In this document: positions 1 to 42,587 of the stretch, in pieces
How positions within the stretch are numbered: the stretch's first letter is position 1
Layout of the letters: every line of letters begins with the position of its first letter
Assembly (NCBI GenBank): GCA_021798795.1
Contig: JAJZBR010000008.1
Span: 1-42,587 of the forward strand
Direction: 5' to 3'
Source of the DNA: Pseudomonadota bacterium
GTDB lineage: Bacteria; Pseudomonadota; Gammaproteobacteria; JAKAQQ01
DNA length: 42,587 nt
The notes under the pieces: model-generated
What the model was told of the DNA's origin: nothing
Databases searched by the model: none
The model's input: only the letters and a program-made list of their open reading frames with translations
Position numbers and translations under genes: made by a program

Positions 1-1340
1 CCGATGCAAAACGTGGAAAAGATCGCGCCCAGAAGTTCTTCGGTCGTCTGCTGCCCCAGAATCTCGCCCAACGCGAGCCGGGCCTGCCGTAGTCCCTCGG
101 CGATGCAATCCAGCCCTTCGCCCCGGCACGCGGCACCTTGCGCGTTCTCGAGCGCTACCGAGCAGCGCTCCAGTGCATCCAGATGGCGCGCCCTGGCCAA
201 GACAACATCGCCCGCGCTTTGGGTCTCGGGGAGTCCAAAATCCCGGATGGCCTGCTTGAGCTCAGCCAGCCCCGCTTCGGTCTCAGCCGAGATCGCATAG
301 GCATCCGTGTCCACTTTGCCCGGCAGGCGGCCGGTCCGGTCGATCTGGTTGTAAAGCTTCCAGGTCACCGCCTCCTCAGGCAAGCGTGCAAACCGAATCT
401 CGTCCGTTTCCTGAAACCCCAGTGCGTCATCGATCACATAGAGAATGAGATGGGCACGCGCCATGACGCTTCGGGTGCGACGCATCCCTTCCTGTTCCAC
501 CGGATCTTCGCTTTCCCGGAATCCAGCCGTATCGATCACATGAACCCTCAAGCCATCGAGCACCCAATCCGCCTCGAGCCAGTCCCGCGTCGTCCCGGGC
601 ACCGGGGTCACAATCGCACGGGGCTCGCCTAAAAACCGGTTGAAGAGAGTTGATTTACCTGCATTGACCGGGCCGGCCAGCACAACCACACAGCCTCGTC
701 TGAGCGCCATCCCCTCCCGCGCTCGATCGAGGAGCGCGCGGGCCTTCCATGCTGGCACAGCGAGACGGTCCGTGAGGGATGGCTCGCCCGGATCCGACAC
801 GTCCTCGTCCGCGAAATCGATCTCGGCTTCGAGCCCGACCCTGAGCGAATCGAGGGCAGCCTCTAACTCCCGGATTGCATCAGAGAAATGCCCCGTGAGT
901 GTGCGCATGGCAGCGGCGGCGGCGGCACGGCTCTCCGCCGTAATCAAATCAGCGATGGCCTCTGCCTGAGCCAAATCCATCCGTCCGTTCAAAAACGCCC
1001 GTTCGGAAAACTCCCCTGGACGGGCCTGCCGGACCCCCAGCCGTTTGAGATTCTCGATGAGGTGCTCGATCGCAACCGGGCTGCCATGGCCCTGGAACTC
1101 GACCAGGTCTTCGCCGGTGAAAGAGTGTGGTCCGACAAACCGGATCACGAGCCCGGTATCGATCGGGTTCCCCTCGGGGTCGCGGAAGGAACGCAGAGCC
1201 GCCACCCGTGCCGGGGGCAGAGGGCCTGCGATCCGCTCAGCGATCGCGAAGCTGCCTGCACCGCTCAGACGCACCACTCCGACAGCACCGGTCCCGGGAG
1301 GTGTGGCGCAGGCTGCAATGGGATCCCGCTCGGTTTCCAA
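1..1340 (-). CDS. mnmE: tRNA uridine-5-carboxymethylaminomethyl(34) synthesis GTPase MnmE (3' end cut by window edge)
   Basis: GTPase that, with MnmG, modifies U34 in the wobble position of tRNAs. I translated the minus strand by hand: it opens with ETERDPIAACATPPGTGAVG, carries FTGEDLVEFQGHG of the N-terminal domain, a P-loop GPVNAGKST (about 620-680), the G3 motif DTAGF, and ends ...IFSTFCIG at base 1, so only the final Lys of the FCIGK motif and the stop should be missing. There is no ATG near the N-terminus. The TTG at 1340 is the best start and lies in the same frame as yidC, 15 bases after its stop. The G4 motif reads NQID rather than NKxD. It is the last gene of the rpmH operon. Function is sure; the start is inferred. 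Confidence 0.93.
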   Translation of the reverse strand, partial: METERDPIAACATPPGTGAVGVVRLSGAGSFAIAERIAGPLPPARVAALRSFRDPEGNPIDTGLVIRFVGPHSFTGEDLVEFQGHGSPVAIEHLIENLKRLGVRQARPGEFSERAFLNGRMDLAQAEAIADLITAESRAAAAAAMRTLTGHFSDAIRELEAALDSLRVGLEAEIDFADEDVSDPGEPSLTDRLAVPAWKARALLDRAREGMALRRGCVVVLAGPVNAGKSTLFNRFLGEPRAIVTPVPGTTRDWLEADWVLDGLRVHVIDTAGFRESEDPVEQEGMRRTRSVMARAHLILYVIDDALGFQETDEIRFARLPEEAVTWKLYNQIDRTGRLPGKVDTDAYAISAETEAGLAELKQAIRDFGLPETQSAGDVVLARARHLDALERCSVALENAQGAACRGEGLDCIAEGLRQARLALGEILGQQTTEELLGAIFSTFCI

Positions 1341-1355
1341 GAGGTGTCCAGAGGG

Positions 1356-3032
1356 TCAGCGGTGGGCTTTGGCTGCCTCGCGCAAAACGACCCGGTTGAT
1401 ATGCCACTGCTGCCCAATGCCGAACAGTCCGCTCACCACCCAGTAGAGCACGAGCCCGCTCGGCATCACACTTCCGAATAGGAGCGACATGACCGGCAGC
1501 ATCACCATCAGGATACGCCTCTGGTGCTTGTCCATACCCGCCGCCTGCGGGTTGACCCACTGCTGCACAAGCATCGTCCCCGCATAGAGAACCGGCAGGA
1601 TATAAAGTGGGTCCGGAGCGGAAAGATCGCGGATCCAGAGCGCAAAGGGTGCATGCCGGAGTTCCACACTGGCGAGGAGGACCCAATAGAGCGCAATGTA
1701 GATCGGGAACTGGAGCAGCATGGGCAGACAGCCCGACACCGGGTTGACCTTCTCTTTTTTATAAAGCTCGAGCGTCGCCCGGTAGCTTTGCTCACGATCG
1801 TCCTTGAACCGATCCTGGATAGCCTTGATGCGTGGCTGGATGGCGCGGATCCGTGCCATCGATCGTCCGCTTGTGTGTTGAAGCGGGAAAAAGATGATCT
1901 TGATGAGGAGCACGAGAAGAATGATGGCGACCCCCCAGTTGCCGACCAAATGCTCGATCCAGGCAAGAAGCTGGTAGAGCGGGCGCGACAGGATCGACAG
2001 AAAACCGTAATCAACCGTCTGGGCAAGCCCGGGTGCCACGGTTGCAAGAACGCGTTGTTGCTTCGGTCCCACGTAAAGCGCAAGCGCCCAGGATGTTCCC
2101 TTGCCCGGACGAACACGGGCCAGCGGGCCGAGCGCGCCGAGCCAGTAGCCGGTCTTCGTGCGCGAAACGGCGTAATAGCGCCAGGAGCCGCTTGGTGGCG
2201 GTAAGAGCGCGGCCAGGAAATAGTGGTTGGTGTAGGCGAGCCACCCCTCTCGGGCAGCGAGGTCAAATTTCTTTTTCTGGATCTCTGCTGGTGAGAGCTC
2301 ATGGTAGCTCCGCCCGTTGAAATAGGCTGCTCCGTGGTAGATGAAGTTCTCGGGAAGAAACCGGTCGAAAAATGAGCTTTGAACCTGTGGGTGCCTGTAG
2401 GCGAGCCCGAGCAGCGGTGCCCCGCGCCAAGGCTTGCGGCTATCGTTCACTACTCGTGTTTCGACGCCGATCCGGTAGCTTCCGGCATGGAAAATCCATC
2501 GTTCGGTGACTGTGACACCTTGGTGAGTCCAGACCAGCGGAATGACGAGGCTTGGGGTGCCCGGCTTGAGTGTGTAGGTCTTTTGGGGTGCCCGGAACCG
2601 ACCGGTCAGACCCGGTGCCGTTGCGGTCCTTTTCGCAACGAGGGTTGCAACGGCATAAAGATGGCGCGGCCCCCGATCTTCAAGCCAATGGACGGGGGGG
2701 CTCCCGGCCCGCAGTTTTTTTGGATAGCGCAAAAGCGCGACACTCGCGAGGCGCCCGCCCACGAGGTCGATGCGCGCATGGTAGAGGTCCGTGCGCACTT
2801 CGACGGAGGGAGAGAAACCGCTGTGCCGGATTTGGGGGACCGTCTGGGTTTCGCCTTTGGAGTTGAGGTATTTCGGATTTAAACGTCGCGCGGGGCGGCT
2901 TGTAACCGCATGCGGGGTGATCGTGAGCGGTGGGGGGCTTGCAAACTCGAGCTCCCAGGCATTCCATATGAGGTAAACCAGAGCTGCAAGACTCAGCCAT
3001 AAAAACAGTCGGCGGTTATCCACGCGAGGCAC
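1356..3032 (-). CDS. yidC: Membrane protein insertase YidC
   Basis: 558 residues, usual length for a Gram-negative YidC. An N-terminal signal-anchor helix (about residues 9-25) is followed by a low-complexity linker, a large periplasmic beta-domain (about 75-340), and the C-terminal five-helix insertase core (about 355-545). The core shows the TM2 segment with a conserved basic residue (LLIKIIFFPLQ) and the cytoplasmic hairpin SMARIRAIQPRIKAIQDRF. It inserts and folds inner-membrane proteins, alone or with SecYEG. The start overlaps the end of yidD by 17 bases, and mnmE follows directly, so it is an internal gene of the rpmH operon. Confidence 0.97.
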   Translation of the reverse strand: MPRVDNRRLFLWLSLAALVYLIWNAWELEFASPPPLTITPHAVTSRPARRLNPKYLNSKGETQTVPQIRHSGFSPSVEVRTDLYHARIDLVGGRLASVALLRYPKKLRAGSPPVHWLEDRGPRHLYAVATLVAKRTATAPGLTGRFRAPQKTYTLKPGTPSLVIPLVWTHQGVTVTERWIFHAGSYRIGVETRVVNDSRKPWRGAPLLGLAYRHPQVQSSFFDRFLPENFIYHGAAYFNGRSYHELSPAEIQKKKFDLAAREGWLAYTNHYFLAALLPPPSGSWRYYAVSRTKTGYWLGALGPLARVRPGKGTSWALALYVGPKQQRVLATVAPGLAQTVDYGFLSILSRPLYQLLAWIEHLVGNWGVAIILLVLLIKIIFFPLQHTSGRSMARIRAIQPRIKAIQDRFKDDREQSYRATLELYKKEKVNPVSGCLPMLLQFPIYIALYWVLLASVELRHAPFALWIRDLSAPDPLYILPVLYAGTMLVQQWVNPQAAGMDKHQRRILMVMLPVMSLLFGSVMPSGLVLYWVVSGLFGIGQQWHINRVVLREAAKAHR

Positions 3033-3273
3033 CCAGTGGACTTTTTGAAGGAACGCTCTTTTGTGGCACGGGATCGTGACCGCTCAGGCTCCAGGGCTGG
3101 CAGCGCAAAAGACGCCAGACGGTGAGTGCAAGCCCGCGGGTGAGCCCCCATTCGGTGAGGGCTTGACGTGCGTACTCGGAACAGGAGGGTTCGAATCGAC
3201 AGTGATCGCCAAAGACCGGACTCCACCAGCGCTGGTACCACCCGATGAGAGCAATCAGTCTGCGTTTCAGCAT
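3016..3273 (-). CDS. yidD: Membrane protein insertion efficiency factor YidD
   Basis: 85-residue small basic protein with the family core: an amphipathic N-terminus LIALIGWYQRWWSP, the cysteine motif CRFEPSCSEYARQALTEWG, and WRLLRCQPWSLSGHDPVP. The family assists YidC-dependent membrane insertion at the inner face of the cytoplasmic membrane. The ATG overlaps the last seven bases of rnpA, and its 3' end overlaps yidC by 17 bases, which suggests translational coupling. The C-terminal tail after DPVP is not conserved in the family. Confidence 0.95.
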   Translation of the reverse strand: MLKRRLIALIGWYQRWWSPVFGDHCRFEPSCSEYARQALTEWGLTRGLALTVWRLLRCQPWSLSGHDPVPQKSVPSKSPLGASRG

Positions 3274-3602
3274 GGGTTTACCCGGTTCCAGAGAAAAGTG
3301 AGATCCTGATAAAGTGCGGCGCGGGAGGCCGTCTGCCCGATCGCTTTTGCTATGAGTACCACATCTACCCTCTGGGAGCCGCTCCCCGTAGCCATCCGGA
3401 ACGATTGCCGCGCTTGGCGTTTGATCAGATTTCTCCGGATCGCGTTCCCCGCTGATCGCCTTGAGATCGCGAGTCCGAGCCGCGATTCCTCCCGCTCGTT
3501 CGGGCAGACAAACACTGCAAAAAAACGGCCGTGTATTTTTCGACCATTGTCGAACACCCGCTTGAACTCTTGAGGCCGGGTCAGGCGTCCGGTACGGCCC
3601 AA
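3267..3602 (-). CDS. rnpA: Ribonuclease P protein component
   Basis: 111 residues, basic, typical RnpA size. It has the N-terminal RLTRPQEFKRVFDNGRK segment and the RNA-binding helix GNAIRRNLIKRQARQSFR, in which the second Arg of the RNR motif is Leu, as in a number of proteobacterial homologues. It binds the RNase P RNA and helps remove 5' leaders of pre-tRNAs. The start is TTG at 3602, 16 bases after the rpmH stop, with AAAGGGG as ribosome-binding site. It overlaps yidD by seven bases. Confidence 0.95.
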   Translation of the reverse strand: MGRTGRLTRPQEFKRVFDNGRKIHGRFFAVFVCPNEREESRLGLAISRRSAGNAIRRNLIKRQARQSFRMATGSGSQRVDVVLIAKAIGQTASRAALYQDLTFLWNRVNPC

Positions 3603-3618
3603 GGGTTTGGCCGCCCCT

Positions 3619-3753
3619 TTAGGGAGTCAGACGATGCCGACCCTTTTTGCGGCGGGACCTAAGCACGGCCCGTCCTTGGCGCGTCGCCATGCGGGCACGG
3701 AAACCATGGGTCCGCTTGCGATGGAGATTGCTTGGTTGAAATGTTCGTTTCAT
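3619..3753 (-). CDS. rpmH: 50S ribosomal protein L34
   Basis: 44 codons translated by hand from the minus strand. It begins [19 protein letters not shown] and ends with KKGRHRLTP and TAA, which is canonical L34. It is a structural protein of the large subunit and the first gene of the rpmH-rnpA-yidD-yidC-mnmE operon. The ATG at 3753 lies about 60 bases downstream of a sigma70 promoter at 3819-3847. Confidence 0.98.
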
Positions 3754-3818
3754 GGCCGGATACCCGCTATCCCAGGACCGGGGTACCCCGAACCCTGACT
3801 GACGCCTAAAAGTATGGC

Positions 3819-3847
3819 ATTTTACGTCGGTTGGCTTGAGAACTCAA
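3819..3847 (-). promoter_or_regulatory. Sigma70 promoter of the rpmH operon
   Basis: On the minus strand: -35 TTGAGT (3847-3842), 17-base spacer, -10 TAAAAT (3824-3819). The -10 matches five of six consensus bases and the -35 four. It points at rpmH. The -35 lies inside a perfect palindrome (3835-3848). Confidence 0.7.
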
Positions 3848-3848
3848 G
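3835..3848. repeat. 14-bp palindrome over the rpmH -35 element
   Basis: CTTGAG-AA-CTCAAG, a perfect inverted repeat with a two-base centre, covering the -35 box of the rpmH promoter in the rpmH/dnaA divergent region. The position fits an operator; the binding protein is unknown. Confidence 0.45.
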
Positions 3849-3884
3849 CGCATGCCCCAAACCGCCCGCGCACGCCTATAGTCG

Positions 3885-3898
3885 AGCCACTCGTGGCT
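3885..3898. repeat. 14-bp palindrome upstream of the dnaA promoter
   Basis: AGCCAC-TC-GTGGCT, a perfect inverted repeat ending four bases before the -35 of the dnaA promoter. It differs in sequence from the palindrome at 3835-3848 but has the same 6-2-6 geometry. It could be an operator; no known motif is recognised. Confidence 0.4.
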
Positions 3899-3902
3899 GC
3901 AA

Positions 3903-3931
3903 TTGGCAATACCGGGTTGTCTTGCTAGACT
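3903..3931 (+). promoter_or_regulatory. Sigma70 promoter of dnaA
   Basis: TTGGCA (3903-3908), 17-base spacer, TAGACT (3926-3931), with TGC directly before the -10 giving an extended -10 element. The dnaA ATG lies 49 bases downstream of the -10. No consensus DnaA box was seen in this upstream region, so classical DnaA autoregulation at this site is not evident. Confidence 0.7.
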
Positions 3932-3980
3932 GAGCGGCCCACTCACGTTCCTCGCGCCAGCACCACCGAGGCGGGATCCC

Positions 3981-5300
3981 ATGACAAACGGTATATGGAA
4001 AGTCTGCCTCGAGCGGTTGAAAAAAGAACTCTCCCACCAGGATTTTTCTCGCTGGATCGATCCGATCCAGGCCCGAGAAACCGATGGATCCCTGCTCCTT
4101 TACGCGCCAAACCTGATCGTGGCGGATTGGCTTCAGGAAAACTGTCTCACACGAATCCAGGCACTTGCCGTGGAGGTGAGTCAGGGCGCTGACCCGGATG
4201 TCCAGTTGCTGATCGGCAAGGCGGAACCGGATTCTGTGCGCGTACGTGGCGAGGGTGCCAGAAACCGCGAGGAGATGATTGGAAGTCCGCTTAATGTGGA
4301 TTACGTATTCGACAACTTCGTTGAAGGGAAGTGCAACCAGGTCGCCCGGGCGGCAGCCCTTCAGGTCGCCGATCACCCCGGGACTGCCTACAATCCGCTT
4401 CTCATTTATGGTGGGGTAGGACTCGGTAAAACCCACCTCATGCAGGCAGTCGGTCACCACATGTACGGGAGCCCTGACAAGCGTCAGGTTGCCTATGTCC
4501 ATTCAGAGCGGTTTGTGGGTGATATGGTAAGCGCCTTGCGCCACAACACGATGAATGAGTTCAAGACACGCTACCGCTCGCTCGACGCACTTCTGATCGA
4601 CGACATACAGTTCTTTGCGGGTAAAGACCGCTCTCAGGAGGAGTTCTTTCACACGCTCAACAATCTGATTGATGGTCACCACCAGGTGATTGTGAGTTGT
4701 GACCGCTACCCCAAGGAGGTGGAGGGGCTCGAGGAGCGGCTCAAATCCCGGTTCAGTTGGGGTCTCACGGTTGCGATCGAGCCGCCGGAACTCGAGACCA
4801 GCGTCGCCATCATCGCACGCAAAGCTGAACGTTTGAAAGTCGATCTCCCACCGGAAGTTTCATTCTTCATCGCCCAAAGAATCCGATCCAACATCCGGGA
4901 ACTCGAGGGCGCGCTTCACCGTGTGGTCGCCTACGCCCGCTTTACCGGCCAACCAATCAACCTTTCGCTCGCGAAAGAAGCGCTCAAGGATCTGATCGCC
5001 CTCCAGCAGCGCCTGGTGAGCCTCGAGAACATCCAGCGGACTGTCGCCGCCTATTTCAGAATCCGTGTCTCCGATCTCATATCGAAAAGCCGCAAGCGGT
5101 CCATCGTCCGCCCGAGACAGATCGCCATGACGCTCGCCAAGGAACTCACGGAGCATAGCCTGCCTGAAATCGGTGGTGCTTTCGGTGGACGCGACCACAC
5201 CACCGTTTTACACGCACACCTCAAAATCCGGGAGCTGGTCCGGACGGATACGAGGCTTCGTGACGATTATGAAAATCTCCTCCGCACACTGACTGGGTGA
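3981..5300 (+). CDS. dnaA: Chromosomal replication initiator protein DnaA
   Basis: 439 residues from the ATG at 3981, preceded by GAGGCGG. A longer reading from TTG at 3903 would run through the promoter and is rejected. Domain I starts [18 protein letters not shown]. The AAA+ core has Walker [11 protein letters not shown] at about residue 144 and Walker B LLIDDIQF at about 203. The domain IV signature [15 protein letters not shown] at about 400 binds DnaA boxes. It melts oriC and loads DnaB. The linker (domain II) is short, which explains a protein smaller than the 467 residues of E. coli. It is first in dnaA-dnaN-recF-gyrB. Confidence 0.98.
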
Positions 5301-5309
5301 CTGACATGC

Positions 5310-5318
5310 TGTGCATAA
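5310..5318 (-). promoter_or_regulatory. DnaA box
   Basis: TGTGCATAA, i.e. TTATGCACA on the minus strand, a full match to TTATNCACA. Confidence 0.7.
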
Positions 5319-5366
5319 CCTGTACACAACGCGTGAAAACCACGGTTCCGTTTTTTCCAAGACCGG

Positions 5367-5375
5367 TTATACACA
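5367..5375 (+). promoter_or_regulatory. DnaA box
   Basis: TTATACACA on the plus strand, a full match to TTATNCACA, 48 bases after the inverted box at 5310-5318. Confidence 0.7.
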
Positions 5376-5431
5376 GATCATCATCAGGATGCATTGCAGG
5401 CAAGTCCTTTGCCGACACGTGGAATTGAGGC

Positions 5432-5460
5432 TTTTCGCACGCGAGAGCTCCCTCTATAAC
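5432..5460 (+). promoter_or_regulatory. Possible dnaN promoter
   Basis: TTTTCG (5432-5437), 17-base spacer, TATAAC (5455-5460). The -10 is good and the -35 weak. It would give dnaN its own start inside the oriC region. Confidence 0.35.
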
Positions 5461-5508
5461 GAACACTATCTTGATTAGAATTCAGATTTGAAACTGTAGG
5501 TAGAGAAC

Positions 5509-6618
5509 ATGAACATAACCGTCAAACGTGAACACATTCTGAAACCGGTACTCGCAGTATTGGGCGTCGTGGAACGCAAACAAACGATGCCAATACTATC
5601 TAACATATTGATAAATATAGGTAATGATTTTGTTTCAGCAACGGGAACTGACCTTGAGGTCGAACTCGTTGCCATAGAGACCGGGACAGGTGCGACCGGG
5701 GAACTCAAAACGACCGTACCTGGGAGAAAGTTTGCCGATATTTTGCGCTCGTTTCCCGAAGGTCAGGAGCTCACCCTTGCTTTGGAAGGTGACCGTCTGC
5801 ACCTCAAAGCAGGTCGCAGCCGGTTCAATCTCATTACCCAGCAAGCGGATGAGTTTCCTCTGGTGGGCGAGCCCGAGACCCCGTCACAAGCACGTGTTTC
5901 CGAGCGCAAGCTCCGCGAGCTCATCAGAAGAACCCATTTCTCTATGGCGCAAAACGATGTCCGCTATTACCTCAATGGACTCCGGATTGAGTTCACTGGT
6001 AAATCCATGCGCGCCGTGGCTACAGATGGACATCGCCTCGCGCTTGGCGAGATCGAGATTGAAAGCTCTGAAGGCATTCAGGATGGGATGGGAGTGATTG
6101 TCCCGAGGAAGGGAATTCTCGAGCTCGAGCGGCTGATTTCGGATGAGGAGCGTGCGATCCGGATTGCATTCGGTGCCAATCACCTGCGTATTGATTTGGG
6201 CGAGCTCATCATCACGACCAAACTGGTTGAAGGCCGCTTTCCTGATTATCAAAGCGTTATACCCAAGGACGGACGGCATCGGCTTCCGATCAACCGGGAG
6301 CGACTCAGGCTAGCCTTGTCGCGAGCGGCAATTCTGGCCAATGAAAAAATGAGGGGCGTGCGGCTCAGTTTCGAGTCTCAAGGGCTTCGGGTCATCGGCC
6401 ACAATACGGAGCAGGAAGAGGCTGAGGATCTTGTGGAAGTCAACTATGAGGGAGAAAGTTTCGAGGTTGGATTCAATGTTTCCTACCTGCTCGATGTGTT
6501 GAACGCGATGGAAGATCGTGAGATTGAGCTTTTGATCAGTGACCCGAATAGCAGTTGCCTCATCGATAGTGGGGGGGGCAGGAGCTACCGCTACGTGATC
6601 ATGCCGATGCGGCTATAG
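5509..6618 (+). CDS. dnaN: DNA polymerase III subunit beta (sliding clamp)
   Basis: 369 residues, normal length. N-terminus MNITVKREHILKPVLAVLGVVERKQTMPILSNI and C-terminus YRYVIMPMRL are typical of the clamp. Three repeated clamp domains are expected and the length fits. The dimeric ring tethers Pol III and recruits repair proteins. Its stop TAG is followed at once by the ATG of recF with no gap, so the two are probably translationally coupled. The first 130 bases are unusually AT-rich compared with the neighbouring genes. Confidence 0.98.
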   Translation: MNITVKREHILKPVLAVLGVVERKQTMPILSNILINIGNDFVSATGTDLEVELVAIETGTGATGELKTTVPGRKFADILRSFPEGQELTLALEGDRLHLKAGRSRFNLITQQADEFPLVGEPETPSQARVSERKLRELIRRTHFSMAQNDVRYYLNGLRIEFTGKSMRAVATDGHRLALGEIEIESSEGIQDGMGVIVPRKGILELERLISDEERAIRIAFGANHLRIDLGELIITTKLVEGRFPDYQSVIPKDGRHRLPINRERLRLALSRAAILANEKMRGVRLSFESQGLRVIGHNTEQEEAEDLVEVNYEGESFEVGFNVSYLLDVLNAMEDREIELLISDPNSSCLIDSGGGRSYRYVIMPMRL

Positions 6619-7677
6619 ATGCCCCTTGGCGGGCTCCGCCTAGAGAACCTCCGTTGTTTCGCCCAGGCAGATGTCGATTTCGGAGGTGCCCCGGCGATCT
6701 TGTCGGGCGCGAATGGATCCGGGAAAACAACCCTACTCGAGGGCATCTATCTACTTTCGCGCGGCCGATCCTTCCGGAGCGGATATCCGAACCGGCTTAT
6801 CCGGCGAGGATGTCAGGCTGTCGGTGTCGAAGCTGATGTCCTGGGTACAAGCATCCAACGCAGGGTGCGAGTCACATACGAGAAAAAGATCGTCGCTACG
6901 ATCGATCACCAGGCTGCGACCATACGGGAAATCAGTCAACTGCTTCCTTTGACCCTGATGGACGCAGGGATTGCCCAGATCGTCCTCGGGGGTGCGGAAC
7001 AGAGACGCAAGCTTTTGGACTGGCTCATGTTCCACGTGGAACCCGAGAGCTGGATCGTTTGGAAACAGTATCGCCGGGCACTGCGGCAATGGCAGTGGGC
7101 ACTAAGAAAAGGGATGGATGGCGCTGTCTGGATCGAGCGGATGCTGGTCGGCGCGCCCCGGATTGAAGCCTCCAGAAAACGCCTGATTGCAGCCTGTCTG
7201 CCCCATTGGCACGAGGCCTTTGAATCCTTATTTCCAGGGAGAAACTGGAGTCTCGACTATTCTCCTGGTGTTCCGCCTAGCGCGAGTCTCGCCAGTGCGC
7301 TCCAGGGATGGGCGCCCGAACGCGCCACGCAACCCCTTGCCCCAGGTCCCCACCGTGCCGAGATCGAAATCCGTGTTGATGGTGCACCCGCTCGCCACAT
7401 GCTTTCCCGCGGCCAAGGGAAGCTCCTCTCCATCGGGCTCATGTGGGGTGGGGCACATATGCTGGCCCAACACCTCCAAGCCTGTCCCCTCCTTTTGATT
7501 GATGACTTTGCGTCCGAGCTCGACACGCAAGCGCAAGCGAGACTTCTCGCACTCCTGGCACGGGGAGTGAGCCAGGTGATCCTAACGGCCGTGACGCCTG
7601 TTCGAAAAGAGGAAACCTCTTGCAAGTATCGATTGTTTCACGTGGAACAGGGCCATATCCGGTGGTCGTCTTCATGA
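6619..7677 (+). CDS. recF: DNA replication and repair protein RecF
   Basis: 352 residues. SMC/ABC-type ATPase with Walker A SGANGSGKTTLLEGIYLL (about residues 29-46), signature LSRGQGK (about 262) and Walker B LLLIDDFASELD (about 290). It loads RecA at gaps together with RecO and RecR. It starts directly after the dnaN stop. Two parS-like 16-mers lie inside the coding sequence, so the gene also seems to carry the chromosome-partition site. Confidence 0.96.
   Translation: MPLGGLRLENLRCFAQADVDFGGAPAILSGANGSGKTTLLEGIYLLSRGRSFRSGYPNRLIRRGCQAVGVEADVLGTSIQRRVRVTYEKKIVATIDHQAATIREISQLLPLTLMDAGIAQIVLGGAEQRRKLLDWLMFHVEPESWIVWKQYRRALRQWQWALRKGMDGAVWIERMLVGAPRIEASRKRLIAACLPHWHEAFESLFPGRNWSLDYSPGVPPSASLASALQGWAPERATQPLAPGPHRAEIEIRVDGAPARHMLSRGQGKLLSIGLMWGGAHMLAQHLQACPLLLIDDFASELDTQAQARLLALLARGVSQVILTAVTPVRKEETSCKYRLFHVEQGHIRWSSS
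7028..7043. promoter_or_regulatory. parS-like ParB-binding site 1
   Basis: TGTTCCACGTGGAACC. The inner 14 bases GTTCCACGTGGAAC are a perfect palindrome, and the site matches the form of parS known from pseudomonads. It lies inside recF about 1.7 kb from the putative oriC. ParA and ParB genes are not in the window. Confidence 0.75.
7634..7649. promoter_or_regulatory. parS-like ParB-binding site 2
   Basis: TGTTTCACGTGGAACA, one mismatch from the widespread consensus TGTTTCACGTGAAACA. It lies near the 3' end of recF, about 600 bases after site 1. Two sites this close in one gene are very unlikely by chance. Confidence 0.8.
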
Positions 7678-7694
7678 TAAAATTAGGGAGATAA

Positions 7695-10834
<3,140 letters not shown>

Positions 10835-10889
10835 GCGGTTTAGCACCGGCCCCACACCGACTGACGCCGGGGTACTCAACGAACAGGGC

Positions 10890-11456
10890 TCATCGATAGG
10901 ATCGCGCAAAAGCCGCAAGATCGTCCTGAATCTCGATACCATCGAGAGGCGTGCCCGTGAGACGCGCTCGTGTCTGGGCCCCATTTCCGGTGAGAACCAG
11001 AACCGGGCGTGCACCGGATCGTCTGGCAGCCTCGAGATCGCGGTAACTGTCACCTGCTGCCGGGATGTCGGCCAGAGAGACGCCATAATCCCTTGCGAAG
11101 CGCTGAAAGAGCCCGGGCCGGGGTTTGCGGCAGTCGCAGATTGCCTGAGGTGCGTGGGGGCAGTGATAGATCGCCTCGATCCGCCCGCCCGCCTCTGCGA
11201 CCGCATCGAGCATGCGTTGGTGGATCAAGTCGAGATCGGATTCCGTCATGAGTCCCCTTCCGATGGCGGACTGATTTGTGAGAACCACGACCCCAACCCG
11301 CTTGCGCGTAAGCGAAGCAATTGCTTCGAGGCTTCCCGGGAGCGGAATCCATTCGGCCGGCGATCGAATGTAGTCTCTTGAATCCACGTTGATGACTCCG
11401 TCGCGGTCGAGAATGACGAACCGATTGGGGTCGCCTGGTGCGCGCGCTGACGTCAT
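10890..11456 (-). CDS. gmhB: D-glycero-beta-D-manno-heptose-1,7-bisphosphate 7-phosphatase
   Basis: 188 residues of the HAD family: motif I DRDGVIN (D17 nucleophile, D19), motif II LTNQSAIGRG, the zinc loop CPHAPQAICDCRKP and motif IV AGDSYRDLEAA. It removes the 7-phosphate in ADP-heptose synthesis for the LPS core. The ATG overlaps the glyS stop by four bases (ATGA), and plsC follows 55 bases on, so glyQ-glyS-gmhB-plsC look like one operon. Confidence 0.95.
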   Translation of the reverse strand: MTSARAPGDPNRFVILDRDGVINVDSRDYIRSPAEWIPLPGSLEAIASLTRKRVGVVVLTNQSAIGRGLMTESDLDLIHQRMLDAVAEAGGRIEAIYHCPHAPQAICDCRKPRPGLFQRFARDYGVSLADIPAAGDSYRDLEAARRSGARPVLVLTGNGAQTRARLTGTPLDGIEIQDDLAAFARSYR

Positions 11457-13609
11457 GTGATCTCCCCTCCCTGTAGGCGTTCGAGGTCGGCGATCGAGCG
11501 GAGCAGATCCCGGGCACGCTCGAGGAGAGCGAGGCGTCTTTGGCGCAGGAGGCGATCTTCCGTGAGGATCAGGACGGAGTCAAAAAAGGCTGCAAGTGGC
11601 GCCTCGAGCGCGAGCAGATCCTCGAGCGCCGCTCGGTAATGACCCGCGGCGAGTGCGGTTTGCACTCGCGATTCGAGTGCGGCGAGTGCGGCCTCGAGCG
11701 CCGCTTCCACTGGCTCGAGCGTGAGGGGGGGAGGCGTATCGGCCGGAACCGGAGTATCCACTGGTCTTTTTTTAAGGAGATGTCCCACGCGCTTCATCAT
11801 CTGTGCGAGTGTCAGAAACTCGGGTCGCGGGCGGAGGGTGACGAGCGCATCCAGGCGGGCGCGAAAATCCCCGAGGGTTTCGGGTCGAAGGGCGGCAACG
11901 GCCTCGAATGCATCCAGTTTCCCGCCCTGCTCAAGATAGCGCGCGCGCAGTCGATCCAAAGTGAAATCGTAGAGCTCGGCAGCCAGTCGATCGATCGGCT
12001 GACCCGAATGAACGGATGCCGGATAGCCGGCCAAGGCGGTTTTAAAGAGGTCCACGAGCGGTGGGAGAGGTCCGGGCGCTTGAGCGTGAGAGGCTGGGTC
12101 CGATCGGTGATCGAGGATGCGGGCGATTCCTTGTGCGGCCCGGCGCAGTCCGAATGGATCACGCTGCCCGTTGGGTTTTTCGTCGATCAGGAAATACCCG
12201 GCCAGAAGGTCGGTCCGGAGCGCGAGTGAGAGCAGGCGTCCGAGCGTGGTTTCGGGGAGACCATCCTCAGCCGTAGCTGGCCGGTAAGCTTCGCGAAGTG
12301 CCTGGGTTGCCCCCGTCGGGGATCCCTGGGCCAGGGCGTAGTAGGCTCCGGCTTCGCCCGCAAGTTCCGGATACTCGCGTACGAGGGAGGTGGTGAGATC
12401 GCAGAGCACGAGCGATGCCGCCTCCTCAGCAAGTGCGGGATCCACTCCGAACGGCCGGGACCAGTGGTTGACCCAGCGGATCAGTCGCTCGCGACGCTCT
12501 CCGAGATGACCGAGGCGCTTGTCAAAGAGGATACCGGCAAGATCGCGAGCCCGGTCGGCGAGCGGGCGGAGTTGATCCTCCTCGAAGAAAAATAGCGCAT
12601 CCGCTAAGCGCGGCAGGATGACACGCTCCATCCCGGCGCGTACCCGGTTCACATCGGTGCTGGCCAAGTTCACGACACCTACGAATCCCGGCGCGAGATG
12701 TCGGGTGTGATCCGCGAGCGGGAAGACGCGCTGTTGCCCGCATAAAACGGCACGAATGACCGGATCGGGCAGTTTGAGGAACCGCTCCGGAAACCCTCCT
12801 GCAACCGCCTGCGGCCACTCCACGAGTGCGCTCACCTCTTGAAGGGTCGCTCCACTCGGAACCGGGTGCCATTCGGAGCGCCAGTTGCGGGCGCTTTCTA
12901 CGACAAGACTCCAGATCCGTTCGCGGAGCGCGGGGTCTTCGGGGCGCCCGAGCAGAACATAGGCATTGCGAAGCGCGGATTCGTATTCGTCAGGATGCGC
13001 AATCGTGACTGGAGCGGGGTGGTGGATCGGGTGACCCTGGGCGACGCGTCCGGTTGCCAGTCCGTAGACCTGTCCGGGGACGAGGCGCGTACCATGGAGC
13101 AGAAGGATCGAACGGATGGGCCGGACGAATGGAGGAGTTCCAGAAGCCCAGCGCATTTGCCGGTCGATGGGAATTTTCCTGAGGGCCTCCTCGAGGAGGG
13201 CAGGCAGTCGTTCTTCGAGACGGATCGGAGGTTCGGAGACCTGATAAACCAACCGGTCGGATTCGATCGTGAGTGCGGCGAGATCCACGCCCAGGCTGCG
13301 CGCAAATCCCAGGGCGGCGGGGCGTGGCTGACCTACGGAATCGAATGCTTGGGCGAGTGTCGGTCCACGCTGGATCCGGGTCAGACCGCTCCGCACACAG
13401 GCGACCGCTGGGATCCGAACGGCCAGGCGGCGTGGGGTATAAAACGCTTCAAGGGTTTTCTCCCCCGTGCCGATCCAGCGGTCTTCGGCGAGCCCCCCCC
13501 AGAGACAATCGGCAAAGCATCTCGCCAAGCCGGGTAAAAGCCGTGCGGGGAGTTCAAGCGTGCCGATCTCTGCGAGCAGCGTATCGGATGGGCAGGCATC
13601 GGCGCTCAT
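11453..13609 (-). CDS. glyS: Glycine--tRNA ligase subunit beta
   Basis: 718 residues, the larger subunit of the bacterial alpha2beta2 GlyRS. Recognisable segments are [16 protein letters not shown] at the N-terminus, the central [17 protein letters not shown] and [16 protein letters not shown], and a C-terminal DALR-like anticodon-binding helical region. It overlaps glyQ by four bases upstream and gmhB by four bases downstream. Both subunits are needed for activity. Confidence 0.97.
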
Positions 13610-14466
13610 CGTGGGCGCTCCCGGTACGCGGCCGCGACCGCTTGGGCCAGTTTTCTAATCCGGAGGATATAACGCTGCCGCTCGCTCACCGAAACTGCGT
13701 GGCGTGCATCAAGCAGGTTAAAGACGTGCGAAGCTTCGATGACTTGTTCATAAGCCGGATGGAGGAGCCCCTGGCCGAGGAGTGCGGTCGCCTGTGTCTC
13801 GAGAGTTGCAAAACGTGAAGCGAGGGAGCCGGGATCCGTGGCTTCGAAGTTGAAGCGCGACATCTCGGCTTCGTTGGCCCGGAAGAGATCCCCATAGCGG
13901 ATCTCCCGATTGGCCGCTCCCCTGCCCCAGACCAGTTCATACATATCACCTGATCCAGAAAGGTACATGAGGAGTCGTTCGAGACCATAGGTGATCTCGC
14001 CCATCACCGGTTCACAGTCGAATCCGCCCATCTGTTGGAAAAAAGTGAACTGGGCCACTTCCATGCCATCGAGCCAGACCTCCCAGCCGAGCCCCCAGGC
14101 TCCGAGTGTGGGAGATTCCCAGTTGTCTTCGACAAAGCGGACATCGGCGGCATGCCGGTCGATACCGATCGCATCCAGAGAGGCCAGGAACCGGTCCTGG
14201 AAGTTTTCCGGAACCGGCTTCATCAAGACCTGGTATTGGAAATACTGTTGCCCGCGATTCGGGTTTTCCCCGTAGCGCCCATCCTGAGGGCGCCTGCAGG
14301 GCTGGAGGAATGCGGCATTCCACGGCTGGTCATCGAGCGCCCTGAGGAAAGTTGCGGGGTGGAATGTGGCTGCACCCATCGGCAGGTCATAAGACGGGAT
14401 CCAAAGACACCCCTGGCCGGTCCAGAACTGGTTGAGGCTGAAAACCATGTCTTGGAAGGCGGCCAT
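13606..14466 (-). CDS. glyQ: Glycine--tRNA ligase subunit alpha
   Basis: 286 residues from the ATG at 14466 ([15 protein letters not shown]), the start that best matches homologues (...TFQDLILALQ). An ATG at 14514 would give 302 residues and cannot be excluded; neither has a strong ribosome-binding site. Class II catalytic features include [40 protein letters not shown] and [14 protein letters not shown]. It catalyses glycyl-adenylate formation. An NtrC-like site and the glnA promoter lie just upstream on the other strand. Confidence 0.95.
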
Positions 14467-14525
14467 GACGGCATTGACCTGGGGAACTGGCGTGCAAAGT
14501 ATACCGCGTTCCATTGTGAACGCTC

Positions 14526-14544
14526 TTGCACCAAGTCGGTGCAA
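14526..14544. promoter_or_regulatory. NtrC-binding site upstream of glnA
   Basis: TTGCACCAAGTCGGTGCAA: a perfect inverted repeat TTGCACC-N5-GGTGCAA that matches the known NtrC site TGCACC-N5-GGTGCA. It lies about 75 bases upstream of a sigma54 promoter, the usual enhancer position. It is also close to the glyQ start, so it may affect glyQ expression. Confidence 0.8.
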
Positions 14545-14581
14545 GGCGATCTCGGCCCAAACCTGGCCTGTACCAGTCTTC

Positions 14582-14598
14582 CCTCGATTCTTTCGAGG
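14582..14598. repeat. Inverted repeat between NtrC site and sigma54 promoter
   Basis: CCTCGA-TTCTT-TCGAGG, 6-bp arms with a five-base centre, in the 73 bases between the NtrC site and the -24 element. It might be a second regulator site or a structural element; the motif is not recognised. Confidence 0.4.
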
Positions 14599-14617
14599 AA
14601 TCGGTGACCGCTGCATC

Positions 14618-14633
14618 TGGCACGGATCCTGCA
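14618..14633 (+). promoter_or_regulatory. Sigma54 (RpoN) promoter of glnA
   Basis: TGGCACGGATCCTGCA: GG of the -24 element and GC of the -12 element are exactly ten bases apart, and the match to TGGCACG-N4-TTGCA has one mismatch. It lies 61 bases before the glnA ATG. Together with the NtrC site it predicts induction under nitrogen limitation. Confidence 0.85.
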
Positions 14634-14694
14634 CACTCTGGAGTATGACCCTCCTCTTTCCACCTGCTCCGATTTGCCCTTTGGAGATGACCCC

Positions 14695-16104
14695 ATGACA
14701 CCCCGAGAAACCTTGGACTGGCTCGCCCGGAATGAAGTCCGCTATATCGATCTCAGATTCACCGACACGCGCGGCAAGGAACAGCATGTGACGCTCCCTG
14801 CCACGGTAGTCGGCGAAGCTTTTTTCGAGGATGGGAAAATGTTCGACGGATCTTCCATCTCGGGTTGGCGCGGCATCCAGGATTCCGACATGATTCTCAT
14901 GCCGGATGCGGACAGTGCGGTTCTCGATCTGTTCCGATCTGAACCCACGGCCATTTTCCGTACCGATGTGTACGAACCGGCCACGCGCAAGCCGTACGGG
15001 CGCGATCCGCGTTCACTCGCGAAACGTGCCGAGAGTTACCTCCAGGACAGTGGGATCGCAGATGCGGTCATGATCGGGCCGGAAAACGAGTTTTTCATCT
15101 TTGACAGTGTCCGCTGGGATCATCAGCTGAACGGAGCGTTTTATGAAATTGATTCCCTCGAAGGTTCCTGGAACTCCGGGAGCGAAGGAGAGCGGGGCAA
15201 CAGGGGTCACCGGCCGCCCGTCAAGGGGGGGTATTTCCCGGTGCCCCCAGTGGATTCACTCCATGACATCCGCTCCGAGATCTCGAGTGCGCTGACTGCT
15301 TTCGGGCTCAAGGTCGAAGTCCACCATCATGAGGTCGCGACCGCGGGGCAGTGCGAGATCGGTGTCGGGTTCAATGGTCTCGTGCGCAAAGCGGACGAAG
15401 TGCAACTCTTCAAATACGTGGTGATGAATGTTGCCGCGCGCCACGACAAGACAGCGACCTTCATGCCCAAGCCACTGGTTGGTGACAACGGGAGTGGCAT
15501 GCACGTCCATACTTCACTTGTGAAGGGAGGGCAGAACCTTTTCACCGGCAAGGGTTATGCCGGTCTTTCCGATCTCGCTCTCCACTTCGTGGGCGGCATC
15601 ATCCACCATGCAAAAGCGCTCAATGCCCTGACCAATGCCTCAACCAATAGTTACCGGAGACTCGTACCGGGATTTGAGGCTCCCGTCAAGCTGGCCTACT
15701 CAGCACGCAACCGCTCGGCAGCGATTCGTATTCCCTTTACCCAGAATCCCAAGGGACGCCGGGTTGAAATCCGGTTTCCGGACAGCACGGCGAATCCCTA
15801 TCTCGCCTTCGCGGCTCTCCTCATGGCCGGTATCGACGGAATCCAGCACCAGCGCCACCCCGGTGAGCCCCAGGACCGGGATCTTTACACACTCTCCCCT
15901 GAAGAGGACCGGAAGATTCCCCAAGTGGCCTATTCGCTCGAGGAGGCACTCAGCGCACTCGAGCGCGATCATGATTTTCTACTTGCTGGCGGAGTTTTCA
16001 GCGAGGACCTGATCCAGGCGTACCTCGGAGTCAAATACGAGGAGCTCACCCGGGTCCGCATGTGTACCCACCCGATCGAGTTCGAGCTTTATTATTCGCT
16101 CTGA
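14695..16104 (+). CDS. glnA: Type I glutamine synthetase
   Basis: 469 residues from the ATG at 14695, with GGAG nine bases upstream; the same length as E. coli GlnA. Conserved blocks are [26 protein letters not shown], the substrate loop [11 protein letters not shown] and [10 protein letters not shown]. The adenylylation loop DLYTLSPEE places Tyr398 at the site modified by GlnE in GSI-beta enzymes. It makes glutamine from glutamate, ammonia and ATP. It stands alone; glnL/glnG (ntrBC) and glnK are not nearby. Expression is predicted to be sigma54/NtrC-dependent. Confidence 0.98.
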
Positions 16105-16133
16105 CGATCGGAGCGCGCCATACCGCCCGGGTG

Positions 16134-16364
16134 TTCCGCGAGTGCCTCACCCGAATGGAGCGGCAGGTCATCCGTCCGGTGCTCCTCATCGTCGATGGCC
16201 CTCCTGCGCACAGGGAACGTGTGATCAAGGCCAGGCCAGCGCCACCCGCGTACCTGCAGCGAACTCCGACGCACCCTGCGCGGTTACCTGCGTCGCGCCA
16301 GTGGCCACCCCACATCGTCCGCCGCTTCTTTCAGGAAGAGCATGTGCACTATGCGGCGGCGTAA
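16134..16364 (+). pseudogene. IS630-family transposase remnant (C-terminal part)
   Basis: The reading frame shows FRECLTRMERQVIRPVLLIV followed by DGPPAHRERVI, the middle DDE-domain segment of IS630 transposases with its second catalytic Asp, and ends in IVRRFFQEEHVHYAAA, the typical C-terminus. The piece LRGYLRRASGHP just before the end lies in another frame, so there is a frameshift. The stretch that should hold PPYSPELNP and the catalytic Glu is missing. The fragment starts 30 bases after the glnA stop and cannot be active. Confidence 0.7.
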
Positions 16365-16554
16365 TCCTGTCAGCTATTTATGGTTCCCTGTAATCGCGCC
16401 ATTTATTTTTCGATAAGTCAAACCTAGCCTAGAAAGCTCACTCTTCCCCACCCAGATGGACCTACGCAGGAGGGAGTCGCCGCCCCGTTCGGTGCGAGCC
16501 ATGGGACCCAAAGGAAAGGGGTACCACTCAGGAAAGAGGTCGACTGGGATGCCG
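16365..16554. other. Non-coding stretch after the IS630 remnant
   Basis: With the remnant this makes a 450-base stretch without an intact gene between glnA and the MerR-type gene. The first 60 bases are AT-rich (…TATTTATGGTTCCCTG…), unlike the surroundings, and could hold the end of the lost insertion sequence. I found no clear inverted terminal repeat, terminator or small ORF. Confidence 0.4.
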
Positions 16555-17355
16555 CTATGGTTCCTGACGTGCCGCTTGGATGCGAATGGCTTCCACCAGG
16601 CAGGAAGTGAGACCTGGGCCGTACCGGTCGATGGTCTTTCGGAAACGTGGATCGGATTCATAAAGAGCGGTCAGGGCAAGATGCTGTTTGGGGCTGCAAG
16701 GATAAAACCAGCGGTCGATGAACAGTCGATGGCGCTCGGCAAGATCCAGCACCGGCTGGCTATCGGAATGCTGGCTGGCTTGGAGCGCTTGGGACAGTTC
16801 GGAGAAGATCGCATCCTGCTCGGACTTGATGGCCTGCCATTCGCTTAGGGTATAACAGCGCGTGCGGTCCAGTGAGATCCGCCAGACATCGGTGGCGCCC
16901 CACCGCTTTTCGGCTTCGGATGCGAACCGAGCGGGGTCAAATCCGCGAAAGAGGGTCTGCAGTGTCGCATTGGAAATCGGCGCTGTATCTGGTTCTCCAA
17001 GTATGGAGAGTGCACGATCAACGGCCGCGAGCATCGCCTCCGACTGCGCGGTACGCCGTGTGAGTTCCTCGCGCAGCTTGTGGAGTGCTGCGCGCCGGTC
17101 GTAGCCTGGGGTTTCGAATGACCGCCTGATGTCCTCGAGCGGGAATCCCAGTTCACGCTGGATCAGGATTTGCTGGAGTTTGAAGATGTCCTCCTCTGAA
17201 TAGAGGCGATAGCCCGCTCGACTCCGTTCCTGAGGGTTCAGCAGACCGATCTCGTCGTAATAATGAAGGGTCCGTATCGATACACCCGTCAGGATGGAGA
17301 CCGCACGAACCCGGCGTAAGCGTCTGGGCGTGGGGGGTAGGCGGTTTTCACGCAT
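16555..17355 (-). CDS. MerR-family transcriptional regulator with TipAS effector domain
   Basis: 266 residues. The N-terminal winged helix-turn-helix is a classical MerR domain (RAVSILTGVSIRTLHYYDE, then RAGYRLYSEEDIFKLQQI; about residues 17-85). A coiled-coil dimerisation helix follows. The C-terminal half (about 145-262) has TipAS features: AEKRWGATDVWRISLDR, LAERHRLFIDRWFYPCS and DPRFRKTIDRYGPGLTSCL. TipAL-type regulators bind thiopeptides or other hydrophobic ligands. It lies 26 bases after a VOC-fold gene in the same operon, and the operon promoter has MerR-type geometry, so it probably controls its own transcription. Confidence 0.88.
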   Translation of the reverse strand: MRENRLPPTPRRLRRVRAVSILTGVSIRTLHYYDEIGLLNPQERSRAGYRLYSEEDIFKLQQILIQRELGFPLEDIRRSFETPGYDRRAALHKLREELTRRTAQSEAMLAAVDRALSILGEPDTAPISNATLQTLFRGFDPARFASEAEKRWGATDVWRISLDRTRCYTLSEWQAIKSEQDAIFSELSQALQASQHSDSQPVLDLAERHRLFIDRWFYPCSPKQHLALTALYESDPRFRKTIDRYGPGLTSCLVEAIRIQAARQEP

Positions 17356-17381
17356 AAGTCTATTCTCGCTGAAACGAGTTG

Positions 17382-17894
17382 TCAGGGTCGACGGGCTGTG
17401 GCAAGCCAGACCTTGGTGCGGGCCTGTATCTCGGGATCCGATTCAATCGTGCGGGAAGTGAATACGATCCGGTGTCCGACAGGGTCGGTGACGCGAAGCT
17501 CGCAGGTATTCCACGGGGTAGTGACGGGTCCGGAAACAGCAGTTGTCCCGGGTTTGGCTGCTTGCTTGATGCGTTCGGCAAGCCCTTCCAGTTCGCCATC
17601 CGCATCGAAATAGAGCAGGGGTCCAAAGGAGGTCGGCGTCTGCTCGCTCGAGGTCGGAACGATGAGCAGATCTTGGAATTTGTGGCGGCGAAGGTGAAAG
17701 GCCGGACCGATCTGGAGTACCGCAAACCCGAGCGCGTCCTCGTACCACCGTGTGAGCCCTACGGGGTCGGATGCAGCAAGAAGGGCAAAGAACGGCATGG
17801 GATAGATCTCGAATCCGTAGCAATCACCGAGCGTCGGCGGATCGTGAGGATGGAGTGTGGGTGAGTTCGATTCAGGCAAGCGTGGATCGGGCAT
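17382..17894 (-). CDS. VOC-family (glyoxalase/bleomycin-resistance fold) protein
   Basis: 170 residues from the ATG at 17894, chosen because GAGGGA precedes it; an in-frame ATG at 17939 would overlap the promoter. The body resembles one VOC module pair: FFALLAASDPVGLTRWYEDALGF, then FHLRRHKFQDLLIVP, LLYFDADGELEGLAERI and LRVTDPVGHRIVFTSR. Such proteins are metal-dependent isomerases or dioxygenases or drug-binding proteins; the substrate cannot be told. It is the first gene of a two-gene operon with a TipA-like regulator, which suggests a detoxification or binding role for the ligand sensed by the regulator. Confidence 0.75.
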   Translation of the reverse strand: MPDPRLPESNSPTLHPHDPPTLGDCYGFEIYPMPFFALLAASDPVGLTRWYEDALGFAVLQIGPAFHLRRHKFQDLLIVPTSSEQTPTSFGPLLYFDADGELEGLAERIKQAAKPGTTAVSGPVTTPWNTCELRVTDPVGHRIVFTSRTIESDPEIQARTKVWLATARRP

Positions 17895-17924
17895 GGGAAT
17901 CCCTCGTTGGGTTGGATTCGAGCC

Positions 17925-17955
17925 AGTATCCAGCCTCACGTTACGGGAGAGTCAA
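17925..17955 (-). promoter_or_regulatory. MerR-type promoter and operator of the VOC/TipA-like operon
   Basis: Minus strand: -35 TTGACT (17955-17950), a 19-base spacer, -10 GATACT (17930-17925). The long spacer holds an imperfect dyad, CTC-A-CGT-T-ACG-G-GAG (17935-17949). A 19-base spacer with a central dyad is the hallmark of promoters activated by MerR-family regulators through DNA distortion. Confidence 0.72.
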
Positions 17956-18158
17956 GCCGCACCCTTACCCATCAGAGCGCCGCTCGCTGTCCTCCAAGGC
18001 TTCCCGGCAGCGCGGCAAACAGACCCATCGGGCCATCGCAGGCGGCGGGGCGGTCTCAGCAATCCGCTTCGGTACGAAACCAGTCGTCCATTCCCCGAAA
18101 GGTGCGCGGAGATTCTAGACCAGGGATCAGGCTTGGCTCAAAGGAATATCCATTCAGT

Positions 18159-18824
18159 TTAAGCACCCGGGTTTGTGGGCGGGAATCCCTCGATTCGCTT
18201 GTAGAGGACATAGGAGTAGAGAACCGAGACGAGGGAGGGGATGAGTAGGGTCGCGATGATGGCTACGGGTTGCGAGACGTGCAGCAAGGCCTCGATGATC
18301 AGGGCGAGACCGGCGAGAACGAAGAGCCACCCGCCGAGACGGTTGGTGCGGGCCCAGACTTCATCGCTCGCAAGTGTCCAGGGCGTGCGGATGCCCAGAA
18401 AGAAGTTTTTGGTGAACTTGCCCATGTAGTTGCCCAGAATGACGAAGAGAATGCCGATCGAAATCGGCACCACGAGGGCGATAGGGATCGGACGACCGTC
18501 TGCAGCGAGGAGGCCCGCGACCGTCAGAACGAAAAGCAGTCCGAGCAGGACGAGCTCGATCGTTCCATAGACGGCCTGGAAAGGTTCCAGGCGAAATCCC
18601 CGCGGGGAGAGTCGCGGCAGGGACCAGAATACGATCCAGATTCCGAGAAGCATGATGGGGCCGATCAAGGCACCCCAGGGTTTCGGGGTATAACCATTCA
18701 CCCCACCGCCGGGTCCGAAGTGGGTCGGAACCGGGTTGGGAAGGCTGGGGTAGATCCAGAGGGCAAAGGCGAAGGCGATCACGACGAGCGCAAAGCCCGC
18801 CAGGTTGGCACGTTTGAAGGTCAT
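18159..18824 (-). CDS. SdpI-family integral membrane protein (DUF1648 domain)
   Basis: 221 residues with about six membrane helices. The N-terminal helix runs into the DUF1648 signature LPNPVPTHFGPGGGVNGYTPKP, and the C-terminal half has the SdpI hallmark NYMGKFTKNFFLGIRTPWTL followed by VWARTNRLGGWLFVLAGL. In Bacillus subtilis, SdpI is the immunity protein against the SdpC toxin and controls the SdpR repressor. Here it lies six bases after an ArsR-type repressor gene, the same pairing. No SdpC-like toxin gene is seen. The start follows AGGAG. Confidence 0.87.
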   Translation of the reverse strand: MTFKRANLAGFALVVIAFAFALWIYPSLPNPVPTHFGPGGGVNGYTPKPWGALIGPIMLLGIWIVFWSLPRLSPRGFRLEPFQAVYGTIELVLLGLLFVLTVAGLLAADGRPIPIALVVPISIGILFVILGNYMGKFTKNFFLGIRTPWTLASDEVWARTNRLGGWLFVLAGLALIIEALLHVSQPVAIIATLLIPSLVSVLYSYVLYKRIEGFPPTNPGA

Positions 18825-18829
18825 GGTTT

Positions 18830-19102
18830 CTATCTCCTCGTGAGGGGGAAAAGGTCCAGCACCATGCGCGAGACATCCTCCAAGACGGTGCTGTTCAGGG
18901 AATAAACGATATGGTGTCCTCGCCGCTCGGTGCGGACCAGGTCGGCTGCCTTCAGGATGGAAAAGTGATGCGAGAGCGAGGCGGCCGTGAACGCGAAGAG
19001 TGCCCCGATTTCGCCCGCGGTCATCGAACCTTTCTGAAGCGCCTTGAGAATACGTCGGCGGTTCGGGTCAGCCAGCGCGCGGAAGAGATCCTGCTGTTTC
19101 AT
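18830..19102 (-). CDS. ArsR/SmtB-family repressor (SdpR-like)
   Basis: 90 residues, a minimal winged-helix ArsR protein: LFRALADPNRRRILKALQKG, the recognition region SLSHHFSILKAADLVRTER, and a beta-wing RGHHIVYSLNSTVLED. It has no cysteine, so it is not a thiol-type metal sensor. It is the first gene of the pair with the SdpI-like protein and most likely represses it through the inverted repeat inside its own promoter. Confidence 0.87.
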   Translation of the reverse strand: MKQQDLFRALADPNRRRILKALQKGSMTAGEIGALFAFTAASLSHHFSILKAADLVRTERRGHHIVYSLNSTVLEDVSRMVLDLFPLTRR

Positions 19103-19110
19103 GGGAATTA

Positions 19111-19139
19111 AACTTAGACGATTATCTAAATATTGTCAA
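19111..19139 (-). promoter_or_regulatory. Promoter and operator of the SdpR/SdpI-like operon
   Basis: Minus strand: consensus -35 TTGACA (19139-19134), 17-base spacer, weak -10 TAAGTT (19116-19111). An inverted repeat TTAGA-N6-TCTAA (19114-19129) fills the spacer and reaches into the -10. This is where a dimeric repressor would block RNA polymerase. The stretch is clearly AT-richer than its surroundings. Confidence 0.6.
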
Positions 19140-19200
19140 GCCGCTTACACTTGGGGGTGGCGCACGACGACTTTCTGCACCGGATTACATATGGAAATAA

Positions 19201-19872
19201 ATGATTTGCGTTCTGCCCGAAGTCCTGACGCTTGCCGAATGCGAAACCCTATATCAGGGGATCGTTACACTGCCTTTCGAGGATGGCTCGAAAACCACTG
19301 GACCGGGTGCACGCGGACGCAAGCACAACCTGCAGCTCAGCAACAGTGACACCCGGATCGAGCCGCTGCGGAAGATCGTACTGGATGCGTTCTCGCGCCA
19401 CAGTCTATTTCAGTTTCTCGCCCTGCCGAAGACACTCATGCCGCCGCTATTCAATCGCTATGACGTGGGGATGTTCTATCAGGATCACGTCGACTTCCCG
19501 CTCGTTGCAGGGCCCTCGGGCGGGAAAATGCGCGCGGATCTTTCAATCACCCTGTTCGTGAACCGCCCAGACGAGTACGAGGAACTCGTGATCGAAACAC
19601 CACACGGCGCGGAAGGGTTCAAGCTTGAGGCCGGGCAGGCCATTGTCTACCCCTCGTACTACCTTCACCGCGTGAACCCAGTGACGCGCGGAACCCGCGT
19701 CGCGGCCATCACGACGGTTCAGAGCTTCATCCGGGAAGAGAGCAAGCGGGATCTCATCGCGGATCTCCTGAGACTTATGCGCTGGGTGCAGGATCGAGCG
19801 CCCCAGTCGGAGGAGGCCCGGCTCGCGAACAAGATTCACGCCAACCTGATCCGGATCTGGTCGGACGACTGA
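19201..19872 (+). CDS. PKHD-type Fe(II)/2-oxoglutarate-dependent hydroxylase (PiuC/YbiX family)
   Basis: 223 residues, the usual family length. The double-stranded beta-helix carries the metal triad H96-x-D98 (QDHVDFPL) and H156 (YYLHRVNPV), with R166 for 2-oxoglutarate. The N-terminus ICVLPEVLTLAECETLYQGI and the C-terminal helical part DLLRLMRWVQDRAPQSEEA match PiuC/YbiX. The family is often linked to TonB-dependent siderophore receptors. Here the nearest such receptor is 18 kb away, and the neighbours are the SdpR-like gene (divergent) and rpoD (convergent). The natural substrate is unknown. Confidence 0.9.
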   Translation: MICVLPEVLTLAECETLYQGIVTLPFEDGSKTTGPGARGRKHNLQLSNSDTRIEPLRKIVLDAFSRHSLFQFLALPKTLMPPLFNRYDVGMFYQDHVDFPLVAGPSGGKMRADLSITLFVNRPDEYEELVIETPHGAEGFKLEAGQAIVYPSYYLHRVNPVTRGTRVAAITTVQSFIREESKRDLIADLLRLMRWVQDRAPQSEEARLANKIHANLIRIWSDD

Positions 19873-19889
19873 TCCGGGGCGGGCCACCC

Positions 19890-21752
19890 TCAGGAAGAGG
19901 ATTCGTCGATAAAGCTCTTGAGCCGGGTGGCGCGAGAGGGATGCCGGAGCTTCCGGAGCGCCTTGGCTTCAATCTGCCGGATTCGTTCGCGGGTCACGTC
20001 GAACTGTTTGCCGACTTCCTCAAGCGTGTGATCGGTATTCATGTCGATGCCGAATCGCATGCGGAGCACCTTGGCCTCACGTGGGGTCAGAGTCGAGAGC
20101 ACCGAGTGCGTCGTATGGCGCAGGCTCTCGGAGGTCGCCTGTTCGATCGGTGCAGGCATGTTCACATCTTCTATGAAATCGCCCAGATGTGAATCCTCGT
20201 CGTCACTCACCGGGGTTTCCATCGAGATCGGCTCTTTCGCAATCCGCATGACCTTGCGTACCTTGTCCTCGGGCATGTCCATACGCTTCGCGAGCTCGTC
20301 CGGGGTGGGTTCGCGGCCCTTCTCTTGGAGCATCTGGCGCGAGATCCGGTTGAGCTTGTTGATCGTTTCGATCATGTGGACCGGAATGCGGATCGTGCGC
20401 GCCTGATCCGCGATGGAGCGGGTGATCGCCTGGCGGATCCACCAGGTCGCATAGGTCGAAAACTTGTAGCCGCGGCGATACTCAAACTTGTCGACCGCCT
20501 TCATGAGGCCGATATTGCCTTCCTGGATCAGATCGAGGAACTGCAATCCCCGATTCGTGTATTTCTTCGCGATCGAGATCACGAGGCGCAGGTTGGCTTC
20601 GACCATCTCCTTCTTGGCGCGGCGGGCCTTGGTGTCCCCGATCATCATCTGACGGTAGATTTCCTTGATTTCAGCGATCTTGAGGTGATGGAGAGTTTCG
20701 ATCGCGATGAGGCGTTCCTGGAGACCCAGAACGTCTGGCTTGATTTCGCGGAGCGCCGTGGACCATTTACGTTTCGCGCGGATATGTGCATCGATCCAGG
20801 AGGTTGCAGTTTCCTGCTGCGGAAAGCTCTTGATGAAATCCTTTTTGGGCATGCCGACGCGCTCGACGCAAAGATGCATGATCTCGCGCTCGATCTTCCG
20901 GATGCTTTCGATCGTCTGGCGCAGGGTCTGTGTGAGCGTTTCCATGGCCCGCGGCGTCAGCCGGAATCGCTGGAGGGCCACGGCGGCCTGATGCAGGGTT
21001 TTGAAGGTCCGGCTATCCCGCTTGCTTTCGGCCAGTGCGCGGTAGGCTTTTGCGTAGGCGCGTTCGAGCTTGCGGATCATATCGGCCGCGAGCTCCGGGT
21101 TCGGTCCCACTTGAGGCGGGTCCTCTTCTTCGGCGACGGGAGCGAGTTCATCTTCCTCTTCCGGAGAAGGGTCGCTGCCGAGTTCGATGATCGGAATAGG
21201 CTGGGCATTGTCGTCCGAGAGTGGTGCACCGGTTTCCGGATCACGGAAACCCTGGATGAGTTCTGCCAGCTTGATCTGGTTTGTCGTCACCAGCGCATAC
21301 TCGGTCAGGAAGCGGCCGATGACGCCGGGGAAAGTCGCAAGGGCTGCATATTTCTGATTGAGCCCCTCCTCGATGCGTTTCGCTATCCCGATTTCACCTT
21401 CGCGCGTAAGGAGGTCCACCTGCCCCATCTCCCGCATGTACATCCGGACCGGATCCGTGGTCCGGCCGAGCGCCGAATCGACCGAAGCCAGTGCCGCCGC
21501 CGCCTCCTCCATGGCCTCATCGTCCTCATTGACTTGATGATCGGCGAGCAAAAGGAGTTCAAGCGCCGCATCCGGCGCGGTATCATGCACCGCGATACCC
21601 ATGTCATTGATGACGGAAATGATCTCGTCGAGCTGCTCGGGATCGACGATATCCCGCGGCAGGAAATCGTTGACCTCGCTGTAGGTCAGGTAACCCTGTT
21701 CCTTCCCTTTGGCGATGAGCTGGCGGAGCTGGGTATTGCGGTCATCACTCAT
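19890..21752 (-). CDS. rpoD: RNA polymerase sigma factor RpoD (sigma70)
   Basis: 620 residues from the ATG at 21752 ([20 protein letters not shown]); the 23-residue upstream extension is non-coding. Region 1.1 at the N-terminus, region 1.2 around [20 protein letters not shown], an acidic non-conserved insert, region 2 with [20 protein letters not shown], region 3, and region 4.2 with [19 protein letters not shown]. It is the primary sigma factor. Last gene of rpsU-yqeY-dnaG-rpoD. The gene ends 17 bases from the convergent PKHD hydroxylase gene. Confidence 0.98.
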
Positions 21753-21795
21753 GAGAGGCAACCTCTGGGTTCGAAAACGTGGAGCGGAACCTGTA

Positions 21796-21801
21796 ATTAT
21801 A
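21796..21801 (-). promoter_or_regulatory. Candidate -10 element for rpoD
   Basis: TATAAT, a perfect -10 hexamer on the minus strand, 43 bases before the rpoD ATG in the 87-base dnaG-rpoD gap. No good -35 lies at 16-18 bases. Internal promoters ahead of rpoD are known in this operon in E. coli. Confidence 0.35.
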
Positions 21802-21839
21802 ACGCGCTTCGGAAGATTCACCCACCCTTTTGGGATATC

Positions 21840-23579
21840 TCAACCCGGGGTCTTGGGCGAGCGCTTCAAAATCAGCTCAAGTGATTGAAATTCCTTTTTT
21901 TCTTCTACAGTCAAGTCGCGTTCCCGGGACTGCGTGAGGAGCTCCTCGAGCCTAATTTGGGTGGTATTTTGCGTCCGGATTTGTTCGACGAGCGCCAAAA
22001 CTTCCTCCTGGCTCGCCTTTTCGTCGAGCGGAGTGGCCGGAACTGCGAGCTGCTCCAAAATGGCCCCTGTCGCCGTTCCCCGGAAATATTCGAGCAGCCG
22101 TCCTGTCGAAAAGCCGCCGCGCTCAATCCAGGCGGCCTGGATGTTGCCCACATGATCCAAGCCGGGCATCGGAAACGTCTGGAGTTCGGCAGCGGGCGGG
22201 AGGAGACGGATGAGGCTCGGCTGGTGGATCAGGTGGGTGAGGAGCTGACGGACGAGCCCACCCCGGCCGCGCGCGACGCGAGGTGCCCGGGCAGGGTTTC
22301 CTGAAGGTACGCGGGGCGCTCTGGGAGAGGTGATGGAGCGGGCGGGAAGGTGAAAGCGTTCGGTGATCCCCTGTGTGAGCAGTTCGCGGTACAAGGGATC
22401 CGTCACGCATCCTGCGAGCCTTTGGGCCTCGCGCGCGAGCGCGACCCGGCTCTCGATGCTCTTCGCATCGAAGCGCTTTTCCAGAGCAAAAAATAGTGCT
22501 TCAGACAGGCTGCGGCTGCGCTCGAGTCGCTCGCGGAACGCCTCGGAGCCCGCGCGGCGCACAAAACTGTCGGGATCTTCCCCGTCGGGCAGACCGAGGA
22601 AGCGGAAGTTCAGACCGGCGCGGGCGAAGGGCAGTGCGATCTCGAGTGCGCGAAAGGAGGCCCGGCGCCCGGCCGCATCGCCGTCAAAGCAGAACACGAC
22701 TTCGGGAGTGACTCCGATGAGCTTGTGTACCTGTTCCGCGGTGAGCGAGGTCCCAAGCGTTGCAACACTCTCGCTGAATCCAGACTGGGAGAGCGCGAGC
22801 ACGTCGATGTAACCCTCGACCACGATCAGGCGTTCGAGCCGTCCGGCACTGGTGCGCGCTTCATGGAGTCCGTAAAGCTCTGAACCCTTATGAAAAAGCA
22901 GGGATTCGGGTGAGTTCAGGTACTTGGGCTGGTCGTCGGACTGAAGCGCCCGCCCGCCGAAACCGATGACTTCTCCACGCGCATTCCTGATCGGGAACAT
23001 GAGCCGGTTGCGGAACCGGTCACCGCGGTTCGCACTGAGTCCGATCCGGGCCAGGCCCGCGAGACGCTCGGGGTCCGAACCGAGCGCTTGAACGAGTGCC
23101 CGCCCACCCGGGGCATAGCCAAGCCGGAAGCGGTCCCCGATCTCGCGGCTCACCCCGCGCTGGTCGAGATAGGCTTGGGCGCGTGTGGATTGTCTCAGCG
23201 CAGCGCTGAAAAACGCGGCGGCCTCCTCGGCCAGAGCCAGTGCGTGGATGCGCTCGGGATCGGGTTTCGTCTGAGCCCGATCAGGCAGCTCGAGCCCAAC
23301 CTCGTGGGCCAGGGCCTGAAGGGCATCGGGGAAACTCTGCCGGTCATAGGCCATGAGGAACCCGAGGGCGCTGCCATGCGCACCGCAGCCGAAGCAGTGG
23401 TAAAACTGCTTGGCCGGGCTCACGGTGAAGGAAGGCGTTCGCTCCTCGTGGAACGGACAGCGCCCGGTGAAGTCGCGTCCGGTTTTTTTGAGCTCGACAC
23501 GCGTTCCGATCAATGCGACAAGATCGACTCGTGCGAGCACTTCGTCGATGAATGCCTGTGGGATTCTTTCGCTCGCCAT
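21840..23579 (-). CDS. dnaG: DNA primase DnaG
   Basis: 579 residues. N-terminal CHC2 zinc finger with C41, H44, C62 and C65 (RCPFHEERTPSF ... YHCFGCGAHG), catalytic TOPRIM core with IVVEGYIDVLALSQSGF and FCFDGDAAGRRA, and a C-terminal helicase-binding part. It makes RNA primers for lagging-strand synthesis with DnaB. Middle gene of the macromolecular-synthesis operon, 20 bases after yqeY. Confidence 0.97.
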   Translation of the reverse strand: MASERIPQAFIDEVLARVDLVALIGTRVELKKTGRDFTGRCPFHEERTPSFTVSPAKQFYHCFGCGAHGSALGFLMAYDRQSFPDALQALAHEVGLELPDRAQTKPDPERIHALALAEEAAAFFSAALRQSTRAQAYLDQRGVSREIGDRFRLGYAPGGRALVQALGSDPERLAGLARIGLSANRGDRFRNRLMFPIRNARGEVIGFGGRALQSDDQPKYLNSPESLLFHKGSELYGLHEARTSAGRLERLIVVEGYIDVLALSQSGFSESVATLGTSLTAEQVHKLIGVTPEVVFCFDGDAAGRRASFRALEIALPFARAGLNFRFLGLPDGEDPDSFVRRAGSEAFRERLERSRSLSEALFFALEKRFDAKSIESRVALAREAQRLAGCVTDPLYRELLTQGITERFHLPARSITSPRAPRVPSGNPARAPRVARGRGGLVRQLLTHLIHQPSLIRLLPPAAELQTFPMPGLDHVGNIQAAWIERGGFSTGRLLEYFRGTATGAILEQLAVPATPLDEKASQEEVLALVEQIRTQNTTQIRLEELLTQSRERDLTVEEKKEFQSLELILKRSPKTPG

Positions 23580-23599
23580 TCCCGGGCTCGCCCCGACTC

Positions 23600-24046
23600 T
23601 TAACCGCCGAGCCGGGACCGGACCTCGCGACTCACTTTTGAAAGATCGGCACGGCCGGCGAGTTCTTCCTTGAGGCGGTTCATCACGCGTCCCATGTCCT
23701 TCAGACTTTGGGCGTCCAACGCCCCGATCGCCTGATCGATGATCAGATCGAGTTCCGTATCCGACAGACGCGGAGGCAGGTAGCTTGAGACGAGTACGAT
23801 TTCCGCCTCGGCAGCCTGGGTGAGATCCGGCCGGTTCCCGGCCCGGAACGCCGTCGCGGATTCGCTGTGCTGCCGGATGAGTTTGTCCAGGATCGAGACC
23901 ACTTCTGCTTCATCGAGCTCGTGCCGACTATCGATTTCGCGCTGACGGATTGCGGCCATCGTGTAACGGAGGGTTCCGAGACGAACCGCATCACGGGCCT
24001 TCATGGCGCTTTTGATGTCTTCTGCCAGCCGGGTTTGGATCGACAT
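23600..24046 (-). CDS. yqeY: GatB/YqeY domain-containing protein
   Basis: 148 residues, an all-helical YqeY protein: LAEDIKSAMKARDAVRLGTLR, then MAAIRQREIDSRHELDEAEV and the C-terminal tail domain LKDMGRVMNRLKEELAGRADLS resembling the tRNA-binding tail of GatB. Its exact function is not settled; the family is thought to act on tRNA or amidotransferase activity. It sits between rpsU and dnaG, as in many proteobacteria. Confidence 0.93.
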   Translation of the reverse strand: MSIQTRLAEDIKSAMKARDAVRLGTLRYTMAAIRQREIDSRHELDEAEVVSILDKLIRQHSESATAFRAGNRPDLTQAAEAEIVLVSSYLPPRLSDTELDLIIDQAIGALDAQSLKDMGRVMNRLKEELAGRADLSKVSREVRSRLGG

Positions 24047-24060
24047 GCGGCAAGATGATG

Positions 24061-24276
24061 TCAGAAGGAACGGGCGACCCGTGAGACGTCGCGCGCACTC
24101 TTTTTGATGTGGCGCTTCACCGCGGCGGCACGACGGCGCTTGCGCTCCTGGGTCGGCTTCTCGTAGAACTCGCGCCGACGCAACTCCGAAAGAATTCCCG
24201 CTTTTTCGCAGGCCCGCTTGAAACGCCTGAGTGCGGCGTCGAAATGTTCGTTTTCTTTGATGCGGATCGTGGGCAT
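24061..24276 (-). CDS. rpsU: 30S ribosomal protein S21
   Basis: 71 residues, [20 protein letters not shown]...; normal S21 length and highly basic C-terminus. Needed for mRNA base-pairing at the anti-Shine-Dalgarno. First gene of rpsU-yqeY-dnaG-rpoD and preceded by a sigma70 promoter whose elements lie inside the start of the divergent tsaD. Confidence 0.97.
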
Positions 24277-24310
24277 GGGCGGACGGGGGCTCCTCGAAGC
24301 TAGGGGAAAG

Positions 24311-24329
24311 GTAAAACGTGGTATTTTAC
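24311..24329. repeat. Inverted repeat at the rpsU/tsaD divergent start
   Basis: GTAAAA-CGTGGTA-TTTTAC, 6-bp perfect arms. It covers the -10 of the rpsU promoter and the ribosome-binding site and GTG of tsaD, so a protein or RNA structure here could affect both genes. Confidence 0.45.
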
Positions 24330-25385
24330 CCGAATGTCATGCAATTGCCAAATCCGGGCGTGACGCTCCTCGCGCTTGAGACCTCCTGTGACGAGACCGC
24401 GGCCGCGCTTTATGACCAAAGGGGGCTCATCGGCCATCTCGTACGGAGTCAGGAAGCCCGGCATGCGGCCTTTGGCGGGGTAGTTCCCGAACTCGCCTCA
24501 CGCGATCACGCGCGGGACCTTTTGCCGCTCATCGAACGGCTTTTCCTCGAGACGGGAGTAGGGCTCGGAGACCTTACGGCGGTTGCCGCCACTGCGGGTC
24601 CTGGTCTGCCCGGCGCGCTTCACGTTGCCCATGCCCTGGGTGGGAGCCTGGCCTTCGCACGGGACATTCCATTTCTGGGCATTCATCACCTTGAGGCGCA
24701 TGTCTTCTCGGGAGGCTTGGGATCCGAGCGCCTCGAACCGCCCTTCGTCGCGCTCATCGTCTCGGGTGGGCATACCGAGCTCGTCGAGGTTTTGGGGCTC
24801 GGGAGTTACCGGTTGCTCGGTGCAACGCGTGATGATGCGGCCGGGGAAGCATTTGACAAGGCTGCCATTCTGCTCGGGCTGCCCTATCCTGGAGGGGCGG
24901 CGCTCTCGCGGCTCGCCCGGGGTGGGCGGGCGGAACGCTACAGGCTCCCGCGCCCCATGCTTGATCAGCCCGGTTCGGAGATGAGCTTCAGCGGTCTCAA
25001 GACAGCGTTCCTCTATGCGCTCAAAGCGTTGCCCGAGCCGACCCCCCCCGACCGTGCGGATCTCGCCTGCGCGTTCGAAGCGGCCGTGGTCGAGGTGCTT
25101 GTTGAAAAAAGTTTCCGTGCACTGATGCAAACCGGTCACCGGGTACTCGTGGTGTGCGGCGGCGTGAGCGCGAACGAACGGCTCCGGCGTGAGCTTTCGG
25201 ATCGGGGGGTTGCCGCCGCGATCCGGGTCGTGTTCCCGCCCCTCGAGTTCTGCACCGACAACGCCGCCATGATCGCGCACGTCGCCTGGCTCAGATTCCA
25301 TGCGGGAGAACGTCCGAGGGGAGCGGTCCCGGTGCGAACGCGCTGGGGTCTTGAGTCCCTGACTCCGCCCGGGGCACGAGACTGA
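24318..25385 (+). CDS. tsaD: tRNA N6-adenosine threonylcarbamoyltransferase TsaD
   Basis: 355 residues from the GTG at 24318, chosen for AAAGG five bases upstream; the ATG at 24339 (348 residues, no ribosome-binding site) is closer to the family N-terminus and is the alternative. ASKHA fold: [17 protein letters not shown], the iron-binding [24 protein letters not shown] and [13 protein letters not shown]. It transfers threonylcarbamoyl to A37 of ANN-decoding tRNAs with TsaB and TsaE, which are not in the window. Divergent from rpsU and two bases before folB. Confidence 0.96.
24323..24351 (-). promoter_or_regulatory. Sigma70 promoter of the rpsU-yqeY-dnaG-rpoD operon
   Basis: Minus strand: TTGGCA (24351-24346), 17-base spacer, TAAAAT (24328-24323), both five of six to consensus. 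It starts transcription about 40 bases before rpsU. No LexA-type CTGT-N8-ACAG operator is visible, unlike the E. coli operon. Confidence 0.72.
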
Positions 25386-25387
25386 CC

Positions 25388-25756
25388 ATGGACGACCAGA
25401 TTTTCATCCGCGGACTTGCGCTTGAGGCGACCATTGGCGTCCATGCCTACGAGCAGCCTCTGCGCCAGAGACTCTTCCTCGACATCGAGATCGCAGTCGA
25501 TCTGGCGCCGGCCGCCGCCAGCGGACGGCTCGCGGACACGATCGATTACAAGGCGGTCGCGGAGGCACTCCAGGCGCTCGCACAGGAGCGATCTTACGCA
25601 CTCGTCGAGACTTTCGCGGAGGCGGCAGCGCGGCTCATTCTCGATGGCTACGGTGCGCGGCGGGTCCGGATCGCCCTGACCAAGCCCGGAGCGGTGCGCG
25701 GCGTGTCGAGTGTCGGGGTCGTTTTGGAGCGCGCTCGGGAATTCCCGACCGTCTGA
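25388..25756 (+). CDS. folB: Dihydroneopterin aldolase
   Basis: 122 residues, normal FolB length: IFIRGLALEATIGVHAYEQPLRQRLFLDIEI, DTIDYKAVAEALQAL and the C-terminal ALTKPGAVRGVSSVGVVLER with the conserved KPGA. It cleaves or epimerises 7,8-dihydroneopterin in folate synthesis. It starts two bases after the tsaD stop, so it is co-transcribed, and it converges with a pteridine reductase gene. Confidence 0.95.
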   Translation: MDDQIFIRGLALEATIGVHAYEQPLRQRLFLDIEIAVDLAPAAASGRLADTIDYKAVAEALQALAQERSYALVETFAEAAARLILDGYGARRVRIALTKPGAVRGVSSVGVVLERAREFPTV

Positions 25757-25770
25757 GGAGGCAGACTCCG

Positions 25771-26535
25771 CTACCAGCCGATGCTCCGCCCGCCGTCGAC
25801 CGGCAGGATGGCGCCCGTCACATAGGGGGCATCCCTTGCCAAAAAAAGAACCGCACGGGCGATGTCGTCCGGCGTACCGAGACGGCCGAGCGGGGTTCGT
25901 TTGAGAATCTGCCGCTTGAGGGTATCCGGCACGCCGGTCTCCTGCCAGAGGATCGATCCCGGTGCGATACCGTTCACACGGATGTCGGGGGCGAGTTCGC
26001 GGGCAAGGGAACGGGTCAGCATCTCGAGTCCCGCCTTGGCTGCACCGTAGACGAGATAGCCCCGGAGCGGACGCCTTGCATGAATGTCGATCAGGTTCAC
26101 AATCGATCCCTGATGAGCCCGCAGGAAGGGGGCGGCTGCCTGGGATAGAAAAAGGGGGGCCTTGAGATTGGTGCCCACAAGTTCGTCGAACGATGCTTCA
26201 TCGAGCGTATCGAGCGGTGTCGGATAAAACGATGAGGCATTGTTCACGAGGATATCGAGCCGGCCCCAGCAGGACTGGGCCGCTTCCACGAGCGGTTCAA
26301 TCTCTCCGTTCACGGTGAGATCGGCCGCGATCGCACGGGCGGAGTCGGGCCGGAGGCGATTGAGGGAGGCGACCAGGGCAAGGGCGTCCGCTTCGGAGTG
26401 ACGATAATGCACGACGGTGCGGATCTGCGAGTGGTGCAAGGTTGCCGCAATCGATGCGCCGAGGCGCCGCGCCGCACCCGTGATGAGCGCAACCGGCGCG
26501 TCGGGGTCTTTGGCCTGGGATGCGGAGGGGGGCAT
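25771..26535 (-). CDS. Pteridine reductase (FolM/PTR1-type SDR)
   Basis: 254 residues from the ATG at 26535; a further 19 residues upstream are unlike the family. Short-chain dehydrogenase with the pteridine-reductase nucleotide motif TGAARRLG, NNASSFYPTPLDTL, catalytic YGAAKAGLEML, and a C-terminal VTGAILPVDGGRSIGW. Such enzymes reduce dihydromonapterin or dihydrofolate with NADPH. It lies tail to tail with folB, 14 bases apart, which supports a pterin or folate role. The exact pterin substrate is not shown by sequence. Confidence 0.88.
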   Translation of the reverse strand: MPPSASQAKDPDAPVALITGAARRLGASIAATLHHSQIRTVVHYRHSEADALALVASLNRLRPDSARAIAADLTVNGEIEPLVEAAQSCWGRLDILVNNASSFYPTPLDTLDEASFDELVGTNLKAPLFLSQAAAPFLRAHQGSIVNLIDIHARRPLRGYLVYGAAKAGLEMLTRSLARELAPDIRVNGIAPGSILWQETGVPDTLKRQILKRTPLGRLGTPDDIARAVLFLARDAPYVTGAILPVDGGRSIGW

Positions 26536-26627
26536 GGGATTGCGTCCAGGAACTCGACGGGGCTCTGCTAGCATAGCGGAAATGAGCGGCAACGGAACGA
26601 TAGCATGAACACGACGCGGGGCGGGGT

Positions 26628-27815
26628 ATGAGTCTCGGATTCCGGATAAGGGATTTGCCGCGGCTCACACACGGGGAAGAGGAGAGACGGCGTGTTGTGA
26701 TCCAGCGCCTCGCCGAGATCCGGAGGGAGGAAGGGCCCCTCTATTTCGACCGCTACATGGATTCGATCCTCTATGATCCCCGGAGTGGTTATTACCGGCA
26801 AGGCAAAAGTCCGATCGGCGCCCAGGGTGATTTCGTGACCTTGCCAGAAACGACACCGCTTTTTGCCGAGACGCTCGCGCGGGTTCTGGCGCCTTGTTTT
26901 GCGGCGGGACTCAAGCGGACACTCATCGAAGTCGGTCCCGGATCCGGCCGCCTCGCCGAAGGCCTGGTCCGTGCACTCGGGCAGATCGGGATGGAGTTGG
27001 AGCACTATGTTCTGGTCGAGCCGGATCGCGGTCTCTGGCCGATGCAGCAGGCGCTTCTCACGAGCTGCCTCCCCGATCGGGCATTGCCGTTCGTCTGGTG
27101 CGAGAGTCCGCCAACCGATTGGTCCGGGATGCTCGTCATGAATGAGATTGTCGATGCCTGGCCGGTTGCCCTTGTGGAAAAAAGTGAATCCGGCTGGGTG
27201 GAATGGGGGGTCGATATCTGTGCCGGGTGCCCCACCCTCGAAAAACTGCCTTTGCGCGCATCCGTCGGAGCCTGTATCTCGCGGATCGAGGCACAGGTGG
27301 GTCCGCTCCCGGTTTGCTACCGTACCGAATGTAACCCCGCGCTCGAAGCGCAACTCGGAAGGATCCTCGCGGGATGCGGCGACGGCGCCGCCCTCATCAT
27401 CGACTATGGGCACAGCCGCCGCCACTATTATCATCCAGAGCGCTCGATGGGAACGCTCCAGTGCTACCTGCACCAGCTGGTTCACGACGATCCCCTCTAT
27501 GCCCCGGGTGTGCAGGATGTGACGGCCATGGTGGATTTCACCGCTCTGGCCGAGGCAGGAGAGCGTCTCGGCTGGGCGCTCTCAGGCTATGCTCCCCTCG
27601 CCCCTTTTTTGCTCGCTGCGGGGCTTCTCGAGACCGCTCGCCCGGGGTTGCCGGACCCGGCTGGCAGAGTCGATGAGGTGCCCCGGTCACGCGAGATCCT
27701 GAGGCTCACTGAACCCCATGAATCCGGCGAGCTCTTCAAGGTCATGATGCTTGAGAAGGGGGACGTACCGGACGTTGCGGTCTTCGCAGACTCGGACCAG
27801 AGTGATCGTCTCTGA
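26628..27815 (+). CDS. MidA/NDUFAF7-type SAM-dependent methyltransferase (COG1565)
   Basis: 395 residues. The N-terminus YFDRYMDSILYDPRSGYYRQG, motif I IEVGPGSGRLAEGLV, VMNEIVDAWPVALVEK and ALIIDYGHSRRHYYHPER are those of the MidA family. The mitochondrial member NDUFAF7 symmetrically dimethylates an arginine of complex I subunit NDUFS2. In bacteria the target is not established. It is divergent from the pteridine reductase gene (92-base gap) and followed by a 217-base gap before the convergent ubiB. Confidence 0.9.
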   Translation: MSLGFRIRDLPRLTHGEEERRRVVIQRLAEIRREEGPLYFDRYMDSILYDPRSGYYRQGKSPIGAQGDFVTLPETTPLFAETLARVLAPCFAAGLKRTLIEVGPGSGRLAEGLVRALGQIGMELEHYVLVEPDRGLWPMQQALLTSCLPDRALPFVWCESPPTDWSGMLVMNEIVDAWPVALVEKSESGWVEWGVDICAGCPTLEKLPLRASVGACISRIEAQVGPLPVCYRTECNPALEAQLGRILAGCGDGAALIIDYGHSRRHYYHPERSMGTLQCYLHQLVHDDPLYAPGVQDVTAMVDFTALAEAGERLGWALSGYAPLAPFLLAAGLLETARPGLPDPAGRVDEVPRSREILRLTEPHESGELFKVMMLEKGDVPDVAVFADSDQSDRL

Positions 27816-27958
27816 GTGCACGCCCCCAAACGAAAACCAGTCGATCCATCGCGCAGATGCGTGGGATGGGTGGGTCAGACAGCTTCCCCCGCTCGCGTTT
27901 TGAATGCATGCCCGTCCCAAAACGCGTGGGCCTCGCATGCGGTCCGAGGATCCGAACG

Positions 27959-27977
27959 GGTTCGCGAACCGCTTTTT
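27959..27977 (+). terminator. Possible terminator between midA-type gene and ubiB
   Basis: The 12-base palindrome GGTTCGCGAACC (27959-27970) is followed after two bases by TTTTT (27973-27977). The stem is short with a CGCG loop, so this is a weak candidate for ending transcription of the methyltransferase gene. No gene was seen elsewhere in 27816-28032. Confidence 0.3.
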
Positions 27978-28032
27978 CGAGGCAATCGATGCGTGCTCAT
28001 TCGGAGTGCGTTCGGGAAACGCGTTTACGGTT

Positions 28033-29658
28033 TCAGGTCGTCCACCAGAGGATGACGAGCAGAACGCCTGCGAGGCCGAGCAGGGCAGGCCCCGCAAACG
28101 CAGGAGTGAGTCCGAGTGCTTCCCAGGAAATCCCGGTTGCGAGGGTGAGGGCGGCAATCCCGAGCCGGATGGCGGCGGATCGCGGTCTGGGCGCGGTCAC
28201 GCCATTCCCCTTGGCGGGGGTCCCCGCCCGGTCCGAGTGGGGAGAATGGCTCAGGCGGACGGGTGCCTCGTCGAGCCAGCGTTCGAGCCCCCAAGCGATC
28301 GCGGGCCAGTTGTCGATGCTCTTTTTGAGGAGGGTGAGCGGGCTCACCTCCTTCTTCATCCAGTTCTCAAGAAGCGGTTTCGCGGTTTTCCAGAGATCGA
28401 GTTCCGGATCGAGTTGACGTCCGAGTCCTTCCACGGCAATGAGTGTTTTCTGGAGCAGCACGAGCTCCGCCTTGAGTTCCACCTCGAAGCGCCGCGCAGT
28501 CTGGAACAGGCGGATCAAAAGCTGGCCGAGCGAAATCTCCTTCAGGGGACGGTTGAATATCGGTTCACAGACGCTCTGGATGGCCGCTTCGAGTTCATCC
28601 ATCGGAGTACCGGGTGGAACCCAGCCGGAAGCAAGGTGCAGTCTCGCCACCTGGCCATAATCGCGGTTGAAAAAGGCGAGGAAGTTGGCCGCGAGATAGT
28701 GCCGATCCTCTTCCGAAAGCGAGCCCATGATGCCGAAGTCGACGGCGAGATAGCGGGGATTGTGCGGATCGGACGCATCCACGAAGAGATTGCCCGGATG
28801 CATGTCGGCATGGAAGAAGTTGTCGCGGAAGACCTGAGTAAAAAAAATCGAGACGCCACGTTTCGCGAGCGTCTTCAGGTCGACTCCGTGAGCCTTGAGC
28901 GTGTCGAAGTCGTGGATCGGGATGCCATACATGCGTTCCTGGACCATGACCCGCTCACGTGTGAGTTCCCAGACGATCTGCGGGACACCCAGGATCGCAC
29001 TGTCCTGGAAATTACGCCGCAGCCGGCTCGCATGTCCGGCTTCCTCGAGAAGGTTGAGTTCCGTCCGGAGCGTCTGGGCGAACTTTTCGACGATGGCGCG
29101 TGGATGAAGCCGGGCTCCGGGCGCCCAGTAGCGTTCGACCCAGGCGGCGAGCTGGTCGAGGAGCGTGAGATCGCGAGCGATGAGGCGCTCGATATCGGGG
29201 CGAATGATCTTGACGATCACTTCCCTCCCATCGTGAAGGGTGGCTGCGTGAACCTGCGCGATCGATGCCGAAGCGAGCGGCGTTTCATCGAAGTATGCAA
29301 AATGTGTGGCGAGTGGGGCTTTGAGCGCCGTTTCGATCGCGTTCCGGGCGAGTGAGGTAGGGAACGGTGGCACGCGATCCTGGAGTTTGGTCAGTTCATC
29401 GATGAAGTCATTCGGCAGAAGATCGCGTCTGGTGGAGAGAACCTGCCCGAACTTCACATAGAGCGGGCCGAGATCCTCGAGCGCGAGGCGCAGCCTAATC
29501 GCGAGGGAGGTTGTGCGTAACCGCCAATGCCAGGGCAGCAGACGCCTGACCGGGCGGATGTGATGCAGGGGGGTCCATTCGAAAAGAAGATCATCGAGTC
29601 CGTGCTTGACGAGGATCCACTGGATCCAAATGAGGCGGAATCCGTGCCCGGCTCTCAT
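28033..29658 (-). CDS. ubiB: Ubiquinone biosynthesis accessory kinase-like protein UbiB
   Basis: 541 residues of the ABC1/ADCK/UbiB family. The KxGQ motif VKFGQVLSTRRDLLP (from residue 68), the Ala-rich loop ASASIAQVH, the invariant lysine in VIVKIIRPD, the metal-site DNFFHADMHPGNLFV and LAVDFGIMG, and two C-terminal membrane helices (about 505-540). It supports ubiquinone production as an ATPase at the membrane, probably with the UbiJ/UbiK Ubi complex. Its ATG overlaps ubiJ by four bases. Confidence 0.96.
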   Translation of the reverse strand: MRAGHGFRLIWIQWILVKHGLDDLLFEWTPLHHIRPVRRLLPWHWRLRTTSLAIRLRLALEDLGPLYVKFGQVLSTRRDLLPNDFIDELTKLQDRVPPFPTSLARNAIETALKAPLATHFAYFDETPLASASIAQVHAATLHDGREVIVKIIRPDIERLIARDLTLLDQLAAWVERYWAPGARLHPRAIVEKFAQTLRTELNLLEEAGHASRLRRNFQDSAILGVPQIVWELTRERVMVQERMYGIPIHDFDTLKAHGVDLKTLAKRGVSIFFTQVFRDNFFHADMHPGNLFVDASDPHNPRYLAVDFGIMGSLSEEDRHYLAANFLAFFNRDYGQVARLHLASGWVPPGTPMDELEAAIQSVCEPIFNRPLKEISLGQLLIRLFQTARRFEVELKAELVLLQKTLIAVEGLGRQLDPELDLWKTAKPLLENWMKKEVSPLTLLKKSIDNWPAIAWGLERWLDEAPVRLSHSPHSDRAGTPAKGNGVTAPRPRSAAIRLGIAALTLATGISWEALGLTPAFAGPALLGLAGVLLVILWWTT

Positions 29659-30248
29659 GACGCTTCCGGGCCCTTCTGTCCGGCCAGTCGGGTCTCGAGG
29701 TCATGAACCGCCCGGGTCAGTGCATCGATCGCATCGCCGAGGTGCAAACTGTCACGCCGTTCGACACCGAGACCTAGGGAAGTCAGTGTGCGGATGATCC
29801 GTGGACGAAGCGCCAGCGCGCAGTCGCGCGCGACCGATTCCACCTCATCGATTCCCTGGTTTGCAAACGATGCGGCAGATGGTTCCAGAAGCAGGGCGAT
29901 GATCCCATTCCGATCGTGCGGAAGTTCTCGTGCGATGGATTCCACGGTTCGGGCCCATCCGAGATCGCCCGCCACTTTTAACCCGATGGGATTTTCTCCC
30001 TTGGCGAGGGCGCGGAAATCGCCGATTGATCCCGTCAGTGAAAGATCGGGTGCCTCCTCCGGCAGAGCTTCGAGACGCAGCCCGAGATGTCCGAAGACAA
30101 GGGTGATGTCGAGCTCCGGTTTCAAAACATGGATCGCAAGACGTCGACCGGCAAGCGCTGCACGCGCATCCGGATCAGGCAGGGCCCGATCCACCACCCG
30201 CCCGAGCGCCTGCTCGATCCGCCGCTTGATCGCGGATCCAGGATTCAC
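29655..30248 (-). CDS. ubiJ: Ubiquinone biosynthesis accessory factor UbiJ (SCP2 domain)
   Basis: 197 residues. The N-terminal half is a sterol-carrier-protein-2 fold (LAGRRLAIHVLKPELDITLVF ... DLSLTGSIGDFRALAKG), and the C-terminal helix ALTRAVHDLETRLAGQKG is a coiled coil. The segment GLKVAGDLGWARTVESIARELPHD is typical of UbiJ. It binds lipid precursors and scaffolds the Ubi complex. It overlaps ubiE upstream and ubiB downstream by four bases each. Confidence 0.92.
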   Translation of the reverse strand: MNPGSAIKRRIEQALGRVVDRALPDPDARAALAGRRLAIHVLKPELDITLVFGHLGLRLEALPEEAPDLSLTGSIGDFRALAKGENPIGLKVAGDLGWARTVESIARELPHDRNGIIALLLEPSAASFANQGIDEVESVARDCALALRPRIIRTLTSLGLGVERRDSLHLGDAIDALTRAVHDLETRLAGQKGPEAS

Positions 30249-31006
30249 AGGCGGTATCCCCGATGCAGGGCCACGATGCCGAGGCTCAGGTTGAAGTAGT
30301 CGACACGGGCAAAGCCGGCTTCCTCCATCATCCGCTTGAGCGTGGACTGGTCCGGATGGCGTCTGATCGATTCGGCCAGGTAGCGGTAGCTATCCGCATC
30401 CCGTGCGATGAGACGCCCCAGGCGAGGCAGGACCGCAAACGAGTATCGGTCGTAGAGTTTCTGGACGGGTTGACTCGGCGGATGGGAGAACTCGAGGATC
30501 AGTGTCGATCCACCCGGCCGGAGGACGCGATGGATCTCCGCGAGTGCCGCGTCCTTGTGCGTGACATTTCTCAGTCCGAAGGCCATCGTGACGAGGTCGA
30601 AGGTGCGATCCGCGAACGGCAGATGTTCCGCATCCGCCTGGACCCAAAAGACCCCGGCGAACCGCGCCCCCTCGCCCAGTTTGCGGGCACCCCTCCGGAG
30701 CATCTCGAAGTTGATGTCAGAGGCGATCCGGCAGGCAGGATGCGGGATTGCGCCGCTCAGGGTGCGCACGAGGTCACCGGTACCCGAGGCCAGGTCGAGG
30801 ATGCGGGGATGCTCGCGCGAGGGGCGCGCGAGATTTGCCAAAAACCCTTTCCAGAAACGGTGCAGGCCGAGTGACATGAGATCATTCATAAGATCGTAGC
30901 GGTCCGCTACGGAATCGAAGACGGCACGAACCCGGCGGGTCTTTTCCGCGGGCGAGACCGACTCGAATCCGAAATCCGTGAGTGAATCAGTGTCCGGTTG
31001 GTTCAT
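30245..31006 (-). CDS. ubiE: Ubiquinone/menaquinone methyltransferase UbiE
   Basis: 253 residues from the ATG at 31006, with GGAGGGGG as ribosome-binding site; a 13-residue extension upstream overlaps the preceding gene and is less likely. Family marks: VFDSVADRYDLMNDLMSLGLHRFWK, motif I ILDLASGTGDL, DINFEMLRRG, FGLRNVTHKDAALAEIHRVL and the C-terminal LSLGIVALHRGYRL. It C-methylates the quinone ring. It overlaps the end of the DUF971 gene by 20 bases, and its ribosome-binding site can pair into a hairpin. Confidence 0.95.
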   Translation of the reverse strand: MNQPDTDSLTDFGFESVSPAEKTRRVRAVFDSVADRYDLMNDLMSLGLHRFWKGFLANLARPSREHPRILDLASGTGDLVRTLSGAIPHPACRIASDINFEMLRRGARKLGEGARFAGVFWVQADAEHLPFADRTFDLVTMAFGLRNVTHKDAALAEIHRVLRPGGSTLILEFSHPPSQPVQKLYDRYSFAVLPRLGRLIARDADSYRYLAESIRRHPDQSTLKRMMEEAGFARVDYFNLSLGIVALHRGYRL

Positions 31007-31385
31007 GAGGGGGGTCCCCCTCCGTGTGGGTCGCCCGGTGGGCATCTAGGAGACGACGCTCGTAACGCGCCCAGCGTTCGGTTCGGGTTTCGCCGAGTTC
31101 GCGCAGGAAATCGTAGGCATAGATCCCGCTCGCGTGCCCGTCGTCGAAAAGGAGGCGCAAGGCATAGTGGCCCACGGCTTCGATGGCAGCGATTCCGACG
31201 GGGCGATCGGGAACGAGAAGGAGCGAGGGGTCGCGCCCGAGCGCGGCGCCGGTCTCGGCTGATGGGCTGAAGACCCGGAGGTAATGGCTCGGCAGGGCGA
31301 AGGTGGCCCCATCGGAAAATCGGAGGTGGAGCGTGCGATGGTCGCCTTCGAGCCGAGCCTCTTCAAGGCGGGTGGCTGGGTTCAT
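30987..31385 (-). CDS. DUF971 (gamma-butyrobetaine hydroxylase-like N-terminal domain) protein
   Basis: 132 residues. The DUF971 core is visible: LHLRFSDGATFALPSHYLRVFSPSAE, VGIAAIEAVGHYALRLLFDDGHASGIYAYDFL. Residues that bind zinc in the hydroxylase N-domain are not evident, and there is no catalytic dioxygenase domain. The function of stand-alone DUF971 proteins is unsettled; they have been linked to Fe-S cluster and quinone contexts. It is fixed between xthA (four-base overlap) and ubiE (20-base overlap), so co-expression with ubiquinone genes is likely. Confidence 0.9.
   Translation of the reverse strand: MNPATRLEEARLEGDHRTLHLRFSDGATFALPSHYLRVFSPSAETGAALGRDPSLLLVPDRPVGIAAIEAVGHYALRLLFDDGHASGIYAYDFLRELGETRTERWARYERRLLDAHRATHTEGDPPHEPTGH
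31007..31022 (-). promoter_or_regulatory. Hairpin that can hide the ubiE ribosome-binding site
   Basis: On the mRNA (minus) strand the sequence directly before the ubiE ATG is GAGGGGGACCCCCCTC: the purine-rich Shine-Dalgarno can pair with the C-rich half. It lies within the last codons of the DUF971 gene, so ribosomes translating that gene would open it. This suggests translational coupling. Confidence 0.5.
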
Positions 31386-32155
31386 GGATCGAGCTCGGCC
31401 CAGATCGGTGCATGATCCGAGGGGCGCGGGAAAGATCGGATGTCGCCCGCAATGCCCGCGTGCCGGAGCTTCGGGAGCAGGGCTCGGGATAGCAGGATGA
31501 GGTCGATGCGTAGGCCCTCACCCCGCCGTGCGGCCCCCTTGCGGTAATCCCACCAAGAGTAGGCGATCGCATCCGGATAGAGGTGGCGGAAGGTATCGAC
31601 GAATCCGAGTGCCTCGAGTTCCTGAAGGAAGTTGCGTATGCGCCGGTCGGTGAGCACCGATTCCCGGAAGGCGTCTGGATCGTAGACATCCCGATCGGCC
31701 GGTGCGAGGTTGAAATCCCCGACGAGAGCGAGGTGCGGATGGATCCGGAGCAGTTCCTGGATGCGCGCGAGGAGAGCTCCATACCAGGTGCATTTATAGT
31801 TGAATTTGTCGGATTCGAGCGTGTCGCCGTTCGGCGCGTAGAGGTTCACGAGATGGAAACCGAAGGCTGTCGCCGCTGACAGGAAGCGGCAGTCGGTAAA
31901 AGCCGGGCCGAGTTCGGCCGCGACCGAGCTGACGGGCTCCCGGCTCAGGATGGCCACGCCGTTGTATGCCGCCTGCCCGCGATAGACCGGGACGAATCCC
32001 CTTTCGCGGAAGTATTCCGCTGGAAAAAGCGGGTCGGGGACCTTGGTCTCCTGGAGCGCCAGGATATCGACCGGCCGGCTCGCGAGCCAAGATTCGATCT
32101 GCGGCATTCGCGCGCGGATCGAGTTGACGTTCCAGCTCGCGAGTGTAATGGGCAT
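31382..32155 (-). CDS. xthA: Exodeoxyribonuclease III
   Basis: 257 residues of the AP endonuclease/ExoIII family: LASWNVNSIRAR, catalytic Glu in ILALQETKVPD, LVGDFNLAPADRDVYDP with the catalytic Asp and Asn, LRIDLILLS and the final SDHAPIWAEL with the Asp-His pair. It repairs abasic sites and degrades duplex DNA 3' to 5'. First gene of the operon that runs into DUF971-ubiE-ubiJ-ubiB, an unusual partner for quinone genes. Confidence 0.95.
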   Translation of the reverse strand: MPITLASWNVNSIRARMPQIESWLASRPVDILALQETKVPDPLFPAEYFRERGFVPVYRGQAAYNGVAILSREPVSSVAAELGPAFTDCRFLSAATAFGFHLVNLYAPNGDTLESDKFNYKCTWYGALLARIQELLRIHPHLALVGDFNLAPADRDVYDPDAFRESVLTDRRIRNFLQELEALGFVDTFRHLYPDAIAYSWWDYRKGAARRGEGLRIDLILLSRALLPKLRHAGIAGDIRSFPRPSDHAPIWAELDP

Positions 32156-32506
32156 GGGAAACCTGGCTTGTGCCTGATGGACTCATTCTATCCGGTCTTC
32201 CACGCGGTTCGGGTCTCGGGAGGCGGGTCAGTCTGTGAACGGCCGCGTGGGATCATTTGTCCATCAAGAGTTTGCACCGACACTTTCAGCAAAAGCAGCC
32301 CGCATCCTGTGAACTGAACCCTCGAGCCTATCAGGGTTCCAGAAAACCCGGCGGTGGGGGCTGCGGATACCGGCACAGACAACCACGTGCGGCTACGTTA
32401 AACTAGTCTCTGGGGAAAGTCCGCCCGCACCCTGTACGGTTCTGGTGTGGCGGGAACCTCTATCCCCGACTGACCTCTCGAGCCCACAACGCGGAGTTCC
32501 CAATCC
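32156..32506. other. Divergent intergenic region xthA / ompH-like
   Basis: 351 bases with no convincing ORF. A weak plus-strand promoter CAGACA-N17-TAAACT (32376-32404) could drive the OmpH-like gene with a leader of about 95 bases. The leader holds a GC-rich hairpin in which CCCGC (about 32427) can pair with GCGGG (about 32449). On the minus strand only an isolated TAGAAT -10 was seen near 32188, with no good -35, for xthA. Confidence 0.35.
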
Positions 32507-33037
32507 ATGCAGAAGATTTCCGTCCCGCTGATCCTGGCCCTATGCGGATCGCTCACCTGTCTCACCGGCGTGGCTTCAGCCCAGCCCGAACGAATCGGCG
32601 TCGTCAACCTGGGCTTCATCGTTGCCCACTCCACTGAGGGGAAGGCGGCTGCCCAGGTGCTTAAAGCCTATGTCCAGAAACAGTCTGCCGCGTTTAAACG
32701 CGCGGAGCAGCGCTTGACCGAAGAGCGGACGCTCCTCCAGAAGAACCTGCCGCACGAGTCCAAGGCGGAGCAGAAAAAGGATATTGCCGCATTCCAGCGT
32801 GGTGAACTCGCGCTCCGGGCGACCTATCTCAAAACCCACAACCAGATTACGGCCAAACGCGACGCCCTCCTCAATCCGATCCAGCACCGGCTCATCAGCC
32901 TGATCCGGCATTACGCGAAGACCCATGGGTTCGCCATTATCTTCGATACCGGGGAGGGGACGATCTATGCCACCCGCTCGGACATTCTGACCGCGACGAT
33001 CCTCAAGGAACTGAACGCCACCGCCAAGAAGCCTTAA
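32507..33037 (+). CDS. OmpH/Skp-family periplasmic chaperone
   Basis: 176 residues. Signal peptide MQKISVPLILALCGSLTCLTG... with predicted cleavage after ASA (residue 25), then the OmpH start RIGVVNLGFIVAHSTEGKAA, a long charged coiled-coil region (about 45-130) forming the tentacles, and the return strand HGFAIIFDTGEGTIYA. Such proteins hold unfolded outer-membrane proteins in the periplasm. Skp genes usually lie after bamA; this one is alone, so it may be a second copy. Confidence 0.88.
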   Translation: MQKISVPLILALCGSLTCLTGVASAQPERIGVVNLGFIVAHSTEGKAAAQVLKAYVQKQSAAFKRAEQRLTEERTLLQKNLPHESKAEQKKDIAAFQRGELALRATYLKTHNQITAKRDALLNPIQHRLISLIRHYAKTHGFAIIFDTGEGTIYATRSDILTATILKELNATAKKP

Positions 33038-33091
33038 GGCAAGGTTTCGGCGATCGCTCGTTAGAACCGGCGGGGCCGCCGGATGCCAAGC

Positions 33092-33661
33092 TCAGCCGCC
33101 GCCACTGCCTTGGGGCAGGAGATAGACTGCGGGGCCGAGATCGCGGCAACCCCCGCGGAGGGTGGGAGAGAGGTAGGTGGCGAGGGTTTTCCCACCGGTC
33201 ACCCGGAACGGCGGGGCGTGAGCGGGCGCGATCGTGAGTGCCTCGAGTTCGACACAGGAGGTTCCCATGCTCGGGAACCCAAGCGGCTGGGTATCGATTT
33301 CGTAGGTGGAACCAGGCGCAAAGGGCCCCGGTGCATCGAGCGCGAGGGCCCATTGCCGGCCGGTCGATTGCTGGAGTAGCGGCAGACCAAGACTGTTATA
33401 GGCGGTGAAGGTGAACCGCACCCCCTGGATGACCGTGTGGCCGGTATTGATGAATGTCACATCCATCGGGACGACGAGCTCGTGGCGGGGGCTCATTAGC
33501 ACGCCGGGTAGAGTGATCTGGAAGATCCAGAGCGGGCGGATCGGCTGCGTGGCGGGTCGGGAAGAGAGGAGCCGCTCAGGAGTTGTGGCACATCCTCCGA
33601 GCAACAGGATCGCGCTTGCCCAAAGAAGCCGGATCAAGAGTTTCGGGTGCCCATCGTTCAT
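33092..33661 (-). CDS. Lipoprotein of unknown function
   Basis: 189 residues from the ATG at 33661; a GTG at 33676 is possible. Signal peptide II: LLIRLLWASAILLLGGC with the acylated Cys at 24. The rest is predicted beta-rich (MDVTFINTGHTVIQGVRFTFTAYN) and may form an immunoglobulin-like sandwich. Two further cysteines (TSCVELE and RGGCRDLG) could form a disulfide in the periplasm. I do not recognise the family. It converges with the OmpH-like gene and has its own strong promoter. Confidence 0.75.
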   Translation of the reverse strand: MNDGHPKLLIRLLWASAILLLGGCATTPERLLSSRPATQPIRPLWIFQITLPGVLMSPRHELVVPMDVTFINTGHTVIQGVRFTFTAYNSLGLPLLQQSTGRQWALALDAPGPFAPGSTYEIDTQPLGFPSMGTSCVELEALTIAPAHAPPFRVTGGKTLATYLSPTLRGGCRDLGPAVYLLPQGSGGG

Positions 33662-33685
33662 GACATGCAGTCCCACCTCGTATTG

Positions 33686-33713
33686 ATCATAATGAACGCC
33701 CGAACGATGTCAA
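33686..33713 (-). promoter_or_regulatory. Sigma70 promoter of the lipoprotein gene
   Basis: Minus strand: perfect -35 TTGACA (33713-33708), 16-base spacer, -10 TATGAT (33691-33686, five of six). The lipoprotein ATG lies 24 bases downstream. Confidence 0.72.
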
Positions 33714-33766
33714 GCCCCCCCCACCCCCCGGATCGCGGTGCGATTCGCGGGCAGGAGAAACCCTGA

Positions 33767-34702
33767 GTGCTCATTGATTATCACCGCAGGCTGGCTGCCG
33801 ATTCGATCCGGTGCGATGCGTTTCGCCGTGCGCTCGAACGGGTGATCGTGCCCGGGGTGAGCCGGGTTGGCGATCTCGGCTCCGGCACGGGCTGGATCGG
33901 ATTCATGGCGCATCAACTCGGGGCCCGGACGGTCACGCTCTACGAGCGGGTGCCATCCCTCGCGAAGATCTCGGAGCGGGTGGCGCGCGCGAACGGCATG
34001 ACCCGTATCCAGGTCTATCCCGAAGATTCCCGCGCGATCATCGATCCTGGACCCCATGACATCATCGTTTCCGAAACGCTCGGAAATCTCGCGCTGGAAG
34101 AGGGAATCGGAGAAGTTTTATGGGATGCGCGCCGGTTTCTCGCCTCCGGCGGGATCCGTATCCCCCGGGCGCTCACGCTCTATGCCCGACCGGTCAGTTC
34201 GAGGCGCTACTTTGTGGAGCTCGATCCCTGGAGTGGTGGCAGCCTGGGTCTCGATTGTGCGCCGCTCGTGTCACTCAGCCGGCAGAATCTTTATGTGCGC
34301 ACTTTTTTGGAGTCCGATTTTACGGGGGCCCCAGAGCCCCAGGCCTGGGACCGGGTCGACTTCACGAAACGCTTTCGTGCGCGTCGCGAGGGGAGCCTCG
34401 AGTGGAATCTCGAAGAGGGGTTCACGCTCCACGGCTTTGCGCTCTGGTGGGAGGCTGAACTCGTAGCGGGAATCAGCCTGTCCACCGCGCCGGATGCGCC
34501 CGCCACCCACTGGGAGCAGATTTACATGCCGATTAAAAATCCCATCCGGCTCCATGCAGGAAGCTTCATCCGGCTTGTGATCAAAAGCCGCTTCTCCGAA
34601 ACAGACGGAGTGGATTTCAGCTGGCAGGTCTCGACCCCTTACGGGAACGAGCGCCTGTCCATCCGCGCCGGGGATATCGAAAAAGATCCGGTGGAGAACT
34701 GA
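33767..34702 (+). CDS. PRMT-like protein arginine methyltransferase
   Basis: 311 residues, GTG start with AGGAG nine bases upstream and an in-frame stop directly before, so the N-terminus is fixed. It has the marks of type I PRMTs: motif I VGDLGSGTGWIGFMA (from 34), ribose-binding Glu60, a double-E loop SETLGNLALEE with E103 and E112 spaced nine apart as in PRMT1, the post-loop ARRFLASGGIRIPRALTLYA, and a THW loop T247-H248-W249 (ATHWEQIYMPI). The N-terminal YFxxY helix is absent. PRMTs transfer methyl groups from SAM to protein arginine; bacterial members are rare. It precedes an amino-acid permease by one base. Confidence 0.8.
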   Translation: MLIDYHRRLAADSIRCDAFRRALERVIVPGVSRVGDLGSGTGWIGFMAHQLGARTVTLYERVPSLAKISERVARANGMTRIQVYPEDSRAIIDPGPHDIIVSETLGNLALEEGIGEVLWDARRFLASGGIRIPRALTLYARPVSSRRYFVELDPWSGGSLGLDCAPLVSLSRQNLYVRTFLESDFTGAPEPQAWDRVDFTKRFRARREGSLEWNLEEGFTLHGFALWWEAELVAGISLSTAPDAPATHWEQIYMPIKNPIRLHAGSFIRLVIKSRFSETDGVDFSWQVSTPYGNERLSIRAGDIEKDPVEN

Positions 34703-34703
34703 T

Positions 34704-36062
34704 ATGTCGATCCTAAATCCCATCGAAGTTCCGCCTGAGCCGGGTCTCACCCGTCGCCTCGGGGCATTCACCGGCGTCATGATCGTTTTGGGGATCGTGA
34801 TTGGCACGGGGCTCTATCGCGTACCGGCGCTCGTCGCAGCCGATGTCCATTCGAGGGTTGATTTCTATTTCGTCTGGGTGATCGGTGGCATCATCGCTTT
34901 GTGCGGGGCGCTTTCCGTGGCCGAACTTGCTGCGATGTACCCGCGGGCGGGCGGGCTCTATGTCTATATCCGCGAGGCGTTCGGCAAACCCCTGGCCTTC
35001 CTGTTCGGCTGGATGTGGCTTTTGACCGACCCGATCTCCTGGGCCGCCCAGTCCCTCATTTTCTCCGAGTATCTCGCGACTTTTGTTCCTCTGGATCCCG
35101 CAGCTCGTCACTTGGCCTCGGTGGCTTTGATCGGGATGGTAGCCACCATCCAGCTGCGTTCGGTCGGCATGGGCGCCTTCGTCCAGAACTTCTTTGGCAC
35201 GATCAAGCTCGTGACGCTTTTCGTCCTCGGGCTCTGTCTCTGGTTCTGGATCCATCCCGTAGCTTATTCTGGCGGGGCGGTTCATCCGGTTCCGGTCTCG
35301 ACTGCCTCGGGCGGCTTTATTCTCGCCCTCCTCGCCGTGCTCTGGGCCTATGACGGCTGGGAGAATCTTACAGCCCTATCCGGAGAGATGCGCAAACCCG
35401 AACGCAACCTGCCGCTCTCCCTGATCACCGGTACCCTCCTCGTCCTTTTCCTCTACCTTGTGATCAACGGAGGATACCTTCGCGTCCTCACCCTGGCGGG
35501 TGTCGCAAGCCATCCCTCGGTGGCTGTGGCCGCGCTGGGTTCGATCGGTGGATCCCTGGCGAAGGTTGTTGTGGCACTCCTCGTCATGGTTTCGGTCCTG
35601 GGATCGTTGAACGGCAGCGTCATGTCCGATCCGCGAGTGTTCTATGCGATGGCCGAGGACGGCCTGTTCTTCCACAAGGTGGGACAGGCCCATGCGCGTT
35701 TCCATACGCCCTGGGTTGCCATCATCATGGATGCGGTGCTTGCAATGATCTTTGTGAGCCTGAGGAGTTTTGCCAATCTTGCCTCCGCTTACGTTCTCGG
35801 GATCTGGCCCTTTCTCATGCTGGCTGTCTGTGGTCTCTTCTGGCTTCGAATCCGGCGCCCCGGGGTGCACCGACCCTACCGAACCTGGGGATATCCGGTG
35901 GTACCGGCCATCTTTCTCCTGGCCTCGCTCCTGGTCCTCGTGGGCGCCGCCTGGCAGAAGCCGGATGATGTCATCCTGAGTTTCGCGCTCACCCTTCTCG
36001 GTATCCCGGTCTACCTCATCTGGCGGCGCACCCACCGCCTCCGCACGCCGGGCCCTGCCTGA
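34704..36062 (+). CDS. APC-family amino acid permease
   Basis: 452 residues with about 12 membrane helices. The first helix has the APC motif GVMIVLGIVIGTGLYRVPALV, followed by ALCGALSVAELAAMYPRAGGLYVYIREAFG, which is typical of LAT-like and other APC transporters. Later segments LAVLWAYDGWENLTALSGEMRKPERNLP and VLGSLNGSVMSDPRVFYAMAEDGLF fit the family. The substrate cannot be told. It starts one base after the stop of the PRMT-like gene, which implies co-translation. Confidence 0.9.
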   Translation: MSILNPIEVPPEPGLTRRLGAFTGVMIVLGIVIGTGLYRVPALVAADVHSRVDFYFVWVIGGIIALCGALSVAELAAMYPRAGGLYVYIREAFGKPLAFLFGWMWLLTDPISWAAQSLIFSEYLATFVPLDPAARHLASVALIGMVATIQLRSVGMGAFVQNFFGTIKLVTLFVLGLCLWFWIHPVAYSGGAVHPVPVSTASGGFILALLAVLWAYDGWENLTALSGEMRKPERNLPLSLITGTLLVLFLYLVINGGYLRVLTLAGVASHPSVAVAALGSIGGSLAKVVVALLVMVSVLGSLNGSVMSDPRVFYAMAEDGLFFHKVGQAHARFHTPWVAIIMDAVLAMIFVSLRSFANLASAYVLGIWPFLMLAVCGLFWLRIRRPGVHRPYRTWGYPVVPAIFLLASLLVLVGAAWQKPDDVILSFALTLLGIPVYLIWRRTHRLRTPGPA

Positions 36063-36088
36063 GCGGCTGGCTCGCCCCGGGGCGACCT

Positions 36089-36892
36089 TCAGCGGGAAGG
36101 GGGTTCGAGCGCGATTTCACCCCGGAGGTACAGCCTGCAATCGGCCTCAAGGCGCACGCGGCAGCCGTGTACTTCCCCCGTGAGTTCGCCACCGCGTTCG
36201 GAACACTGGAATGCGCGAAGTCTCGGGCGGCCGAGCCGTCCGGACCAGTAAGGGATGAGGAGCCCATGAGCGGATCCCGTGACCGGATCCTCGGGGATAC
36301 CCAGTGCCGGTGCGAAGTAGCGCGAGACGAAATCGTGCGTTTGTCCTGGAGCGGTAACGATAACGTCGCGACCGTTACCCGTCATGAGCTTTGAAAAATC
36401 AGGCCGGATCCCAACCACGGCAGACTCATCCGCAAGGACGCATACCCGGTGCCGGGGATTCTCATAGAAGAGACCGGTGGTCTTGAGTCCGAGCGCTTCG
36501 CTGAGTAAAAGGGAATCCGGCTCGTTCATCGGGCTGCCAAGCGGCAGGGCCGGCAGATCCAGCGCATAGTGCCGGCCGGCCCGTTCGACCGAGAGCAGCC
36601 CGCTCGCCGTCGTGAAATCCACCCGGGAACGCTCGGGCGCGAGCGTGAGCTGGGTGAAGCCTGCAGCGAGTGTGGCGTGCCCGCAGAGCGGAACCTCGGT
36701 TTTGGGCGAGAACCAGCGCAGGGGAGACGGATCTTCGCCATTCAGGATGAAGGCGGTTTCCGGGCACTGGTTTTCGAAGGCGATAGCCTGGAGCATCTCA
36801 TCTGGCAACCAGGAATCGAGGAGACAGACAGCTGCCGGATTGCCGTGAAAGAGTTCGCTCGTGAATGCATCCACATGAAAGAGCGGGATCAT
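36089..36892 (-). CDS. PhzF-family isomerase-like protein
   Basis: 267 residues. PhzF fold with HVDAFTSELFHGNPAAVCLLD, catalytic Glu45 in ENQCPETAFIL, the PLCGHATLAAG loop and the second-domain mirror FVSRYFAPALGIPEDPVTGSAH. The founding enzyme acts in phenazine synthesis, but most genomic members have unknown substrates and no phenazine genes are present here. Its start overlaps the end of the UDG-family gene by four bases. Confidence 0.92.
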   Translation of the reverse strand: MIPLFHVDAFTSELFHGNPAAVCLLDSWLPDEMLQAIAFENQCPETAFILNGEDPSPLRWFSPKTEVPLCGHATLAAGFTQLTLAPERSRVDFTTASGLLSVERAGRHYALDLPALPLGSPMNEPDSLLLSEALGLKTTGLFYENPRHRVCVLADESAVVGIRPDFSKLMTGNGRDVIVTAPGQTHDFVSRYFAPALGIPEDPVTGSAHGLLIPYWSGRLGRPRLRAFQCSERGGELTGEVHGCRVRLEADCRLYLRGEIALEPPSR

Positions 36893-37587
36893 GATGGCGC
36901 AACGCCAGGACGGGGGAAGGCTGAGGGGATGCGGGCCCGCAACCCCAACCGCCCTCGTGGAGCCTCTTTCCAGAACCCCCGAAGGAGATCACGCAGAATG
37001 GGCAGGATCTCCGCTTCAAACCAGGGATGGCGCCTGAACCAGAGGCGATTGCGTGGGGAGGGATGCGGTAGCGGGAAGAGGCTCGGGAGCCAGCGGGTCG
37101 CCTGCCGGACGGTATCGGCGAGACTGAGTAGCCGGGTCTCGGGGAGGTAGAGGGCTTGTGCATGGCGGCCGAGAAGGAGCGTGAGGCGGATCGCGGGCAG
37201 GCGTTCTAAGAGAGGCATCCGCCAGAGTCTGGCACACTCCGGCCGCGGGGGGAGATCCCCATGTGCCGAGTGGCCGGGGTAGCAGAAACCTGCGGGCAGA
37301 ATGGCCACCCGGGTCGGATCATAAAAATGCGCCCGGTCGATTCCCATCCACTCGCGCAGGGTTTTGCCGCTTTGGTCATTCCAGGGAATGCCTGTCCGGT
37401 GTACGGTTCGGCCGGGCGCCTGTCCCACGATGAGCAGGCTTGCTTCGGGGTGGGCCCGGAGAATGGGGCGCGGTTCCGGGATGAGTCCCTGGCAATGCCG
37501 GCACGAGCGAACCGATTCAAGAAACGAGTCAAAACCGTATTCGCCATCGGCCAGAGAAGGAAGCGGCCCCGGTCGCATGTGGCTCAT
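36889..37587 (-). CDS. Uracil-DNA glycosylase superfamily protein
   Basis: 232 residues. The UDG fold marks are LLIVGQAPGRTVHRTGIPW (motif A region), NDQSGKTLREWMGI, ILPAGFCYPG and FPLPHPSPRNRLWFRRHPWF (motif B). It has an N-terminal CRHC pair but not the full four-cysteine Fe-S set of families 4 and 5. Members are annotated as UDG-like, and whether this one removes uracil is open. First gene of a pair with the phzF-like gene. An in-frame ATG three codons on (37578) is an alternative start. Confidence 0.85.
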   Translation of the reverse strand: MSHMRPGPLPSLADGEYGFDSFLESVRSCRHCQGLIPEPRPILRAHPEASLLIVGQAPGRTVHRTGIPWNDQSGKTLREWMGIDRAHFYDPTRVAILPAGFCYPGHSAHGDLPPRPECARLWRMPLLERLPAIRLTLLLGRHAQALYLPETRLLSLADTVRQATRWLPSLFPLPHPSPRNRLWFRRHPWFEAEILPILRDLLRGFWKEAPRGRLGLRARIPSAFPRPGVAPS

Positions 37588-37693
37588 CGATTCCTCACGA
37601 GGAAACCCGCTACTCGGCTTGCGGGCGATTCACATGTCTTATTCTACGTCCCCCGAACTCGACCCGTAACCTGAAACCGGGCATCGATCCCCC

Positions 37694-40624
37694 CTAGAAC
37701 TCACTTGTCACGTTGAGATAGATGAATCGGCCCGGGAGATCATAGATGGAGGAATCGTAGCTGTCGATGACCTGCTGGGTGGAAACCGGCGGGTTGCGGC
37801 TCAGGAGATTTCTCACGCCTACACGGATTACCGTATCGTAGCGCGCAAGCTCGTAACCCACCTGGAGATCGGTATAGACCGTGCTGCCGAGCACGTTTTG
37901 GGATCGGGCGTTATTTTGGTAGTTGGGTTCGGAACAGATCCCGAGATTGGTCAAGCTCTCCGGCGTGCCGTTCAGGAAATCGCTGCAGGATTCCGTGAGC
38001 GGGCTGATATAGCGGAAGTCGAGACTCGCAAGCCAGGGCTGCCGGTTCCAAGCCAGCACATAGGTCGCTTTGAGACGCGGGACGCCGAGTGGAAATGAGG
38101 TTCCGCCGCGCTCAACGCCGACCAAGTTAGTCGTGGTGGTGCCGCTCGGGAAGGCGGGCGTGGTTTCAAGATAGTTGTGCACCCAGCTCACCATGAGACT
38201 CGCGGTGAAATCCCCGATCGGGAGCTGGGGCAAATGATATTGCGCGAGTGCGTCGACTCCGTCCGTCATGATCCCGCCCAGATTGGCATCGGTATTGTCC
38301 ACAAGTCCAAGCGTGCCACCCGGCGCGCGCGTGATCCGGTTGCAATCGAATGGGTCTCCTGACTCATAGCAGCCGTAGAGGATTTCCTGTGCGCCGGGTG
38401 CGCCGATCGCGTTTGTGATCGTGATCCGGTAATAGTCTGCCTCGACATCAAGCGGGAGATCGGGGGGTGCCCAGACGAAGCCCAGGGTCCGGTTGATCGC
38501 GGTTTCCGGAGCGAGGGTGGGGTTGCCACCGGTGAGCTCGTTAACCAGGGCATCCGGCTGGATATAGCTGGCTGGAACTCCGGCCCGGCTGCAGGCCACC
38601 TGGACTGCGGTGGGCACGCCCGAGTGTGTGTAGTTGCTGCAGGGATCCGAGACTGCGATCGGTTCTTCGATGAGTGCTGCATTGGTCTCGTGGAGATCGG
38701 GCGTGCGGAAGCTCTGGCCCCAGACCGCGCGCAGGGTCCAGGCGCGGTCGATCTCGTCGCGAAGAGCGAGCTGGGTGAGCGGGATCGATCCGAAGGTGTT
38801 GTAGCGCGAATAGCGCTGGGTCACATCCAGCATGAGGTTGTGAAACCCGGGTTCGTGACGCAACAGAGGCAGGTTCGCGGATGCAAAGACCGAGTTTGTA
38901 GCATAGCTGCCGACCGTGGGCAGTACGGGTATTCCCGGGCTTGCGCTGTCTTCGCCAGCCTGGGCAATCGGATTCGGATTCGACACGCCTTCATGGTCGC
39001 GATATTCATAACCAGCCTCGATGCGGATCACGCCCGCCCCGTCATTCCAGAGTCCCGGGGAGGACAGGTTGACACCGAACACGCGCTGGGTGTTATCGAT
39101 CGTATTGACTTCGGTAAAGGCAATGTAGTTGAGCATGGCGGGGGTGAGGGTGCCCGGGCCGCCGAAGAGATTGAGCGGAACGCAGCCGATTGACTGGGCG
39201 CAGGTTGCAGGCGATCCCAGTGCGTTTTGCAGATGGGCCAGGTTGAAGCGGCCATCGTTCGTGTCCGTGACGTCGTTCTGACTGTAGCTCGTATACGCAG
39301 ACCAAAGCCAGGAGTCCCGTGCCGGACCGAAGCGGCCGCGGAGCCCGGCCGACAGGCGCAGCATGTTGACCTGTTCGGCCAAGAGAAGCGGACCATCTTC
39401 GATCATGGCACGGCCGAGCGAGATGAGATTGGCACCCGGCCCGCTCGCGTTGAGTGCGGTACCGAACGGGTTGTAGGCCTGGTTGGCGGCGATATTCACC
39501 GGCAATCCGTCCTTGCCGAGAAAGAGAAGCGGAGGAGAGGCGGCCTGCGAGGAGTTGCGGCGGTTGTAGAAAGCGGTGAAGGTGCCCTCGAGATTCGAGT
39601 CGAGTCTGCGGTAGCCATGAATGTAGAAACTCGTTCGCTCCTGGGGCATGAGGATTTCGTTGAACGGCGCCGGATTGAATCGTTCGCTGGACGTGAAGGG
39701 TGCGAAATCGGATAGGCTGGCCCCGTTCGTCCCCGGGAGCGGGGTGAGATCGCAGAGTGGTTTCCCCTGGCTTTGCGGGCAGAGGGGAGAGTTCGTGAGC
39801 GGGCCGGACAGGGGCGTGAACTCGAATGTTCCCTGCGGAGTGGCTGTACTGCCCCGGGTGACGCCCGTACCCGCGATCGGCTCGCTCGAGATCGTCCGGT
39901 CTCCTGCGGGAATGCCGGCCTGGTTGAAATAAGTGAAGCCGAAGAGCAGTCCCGCATGCCGGGCCGTCACCCCCGTTGTGAAGGAGAGACCCTGGGTTGC
40001 ACCGTCCCAGGTGCCCTCTCCCTCATAGATCCCGCTCTGCAGGGAGAGCGTCGAGTGGTCGTAGTTCTTGCGGGTGATGATGTTGACCACGCCTGCGATG
40101 GCTCCCGATCCATAGCGGGCCCCGCCATTGGCGTCTAAGATCTCGATCCGCCGGACCAGTGCGAGCGGGATACTGTTCAGGTCGACATCGCCCTTGAGTC
40201 CGCTGACCCAACGGTGCCCGTTCACGAGTACGAGTACCCGGTTATGGCCGAGACTGTGGAGGCTCACATTGGCCTCTCCCCCATTCGTGAACTGCTTCGT
40301 GAAGGCGGAGGCGGAGCTCGCTGCGGATCCGTCGAAAGAAAGCCGCGAGATCACCTCCCCGATCGTGACATAGCCCTCGCTTTTGAGTGCCGAGCCCTTG
40401 ATCACATAGACCGGGGTCGGGGTCCGTGCGCTCGCCGTAACCAGGCTCGATCCGCTTACGCGGATCCTCGCGAGATGGACCGGAGCCGATTTGGGGTCGG
40501 GGGTCGTCTGGCCGTGCGCATACGCGCTCGGTGCGAGGAGACCCAAGGCGAAGATCCATCCCGAGATCCGGACGGACATGGGGCGGCCCGTGTGGTTTTT
40601 GAGCCTGGAGGTGGAATGCCCCAT
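37694..40624 (-). CDS. TonB-dependent outer-membrane receptor
   Basis: 976 residues from the ATG at 40624, chosen for AAGGA seven bases upstream. The signal peptide uses the hydrophobic WIFALGLLAPSAYA after a basic stretch. Plug domain: VYVIKGSALKSEGYVTIGEVI, SLHSLGHNRVLVLVNGHRWV and RIEILDANGGARYGSGAIAGVVNIITRK. A 22-stranded barrel follows (VWGQSFRTPDLHETN...) and ends in FIYLNVTSEF with a terminal Phe. The loops hold several spaced cysteine pairs. TonB, ExbB and ExbD are not nearby. It resembles the large TonB receptors of xanthomonads; the ligand is unknown. Confidence 0.93.
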   Translation of the reverse strand: MGHSTSRLKNHTGRPMSVRISGWIFALGLLAPSAYAHGQTTPDPKSAPVHLARIRVSGSSLVTASARTPTPVYVIKGSALKSEGYVTIGEVISRLSFDGSAASSASAFTKQFTNGGEANVSLHSLGHNRVLVLVNGHRWVSGLKGDVDLNSIPLALVRRIEILDANGGARYGSGAIAGVVNIITRKNYDHSTLSLQSGIYEGEGTWDGATQGLSFTTGVTARHAGLLFGFTYFNQAGIPAGDRTISSEPIAGTGVTRGSTATPQGTFEFTPLSGPLTNSPLCPQSQGKPLCDLTPLPGTNGASLSDFAPFTSSERFNPAPFNEILMPQERTSFYIHGYRRLDSNLEGTFTAFYNRRNSSQAASPPLLFLGKDGLPVNIAANQAYNPFGTALNASGPGANLISLGRAMIEDGPLLLAEQVNMLRLSAGLRGRFGPARDSWLWSAYTSYSQNDVTDTNDGRFNLAHLQNALGSPATCAQSIGCVPLNLFGGPGTLTPAMLNYIAFTEVNTIDNTQRVFGVNLSSPGLWNDGAGVIRIEAGYEYRDHEGVSNPNPIAQAGEDSASPGIPVLPTVGSYATNSVFASANLPLLRHEPGFHNLMLDVTQRYSRYNTFGSIPLTQLALRDEIDRAWTLRAVWGQSFRTPDLHETNAALIEEPIAVSDPCSNYTHSGVPTAVQVACSRAGVPASYIQPDALVNELTGGNPTLAPETAINRTLGFVWAPPDLPLDVEADYYRITITNAIGAPGAQEILYGCYESGDPFDCNRITRAPGGTLGLVDNTDANLGGIMTDGVDALAQYHLPQLPIGDFTASLMVSWVHNYLETTPAFPSGTTTTNLVGVERGGTSFPLGVPRLKATYVLAWNRQPWLASLDFRYISPLTESCSDFLNGTPESLTNLGICSEPNYQNNARSQNVLGSTVYTDLQVGYELARYDTVIRVGVRNLLSRNPPVSTQQVIDSYDSSIYDLPGRFIYLNVTSEF

Positions 40625-40782
40625 AGGGAATCCTTGAAGTGGTAAGCGATTGGGTCCGCGATCCGACCGGGTGCGCTTTCGGTGAAGTGCTTTCATCACG
40701 CAGGGTAGTGCAGGATGTGACCGGTTTGACTCCGGGATAGTTCCTTGGCACCGTCTCCGGCCTGCACGGGCTGAGGTTTCTA

Positions 40783-40875
40783 CCGCGCTCAAACGCGGCA
40801 GGCCGCCGCTGCTCAGTCGCCACGACAGGATTCTCCGCACCGTGCCGGAAGCCTTCCCCGCCCTAAACGGCGGGG
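40783..40875. repeat. Two GC-rich hairpins, possible IS200/IS605-type end or remnant
   Basis: Two hairpins with similar A-rich loops: CCGCG-CTCAAA-CGCGG (40783-40798) and CCCCGCC-CTAAAC-GGCGGGG (40856-40875), 57 bases apart. The second strongly recalls the subterminal hairpins of IS200/IS605 elements and TnpB reRNA scaffolds. No tnpA or tnpB gene remains. It lies in the 288-base gap upstream of the TonB receptor, which is otherwise without a gene. Confidence 0.4.
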
Positions 40876-40912
40876 CTTGCCGCACACCGGGTGAGGCGTG
40901 CGGGAGGGGTTG

Positions 40913-42265
40913 TCAGAATCGGTAGGTGACCATGATCCGGTCATAAAGGAAAGTCCCGAGGTTGGGAGAGCCATCCTGTCCATTCAATCCCTTGAGTACC
41001 CCCAGGCGATTGCGAAGCGAAAAGCCCCTGAGTGCACCTCGGGCGAACCAGGTGGCATCGAGATCGGTCTCGCTGGTGTCCGGAAAAGCCGGTCCGGTCC
41101 AATAGCGGGCTTCGCTCAGGATGAGACGCAGCGTGTGATCCATCATAAAATCTTCCCAACCAATTTTTGCGGCTTCCCCCGAGGATTTTTCGACGAGGCC
41201 CGCGATCATGGAAGTCGTATAGAGGGGGTCGGTCGCATATCCTGCACTATAGGGGGAGGCGAGGTCGCCTGCGTGGAATGCCGCAGGGTTGACCGGGATC
41301 CGGTCAAAAGAAAGGGTCAGGCGGTTGGTATGTGATCCAAAACCCAGCGAGGCGCCATAGGCTGTGCTTGAAACGCTCGCATGGAGCAGGTTCGTGACCG
41401 GGCTCCACTCGTGGAGCGCCTGGATGGCGAGCGACAGGGAAAGGTTCCGGTCGACCGGCAGGTGGAGTGAATCGCTTCCGTAGACCATCTGGGCGAGTCC
41501 ATAGAAATGGTAATACCAGAGCCCGCCTTGCATGCCATATCGATTGAGCTCGGTGCCAAGCGCCAGGGTTCCGGGATTGGTTTCGTATCCCACCTGGGCG
41601 TTCGGCTCGCCCCCGTAGATGCCAGCGAAACCGTTGGTATTGTAAAGTGTCGTTGCCGAAAATCGCGAAGAGGTCCGGCTCTTCCAGCGAAACTCACGGA
41701 TGGCCTCGACCGAAAGCCCGCTCCGGACCTGCCACCGTGACAGGATCGCCTCATAGGTGGCCGGGACCATGCGGCTGTCGGATGCGCCCATCCAGGGTGT
41801 CGAGATCTCTTCTGCCCCTCCCTTCACCATGAGCGATCCTCTCTGGTATGAGAGGAAGGCCTGGCCGAGACTCTGGATCGACTGGGTGCCATAGAGCGTG
41901 GTGTCGAGGAAACGGTAGCTTCCCTGCGTGTCGTTCAGCCCGAAGATGTCGGTGGCATCATAGAAACTCAAACCGGCCCGGAATCCCCCCGCGAAGCGGA
42001 TCGAACGGAAGTTGAAAAGTCCGCCCAAGGCGTTCGCATGCTGATTGGCCGGAGAAGAGGGACTCGTATACCAGCGGGAGAAGTCATAATCCCGGAACTC
42101 CCCGGTGAGGGTTCCGAATCCGGGTAGCACGATCGGTGCCGGGTGATTGGGCTTGGCGCGAGTGGCTACCGGCCAGAGGGAGATTCCGGCGAGGAGCGAA
42201 AAACAGAAGAATCCACACCAAGCGGGAGCGTGAAAAAAACCAGGTTGATCGGTTGTGACAGGCAT
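40913..42265 (-). CDS. OprD-like outer-membrane porin
   Basis: 450 residues from the ATG at 42265; a TTG seven codons upstream is the alternative. A hydrophobic signal sequence (AWCGFFCFSLLAGISLWPVATRA) is followed by an OprD-type opening GTLTGEFRDYDFSRWYTS, then ANALGGLFNFRSIRFAGGFRAG. It is rich in alternating aromatic beta-strands and ends in YDRIMVTYRF with a C-terminal Phe for BAM recognition. OprD porins take up small organic acids or amino acids. Family assignment rests on these features only. It is upstream of the TonB receptor, but with its own promoter region. Confidence 0.7.
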   Translation of the reverse strand: MPVTTDQPGFFHAPAWCGFFCFSLLAGISLWPVATRAKPNHPAPIVLPGFGTLTGEFRDYDFSRWYTSPSSPANQHANALGGLFNFRSIRFAGGFRAGLSFYDATDIFGLNDTQGSYRFLDTTLYGTQSIQSLGQAFLSYQRGSLMVKGGAEEISTPWMGASDSRMVPATYEAILSRWQVRSGLSVEAIREFRWKSRTSSRFSATTLYNTNGFAGIYGGEPNAQVGYETNPGTLALGTELNRYGMQGGLWYYHFYGLAQMVYGSDSLHLPVDRNLSLSLAIQALHEWSPVTNLLHASVSSTAYGASLGFGSHTNRLTLSFDRIPVNPAAFHAGDLASPYSAGYATDPLYTTSMIAGLVEKSSGEAAKIGWEDFMMDHTLRLILSEARYWTGPAFPDTSETDLDATWFARGALRGFSLRNRLGVLKGLNGQDGSPNLGTFLYDRIMVTYRF

Positions 42266-42307
42266 TTTGCGACTTTCTCGTTTCAAAGGCGAGACAAAAA
42301 TACAACC

Positions 42308-42319
42308 TTGTCATGACAA
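42308..42319. repeat. 12-bp palindrome upstream of the porin gene
   Basis: TTGTCATGACAA, a perfect palindrome 43 bases before the porin ATG. TGTGACAG also occurs twice nearby (42254 and 42323 areas). The position fits an operator for the porin; the regulator is unknown. Confidence 0.4.
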
Positions 42320-42401
42320 ATATGTGACAGATCCGGTGGGCAACCCTGCCAGCCTGCCGGTGTCAACCCATTGTGAACGTAGGCGTTTGGACGAATGCGT
42401 A

Positions 42402-42410
42402 TGCTATGAT
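42402..42410 (+). promoter_or_regulatory. Extended -10 promoter of the SlyB-like gene
   Basis: TGCTATGAT: a -10 hexamer TATGAT (42405-42410, five of six) with TG one base upstream. No good -35 was seen. The ATG lies 41 bases on, with TAGGAG as ribosome-binding site. Confidence 0.5.
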
Positions 42411-42450
42411 TATCAGCAGTTCCCTCGCGTCTTACTTTTAGGAGTGGAGT

Positions 42451-42587
42451 ATGAAAAAGGTATTGATTCTGCTACCGATTCTGGCGTTTCTGGCCGGGTG
42501 TGCATCGAATCTAGGAGGCAGTTCCTACTATCGGAGCGAGGCACGCGGCGTGCAACGAGTTCGACTCGGCACGCTCATCTCCTTCCG
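42451..42587 (+). CDS. SlyB/Pcp-type outer-membrane lipoprotein (5' part only)
   Basis: The first 45 codons before the window ends. Lipoprotein signal MKKVLILLPILAFLAGCASN with the acylated Cys at 17, then YYRSEARGVQRVRLGTLISF, which resembles the SEAxxVQxVxxGTI segment of SlyB/Pcp proteins that precedes their glycine-zipper membrane segment. Family assignment is good but the diagnostic zipper lies beyond the edge. Such proteins support outer-membrane integrity. Confidence 0.75.
   Translation, partial: MKKVLILLPILAFLAGCASNLGGSSYYRSEARGVQRVRLGTLISF

Follow-up and report, generated by a model that had tools for sequence, protein, structure and literature searches.

Protein arginine methylation by PRMTs is regarded as a eukaryotic trait. 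The window analysed here (the whole stretch of 42,587 nucleotides from contig JAJZBR010000008.1) contains a gene for a 311-residue protein which was originally predicted to be a bacterial arginine methyltransferase that keeps three hallmarks of eukaryotic type I PRMTs, lacks the N-terminal helix that closes over S-adenosylmethionine (SAM), and is coupled to an amino-acid permease. This raises the questions of whether the protein is a PRMT, what it may methylate, and whether the permease belongs to its function. The enzymatic part of the prediction, including the missing lid helix, is supported by both alignment and fold.

Reading frame, fold and active site

The gene begins with GTG and ends with a TGA at 34700-34702 (Table 1). 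The codon right before the GTG is an in-frame TGA (33764-33766), therefore there is no longer reading of this open reading frame and the short N-terminus is real. The gene has a dN/dS of approximately 0.17 (NG86, against same-genus orthologues), a sign of strong purifying selection on its product.

Table 1. Features of the methyltransferase locus (positions in the window).
Feature	Position	Strand	Evidence
PRMT-like guanidino/arginine N-methyltransferase, 311 aa	33767..34702	+	Pfam, PDB phmmer, family profile, AlphaFold, Foldseek
AGGAG, likely ribosome-binding site, 9 nt 5' of GTG	33753..33757	+	read directly
R15, counterpart of PRMT1 R54, which contacts cofactor and E144; unchanged across 23 sequences	33809..33811	+	alignment; role PMC3748068
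Motif I VGDLGSGTG (34-42), SAM-binding loop	33866..33892	+	alignment
E60, acidic residue after motif I, for the SAM ribose; Glu or Asp in clade members	33944..33946	+	alignment
Double-E loop S102-I114 with E103 and E112	34070..34108	+	alignment
THW loop T247-H248-W249-E250-Q251	34505..34519	+	alignment
Amino-acid permease of APC/LAT type, 452 aa, next gene downstream after a gap of 1 base	34704..36062	+	Pfam, PDB, synteny

The protein matches the Pfam models PRMT5_C (5.9e-10) and PRMT_C (3.5e-9), both over their curated cut-offs, while no NCBIfam model attains its cut-off. A phmmer search against the PDB returned PRMT6 (1.6e-20), CARM1 (3e-16), PRMT2 (3.1e-15) and PRMT5 (5.9e-14), and a family profile matched human PRMT6 with E=2.2e-48; the PDB chains among the matches listed are PRMTs only (PRMT6, CARM1, PRMT2, PRMT5, PRMT8, PRMT7, PRMT9 and PRMT1). 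An AlphaFold2 model built from a 23-sequence alignment has a mean pLDDT of 91.5 and a pTM of 0.89, and its top Foldseek match is PRMT6 (TM 0.82, E=1.9e-27), followed by PRMT2 and CARM1 (TM ~0.8). The protein is thus modelled as a Rossmann domain with motif I joined to a PRMT beta-barrel. We set aside the label COG4076, whose documentation is too thin. PrmA, the ribosomal protein L11 methyltransferase, shares only the class I methyltransferase core with our protein (a weak Pfam match, E=0.0041, below the cut-off); it has no PRMT barrel, double-E or THW.

Motif I (core D36-L-G-S-G-T-G42), E103 and E112 nine residues apart, and T247-H248-W249 all lie at the positions originally claimed and align with their counterparts in PRMT6, PRMT1/Hmt1 and PRMT2, with R15, E103 and E112 falling on PRMT1 R54, E144 and E153. 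Placement of the two glutamates away from the active site had been named as grounds for rejecting the prediction; by alignment and global fold match, both correspond to the catalytic glutamates within a confidently modelled PRMT fold. The counterparts of these conserved residues in PRMT1 and PRMT2 bind guanidinium (PMC8623767, PMC3748068), and residues of the R54/E144/E153 type are conserved and indispensable to catalytic geometry (PMC3748068, PMC8623767). Beyond the fold and these residues, comparison with type I PRMTs (PRMT6, PRMT1/Hmt1, PRMT2 and CARM1) shows, where their dimerisation arm sits, a segment of similar length (54 residues; the arm of Hmt1 has 52). This is a putative arm, for which the monomer model predicts two short helices.

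The protein differs from type I PRMTs in four respects: it lacks helix X with its YFxxY motif, has Leu and Ile in place of a methionine pair, carries a glutamate after THW, and belongs to a separate bacterial clade. The YFxxY helix was found neither here nor in the other 22 aligned sequences, and the first helix of the model (residues 2-11) begins, by alignment, at the position of PRMT1 helix Y. The start codons of all clade loci coincide or differ by only a few codons, and they lie 3' of the helix X position; a stop close upstream excludes a longer reading in several of them, and in a few (L026 and L031) the frame stays open further upstream. The shared start and the in-frame stop rule out a start-site or frameshift error as the source of the short N-terminus. 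As judged from the aligned sequences, the absence of helix X is a property of the whole clade and not an oddity of one gene. Because helix X is absent, we classify the protein as a variant related to PRMTs and not as a canonical PRMT.

The original prediction took motif I, the double-E loop and THW as hallmarks of type I enzymes, but double-E and THW mark PRMTs in general. A methionine pair at the PRMT1 M48 and M155 positions is a type I feature, present in all four eukaryotic sequences aligned. The counterparts here are L9 and I114, at positions that vary within the clade; therefore the sequence does not reveal the PRMT type, and we do not retain the type I label.

A lid-less bacterial clade

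Of eight relatives from its own family whose genomes were searched, seven carry the gene, whereas 47 further genomes from the class all lack it. Scanning species genomes recovered 23 loci in Gammaproteobacteria (among them Nevskiaceae, e.g. Fontimonas and Sinimarinibacterium), Planctomycetota, Myxococcota and Candidatus Peribacteria, and the class search added two further gammaproteobacterial members. Two cultured species carry a member, Fontimonas thermophila and Sinimarinibacterium flocculans. Across the four phyla overall identity drops to ~35% with the catalytic residues unchanged: R15, three glycines in motif I, E103, G106, E112, D120 and T247-H248-W249-E250-Q251 are invariant in the 23 sequences. 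THWEQ occurs in every clade member, and its glutamate (E250) is a clade signature, this position being lysine in the eukaryotic PRMTs sampled.

The C-termini are also patterned. A DxxRGxx-type tail ends 10 of the 23 aligned members (e.g. L022 8001-8930, L028 1023-1967, L030, L035 and L037), and the remainder carry KG or DG/VG/IG. The strand before the tail is ordered (residues 301-309) in a model of the Fontimonas homologue (pLDDT 94.9, pTM 0.91).

We reconstructed a maximum-likelihood tree of 46 sequences in which the eukaryotes were represented by PRMT1/Hmt1, PRMT2 and PRMT6 only. The 25 clade members were monophyletic (support 100/99) and separate from these type I PRMTs. The tree does not support a recent transfer of the gene from a eukaryote. 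A phage origin was likewise rejected: no phage record matched the gene, and the viral contigs gave only partial matches of at most 34% identity.

Further bacterial branches of the PRMT fold were recovered: SEC-C-tailed, TPR-associated, PqqD-like-tailed, and one without the THW tryptophan. The SEC-C-tailed proteins (L046, L047 and L053) have complete double-E and THW motifs, as the lid-less clade does, but differ in having THWKQ, a run of aromatic residues (YxxYY) preceding the conserved M position and a CPCGSGxKxKxCC C-terminal tail, and they form a separate clade. The THW tryptophan is lost in the sister-branch sequences L049, L051 and L052 and the glutamates in L055-L057; the lid-less clade shows no such loss. 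In L055-L057, which are from Pseudomonadota, both the glutamate and the THW positions are altered and the C-terminal tail resembles what we take to be PqqD; these proteins likely perform a different chemistry. PRMT-like segments also occur in L050, in a long open reading frame with what is presumably an NRPS-type adenylation-domain sequence, and in L062, where the N-terminus resembles what we assume to be a TubC docking domain.

We found no description of this clade in the papers searched on bacterial PRMTs, so it is apparently a small, undescribed bacterial group of PRMT-like enzymes. The original statement that such proteins are seldom described agrees with these papers, but PRMT-fold proteins at E<1e-20 occur in 13 of 369 gammaproteobacterial and 22 of 299 Pseudomonadota genomes sampled, with the lid-less clade in only a few of the genomes that have them. 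Distant bacterial PRMT-like proteins carry the L11 methyltransferase label in plasmid records; the PRMT-fold proteins of NZ_CP124617.1 and NZ_CP082345.1 (H1 and H5) are annotated 50S ribosomal protein L11 methyltransferase.

The neighbouring permease

The permease begins one base after the methyltransferase stop codon, as first reported (ATG at 34704). It belongs to Pfam AA_permease_2 (E=2.9e-55), with PDB matches to 7ccs (7.2e-53) and the bacterial amino-acid transporter 6f2g (2.2e-47). Six of nine family genomes have the permease, each time adjoining the methyltransferase gene; of the other three, two have the methyltransferase gene at the end of a contig and the third lacks both genes. The permease is directly 3' of the methyltransferase gene, within a syntenic block, in two genera (g1 and g3), where the two genes are probably co-transcribed. 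In the third (g2) it adjoins the gene but is convergent, and the methyltransferase gene follows an ABC/FtsX-type transporter operon. At L014 (9153-13506), from the sister genus, the genes 5' of the PRMT gene encode an ABC ATPase and a permease of FtsX/MacB type (826 aa), with a 4-base overlap.

Clustering of neighbouring genes detected no relative of the permease in the flanks of clade loci outside the family, where the neighbours vary (an MFS transporter, an acyl-CoA thioesterase, an M19 dipeptidase, a sigma factor, a UDP-glucose dehydrogenase and others). These neighbourhoods refute the permease as a universal partner. The proposed coupling is therefore not supported as a general property: the two genes adjoin in one family only, and in one genus out of three they are convergent. 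We regard the permease as a neighbour of local occurrence, with adjacency a family trait and only weak coupling to the methyltransferase; that the pair has survived an inversion suggests some connection within that family and no more. The accompanying idea of methylarginine transport finds no support: the permease is an unspecialised APC transporter of the LAT/BasC kind, and the 80%-complete genome has no match to PF02274 (the arginine deiminase/amidinotransferase family). The lack of a PF02274 match also led us to drop a methylarginine-degradation partner.

Substrate and significance

The protein is best explained as a soluble SAM-dependent guanidino-N methyltransferase of the PRMT superfamily, acting most likely on arginine in protein or peptide, a reading that we consider reasonably probable. 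E103 and E112 would hold the guanidinium, R15 and E60 would position SAM, the barrel and THW loop would form the substrate groove, and the methyl group would pass to a guanidino nitrogen, probably peptidyl. Lacking helix X, the pocket has either to be more open or to be sealed by another element, which may be a partner subunit, the ordered C-terminal strand and tail of the clade, or the substrate. Counting against this explanation, helix X, reported to be indispensable in PRMT1 for cofactor binding and activity (PMC3748068), is missing throughout the clade. The neighbourhoods inspected contain no conserved genomic partner that points to a protein substrate. An RGG-type protein substrate was discarded: the genome has a single RGGRGG-coding pattern, which does not exceed the count for the pattern read backwards, and it does not fall in any protein recognisable as RNA-binding.

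A bacterial precedent also counts against peptidyl methylation: SznE methylates the guanidino group of arginine as a free amino acid (PMC11705231). SznE does so in the biosynthesis of streptozotocin, and our protein may likewise methylate arginine in its free form or some other small guanidine, with the permease moving the amino acid or the product. A small open pocket would be compatible with the missing helix X, an amino-acid permease adjoins the gene in the source family, and MFS transporters lie upstream and co-directional in L022 and L024. Our comparison with SznE was made through a PRMT-fold protein found beside a SznF homologue on the Pantoea dispersa plasmid pAHKW2b.3 (L126, NZ_CP082345.1). 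At 6021-12468, all in one direction, are ada, the SznF homologue (2e-103 to SznF in the PDB), a Rieske protein, the PRMT-fold protein (annotated as an L11 methyltransferase), an MFS exporter and an ATP-grasp ligase. This locus looks like an N-nitrosourea-type biosynthetic cluster, in which ada is plausibly a self-protection gene, and by analogy, from its SznF neighbour, the PRMT-fold protein is likely the equivalent of SznE. It shares a PRMT_C domain, the two glutamates and an HW motif with our protein at 24% identity, but it differs in its SETVDxGxxGEG loop (with D at the G106 position), its SHW and its biosynthetic-type cluster. It does not group with our protein but falls in the TPR-associated branch, a placement that weakens the case for a small-molecule substrate. 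In addition, neither SznF nor other biosynthetic genes surround the window's gene or the homologues inspected, and the permease has no relative in flanks outside one family. We therefore regard methylation of free arginine or of another small guanidine as rather unlikely.

Altered active sites in bacterial PRMT-like proteins such as L049 and L055 raise the prospect that the fold serves another nucleophile (RNA, lipid or a non-guanidino metabolite), which is improbable here, as the E103/E112 guanidinium pair and the THW loop are invariant in the clade, unlike in those branches. The missing helix X could also mark a degenerate, inactive relative; given the dN/dS of the gene, its invariant catalytic residues and its retention across phyla, we consider this very improbable.

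We favour methylation of peptidyl arginine, and more tentatively suggest that the lid-less clade methylates arginine in the proteins of Gammaproteobacteria, Planctomycetota, Myxococcota and Peribacteria, with a variant closure of the pocket in place of helix X that could involve, for example, the C-terminal strand and DxxRG-like tail. The clade represents a new bacterial form of the PRMT family in which the lid is missing and the catalytic residues are intact. Its study also flags the mis-annotation of PRMT-fold proteins as L11 methyltransferases. The clade lets the need of helix X for PRMT chemistry be tested, and with the full guanidinium-binding machinery present in two cultured species, the action of bacterial PRMTs on proteins becomes directly testable.
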